The notes under the pieces: model-generated
Databases searched by the model: none
Seen by the model: the letters and a program-made list of their open reading frames with translations, nothing else
Told to the model about the DNA's origin: nothing
Made by a program: the position numbers and the translations under genes
Virus record (IMG/VR): IMGVR_UViG_3300017760_000116
Coordinates: 1-22,817 of that record
From: a virus
DNA: 22,817 bases
Strand: one strand, 5' to 3'
Shown: one piece after another, positions 1 through 22,817 of the stretch
Layout: the number at the start of each line of letters is the position of its first letter
Numbering within the stretch: the stretch's first letter is position 1

Positions 1-27
1 ACCTACACTTGTCACTCTAATAGTTGG
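1..27. repeat. 27-base direct repeat within the partial fibre gene (copy 1)
   Basis: Positions 1-27 are identical to 502-528. On the coding strand both encode P-T-I-R-V-T-S-V-G. The match includes silent positions, while flanking sequence is diverged. A second identical stretch of 15 bases (cctccgcttggaatg) occurs at 191-205 and 701-715 in the same module. These mark duplicated domains in the protein. Confidence 0.9.
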
Positions 28-1335
28 TTGTATTTGGTTATCTAAACTAATTGCGCCAAGCCCCTCAGCTTCTGAATAATACCACTCATCTGGTTCATCT
101 ACGTCTTCGACAGGAACAAAAACCCATCCATGCTTAGTGAGAGGAAGAGGAACATTAAGAACATCGCCTACTGAAAAGCCAGCCCCAGCCCCTCCGCTTG
201 GAATGCCAATGGATCCAGCTATTTTAAAATACTCTCTCCTTGCTGTGTACTGTCGACTGCCAATCCTTTCAGAACCCAATTCAATCGAGGCTGGAAACTT
301 AGGCCTAGAGGGAAAAGTATAAGTTTCAGATGTGGTAGCAGTAGAGGGGATTCGGTTGTCTGTTCGCGCATATACATCTAAAGGAGGAGAATTACCTGCG
401 CCCACGTTAACTTGGCCGAACTGATATGAACTGCCAGCTGTGCTGCTATATCTAAAATTTCCGCGTTCTTCTATCTGAGCTGTAAGTACCTGACCTAGTG
501 CACCTACACTTGTCACTCTAATAGTTGGCGTTGTTGTCGTGCCAACGAGAGGAGATTTTGGCATATTACCAAAACTCGCCGTTTCTGAGTAATACCAATC
601 ACTACCACCATCATCTGGATCATCTTCACGAAACCATCCGTGCTTACTAGAGACGAGTGGAACATTTAGAACCTCCCCCACTGAAAAACCACTTCCCGTG
701 CCTCCGCTTGGAATGGAAATAGATGCCATTCGAAAACTACTTCCAAAATTAAACCTTCCGATGGATTCAGATGTCAAAGTAATGCCAGCTGGTAACCTCC
801 GCCCAACACCTATTTGGTATGCTTCTGGAAAATGGCGTTGCCCTCCATAATAAGCTTCTCCAAAGTAAGTTCCTGTTCCAAGACTTCTAGTTCTGTTTCT
901 ATCAGCATTTTGAACTCTTCCAAAGTATTGAAACTTTCCGCGGTTTACAAACGCCCCACCTGTTATTCCACCTGTTTCAGAAACAGCGGTGACTCTAAAG
1001 GTTGGTTGATCATAAAGTGATACCGGCCATGTATAAGTGAACTCGTTATCATCATCATTATTATACGTAAATGTTTTGGGGTCTCGAAGAGGTATATCGA
1101 AAACTTCGCCAACAGAAAATCCAGTACCTCCACGCGTTATAGTAAATGTACCCATTTCATACTGCCAGCTAGGTGAGCTCGGCCGACTTGTACAAGATAT
1201 AGAAGCCGATTGATAATCTATTTCCCAAATAGTAGATCTCGTACCACTTTTTAATAAATCTACTCGTATAATGCTTGGATCGCCGTTGAACGATACCGTA
1301 TGCACGCCGTTTAAATCTATATTTTGTGTTGACAT
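1..1335 (-). CDS. Repetitive fibre-like structural protein (partial, C-terminus outside window)
   Basis: The reading frame starts with ATG at 1335 (MSTQNIDLNGVHTV) and stays open for 445 codons to the window edge, so the 3' end is missing. The start lies 29 bases after the stop of the tail-collar gene, which fits one co-transcribed tail block. The visible part holds three imperfect copies of a domain marked by a Gly-Gly-x-Gly...Phe-Ser-Val-Gly-Glu/Asp-Val motif near residues 69, 211 and 381. Each copy is followed 45-60 residues later by a P-T-I/F-R-V-T strand (about 111, 270 and 437). The second and third copies also share KHGW and WYYSE. No enzyme motif, signal peptide or membrane segment is visible. 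The modular, Gly-rich beta pattern and the position behind a collar fibre gene suggest a tail-fibre or virion surface protein; that role is inferred. I do not recognise a named family. Confidence 0.8.
   Translation of the reverse strand, partial: MSTQNIDLNGVHTVSFNGDPSIIRVDLLKSGTRSTIWEIDYQSASISCTSRPSSPSWQYEMGTFTITRGGTGFSVGEVFDIPLRDPKTFTYNNDDDNEFTYTWPVSLYDQPTFRVTAVSETGGITGGAFVNRGKFQYFGRVQNADRNRTRSLGTGTYFGEAYYGGQRHFPEAYQIGVGRRLPAGITLTSESIGRFNFGSSFRMASISIPSGGTGSGFSVGEVLNVPLVSSKHGWFREDDPDDGGSDWYYSETASFGNMPKSPLVGTTTTPTIRVTSVGALGQVLTAQIEERGNFRYSSTAGSSYQFGQVNVGAGNSPPLDVYARTDNRIPSTATTSETYTFPSRPKFPASIELGSERIGSRQYTARREYFKIAGSIGIPSGGAGAGFSVGDVLNVPLPLTKHGWVFVPVEDVDEPDEWYYSEAEGLGAISLDNQIQPTIRVTSVG
502..528. 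repeat. 27-base direct repeat within the partial fibre gene (copy 2)
   Basis: This is the second copy of the 27-base repeat starting at position 1, lying 501 bases away, exactly 167 codons. The repeats are therefore in frame and belong to equivalent positions of consecutive protein modules. Confidence 0.9.
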
Positions 1336-1364
1336 AGTCTTCGTATCATAACGTAATTTACAAC

Positions 1365-2849
1365 TTACGCAGAAGTTATTGTGAGAATTCCGTTAGATAC
1401 ACTAGCTGTCACACTCGTACCGGGCTGTCCGTCTTGGCCACGCGGGCCCTCGGTAGGGAAAACCTTTAGTTCGAGAAGTCCAGACGCACTAAATTTAAAA
1501 TGCTGTAGATTTACCGCTACGTTCAACGCAGTACTAAATAGATCGAGTTTGTCGCTATCATTACCTTGCGCGTTTTGCACGTTTATACCATTACCAGCGT
1601 GTATACTTACCTGTTGCACATCATCTGGAAGAACCTTAATGATATATTGCGTTATGAGATACGGCTGCATAACATTAACACTGCCCGTCAAGCTCGCGGA
1701 TGCACCAGATAATGAACCAGATAACGTACCAGCGCCGTGTGAGTGCGTTGCCGTCGCATTCTGCGAAGAAGAAGAATTAGTAGAAACAAGAACATCTGGA
1801 TCATCGCTATATGATGAACCAAACGCGCCTCTTCCTGTCTGATTTTGCCCTGTTAATAGTTTAGTCCCTGCTCCTTGCGATTGATTTCTTGAGGTATTCA
1901 CCTGCACTGGATTCGTATTCATGGTATGACTATGAGCCTTAACACCAGTCTCTGCGCCAGTAAGCTTATGACCAGCTGTACTGCCACTTATACTTACCCC
2001 ACCAGTTACATTACCACTCCCACTAAAGCTTTGATTTATTTTTCCTCCCGTATTTCCAACAATATACGTAGAACTTCCTGCGCCTAGAGGAACTTTACCG
2101 GTAAGATTAGGTAATCTAAAGTTATTGGTTGATGCAGTACCGTATTTATTAGCTATTATTCCAAAAAGCTCTGAATACGTATTCTTAGACACATTCTCGC
2201 CATTACAGAATTTCCATTTTCCATCAGCAGGTAAAGATGTACCAGCCCACGGCATAATCGTACCAACAGGGACTATATCGTTAAACACAAGTGTACTTAA
2301 ATTTACACTACCTGATCCACCCGCAACTTCTTCCCAAGTTAAATTGCCTTGCGAGTCTGTTCGTAAATATCTACCTCCAGTATAATTGGCTGGCCAAGTA
2401 TAATCGTTGTTGCGCAGCCGCATCTTACCTGATTCTACCAAAAGACGATTATTAGGTTCTGTACCATTAATCTCAATCCCTGAGTTCGGGTATCCTGCTC
2501 CTCCTACCACGCGTATACCATCATAAAAATCAACCTCCGTTAAGAAAGCCTTTTTACCACTAATCGATTCAGGTTGTCCGCTGGTGCCTCCAGTAAAAGT
2601 AACACAATTATCAATATTAGTTGTATTTGCAGAAATCGCCTCTCCAAGGGTGTCGAGCTCAGTTTGCAAATTAGTTACATTAGTAATTACGTGAGTGTGA
2701 TTAGTATCAGCCTTACTCGATAAATCAATATTACTTATAGCACCCTCAAGACTATCTTCAATTGATGCGAAGTCAGCGCCAAGTTGATTGGTTTTAATTC
2801 TCCACTGATCAAAAGTATCAGTTTGTTCTACTGGTATAAAATCTGCCAT
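1365..2849 (-). CDS. Tail fibre protein with phage tail-collar domain (gp12-like)
   Basis: The 494-residue product starts MADFIPVEQT. Residues 1-75 look like a helical attachment region and include SKADTNHTHVIT, a phrase common in phage fibres. Residues 193-256 (VPVGTIMPWAG ... FCNGE ... FRLPNLTGKVPLG) match the tail-collar family found in T4 gp12 and many tail fibres. Two His-Ser-His motifs follow at residues 306-308 and 369-371. T4 gp12 uses a histidine pair of this kind to bind zinc on the trimer axis, so a metal-bound trimer is likely but unproven. MQPYLITQYIIKV near 394-406 closes the collar region. The last 30 residues contain a short collagen-like run (GPRGQDGQPG) and a small beta tail. 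A late-promoter-like octamer lies five bases before ATG. The protein probably serves as a short tail fibre that binds the cell surface. Confidence 0.88.
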   Translation of the reverse strand: MADFIPVEQTDTFDQWRIKTNQLGADFASIEDSLEGAISNIDLSSKADTNHTHVITNVTNLQTELDTLGEAISANTTNIDNCVTFTGGTSGQPESISGKKAFLTEVDFYDGIRVVGGAGYPNSGIEINGTEPNNRLLVESGKMRLRNNDYTWPANYTGGRYLRTDSQGNLTWEEVAGGSGSVNLSTLVFNDIVPVGTIMPWAGTSLPADGKWKFCNGENVSKNTYSELFGIIANKYGTASTNNFRLPNLTGKVPLGAGSSTYIVGNTGGKINQSFSGSGNVTGGVSISGSTAGHKLTGAETGVKAHSHTMNTNPVQVNTSRNQSQGAGTKLLTGQNQTGRGAFGSSYSDDPDVLVSTNSSSSQNATATHSHGAGTLSGSLSGASASLTGSVNVMQPYLITQYIIKVLPDDVQQVSIHAGNGINVQNAQGNDSDKLDLFSTALNVAVNLQHFKFSASGLLELKVFPTEGPRGQDGQPGTSVTASVSNGILTITSA

Positions 2850-2853
2850 ACTC

Positions 2854-3066
2854 TTATTTATCTATTTTTTTAGTCAATGTTTTTACTAAAGATGCTAATT
2901 CAGAAACCTGAGATTTCAAATCTTGTAGTTCGGTTTCTTTTTGTTTACGAAGTCGTTTACGTTTTACTGCTTGAGAATAAGCATTAGAATCGCGATTTAA
3001 GATAGCACCGGTGAACACGTCCTTTTCAAGATTTGTGTTATTCTTTACTATTTTTCTTTGTGCCAT
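2854..3066 (-). CDS. Small basic coiled-coil protein of unknown function
   Basis: This 70-residue protein begins MAQRKIVKNNTNLEKD. The start at 3066 is chosen because it lies one base after the stop codon of the DUF4815 gene (TAA-T-ATG), the same junction as between gp5 and the 398-residue gene. A longer in-frame start at 3120 would overlap the DUF4815 gene by 53 bases and is less likely. The N-terminal half is polar and basic (KRKRLRKQKE near 41-50). The C-terminal third, from about residue 47, shows heptad-like leucine and valine spacing and should form a coiled coil. Its place between two tail genes suggests a small structural or assembly protein for the fibre region. I recall similar short coiled-coil proteins next to tail genes of marine myoviruses, but assign no function. 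Confidence 0.72.
   Translation of the reverse strand: MAQRKIVKNNTNLEKDVFTGAILNRDSNAYSQAVKRKRLRKQKETELQDLKSQVSELASLVKTLTKKIDK
2855..2862 (-). promoter_or_regulatory. Late promoter-like octamer GATAAATA before the collar gene
   Basis: On the minus strand the bases read GATAAATA, one mismatch from the T4 late consensus TATAAATA, then AGAGT and ATG at 2849. The octamer overlaps the stop codon of the preceding 70-residue gene. Its spacing to ATG is the same five bases as at two perfect octamers in this window, which is the main reason for calling it. Confidence 0.5.
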
Positions 3067-3067
3067 A

Positions 3068-6000
3068 TTAATCAAATGTTGCAATTGCTCTGAAGTCTTG
3101 TACTGTTGGTACATTAACAATGTCTGTTGAAGTTAATACAATTTTCACTGCAAAGGCTGTAAATTCTAAACCAAACCTTGGATCTGCAGGCCCAGGATCA
3201 TCATCTTCTAAAGATTCTGGATCAAAATCATATTCAATCTCGGAGTATCTTCCATCAGAATTAACAGGAATACTTTTAGTAGGCCTAATTTCTTCCCATG
3301 GAACATCATCATAATCAGAATCATCTATCTTCAGCTTAACGAGAACTCGAATATTAGAATTAACACTTGGTCTATTACCTAAAAGATAAATATTTAATCT
3401 ATCGGCAGGATCGTTAAGTGCAACAGTGCGTGTAATATATTGAACATCTGCAGTACTCGAATCGTCAAGATAAGAGAATCCATCATCGATACGTCCATCA
3501 TTAGAAGATACACGCGTGTCAGTAGTTTCTCCTATAACAAGACCCTGTAATGAAGAAACTGTAAATGTTACATTAGGAGCTCCGCCGTTGCCTAATACAC
3601 TATCGGGAATAGTGACAACTTCATCTACAGAGTAACCAGTACCACCAGAAACAAGAGTAATATCACTTACATTACCGGTTGAAGAATCAACAGTAACACT
3701 AAATGTTGCTCCTTCGCCAGTAGTGCCGGCACCTACTACTGGATTATAAGTAGAAGCTACGCGAGAAGTATTAGCAGCAGTACTAGTAGCGTTGATACCT
3801 GTAATCACTCCGCGGTCAGAGCTAACAATTTGTGATACTGCTGGATTATTGATAATATTACTTATACCCAATAACGATAAGCGTGAAAGATCTAACAACG
3901 GTGATATATATTCAGATGTTGTAGATAAGACTGCAGTGAGAATAATGTCGGATGCATTTGCTATAGTTACTGGTTCTGTTAAGTATTCTGTATTATTAAG
4001 ATCAAAAGAATAAGACTCACCGCTGCTTCCAGCAAACTGAATTGACGTACTAATTCCTGTTTTAGGAAGAACTACATTAGACGAGAAAACCAAGAAGTTG
4101 GAGATAACAAACGATGATTGAGTTCCTAATCCACTAAAAGTAACAGTTTCTGAAGTAGATGTATCGTATTGAGCTCTATAAAGCGTAAACTTGAAATCGC
4201 GATTTTGATCAGGTGTCCAAGTTGATGCATTCTGTGACTTAAAAGACACACCGGTATAAGGATTCTTATCTATTCTACCCTGACCATTTACATCGTCTCC
4301 ACCAGTTTCTGACAACCACATACGAAAATCAGGTGAGTTTGATATAACAACAATAGCGTATTCAACACTAGGCTGTAAATAAACTGGGGCATCAAATGTA
4401 ATAGTCGTAGCATATGTAGCATCTAATCCATTTATTCCATCTCCTGCGATAGATGCTGCGATATGTCCGTGCTTACCAATATTGTCTGAATAACCAGCAT
4501 CACTTTCTGTAAGAGGATTGCCAGAACCATCTGTAACGCCTGTTGTTGGATTTAAGACTACCTCACTAAATGGAACTATATTCTGTGTTGGAATACCGTT
4601 TTCTACAGTCACCAAATGTACTGTAACAGGGATACTTGCATGTTTCTTTTGGAAAAATAAATCCAATTTAGTAACAGAAGTGCCAGTGGCAATTTCTCCA
4701 ATAATAAATGACTGTGCAAGAGGATCGCGGTTTCTGCGAGGTGGAGGCGGAGGAGTTATGTATGCAACATCAACATCTCTGTCTATATCTGTAAGAGTGC
4801 GTTCTGAAGTTAATCTTTCTTCATTGAACTCAGGAATTCTTGTAGAAAGAATAGTTGTTTCCTTTGTTTCAATTAATCCAGTAGCGTTATATGTTGCAGA
4901 GCCAAACGTAGTAGCGTCTGTGATAGAATTCCTAGGTGAATCAGTAAGAGTAACTTTTCTTTCACCTGTTTTGAATTTGATATCGGTGTTATTAGGTATA
5001 AAGCACTCTATGTCAATACTACCTGAAGCATCAGTAATTAATTCTACTCGAGTAATAGCAGGACTTCGCGCTGCAAAAATTTCTGCGGCGGTTTGATTTA
5101 AATGAATTTGGGCTGCATCGCTTTTAGCATCAAATTGGCTTGAAGCTGATGAAAGTTTACTAGAATAATCACTAATATTAACGCCATCGAAGAATACATA
5201 TAACTTTGTGTTTGGCTTAAACATTTGGCCATGTATTTCAATTCTTCGCGAACGGATAAATGGTATGAATGATACGTCAACAACTCTTTCTCCAAGATTT
5301 TCTTGTTGCTCTCTAAAGCTCATGGTTGTTCTTATACCCTCGCGAGATTGTTCAGTAGTAGTAGTTGTAGTAGTAATACTACCACGAAGTGCTCTCACAT
5401 CACGTCTGCCAGTTATTGCTTGCTTTGCAGCAGCATTTGCTGCTCGAGTTTCTCTATTACCTTGATCACTCCGGCCGATTCTAACATTTTCTACTTGAGA
5501 ATCAACACCAGTCCAATCAGTTTCCCATTCACTCCATTTAGTTCCAATAGCGCCGGATTCTTCAGCAAGAAATTGAACAGCGTCTGCAGAACCAGTAGAA
5601 TTAACAATCACGTCTGGCCTTACTCTTGTTTCTTTCCATTCATCCATTGAAGGATCGAGTTTAACAACTCCAAACCATGCAGCTACATCAAATGGATTTA
5701 CACTTTCTGAAACACTTGCGTAAGGCTGTGTAATTAGAGGAACATCGGTGTATGGTAATGTAACAGTTTCCTGAGATCGATAAGGATTTTGTGCACCAAG
5801 CAATACGTTAGTTGTACTATAGGAAGGTCTTAAAATACCACGCGCTGGTTCGATAGCACATTTGTAATCAGAATCAAACGGATTACCAATGTTATGGCCT
5901 ATAAAACTATCTACAAGAATTCCATTCTTAAATCTTTCTTCACCACCATTTGTGAAGATTTTCTTTTCTGTAGCTTCTTGTTCAAGCAATGAAAGGGAAG

Positions 6001-8611
6001 TATAGTACTCTAAATTCTTTACACGCTTTTCGATTGTACCAATATCTCTCATTGTATATCGACGATTATCAATAAATTTTATATTAATATCTCCTGTATC
6101 AAACGTATAAGCAGGAACAAACAATTCATGGAGAGCCATTGAATCACCGGGTGTTGCAGGTACTATTGGATTAAGAGAAGGTGTTCCTTTTACAACATCA
6201 AAGTCACCGATGTTTGAAACAACCACCTTATCGTATCTTGGAAGATAAACATTTAAACTATTGAGTTCTATAACCGTGTTAGGATCTACAGAACTTCTAG
6301 AATTATTAGAGCCAACATAAGGTCTAAAGTCTAAAACATCGGCTAAGAATAAATTTTCGTACGTAGGAATCTCATTATACTCAACATTAACTCCTGATTC
6401 TTCGTCACCGCCATAACTATCAACAGAGAAAAACTCGTTTTGTGTTGTCCAATCAAAGTAACGATACTCTATAGATAACGTATCACCATTCAAATCAGTT
6501 GATCCGGTATAAGTGATCCCACCATCTTGATAAAAATTATCTCTTTGTCCGTTGTCGAGAGTAAACTGTGATGTGATATTTTCATTCGAATTAGAAGTAT
6601 TTGTAATACTTACGATATCAAAGATATCGAACTTAGCTAAGTCTATATAAGAACCACTCGTAAAAGCGCTACTCGGTATATTAATAGTTTCTGTATGAGT
6701 TTTCCGCACTTTAGTGCCATGAGCCGCGTCTGACTTTTGCACAGTTGCAACAATAGATGTTACAGCTCCACTAAATTCAAGATCAACTGTGGCAGTGCCT
6801 TGACCTGAAATAGCAGTACAATTTTGATCATTGCCACTTGCGTCTATTCCTATATAATCAGAGAAACTATCAGATTCAAAAATCTCATTAGTGCCAGCAG
6901 AGATCTGCGGTGTGAGACTTGATTGTACTTGGGATGTTCTTTTATAATTTATGTGAGCCACTGTCACAGACTCGACAGTATTATGTGGAAGAGGGAAAAG
7001 TAAATTATTATTGTTTGATTCGAATAGCTCGAAGGTTGAATTGGCAAGTGGTTCAAACTTAAACGTAGTAGTAGAAATTGAAGTGGCTTGACCGAGGAAT
7101 CCGGCTGTAATGTTTACATCATATATGTATAACCGATAGTTGTTATCACTTACTTTTTCTAAAGAACGAACTTTACAGGTACCACCTGTTACACCATTAA
7201 TGGTGTATGTCACACTTTGATCGCTAAAATTTGGTAAGGCGTCTGTACCTGAGGCACCGCTAATATTTCCAACAACGTAATTACCGAGAGTCAGTGTAGT
7301 AAATGCTGGATTAGCAGATGAAGCAACATTTAATGTATCTCGTGCTTTTTCAACTTTAATTTCTTTTTTGTTTTTTAGATGAACTCTATATCCTTGAACA
7401 TAAGCAACAGAAGGTTCAATTCCAGCAAGATAATGTTTCTCGCCATAAACTACATTACTATCACTACCAAGCTCGATCTTTTCAATTGCATCTAAGTTTG
7501 TAATATCGGCTGCAGTAAATCTACCTCTGTTACCAGCCTCGTCATTTAAGTATTCTCTAACATCAAGCTTAAAAGGTTTCAAACAATAATCACCGCTTTC
7601 TTCAGATGTACGATTAGCAAACTTTCTATCAAGTTGAGTGTATTCAGTGCGAGCTGGCTTTACAACAACATCTAAATCTGTCTTAAAAAGGGTTATATAC
7701 GATTGAACATTGTCTACATGTAAAACGCCAGTATTATTTGTAACAAGCGCATCGTCAAGATCACTTAAAAAGGCAAGCTGAAAATCTATTTTATAACGGT
7801 CTGCGCCGGGCGCAGTTTCGTTTGGATATCCTGTTGCGTTATCTAATAGTAGTGGATCAGTCACATAAGTAACAACTGTGTCTGTTACAATAAAGGCAAG
7901 CCTACCGTTTAGTGTGTATTCTTCTGAAGGTTTAGCAATATAGATTTCTTCAGCCTCGTTATAAACAAACTCGCCATTGACGAAATACACACCAGCATCT
8001 GTTTTACCAATAGCACCATGACCAGTTTCTGCAACCGTAGCAAATGATGTTCCTGTATTAACTAATTCAGTAGGATTTTGACTATTGTCATTTGGATCTA
8101 CGATAGCGTTATCTAATTCGATTACATCAGTTGCAACGAATTCTCGAATGTTATTGCCACTTCCATCTTGCACAGATGAATCATAGCGAATAAAGAAACG
8201 ATACTTGTTTTCTTCTGCCAACGCTTCATAACGTAAAATTGACGCTTTTAGACCATTGCTATTTTCTATTTTTAGTATCTGATCAATGTATGTAATGATC
8301 GTAGCAGGAGTAGCAGGAGCGGTTGAAACATTATTGATCTCCTCCTCCAGAGTAATATCAATGTACTTGACGTCAGTATCTAAGTTGCCTCTACCTTGTA
8401 GAATAGGACCTTCTTTATAAACGCTTTGACCAAACTTATCGATCTGCGACTGCAGCATAGACTGCATTTGATTTAATTCACGAACCTGAACACTTACACC
8501 AGGTTTGAATAAAATTCTTAAATAATTTTTACCTTCAGCACCAGTAAACTGAACACTATTGGTATTGAAATCATCATTATAAGGAGGGACCGCGTATGTT
8601 TTAATTGCCAT
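3068..8611 (-). CDS. Large DUF4815-type virion structural protein (baseplate/tail periphery)
   Basis: The 1847-residue protein starts MAIKTYAVPPYNDDF. Its ATG shares one base with the stop of gene 8 (TAATG). The N-terminal section (residues 30-75, with LRILFKPGVSVQVRELNQMQ and FGQSVYKEG) is the signature I associate with DUF4815, a family of large structural proteins in marine T4-like phages. Further conserved-looking sections are VSFIPFIRSRRIEIHG (1113-1128) followed by KLYVFFDG, a proline run then DPLAQSFI near 1296, and VQYITRTVALND near 1723. A Gly-rich module with SGGTGYSVDEVVTI at about 1625-1695 looks inserted into the C-terminal framework and resembles repeats in the protein ending at position 1. 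A threonine run lies at 1079-1086. There is no catalytic motif, signal peptide or membrane segment. The neighbours place it at the baseplate or its fibres; its exact role is unknown. Confidence 0.85.
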   Translation of the reverse strand: MAIKTYAVPPYNDDFNTNSVQFTGAEGKNYLRILFKPGVSVQVRELNQMQSMLQSQIDKFGQSVYKEGPILQGRGNLDTDVKYIDITLEEEINNVSTAPATPATIITYIDQILKIENSNGLKASILRYEALAEENKYRFFIRYDSSVQDGSGNNIREFVATDVIELDNAIVDPNDNSQNPTELVNTGTSFATVAETGHGAIGKTDAGVYFVNGEFVYNEAEEIYIAKPSEEYTLNGRLAFIVTDTVVTYVTDPLLLDNATGYPNETAPGADRYKIDFQLAFLSDLDDALVTNNTGVLHVDNVQSYITLFKTDLDVVVKPARTEYTQLDRKFANRTSEESGDYCLKPFKLDVREYLNDEAGNRGRFTAADITNLDAIEKIELGSDSNVVYGEKHYLAGIEPSVAYVQGYRVHLKNKKEIKVEKARDTLNVASSANPAFTTLTLGNYVVGNISGASGTDALPNFSDQSVTYTINGVTGGTCKVRSLEKVSDNNYRLYIYDVNITAGFLGQATSISTTTFKFEPLANSTFELFESNNNNLLFPLPHNTVESVTVAHINYKRTSQVQSSLTPQISAGTNEIFESDSFSDYIGIDASGNDQNCTAISGQGTATVDLEFSGAVTSIVATVQKSDAAHGTKVRKTHTETINIPSSAFTSGSYIDLAKFDIFDIVSITNTSNSNENITSQFTLDNGQRDNFYQDGGITYTGSTDLNGDTLSIEYRYFDWTTQNEFFSVDSYGGDEESGVNVEYNEIPTYENLFLADVLDFRPYVGSNNSRSSVDPNTVIELNSLNVYLPRYDKVVVSNIGDFDVVKGTPSLNPIVPATPGDSMALHELFVPAYTFDTGDINIKFIDNRRYTMRDIGTIEKRVKNLEYYTSLSLLEQEATEKKIFTNGGEERFKNGILVDSFIGHNIGNPFDSDYKCAIEPARGILRPSYSTTNVLLGAQNPYRSQETVTLPYTDVPLITQPYASVSESVNPFDVAAWFGVVKLDPSMDEWKETRVRPDVIVNSTGSADAVQFLAEESGAIGTKWSEWETDWTGVDSQVENVRIGRSDQGNRETRAANAAAKQAITGRRDVRALRGSITTTTTTTEQSREGIRTTMSFREQQENLGERVVDVSFIPFIRSRRIEIHGQMFKPNTKLYVFFDGVNISDYSSKLSSASSQFDAKSDAAQIHLNQTAAEIFAARSPAITRVELITDASGSIDIECFIPNNTDIKFKTGERKVTLTDSPRNSITDATTFGSATYNATGLIETKETTILSTRIPEFNEERLTSERTLTDIDRDVDVAYITPPPPPRRNRDPLAQSFIIGEIATGTSVTKLDLFFQKKHASIPVTVHLVTVENGIPTQNIVPFSEVVLNPTTGVTDGSGNPLTESDAGYSDNIGKHGHIAASIAGDGINGLDATYATTITFDAPVYLQPSVEYAIVVISNSPDFRMWLSETGGDDVNGQGRIDKNPYTGVSFKSQNASTWTPDQNRDFKFTLYRAQYDTSTSETVTFSGLGTQSSFVISNFLVFSSNVVLPKTGISTSIQFAGSSGESYSFDLNNTEYLTEPVTIANASDIILTAVLSTTSEYISPLLDLSRLSLLGISNIINNPAVSQIVSSDRGVITGINATSTAANTSRVASTYNPVVGAGTTGEGATFSVTVDSSTGNVSDITLVSGGTGYSVDEVVTIPDSVLGNGGAPNVTFTVSSLQGLVIGETTDTRVSSNDGRIDDGFSYLDDSSTADVQYITRTVALNDPADRLNIYLLGNRPSVNSNIRVLVKLKIDDSDYDDVPWEEIRPTKSIPVNSDGRYSEIEYDFDPESLEDDDPGPADPRFGLEFTAFAVKIVLTSTDIVNVPTVQDFRAIATFD

Positions 8612-10023
8612 TAGAATTGAATAACTAGTTTAATGTCTTCTTGCTGATTGCTGTTTCTTAAAATTGCTTTTCTATTTTCAAGAAAAAGTGCTTCACCTGT
8701 GCCTGGATTATATTCGCCTTGTCCTAAAGTACTTATTGCATAGTTTGTGGTGGTCGTTCCAGCAGGTGTTGTAAAATTAACATTTCCACTTGCAAGGAAA
8801 GGTTTTTCGTTAATTTCTCCACTTGAATTTTGGTGATAATACACTCGACCAGTGGCTGTATCAACATAATCTAAATACGCTTTTGCTGCGTTTGTCTGGT
8901 GTTCGATAACTGTACCAGCGTCTACAGGTATTCCACTTACATTAGAGAATTCCAAATATTGGAGAGTATCAAATATACTTAAAGATGCATCGGCAGGAGT
9001 ATCGTTATCTGTGCGGGTTGCACCTTTTACAAGACTTACTTGTCTAAATGCCACATTGATTGGCGCTTCACCGCCTAAGTTTCCTTCGTATGATCCAAAT
9101 AATCCGGCGTAAAAACTAGGCAATTCACTTCTTGGAGAAAATCCAAATCCAGAGATTGGCGCAACTAATGGTCTAATGTCAGTTTCTTTACCATCAACAA
9201 TAACTGAAGCGTCTGCGTAGCCGCTTCGCCATTGGTCTGTTGTAATTTCAATTGAAGTAATTGAATTATTCGAAATAGTTACATCGTAATCCGCTCCATC
9301 AGTATTGCTGGATCTTATGTTATGGTCTGTGACTATAGCACCTGTTGAGTCTTTTCCAACTAATCGAATGTCTTCTGTTCCATCAATGCCACTACCTCCA
9401 TCGACAACCTTAAAGCCATATACAATACCTCCAGTCGCATTAGATGCATCTGTAATATCACCTGAGGCAGTAAGATCAGCAGGGATGTCAACAAACTGAT
9501 CTGTGTAAAAATTAGACGTACTATCTAGATCACAAACATATGCCCAAACATAGTTATCAGTTAATGAACTAGGAGCAGTGTATGTAGTCGCTGTAGGATT
9601 AGTAGTACTCGCAGTAGCACCGGCATTATTTAGACACACAAAAATCTTATCGTTGTGTGTCATATAGCATGGATAATACGCTACAGCGCCGATTGTTTCG
9701 AAGTTAAAGATGTTAGGATCATAAGGATCATAGACCTTATATATTCTACCACTTCTCCATTCATTCCGAGGTATTACACTAAAGGTTTCTTCTACCTTTA
9801 AAAGAGAAATAAGATTTTTTAGAGTGTCTTCTTTTTCAATTAATGTATTAGTTGGAAGAGGCACTGTATAACTCAAGTTCGACTCGTCAACACCATTAAG
9901 TGTTGGCCAAGGTTCCGTTTTTCCGATACCGATAAAATAATCATCAGTAGTACTATCTTCAATATCGTTAATGAATAACTCTCTTGAATTTTTTCTAAAT
10001 TGGTTTGTAATAATTGCTGACAT
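8611..10023 (-). CDS. 8: Baseplate wedge subunit gp8
   Basis: The 470-residue product matches T4 gp8 (334 residues) across its length by eye. AIITNQFR at the N-terminus corresponds to AIVTSKFR in T4. IGIGKTEPW corresponds to ITFGRSEPW, VIPRNEW to VIPRRDW, NYVWAYVCDL to GYVWEYLFEI, FRQVSLV to FRQISII, and GEALFLENRKAI near the end to GEMIYMENRPPI. The C-terminus EDIKLVIQF also aligns with EEINILFTF. In T4, gp8 is a dimeric wedge component that joins the gp6-gp7 complex. The extra length falls mainly in the middle, roughly residues 185-285, where a Gly-rich module with DGGSGIDG is present. A perfect late promoter octamer precedes the start by five bases, and no strong Shine-Dalgarno sequence is visible. 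The downstream gene overlaps it by one base. Confidence 0.93.
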   Translation of the reverse strand: MSAIITNQFRKNSRELFINDIEDSTTDDYFIGIGKTEPWPTLNGVDESNLSYTVPLPTNTLIEKEDTLKNLISLLKVEETFSVIPRNEWRSGRIYKVYDPYDPNIFNFETIGAVAYYPCYMTHNDKIFVCLNNAGATASTTNPTATTYTAPSSLTDNYVWAYVCDLDSTSNFYTDQFVDIPADLTASGDITDASNATGGIVYGFKVVDGGSGIDGTEDIRLVGKDSTGAIVTDHNIRSSNTDGADYDVTISNNSITSIEITTDQWRSGYADASVIVDGKETDIRPLVAPISGFGFSPRSELPSFYAGLFGSYEGNLGGEAPINVAFRQVSLVKGATRTDNDTPADASLSIFDTLQYLEFSNVSGIPVDAGTVIEHQTNAAKAYLDYVDTATGRVYYHQNSSGEINEKPFLASGNVNFTTPAGTTTTNYAISTLGQGEYNPGTGEALFLENRKAILRNSNQQEDIKLVIQF

Positions 10024-10028
10024 AATGT

Positions 10029-10036
10029 TATTTATA
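10029..10036 (-). promoter_or_regulatory. T4-type late promoter octamer TATAAATA before gene 8
   Basis: The minus strand carries a perfect TATAAATA followed by ACATT and the gene 8 ATG at 10023. In T4 this octamer is the -10 element read by RNA polymerase with gp55 and gp33, and transcription starts a few bases downstream. The predicted mRNA would therefore begin at or very near the start codon. The octamer lies in the 48-base gap after the RCC1 fibre gene. Confidence 0.8.
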
Positions 10037-10071
10037 AAGATTAATCGATTGCTGATATATAATTATTATTG

Positions 10072-13000
10072 CTACCTTAATTCGGAAATCCCGTAATATG
10101 TGACTGACCCAACCCCGGTTTTTGTAAATCTATAAGTAGTATCTGGCGGTATAATCATACTACCGTTACTTGATACTCCTCCGCCACTATTTGTGCTAGT
10201 AGCGAACGTAAACTGAGACTCCGAACCTCCGAGTGGAGTTAAGTGAATATGTATGTTGTGAGCGTCTGATCCGCCTCCAAAATAACCTTTTACCTCAATG
10301 GGCTTACCTGTGTCATTATAATAAGACGTTCCGGTTATATTTCTAGCCGCATTCGAAAAAGACACCCATGTTTGATCGTAACCCAAACCTGTTTGCGCTG
10401 TAGAGGATGCGTCAACTCCATCCACCGCATCAATTTTTGTCAATACAGATCGATCACCGCCAATGCCGTTAGTTGTACTTAAGAATTTATAACTAATGTT
10501 ATATCCAACACCCCATAGGTTATCGTCTTGATCAGCCCCTACAAATGCATTATAATGGTCATAACCAAAGAGTTGGAAATCCTTTATAAAGACTCTATCT
10601 TCTTTAGCCATTTTTGTAAATGTGCTACGGTTAGTTAAATCGCCTGTTCCTAATTGCCCATGACCATTATAGCCTGATACAAACACTGTTCCATCAGTTT
10701 TAAGAATATACGCCGCAACATAGCTATCAGGGCCAAATAGTTTTACTTTCTTATTGTTTGTTCCTAAAGCAGCTATAGTAGTAGGAGAATTTCTCTGAGT
10801 TAAATCACCTGTTCCTAATTGACCAAGCGCGTTGTATCCAAACACCGTAATACCACCATCAGTTTCTATAACAATGGTTGAAGCAGTTGTACCGGCTGTG
10901 CTTATTTGAGAAACACCATTTGTAAGTGTAACTTGTTGAAATAAGAAACCGTTAGTCGTATTGCCTAATCCTAATTGACCATAAGCGTTATCGCCTGCAG
11001 CCCATAGATCTGTCCCATCCACGATAAATACCGATTTGTTAGCTTCAGTGCTATTGGCCACAAGATAATCTCCTTCTCGACCAGTATCAGCAAATAATGA
11101 CTTTGCCGTAGCGTGTCCTAATCCGCCACTACTCACACTACCGCACGACCATACTTTTCGATCTTCAGTGATTATAAATGACTTGCCATTAGAAATACTA
11201 TTAAATGCAAATGCCTTTTCAGCTTTACCATTTGCCGCGCCCTCACCAAATCCTGGAATTTGTCCAGGTGACATATTCACTGCGTTGTTATAAGTCTGCG
11301 CTGATCCTCTTCCTAATTCATTCGCATTATTATTTCCCCAAGAATAAGCTGTTCCATCATTTAGAATAGCAAGACAATGCACATAGTGAGTGTTTCCATT
11401 TCCTACTGATAACCATGCAACATCTTCAAGAATCAATTGAAAGCTTTTTTGCTCGCTCAGATCGCCTTGACCAAGCTGGCCAGTACCACCATATCCTGCA
11501 CCGAACACTCGTCCTCTATCTGTTAACACGAATGCACTAACATAGTTATCACCTGAATAATAATACTCGATTACCTTTTCACCGGTTTGTAATGGAATTT
11601 GCACACGAGAGTATGAAGGTATTGCCGCAGGAGATGCGCCATTCAGCTGATACGTACCTCCACCACCAGAGAAGATAAAGCTACTATCTTTCGAAATATA
11701 GCTAGAACCAAAGAATGTGCTGTACCCTTGATGATTCGGTGGATCAAAGAAAAATCCAAAGGAATTATCATACGACTTATATGTGCTAATTGCATTTGTC
11801 TTATAATTCTCAATGGTGTATTTCTGACCCATACTTGGGTAACCACCATGAGATGGACAAGGCAATTTAACTATACTTCTTCCATTGAGTTCAAATTTTA
11901 TTAAGAGAGGTTGCCATGCATGACCTGATAAGTTTTCATTTATTGTGAATGTTTTCTCTCCTACTAAGTCAGTTGAATATAGAAATCCATTACTTTCGTA
12001 TTCACTACCCCATGTATAAGTACCAAAAATGGTATTTGCATTCCAATCAACTGTTATCGTAATGTGATCTATTTCTTCATTAGCGGCGGCATTATAATTC
12101 CAATTATTTACTATGCTTATAACTGATTTAGATACGTTATCTGGAATTTCAATTGGAAATACACCAGACCAGTCAGTTGCGCCAGTTGTGGCTGGATCCT
12201 CACTTGTAAATACAGATGGACTATTAACAAAAGTACTTGTGTTTTCATCAACATATCCTTGCGGGCTCTGCTCGGACAACTGTGAACCAACGATCTGAAT
12301 AATATCAACATCTGGACTTAACTCAACTCGTTTTGTACATTGAGCTCCAACGATTTCGAATTCTACACCTTCGTTTTGATTGCGAATAAGATTAAAGTCG
12401 ATTTCGATTTGACTCTGCCCTTCGTTAACTGGCACTAATAATACCTGATTAAGATCATGACGCAAGGACCCACTTTCAGAAATTCTCCGAATGGATTCAG
12501 ATAAAGGTTTTTTCGAGCCATCTGGATATGATATATACAATTCTGTTCGCCTATTGCTATTGCTATCATGATGCCAGTTGTGGACTCTAATGAACAACCC
12601 TCGAATATTTCGATTAACGAGTCCAGTACCCGTTAGATTAGCAAGAGGAAATTGAATAGAGCCACTAACGCTGTGTGCATTTTCACTACCGCCGTAAGCG
12701 TTCCACCATGACCCAAATCCAACTCGGGTTGTGTCGTTGAGAGTTGCATCATAATCATTAGAGCTAACATCGACACCGCTACGTCTGTCCTCTGCTAGAT
12801 TATGAATGAATGGTGTGAATACGCCACTTTGAGGAGTCGCTTGATTTATTAAGTCTGTAAATGTTTGACCAGCAGGAAGAGTGAAATATGCATCGTAATG
12901 TTCCTTAGAGTCCATATTGGCACTGCTGTTCTCAAGATTTGCCCAAGTAAGATTCGTATATGTAACATTACTTGCACCGCTAATTGGCATGTATTCCATA

Positions 13001-14070
13001 TCAGCACCATAGTTACCAAAGTTTCCAGTAATCCATTCTGTACCATTATAGTACATTGAATCCCCATAAGAAGGAGTTACGCTTGAGTCTACATCAGTAT
13101 GATTATTACTAAATAGCTTGTGCGGTGTTATAGTTGAAGCAGTAGTTTGAAATCCTCCAGTGTTTGAATCATAAATCAAGAAGTCGTTTGCTTGGATACT
13201 CTCTGTTCCTACTAATTTATTAGCAGTGATGTTATAATCGTCTATCTTAGTTGTCGTTACTGCACCTGTTCCAATCTGCCCTTCCTTTATTATGTTAAGT
13301 GATAGTGTATCATTTGCAAAAGTAAAAGCCAAAGTATCGATCTCAGTTTCACCAATCTTTCCTGCTACTTCTGCAGTAAGATCACTAAGATCATTGGTTA
13401 GTGTAGTGTCCGCCGCACTTCTAGTCGTGGCCTCGGCAGCAACGAGACTATTAGCATGATTTTTGGCCGCTGTAAGATTGGCGGAATCCGCACTGATTCT
13501 CGCATCCGTCTCTGCGGTATCTGCATCATCAATGTATCCTTTATTTACAAGTGATGTCGTAGCGCTTCCATTTGTACTCAGTAAAGTAGGCTGAAGTAGC
13601 GATATTTTATCGTCACGCAATTGAAGTACAGATGTTAGTGTTGCAACACTACCTGTTGTGGTGCCTCCCTTTAATTGAAAATCTAATAGCTCTTGATTAC
13701 TGTCAACAGAAGATGTAATTCTCGCAGAAGAGCCAGCTCTATCAGGAATACCACCTGTATGATTAAATGTGATATTAGCATCACCGTAACCATCATTAAG
13801 TGTAAGACCAATGGTACCTCCTCCATCAGTGCTTGCACCCGAATCAACATATCCTGCAATAATATCGTGGCCCGCTCTTAACACCCCGCCTGTTGTCCAC
13901 GTTGGCGCGCCAGTACTTAGATTATCTTCAAGCGCAGGTTTAAGATCATCTATTGTTGCTTGATACGTATCCAGCCCGCTTTGTCCATCTGCTTGTACTA
14001 TTGCTAATAGCTCGGGTCCACTTGGAGTTGATGGAATTAGGTCTAGTTCTGATATTTTGATTTCAGCCAT
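10072..14070 (-). CDS. Tail fibre-like protein with seven-bladed RCC1 beta-propeller
   Basis: The 1332-residue protein starts MAEIKISELDLIP, a fibre-type N-terminus. Residues 170-235 are rich in Ala, Thr and Asp with heptad-like spacing (ADTAETDARISADSANLTAA) and probably form a trimeric coiled coil. Beta-rich regions follow at about 360-780. Residues 843-1200 contain seven RCC1-type repeats. The clearest read GRVFGAGYGGTGQLGQGD, DLWAAGDNAYGQLGLGN, ITVFGYNALGQLGTGD and TVFVSGYNGHGQLGTGD; weaker ones are TAYSWGNNNANELGRG, KVWSCGSVSSGGLG and NLWGVGYN. RCC1 propellers usually bind proteins, and in a phage fibre could contact the host surface. The last 85 residues form a small beta domain ending YGISELR, like a fibre tip. 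The gene lies between the gp7-like gene and gene 8, where T4 has none. Fibre identity is inferred; the RCC1 repeats are visible directly. Confidence 0.85.
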   Translation of the reverse strand: MAEIKISELDLIPSTPSGPELLAIVQADGQSGLDTYQATIDDLKPALEDNLSTGAPTWTTGGVLRAGHDIIAGYVDSGASTDGGGTIGLTLNDGYGDANITFNHTGGIPDRAGSSARITSSVDSNQELLDFQLKGGTTTGSVATLTSVLQLRDDKISLLQPTLLSTNGSATTSLVNKGYIDDADTAETDARISADSANLTAAKNHANSLVAAEATTRSAADTTLTNDLSDLTAEVAGKIGETEIDTLAFTFANDTLSLNIIKEGQIGTGAVTTTKIDDYNITANKLVGTESIQANDFLIYDSNTGGFQTTASTITPHKLFSNNHTDVDSSVTPSYGDSMYYNGTEWITGNFGNYGADMEYMPISGASNVTYTNLTWANLENSSANMDSKEHYDAYFTLPAGQTFTDLINQATPQSGVFTPFIHNLAEDRRSGVDVSSNDYDATLNDTTRVGFGSWWNAYGGSENAHSVSGSIQFPLANLTGTGLVNRNIRGLFIRVHNWHHDSNSNRRTELYISYPDGSKKPLSESIRRISESGSLRHDLNQVLLVPVNEGQSQIEIDFNLIRNQNEGVEFEIVGAQCTKRVELSPDVDIIQIVGSQLSEQSPQGYVDENTSTFVNSPSVFTSEDPATTGATDWSGVFPIEIPDNVSKSVISIVNNWNYNAAANEEIDHITITVDWNANTIFGTYTWGSEYESNGFLYSTDLVGEKTFTINENLSGHAWQPLLIKFELNGRSIVKLPCPSHGGYPSMGQKYTIENYKTNAISTYKSYDNSFGFFFDPPNHQGYSTFFGSSYISKDSSFIFSGGGGTYQLNGASPAAIPSYSRVQIPLQTGEKVIEYYYSGDNYVSAFVLTDRGRVFGAGYGGTGQLGQGDLSEQKSFQLILEDVAWLSVGNGNTHYVHCLAILNDGTAYSWGNNNANELGRGSAQTYNNAVNMSPGQIPGFGEGAANGKAEKAFAFNSISNGKSFIITEDRKVWSCGSVSSGGLGHATAKSLFADTGREGDYLVANSTEANKSVFIVDGTDLWAAGDNAYGQLGLGNTTNGFLFQQVTLTNGVSQISTAGTTASTIVIETDGGITVFGYNALGQLGTGDLTQRNSPTTIAALGTNNKKVKLFGPDSYVAAYILKTDGTVFVSGYNGHGQLGTGDLTNRSTFTKMAKEDRVFIKDFQLFGYDHYNAFVGADQDDNLWGVGYNISYKFLSTTNGIGGDRSVLTKIDAVDGVDASSTAQTGLGYDQTWVSFSNAARNITGTSYYNDTGKPIEVKGYFGGGSDAHNIHIHLTPLGGSESQFTFATSTNSGGGVSSNGSMIIPPDTTYRFTKTGVGSVTYYGISELR

Positions 14071-14075
14071 AGTTA

Positions 14076-14083
14076 TATTTATA
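14076..14083 (-). promoter_or_regulatory. T4-type late promoter octamer TATAAATA before the RCC1 fibre gene
   Basis: A perfect TATAAATA on the minus strand is followed by TAACT and ATG at 14070. The surrounding 35-base gap is almost pure A/T and holds no convincing Shine-Dalgarno sequence. As at gene 8, the octamer is five bases from ATG, so a normally spaced late transcript would have almost no leader. Confidence 0.8.
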
Positions 14084-14105
14084 CGATTATTTTTATTTTA
14101 ATTTA

Positions 14106-17100
14106 TTATTTTACTAAGTATGCATCGCCATTAGGGTCTGTCGCATCCTTATCTTCAGTTGTTATATCTTCAAGATCTTCAGTGTTCAAGCGAAGATTGT
14201 CTATAAGAGATATATCAATAATAGATCTTATGTTATTAAAAATATTTTGATTATTAAAAACCGCTTCTTCAAACGTAGTGTTTAAATAAGGTCCAATTTC
14301 GTTTACATCGAAAAATTTAAGATTTTGTAAATAGTCTCCGCGAGCAAATGCATTTCTGTCTTTTGTTGTTATGTGAAGAAGATGAAGTGTCGATAGTACC
14401 ATCCTTTGATATGAAGGATCATTGGGCCCAAGACCAAATTCGAAAGCTTCAATAATCATTTCAAGGAACCTTAAGTCTCCAGTTAACCAACCCGGTTGAA
14501 AGAGTGGCATGTGGTGCGCATTATCACTTGCATCTAAGATAGATGGTGGTGTTAAACCTTCCATCCAATCAAGATCAATCAGAGGATCGTTGGTTCTATA
14601 ATTCTGTGTGTATCGTGTACTATCAAATGTTGCCTTATATTGTCTTAATACCTGATCAAACCGCACCTTCGGGCCAATCCAATTGTTTTCTATATAAAGT
14701 ATATACAGCACCGCTGCAAAGAATTTTAGTCCAGCGGGGTGCACCATTCTAATATATTCGTTTTCCCATTGATCAGAAGATATACCAACATTAAGAACAT
14801 ACGAAAACTCCTGCCAAAAATCACCATCATGTAATCGATTAATGTCTGAAGCAAAACTATGCTGATTTTCGTATGTGCCAATATTTCTTGGCGTATAGGT
14901 GTGTCTAACATTATTTCCCGATGAAAATAAATCAGACCTAGAATCTCCCCATCTCACCTTTTGCTTTTCAACCGCGACTGATTGAGTATACTCAACCTTT
15001 ATACGCACAGTTGGTCCAACTCCAGATTCATCTAATGTTGGGCCCGCGAATTCAATAAATGTATCGATTTCATGACCTGATAATAAGTTTAAAGTATACG
15101 CTTCTTCTTTTGCTTCAACTAATGTTAATCCATTCACATAACTTCCATCTTTATTATCAAACGTTATTTGATAATAGTTTAACGCTACACTTATATAATA
15201 GTTGTGTACTTGTAAAACATCAGCTGCTGACAAAGCAGTATTATAATACTGAACATTCGTCATAGATCCTTTAAATGCATCAGTGTTCGATCTGCCAATC
15301 GTAATACGTGAATCAGAATCAACATTTAAATGCACGCTAGTGTCACCTAAAATAATAGTTTCCCAAGCGCCACCATCAACTGACACTTTAATATAGCCTC
15401 CTTTACGCGCCTGCTTTCCTGTCAAAGCAACAGTGTGGTATTCGTTATCGATTGGAATAGTGGCGTGTGAAGAAAAGTTCATAGCGAACTGCCGATCCAC
15501 TGAAATTAGCGGACTGTTTACAGGTGTATTTACAAACGCGTTCTCTGTCGGCGAACCACTTCCGTTGAACCATTCAACATTCGCAGCAAAGGCATCTTCA
15601 TTGGTGTCTTCTGAATAACACAGAATTACGCCTGTAGAAGAAAACGTTTGCGTGTTTAAATTCCACACTGATGCACCTTTAAATACCCACTTATCCCCAT
15701 CATAATATATTTTAGCAACCGGCCAGTTTTCTACAGTGCCAAATCCTTCATTTTCGTCCCAAGTGGTTTGGCTTAGATGATATCCCGATGTAGTAGAGCC
15801 CGACGCGACAACGCGGAAGTATTCTGTATCTACATAAAACGGTTTACCGTTATATAGTCCAGTGCCGCTAGCGTATGCGGTATTTTTATAATACTCATAC
15901 CCGAGTGATGAAGCGGCGTCTATGTTTCCTCTCCAGTCGTCCATTGCCGTAAAGCCGTGAATACGAATATTGTTTCCATATGCTTCGATCATTGGATTAC
16001 CAGTATAATAAAATTTGCGGCCTAGTTTACCTGTATCTCGATCTATGTATAATTCATGTCCCGGCTGGAGCTGTGTGAAGAACTCGCGAACTGAAAATAC
16101 ACTTTGGTATTGCTTACCGCCTGATCCTCTTTTTACTCTTGCGACTATAGTGTGGTCATCTGTAACAAGTGAAGAAGACTGATTTCCAATTGCGCTTACA
16201 TTAATATAATCAGCGACTGCTCCAGGAAAAATAAATTCAGAGATTTCTTCATTATATGTAACACTTCCTCGAATATTCCCTACCCAAGGATAATCAGTAT
16301 TCGATATCCAAGTGGCGTCTGTAGCATTTTGTTTACTATCAAAAGCAATCTGTAAACCTTCTTCTATATTATCATAATCGAAAGATTCATCAACATTAAC
16401 AAAACTAGATAGTTGACCGGTGCCTAATTTGTTTCCTTGTGCATCATTAACGTTAAAGAGAGTATTATTATCTTCAGTTTTTAAATCGCCAGATAAAAGA
16501 TTACCAATGATTTCAACTTCTTCATTATCGTCGCGGGGTTTCCACGCGCCATCAGAAAGTTTAAATAGTCTTTCCTTTGGATATACAACAGTTACAGCTT
16601 CATCAAAGAAAATACGAAAAAACGCATATAAGCTATCCTCTGATCCTCGCGTTGAATAGAATTTAACAATCTTTTTGTAAAGAGAAACTTGATCAAGTAC
16701 CTTTGAGTTTGGCACGTTCTTCGCTATTTCACTCCCGATACTATCTAAGTACTTTGCTGAAACGCGGTCGATGTCGTGATTATCGAGAATAAGATTTATT
16801 TCATACGAAGGAAGGCCTTCTGCATTTAAATAATTGTAATAATCTTTAAGCAATTGAATAAGACCCTGTGCTTTCCCTATAAGCTGCTCGGGTATAAGGG
16901 TGTTTGTCCGAGTTGTTTCAAGATTTTGAGGGACGACAGAATCAGACACAGACGCAACTGCAATAGCAGATTGTGCGGTTGAAATATTTGCATATGAAAT
17001 TATGTCATTAGTAACGCTATATGTTGCATACTCTTGATACGTAAAGTTACCATAATACGCGGATGACGGTGGGTTTGTAACTCCATGATTCATCTCATTT

Positions 17101-17405
17101 GAAGGCATATAAAATACCTGGTTCAATCCTGTAAATGTATGAGAATGATATGCTCCGCTAATCAATGACTCATCGGTATAAAGAGGATAAAAATAACCCA
17201 CGGTTCCGGACGTATTCCCGCTATTGCTTTCACCTTGTAAATAATAAACTGCCCCAGAGACAGTGGGTGAAGAACTACTGCTCGAAGATCCAGAAGAACT
17301 ACTTGATCCAGAAGAACTACTTGATCCAGAAGAACTACTGCTCGAAGATCCAGAAGAACTACTTGATCCAGAAGAACTACTGCCCGATGAAGAATGATAT
17401 GACAT
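14106..17405 (-). CDS. 7: Probable baseplate wedge protein gp7 (Ser/Gly N-terminus, lectin-like middle)
   Basis: The product has 1099 residues against 1032 for T4 gp7, and the gene lies directly after gene 6 as in T4. Residues 5-46 are only Ser and Gly. Residues 172-282 form a helical region (LIQLLKDYYNYLN, KIVKFYSTRGSEDSLYAFFR, VTVVYPKERLF) of a kind I associate with wedge and tail-tip proteins of marine T4-like phages. Beta strands at about 390-440 and 640-735 (DDHTIVARVKRG; HTVALTGKQARKGGYIKVSVDG; RITIGRSNTDAFKGSMTNVQYYN) look like two parts of a LamG/concanavalin-type fold split by a roughly 190-residue insert. That insert contains YNGKPFYVDTEYFRVV. Residues 862-897 carry FWQEFSYVLNVGIS and MVHPAGLKFF, familiar from phage baseplate proteins. 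The role by homology is to nucleate wedge assembly with gp6, gp8 and gp25. The gp7 name rests on position, size and recalled motifs. The lectin reading is weaker. Confidence 0.68.
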   Translation of the reverse strand: MSYHSSSGSSSSGSSSSSGSSSSSSSGSSSSSGSSSSSGSSSSSSSPTVSGAVYYLQGESNSGNTSGTVGYFYPLYTDESLISGAYHSHTFTGLNQVFYMPSNEMNHGVTNPPSSAYYGNFTYQEYATYSVTNDIISYANISTAQSAIAVASVSDSVVPQNLETTRTNTLIPEQLIGKAQGLIQLLKDYYNYLNAEGLPSYEINLILDNHDIDRVSAKYLDSIGSEIAKNVPNSKVLDQVSLYKKIVKFYSTRGSEDSLYAFFRIFFDEAVTVVYPKERLFKLSDGAWKPRDDNEEVEIIGNLLSGDLKTEDNNTLFNVNDAQGNKLGTGQLSSFVNVDESFDYDNIEEGLQIAFDSKQNATDATWISNTDYPWVGNIRGSVTYNEEISEFIFPGAVADYINVSAIGNQSSSLVTDDHTIVARVKRGSGGKQYQSVFSVREFFTQLQPGHELYIDRDTGKLGRKFYYTGNPMIEAYGNNIRIHGFTAMDDWRGNIDAASSLGYEYYKNTAYASGTGLYNGKPFYVDTEYFRVVASGSTTSGYHLSQTTWDENEGFGTVENWPVAKIYYDGDKWVFKGASVWNLNTQTFSSTGVILCYSEDTNEDAFAANVEWFNGSGSPTENAFVNTPVNSPLISVDRQFAMNFSSHATIPIDNEYHTVALTGKQARKGGYIKVSVDGGAWETIILGDTSVHLNVDSDSRITIGRSNTDAFKGSMTNVQYYNTALSAADVLQVHNYYISVALNYYQITFDNKDGSYVNGLTLVEAKEEAYTLNLLSGHEIDTFIEFAGPTLDESGVGPTVRIKVEYTQSVAVEKQKVRWGDSRSDLFSSGNNVRHTYTPRNIGTYENQHSFASDINRLHDGDFWQEFSYVLNVGISSDQWENEYIRMVHPAGLKFFAAVLYILYIENNWIGPKVRFDQVLRQYKATFDSTRYTQNYRTNDPLIDLDWMEGLTPPSILDASDNAHHMPLFQPGWLTGDLRFLEMIIEAFEFGLGPNDPSYQRMVLSTLHLLHITTKDRNAFARGDYLQNLKFFDVNEIGPYLNTTFEEAVFNNQNIFNNIRSIIDISLIDNLRLNTEDLEDITTEDKDATDPNGDAYLVK
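17269..17382 (-). repeat. Tandem 18-base repeats encoding the Ser/Gly segment
   Basis: Five copies of an 18-base unit (plus strand gatccagaagaactactt or ...ctg) lie at 17287-17304, 17305-17322, 17323-17340, 17347-17364 and 17365-17382. A 6-base spacer ctcgaa sits before the first copy and between the third and fourth. There is also a higher-order repeat: 17269-17321 and 17329-17381 are identical over 53 bases at an offset of 60. All units are multiples of three, so copy-number change keeps the frame and only alters the length of the Ser/Gly run. Confidence 0.92.
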
Positions 17406-17432
17406 AAATTTTAATAGCTACCTTCAACATTC

Positions 17433-19277
17433 TTAGCGATGTCGATTAAATGTATTATAGTCAATTGCTCCAGAAGAACCAGCGACCGCTATAGCATCAA
17501 CTTCAGCACCTATAAATGTTTTCTGAATATCAATTGAAAGCAGATTGTTTCGTTTTGAAACAATATCATTTGAAGAAGGCGAAACGTAAATGTTAATTGA
17601 TTCGTTTTGCTCAACAGGAAGCGCGTTTAAACTAAGTTGGCCTTCTTCGAGAAATAACGTGCCAATTGATTTATATACTTTAATTCTCTCTCCAGCAGAT
17701 GATTCACGATAAGCATACACATTTCTTCCTGCTGATCCATCAGTTTTTCTTTCATCTGCTAAACGATATGTTACACCACCAAATTCCCACGGGTCAGAAG
17801 TCATTAAAGATTCATCTTCATCTTCATCACCGTATAAAGTCATATCAAAATTTAATTGCATTGGAGTAAGATTAGCATAAACGATGTCAAGTGTTTTATA
17901 CACAAACACTCGAATAACTGAATTAAGAATTGAAAAGTCGCTATTATCAATAAGAGAAAGCAGTTGAGAAGAACGAAAGACTCCATCGAACCTTTGTAGT
18001 TCTTCAGTGTTAAACTCTTCAATTGCTCCTCGCACTTTTGTTTCAAGCTGCCCTTGAGATAAGCTCGTACGATTTGAATCGTACTTAAACAGAACATCAA
18101 AGTATAATCGCGTAAAAGTAGGATCAACTATTTTTGGCAAAATCGCAACTACCCGTTTTGTTTTTAGCAAATCCATGATATCGGCCTTTGTCTGCACACT
18201 CAGAAAATCATCTTCAACGGGCTTAGCACTAATAAAGACTTTTCCAAATTCTGGAGGATTGTTGTCTTGTCCGCCCCAAACAGAAAGCGATTGAATGCCT
18301 GTGATGTTTTGACCAATGATTGATTTATAATCATCGATCGTCACTGTTCTGTTTTGTGCTATAAATGAAAGTGGTGCATTAAATCGAATACTTTCAACTC
18401 CTTCACGAGAAGTACCGCCTGATGCCTTTGAAATCGTTGAGATCGACGATGGAGAAGCTCCAACACCAGCCCATTCAAAGATCGATGCGTTATTTGCATC
18501 AGCACCAAATGTACTCAAATATTTAAAATCAATAATGTTTAAAGCATCGGGTTTTTTGCCGAAAACGTTATCGCCAAAAGAAATCTCATAATGGTTATCG
18601 TAGTTTTCTTGAATAAAGTAAACCGCTGAGTCAGGTCCAACATCTCCTATTTGATCAAATCTCGTGTATGACTGGAACGCGTTCGAACGGCTATTATCAT
18701 ACACATCAACACTCAATTGAGTGATATCGATCGTTGTATCGTTAATCTCAAAATTCTGATTCATCGACCCCTCATCTACAACGTACTTATTGTGCTTAAT
18801 CCGACCTTGATAAATTTCAACCGCAGGAAAAGTGTATGAATCACTTACTAAATCAAGCTGTGTGGTATAATCTTCAATCGTTATAAACGTATATGTTACA
18901 TCATCGACAGTCGTTGTAAACTTAAGGCCAGACGTAATAGAATAAGTATCTCTACTCTCATTTACATCACCCGAGAATGTAATTGAGAGTGTTGCCTTTG
19001 GTGCAGTAACTGACCGCGGAACATAACCAAGAAGCTTTGCACGTGAAACAACGTTACCGCGTATCTGAGCCGAATCAATAAAAGACTCGTTCATGGTGTT
19101 ATGCGCAAGGATAGCGTTATAGTGCGTGTTATACGCCAGAACATCAAGTAATTGATTCAGACCTGAGCCTTCAAAATCCCAGTCTTGATATTCACCGCCA
19201 GGAAGCTCTTTCAAGTAATCCTTTAGATTGCTTTTAATCTTGTCAAAATCGAGTTCTGTTACGTTAAGTTGCTTCAT
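17433..19277 (-). CDS. 6: Baseplate wedge subunit gp6
   Basis: The 614-residue protein compares with 660 residues for T4 gp6 and belongs to the gp6/gpJ baseplate wedge family. The N-terminus carries a recognisable block: WDFEGSGLNQLLDVLAYNTHYNA (residues 33-55, given here in part as LLDVLAYNTHYNA), then MNESFIDSA and VSRAKLLGYVPRS. The middle region AGVGASPSSISTISKASGGTSREGVESIRFNAP, summarised as GGTSREGVESIRFNAP, followed by RTVTIDDYKSII, is typical of the family. In T4, gp6 forms the dimeric ring that holds adjacent wedges together. The gene begins two bases after the gp25 stop (TAG-AC-ATG), so the two are translated from one message. It ends 27 bases before the gp7-like gene. No unusual break or frameshift is seen. 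Confidence 0.93.
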   Translation of the reverse strand: MKQLNVTELDFDKIKSNLKDYLKELPGGEYQDWDFEGSGLNQLLDVLAYNTHYNAILAHNTMNESFIDSAQIRGNVVSRAKLLGYVPRSVTAPKATLSITFSGDVNESRDTYSITSGLKFTTTVDDVTYTFITIEDYTTQLDLVSDSYTFPAVEIYQGRIKHNKYVVDEGSMNQNFEINDTTIDITQLSVDVYDNSRSNAFQSYTRFDQIGDVGPDSAVYFIQENYDNHYEISFGDNVFGKKPDALNIIDFKYLSTFGADANNASIFEWAGVGASPSSISTISKASGGTSREGVESIRFNAPLSFIAQNRTVTIDDYKSIIGQNITGIQSLSVWGGQDNNPPEFGKVFISAKPVEDDFLSVQTKADIMDLLKTKRVVAILPKIVDPTFTRLYFDVLFKYDSNRTSLSQGQLETKVRGAIEEFNTEELQRFDGVFRSSQLLSLIDNSDFSILNSVIRVFVYKTLDIVYANLTPMQLNFDMTLYGDEDEDESLMTSDPWEFGGVTYRLADERKTDGSAGRNVYAYRESSAGERIKVYKSIGTLFLEEGQLSLNALPVEQNESINIYVSPSSNDIVSKRNNLLSIDIQKTFIGAEVDAIAVAGSSGAIDYNTFNRHR

Positions 19278-19279
19278 GT

Positions 19280-19714
19280 CTATCTAAGTCGTTCTAAATA
19301 AAAGTTAATTTCTTCTTGAGTATCTGAAAAGATAATTCTAAATGATATCGTAACCTGATAGGCATTCCTATCAGAGTTATCAAAAACCTGCACGTTAATA
19401 TTTGTTATTCTTGGTTCAAACTTCTTTAAAACCCGAAGCGCTTCTTTTTGAATAGCAACCGCGGTAAAAGTATCTGCAGGCTCAAAAAGCAAAGCAGTAA
19501 TGTTTGATCCAATCTCAGGTTGAAACGGCCTCTCCCCCTGATTCGTTAAAATAAGATTACGGACAGCTTGCTTTACAGCATCAATATCTTTTAATGCAAT
19601 TACGTCTTTCAGATTCGGATGTACTTGAACACCTAAAGGCAGGTCCGCATAAAGATTTCTTTTTAAAACATTTGAAGGCCTTTGCTTATTATAGTCTGAA
19701 AGTACGTTTGACAT
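19280..19714 (-). CDS. 25: Baseplate wedge subunit gp25
   Basis: The 144-residue product is close to the size of T4 gp25 (132 residues) and has the conserved pattern of the gp25/W family. GERPFQPEIGSNI at 60-72 and FEPRITNI at 99-106 are the hallmark motifs, followed by beta strands VTISFRIIF and a C-terminal ERLR. Members share the gp25-like sheath-attachment role: with gp6 and gp53 they form the inner wedge core, and related proteins provide the platform for the first sheath ring. The gene opens the wedge block, with a perfect late promoter octamer eight bases upstream. It is followed after two bases by gene 6. The ATG at 19714 is supported by that promoter and by alignment of the short N-terminus. 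Confidence 0.94.
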   Translation of the reverse strand: MSNVLSDYNKQRPSNVLKRNLYADLPLGVQVHPNLKDVIALKDIDAVKQAVRNLILTNQGERPFQPEIGSNITALLFEPADTFTAVAIQKEALRVLKKFEPRITNINVQVFDNSDRNAYQVTISFRIIFSDTQEEINFYLERLR

Positions 19715-19722
19715 ATATAATC

Positions 19723-19730
19723 TATTTATA
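19723..19730 (-). promoter_or_regulatory. T4-type late promoter octamer TATAAATA before gene 25
   Basis: A perfect TATAAATA on the minus strand is followed by GATTATAT and the gene 25 ATG at 19714. The spacing is eight bases, slightly longer than at the other octamers here. It lies in the only sizeable gap between the hub and wedge blocks, so it probably starts late transcription of 25, 6 and the gp7-like gene. Confidence 0.82.
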
Positions 19731-19839
19731 CTACTTTCATGGTTTCAAAGCCGAAAATTCTCGCGCGCGTTTTCGAAGACAATTTGAATATGCAGTGATG
19801 AACTTGAGCAGGTATGGTATGTGAAATGTATTTCTCAAT

Positions 19840-19857
19840 TTGTAATGGCCGGTAATG
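19840..19857. repeat. 18-base direct repeat shared with gene 5 (copy 1)
   Basis: The plus-strand sequence ttgtaatggccggtaatg occurs here, just after the stop of the 398-residue gene, and again at 21280-21297 inside gene 5 in the same orientation. In gene 5 it encodes the ITGHYN segment. Here it is non-coding. Flanking bases differ. Confidence 0.8.
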
Positions 19858-19858
19858 A

Positions 19859-21055
19859 TTATGCTTTATAGGCTTGCAGATCAGCCATAATCTGTTTATG
19901 TTTTTCTATCACTGCGACATAACCAGTAAGTACTCCATCGTGGCCGCCCGGAGTTGTTTCAACAAGAGCATCACCTTCTTCTTTGACTATGACTATTTTT
20001 TTATTCATGAAAGCTTCACGTTCTTTTGCTTCACCTTCAAGTCCATTCGGCATATAAGCACCATAAGCAACCGCGTGATTAATCGCCATAATTTGATCGT
20101 TATATTTGTCATACTTTAATTCTTCAGAGTGTGCAATAAGATATTTCTTGACTAGTCCCTTCGCCATTTTTTTTCTAATCTTACCAGCGTTGTACCAGTC
20201 AATAAGACTTATTCCTTTTGCCGCGGCCTTCGTGGCTTCTTTCCCTACTGATCCTCGGCTATTCTTAAACGAAGTTGCGTCATTATCTCTGGCAGCAAAT
20301 TCTGTATCATTCGATCCTCCGCCTTGTCTCAGAATTCGTTGTACTTCGAATCCTTTTTCTCGAAGTAGCTCTGAGTATTTATTACGATAATGATTTAATT
20401 CTTGAGCTCGGAGCTCTCTCGCGCGCTGTAGATCTTGTGCAGATGTATCGACCTTAGGACTCACGCTAGGCTCCTTCTCTTTCTCGATTACGGTCGGCAC
20501 CACTTCTTCTACCTTCTTTGGAATATCTGCAGCTACGGTAGGCTCCGCGGCTTTGACTTTTACCTTTTCTACTTTACCTTCAGGACTCACTTCCGGAGCT
20601 TCGATATTAGGTACATCCTTACAGAAATCGAAAGGCTCGGCTAACGCATCCCCTGCCGCACCCGCAATATTACTGACAGCGCCGGTCACGAAATCGTTAA
20701 GATCTTCTTCGAAGTTTTGCACAAGACTCACAGCACCCGACACCTTATCCATAAGACCATCTATATCTACATCGGGTAGAGAATCACCCCATCTTTCTTT
20801 AAAGGCTGCCTTCGCTCTTGCAAGATCTTCTCCTACTTTATCACGTAACTCTTCAAGCTCCTTTTTGAAGTTAGGAATTACGGGAGGCTCAGGAACCGCG
20901 GCGAGCAGAGCATCTTTCATCTCATCTGCCTTTGCCTGAAGATCAGCCATAGCCGCCGCGCCTAAAGAAGATAATTCGGCAACCTTCGCATTCAAAGCCT
21001 CCTTCTTTGCATTCAGAGTATCAAGGAGAGCATTACTGGAACAATTAATAGCCAT
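19859..21055 (-). CDS. Unrecognised coiled-coil structural protein of the hub block
   Basis: I do not recognise this 398-residue protein. It starts MAINCSSNALLDTLNAKKEALN one base after the gene 5 stop (TAA-T-ATG). Residues 10-50 and 62-90 are Ala/Leu/Lys/Glu-rich helices that look like coiled coils. Residues 100-140 are an Ala/Gly-rich, mildly hydrophobic helical stretch. A Pro/Val/Lys/Glu-rich linker runs from about 147 to 202, then another charged helix at 207-245. The C-terminal third (280-398) looks globular, with ISLIDWYNAGKIRKKMAKGL, a conserved-looking AINHAVAYGAYMPNG and a final beta part (KIVIVKEEGDALVETT). No signal peptide, catalytic motif or metal site stands out. Its place between gp5 and gp25 suggests a baseplate-hub or tail-length component, or an assembly factor. 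Chaperone-like or injected-protein roles are equally possible. Confidence 0.8.
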   Translation of the reverse strand: MAINCSSNALLDTLNAKKEALNAKVAELSSLGAAAMADLQAKADEMKDALLAAVPEPPVIPNFKKELEELRDKVGEDLARAKAAFKERWGDSLPDVDIDGLMDKVSGAVSLVQNFEEDLNDFVTGAVSNIAGAAGDALAEPFDFCKDVPNIEAPEVSPEGKVEKVKVKAAEPTVAADIPKKVEEVVPTVIEKEKEPSVSPKVDTSAQDLQRARELRAQELNHYRNKYSELLREKGFEVQRILRQGGGSNDTEFAARDNDATSFKNSRGSVGKEATKAAAKGISLIDWYNAGKIRKKMAKGLVKKYLIAHSEELKYDKYNDQIMAINHAVAYGAYMPNGLEGEAKEREAFMNKKIVIVKEEGDALVETTPGGHDGVLTGYVAVIEKHKQIMADLQAYKA

Positions 21056-21056
21056 A

Positions 21057-22310
21057 TTAGTTTAAGTTGATTGTTGCTCCATTTACATCTACATCAGCAG
21101 CGCACGTAATATCAAAATCAGTAATTGCATCTATATCGATATTTGTATTCGTATCGATCTTAATAGTAGAGTTCGACACTAAAGTCATATTACCAACAGA
21201 GTTTACAGTAAAGGTTCCAATAGCAGTTTGTGCAGTTGATCCGTTAACCACCGTTGTTGAGTCTAACACAATGTTCATATTGTAATGGCCGGTAATGTTA
21301 GTAGTACTGTCGACGATTACATCCCTTATCTCGTTGCCGCCAATCCGTGACGTGAAATTTTCTGCTACATTAATACTACGCTCTTGGTCGATTTCGATTA
21401 ATTCGTTCTGACCAATCTTACTTGTACGCGTTCCTTTAATGTATTCTGTTTTATCTCCTTCTACTTCGAGATGATAGTTACCTTTCACAAGAGTTTTCAT
21501 ATTACCATCAACAGTTAAATTCACGTTACCCTTTACGTACATGTTTTTACTGCGGAAGGTTACTTCGTACTCATCACCAACGACTGTAACGGTCTTATCT
21601 CCGTTAGCTATTACCTCTTCGTAAGTACCAGATGTATGGAACGTCGATAAGCGCTCGAGATCAGAAGTATCGTCTACTTCCATTATATGTCCTGATTGAG
21701 TCTCTGTTACATGATTCGCAGGATAGACAGGACCAATGATCTCTTTGAGCTTACGATTCTCCCAGGTTAATCTTTCATAATAGGTATCGTCTTTATCTGG
21801 AGAGATAGAAGTAACACGCGGTGGAGTCGCTGTTTCAATCTCTTCCTGCCTTAAGTCCTCCTTTGCCATATAGGGCTGTGAATCAGAATACTGTTTACGT
21901 GCTGCTCTTGGTGTATCAGGCTCTGAACCTATATAATTAGAACGTGGATATATACCATCTGGATCATTAAAGCCACGCTCGCGGTCAGGATCTTGTGTTG
22001 CTTTTGATGGCAGTGTACCTAATATAAGGGGATCCTGCGCTGAAGAACCATCACGAAAGAAGCCTACTACCCATGTTCCTTGTAATATACCAGTCGCTGA
22101 TTGCCCTATACCAGTCATACTCGCTGAAGTAATTGGTAACATAACATGACTCCAAGGCAAATCTTCTGTAGAGATATGTTCCTTATTGTCAGTATGGTAA
22201 CCAAAACAACGAACCTTATACCGGCCCATTTCTTCTGGATCATATATATCTTCGATCACACCAGTAAACCAGTGGAATCCTTTTCCGTATATAAAGTCTT
22301 CGCTATTCAT
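21057..22310 (-). CDS. 5: Baseplate hub/tail spike protein gp5, lacking the lysozyme domain
   Basis: The 417-residue protein has the gp5 layout without its middle enzyme. Residues 10-105 form the OB-fold (FTGVIEDIYDPEEMGRYKVR at 15-34, LPWSHVMLPIT at 51-61, DPLILGTLP at 93-101). A linker follows, with RGFNDPDGIYPRSNYIG at 112-128. From about residue 200 (SGHIMEVDDTSD, ERLSTFHTSGTYEEV) the sequence turns into short repeats rich in Gly, Asn, Val and Thr (KGNVNLTVDGNMKTLVKGNYHLEVEGDK, seen here as VNLTVDGNMKTLVKGNYHL). These are typical of the triple-stranded beta-helix spike of gp5/VgrG proteins. T4 gp5 is 575 residues because it carries a lysozyme domain between these parts. Here there is no room for it. 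The gene starts two bases after the upstream hub gene (TAG-AC-ATG). The role is the membrane-piercing spike at the tail centre. Confidence 0.92.
   Translation of the reverse strand: MNSEDFIYGKGFHWFTGVIEDIYDPEEMGRYKVRCFGYHTDNKEHISTEDLPWSHVMLPITSASMTGIGQSATGILQGTWVVGFFRDGSSAQDPLILGTLPSKATQDPDRERGFNDPDGIYPRSNYIGSEPDTPRAARKQYSDSQPYMAKEDLRQEEIETATPPRVTSISPDKDDTYYERLTWENRKLKEIIGPVYPANHVTETQSGHIMEVDDTSDLERLSTFHTSGTYEEVIANGDKTVTVVGDEYEVTFRSKNMYVKGNVNLTVDGNMKTLVKGNYHLEVEGDKTEYIKGTRTSKIGQNELIEIDQERSINVAENFTSRIGGNEIRDVIVDSTTNITGHYNMNIVLDSTTVVNGSTAQTAIGTFTVNSVGNMTLVSNSTIKIDTNTNIDIDAITDFDITCAADVDVNGATINLN
21280..21297. repeat. 18-base direct repeat shared with the 19840 intergenic site (copy 2)
   Basis: This is the coding copy of ttgtaatggccggtaatg, inside the beta-helix part of gene 5 (ITGHYN). 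The other copy is non-coding at 19840-19857, about 1.4 kb away in the same orientation. Confidence 0.8.
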
Positions 22311-22312
22311 GT

Positions 22313-22817
22313 CTATATATTATCTATATCGATTGAGAAAGAGTCTCGCTTCACCTTAACATTAGTATAGTACTTACCATCTTCGAATGTATGTATCGCT
22401 GAGGTGATTAAGTATTTACCTGATAAGTGCTCGTCCCATATATCTCTTGGATTCTTTTCGAGTAGGTCTTTAAAATTCTGAGGATCCATTGCACGCTGTA
22501 GCTTAAGATATATAACACGACCAGGATTAAGACCCATGTCACCGTGTAGTACTACCTCGTGCTGTGTTGTTTCGAGTATCTCATGGTATGCTCGAGTGAT
22601 ACCTTGTGTTTGTGTTCGTAGGCCGTTCATATTCTTCTGCGAATCACCGTATGCACCTCTATTCAGACTGATATACTCACTGTGAGCGTCTGCCAGAGTA
22701 TCTATCTCCGTTGAGGCCGTTTTAAAGAAACGCGACAGTACACTACCCTTCTCTAGACTATTGCTTTTACTTATTAGATCTTTATTATAACCATAATCGT
22801 ATTTTGTATATGTCTTA
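22313..22817 (-). CDS. Baseplate hub protein, gp27/VgrG-type C-terminus (partial, N-terminus outside window)
   Basis: The frame is open from the window edge to a TAG at 22313, giving the last 168 or so residues. An internal ATG at 22630 is not the true start, because the frame continues upstream without a stop through KTYTKYDYGYNKDLISKSNS to the edge. The part GDMGLNPGRVIYLKL, followed by LSGKYLITSAIHTFEDGKYY and then VKVKRDS, is the usual C-terminal pattern of phage hub proteins (T4 gp27, P2 gpD and VgrG relatives), where a beta-barrel reads GxYLVtsvxHxfxxGxYxtxlxlkRD. The gene sits two bases upstream of gene 5, its natural partner: in T4 a gp27 trimer supports the gp5 spike. The gp27 identity is likely, but only the tail end is seen. 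Confidence 0.7.
   Translation of the reverse strand, partial: KTYTKYDYGYNKDLISKSNSLEKGSVLSRFFKTASTEIDTLADAHSEYISLNRGAYGDSQKNMNGLRTQTQGITRAYHEILETTQHEVVLHGDMGLNPGRVIYLKLQRAMDPQNFKDLLEKNPRDIWDEHLSGKYLITSAIHTFEDGKYYTNVKVKRDSFSIDIDNI

Follow-up and report, generated by a model that had tools for sequence, protein, structure and literature searches.

An orphan modular protein, probably an adhesin or fibre component, built from long-duplicated units in an exchangeable slot of a T4-like marine virus

The window analysed here is an entire virus record of 22,817 bases, which is itself a fragment. Its long reading frames lie on the minus strand, and encode baseplate and tail proteins of a marine, T4-like virus. 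The product of gp8 was identified through both Pfam and PHROG, and three further products carry, respectively, a DUF4815 domain, RCC1 repeats and a tail-collar domain. In HTVC008M, a record classed in the Kyanoviridae, the genes to which gp25 and gp6 align carry the annotations base plate wedge subunit and baseplate wedge; in Mosig, the corresponding annotations are baseplate wedge Gp25 and baseplate J domain protein. The DUF4815 protein (3068-8611) matches genes annotated as VrlC by tblastn, and is approximately 33% identical to the VrlC of HTVC008M over 75% of its length. The order of genes is VrlC, a small gene, the collar gene and, last, the gene for a modular protein, which is the subject of this analysis. 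The features relevant to it are as follows.

1-1335, minus strand: incomplete gene of the modular orphan protein, which is presumably a virion component; the ATG is at 1335, 445 residues are visible and the 3' end is missing at the contig end
1222-1335, minus strand: putative N-terminal attachment segment of about 38 residues (MSTQNIDLNG...STIWE), resembling the N-termini of the proteins in the same slot in relatives L004 and L021
925-1236, minus strand: module copy 1, residues 34-137, diverged; as drawn, it overlaps the N-terminal segment
448-795, minus strand: module copy 2, residues 181-296
1-297, minus strand: module copy 3, residues 347-445, cut by the contig end
502-528, minus strand: 27-base patch of copy 2, encoding PTIRVTSVG, matched in copy 3 by bases 1-27, where the contig ends
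701-715, minus strand: 15-base patch of copy 2, with its partner in copy 3 at 191-205
1365-2849, minus strand: tail collar-domain gene, the upstream neighbour, mosaic relative to relative L002 and dissimilar in the last block before the slot
3068-8611, minus strand: VrlC/DUF4815 baseplate gene, identified by its DUF4815 match and by tblastn to VrlC genes, the landmark preceding the host recognition cluster

Repeats also occur elsewhere in this tail region. At 17268-17394 there is a perfect 60-base tandem repeat (17269-17381, 1.9 copies, 100% matches), which encodes the Ser/Gly N-terminus of a 1099-residue protein at 14106-17405; L002 and L006 have an equal number of units, one of them two serines shorter, and the version in L004 is irregular. 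The tail-region protein at 10072-14070 has RCC1-like repeats in its C-terminal part (Pfam PF00415, E 2e-20), and its best tblastn segment covers just the first 344 residues in L004 and 276 in L005, suggesting that the C-terminal parts may have been swapped.

The first-pass annotation had described three in-frame modules in the protein, the second and third of which shared short stretches of identical DNA, and on these points it was accurate. The motif GGxG..FSVG[ED]V occurs at residues 69-78, 211-222 and 381-392. The 27-base match between copies 2 and 3, ACCTACACTTGTCACTCTAATAGTTGG, is exact at 1-27 and 502-528, a spacing of 501 bases, and encodes the core segment PTIRVTSVG; a third version at 979-1005 has 67% identity. 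The 15-base match, CCTCCGCTTGGAATG, is exact at 191-205 and 701-715, a spacing of 510 bases, and sits at the IPSGG segment; it is flanked on both sides by mismatches, inside a 69-nucleotide pair with 78% identity. When both copies were resampled from the window's codon usage with their proteins kept, the longest shared exact stretch averaged 10.6 bases and in none of 500 trials exceeded 19, whereas the observed match is 27 bases long. The 27-mer is therefore far beyond chance under this redraw; a 15-base match on its own would be unremarkable by the same measure. The left edge of the 27-mer is the contig end rather than a sequence boundary, such that the true length of the match, and the number of modules, may exceed what is visible.

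At the protein level, alignment of whole units scored 205 for copies 2 and 3 (best of 2000 shuffles 65), 88 for copies 1 and 2 (best 64) and 64 for copies 1 and 3, barely above the best shuffle of 62; for each of the three pairs, none of the 2000 shuffles reached the observed score. Copy 1 is related to copies 2 and 3 at the protein level only. At identical degenerate residues, copies 2 and 3 agree in their codon in 32 of 48 cases, against 18.1 expected from usage (P = 2e-5); the corresponding values are 11 of 35 against 12.9 expected for copies 1 and 2, and 9 of 23 against 8.4 expected for copies 1 and 3, both of which represent saturation. Because the synonymous sites of copies 2 and 3 are not saturated, these two are true duplicates.

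At the thresholds applied, this protein is an orphan, apart from a weak match of its module profile to one locus, L034, discussed below. Neither Pfam nor PHROG returned a match for the full sequence, and the modules had only insignificant PHROG matches (best E 0.06). The full protein had no homologue among the viral contigs and genome contigs scanned, and an alignment of the modules found no relative in the genome contigs, nor, using a query with one wrong residue, in the viral contigs; with a query carrying the same error, a search of six records including the window's own gave matches only in the latter. Similarly, tblastn against phages yielded no match for the full protein at E 0.01, nor for one module at E 10 (again a query with one wrong residue), and a sequence search of the PDB gave only insignificant matches. 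The full protein, its N-terminus, module 2 and the module profile found nothing in 366 frames, and the full protein matched none of 6609 frames from 108 loci. A tail fibre or receptor-binding protein would be expected to resemble some established fibre or adhesin family, and the Pfam, PHROG and phage tblastn searches revealed no such homology, although these scans rely on short peptide patterns or filters that distant relatives can escape. Structure prediction gave a mean AlphaFold pLDDT of 31 for the whole protein and 53 for one module, which was predicted to be all strand at low confidence; both models are too weak to build on, and a beta fold for the module is only a suggestion of this model.

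One explanation for the modules is that they are divergent members of a common class of marine phage virion repeat, which we refer to by the working name of GGxGY beta repeats, with a long inserted loop, in which case there would be nothing special in this gene. The likeness lies in a short GGxG[FY]-VG[ED]V motif with a predicted strand after it, and the same short motif is present in the window's own VrlC (SGGTGYSVDEVVTIP). A profile of 13 GGxGY units reached 69 of 6609 frames near baseplate genes at E 0.01, and ranked the modular protein second of 201 by full score. Profiles iterated to 137 and 257 units, built without L033-L035, did not favour the modular protein by full score, which was matched by 574 and 891 of 1000 shuffles respectively, while its best single domain was reached by only 11 and 18 of 1000. 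The top match of the module profile among the 6609 frames of the 108 loci, L034 (E 0.0027), is itself such a repeat protein, but the comparison is circular, as this locus and the next, L033 (E 9.3), were fetched using the motif itself. Furthermore, the alignment of the modular protein to GGxGY units spans just 12 or so residues around the motif, and the long acidic and aromatic loop of the modules was not seen in the repeat units listed. To judge by these profiles, the likeness goes no further than the motif, and we regard it as unlikely that the three copies are simply GGxGY repeats. A good reference for the common marine phage repeat is the 917-residue protein at 10001-12754 of L030, which has 14 GGSGY-type domain matches.

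The near-identical patches had originally been read as a sign of recent duplication or gene conversion. Duplication of copies 2 and 3 stands on the evidence of codon sharing given above, but its recency does not, and conversion is not needed. A recently duplicated or converted tandem repeat should have nearly identical synonymous sites, and the 27-mer alone is identical throughout; across the pair, dS is 0.87 (bootstrap 0.55-1.41) and dN is 0.44. This dS is approximately tenfold greater than that between the window and L002 at the best-matched genes, namely 0.06 for gp6 (391 shared codons), 0.08 for the small gene and 0.09 for gp8, although it is higher elsewhere: 0.21 for the serine-rich protein, 0.43 for the collar gene and 0.66 for VrlC. 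Relative to L004, dS is 0.17 for the small gene, 0.18 for gp25, 0.25 for VrlC, 0.38 for gp6 and 0.65 for gp8. Codon sharing gives the same contrast, with 32 of 48 in modules 2 and 3 against 403 of 420 between the gp8 genes of the window and L002 (Fisher P = 4e-9). Hence the module duplication seems to predate the divergence of the genes that match L002 best; set beside the most diverged of the genes shared with L002 and L004, its age seems similar rather than clearly greater. As phage genomes recombine, these comparisons of dS give a relative age and not a date.

The distribution of changes between copies 2 and 3 accounts for the patches. Firstly, the core and the loop do not differ in their synonymous changes (Fisher P = 0.76, from rounded counts in just 34 and 31 codons, with gaps within the loop alignment). 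Secondly, they do differ in their nonsynonymous changes (P = 0.0001, also from rounded counts), with a dN/dS of 0.21 for the core, 0.59 for the loop and 0.69 for the head. Thirdly, the longest run of identical codons, nine, is within chance both by permutation (P = 0.34) and by simulation at the rate outside the patch (P = 0.14). With synonymous divergence even, only amino acid divergence differing and the run within chance, selection on the protein suffices, and gene conversion is not needed to explain the patches.

It is nevertheless worth weighing whether copies 2 and 3 are recently duplicated, or undergoing continuing conversion, and are now changing the length of a fibre or its binding surface. 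The exact 27- and 15-base matches speak for this, and the 27-mer has nine of nine codons identical (3e-5 by usage for that patch taken alone), with 0 differences at 7.7 synonymous sites compared with 34.7 at 67.5 for the whole pair, although the patch was chosen post hoc. As the run is cut by the contig end, it may be longer, and a conversion tract may extend beyond this point. Set against these observations are the overall dS, the lack of a synonymous contrast between core and loop, the run length being within chance, and the codons outside the patch, where just 23 of 39 match. A literature search on gene conversion and tail-fibre repeats produced, among the matches listed, no title concerned with tail-fibre repeats. 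Overall, we consider recent duplication or ongoing conversion decidedly doubtful. It is highly improbable that the exact match is partly an effect of assembly, with the contig having stopped at, or borrowed, a k-mer of the other copy: the match does begin at base 1, and the 27-mer was found in none of the other viral contigs scanned (a scan that may omit close neighbours of the window's own record), but the second copy is inside an unbroken contig and codon sharing is also raised outside the patch (23 of 39 against 15.2 expected, P = 0.007).

In pelagimyophages, a host recognition cluster with tail fibres has been described between VrlC and gp14 (PMC7029224), and a hypervariable region is treated in part of an account of another pelagiphage (PMC10504331). 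The modular-protein gene occupies the corresponding position, downstream of VrlC in the structural region, as judged from the DUF4815 match, tblastn and gene order. The content of this slot differs between relatives, as determined from the nine other contigs in which the collar gene is present together with the conserved gene that follows the slot (MPFAKII/MPYSKII), with loci ending sooner left out of the count. The slot holds a 236-residue gene in two of the nine; a 324-residue gene and three more genes in one (L004); a 218-residue gene in another; and, in two (L021 and L022), a 439-residue gene whose product has five FG-GAP_2 matches (Pfam PF14312). In the remaining three it is without any frame of at least 70 residues. 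Two of the small slot genes of L004 (16879-18037) share FWYP...YCGWHTN...R.YL.WA...SFFRY and have no significant Pfam match; we presume, as a guess, that they are possibly oxygenase-like.

No match to the modular-protein gene was found by tblastn in any of six loci (L002, L004, L005, L021, HTVC008M and Mosig). This includes L002, the gp6 of which is 99.5% identical to that of the window, yet in which the modular-protein gene is unmatched. Between these two viruses, 60-nucleotide blocks of the collar gene with 95-100% identity alternate with blocks of 23-57%, others being intermediate; towards the slot, identity is 95-98% over 180 nucleotides, 83% over the next 60, and then approximately 40% in the last 100 or so. 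The L004 counterpart of the collar gene is a 129-residue collagen-like protein, the match to which is limited to the first 25 residues. From the slot and its borders, we infer that the modular-protein gene belongs to an exchanged host-recognition cassette, the arrival of which, or its replacement in relatives, would have been later than the internal duplication. As the dS yardstick varies by gene and by relative, this ordering of exchange after duplication rests on the better-matched genes.

There are hints that the proteins in this slot share an N-terminal attachment segment. The N-terminus of the modular protein scored 12.2 bits against a model of the slot proteins of L004 and L021, compared with 8.0 for the best of 1000 shuffles and 4.3 for the best control frame, the model being built from two sequences only and its scoring part being residues 1-18. 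This similarity is weak but, if real, would mean that the slot proteins are related in part and not entirely distinct. Beyond the N-terminus, the 324-residue protein of L004 has no significant homology to the modular protein.

Our preferred explanation, which we consider probable, is that this gene, from a marine virus of T4-like (Kyanoviridae-like) type, specifies a modular adhesin or fibre component that is an orphan, and in which an old in-frame duplication of modules was followed by the retention of DNA patches through selection and, afterwards, by cassette exchange. The protein would function in host recognition or as a tail adhesin, its gene lying in an exchangeable slot that follows VrlC and the collar gene. 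It would begin with a short attachment segment and contain a beta-rich unit, approximately 160 residues long and present in three or more copies, each having a conserved core (GGxG-FSVG[ED]V...PL, PT[IF]RVT[SA]V) that bears fast-changing acidic and aromatic loops, which may bind receptors. Copies 2 and 3 would derive from an old in-frame tandem duplication, and copy 1 from one still older. The DNA patches would persist as purifying selection holds the core residues, while the loops change and synonymous sites drift evenly. Recombination after the duplication would then have brought in the whole gene, or replaced its counterpart in relatives. The suggestion in the first-pass annotation that such duplication offers a route for altering fibre length or binding surface is compatible with the position of the gene in a host-recognition slot. 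A broader proposal, which we advance tentatively and think rather unlikely, is that the protein represents a hitherto unrecognised modular adhesin family of marine T4-like viruses, with a conserved core, loops that diverge between copies to give several binding surfaces per fibre, and transfer between viruses as a cassette.

This case separates old internal duplication with loop divergence from whole-gene exchange at one slot, two processes that are easily confused in phage adhesins. Where near-identical DNA patches are encountered in such genes, synonymous divergence should be checked before recent conversion is called. The modular protein is an orphan from a marine virus group and may be a receptor-binding part.

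Several known systems offer comparisons. The FG-GAP protein of L021 and L022 is likewise built of repeats, is encoded in the same slot and has an N-terminus of weak similarity, but its repeat type is unrelated, and the modular protein lacks any Pfam match. In T4, the host range of the gp37 tail-fibre adhesin was reportedly expanded via duplications of a small domain, in work attributed to Tetart et al. from 1996. The in-frame duplication of a segment within a protein of the host-recognition region is common to both cases; the differences are that the units in the window are approximately 160 residues long and that their duplication is old. The family searches found no sequence relation between the modular protein and gp37. 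A parallel in gene arrangement is the host recognition cluster of pelagimyophages and cyanomyophages (PMC7029224): an island downstream of VrlC, of variable content, with tail-fibre genes and with conserved baseplate genes before it. The window departs from this cluster in the identity of its VrlC to that of HTVC008M, which is only approximately 33%, and in having a modular gene without a match to an annotated fibre family.
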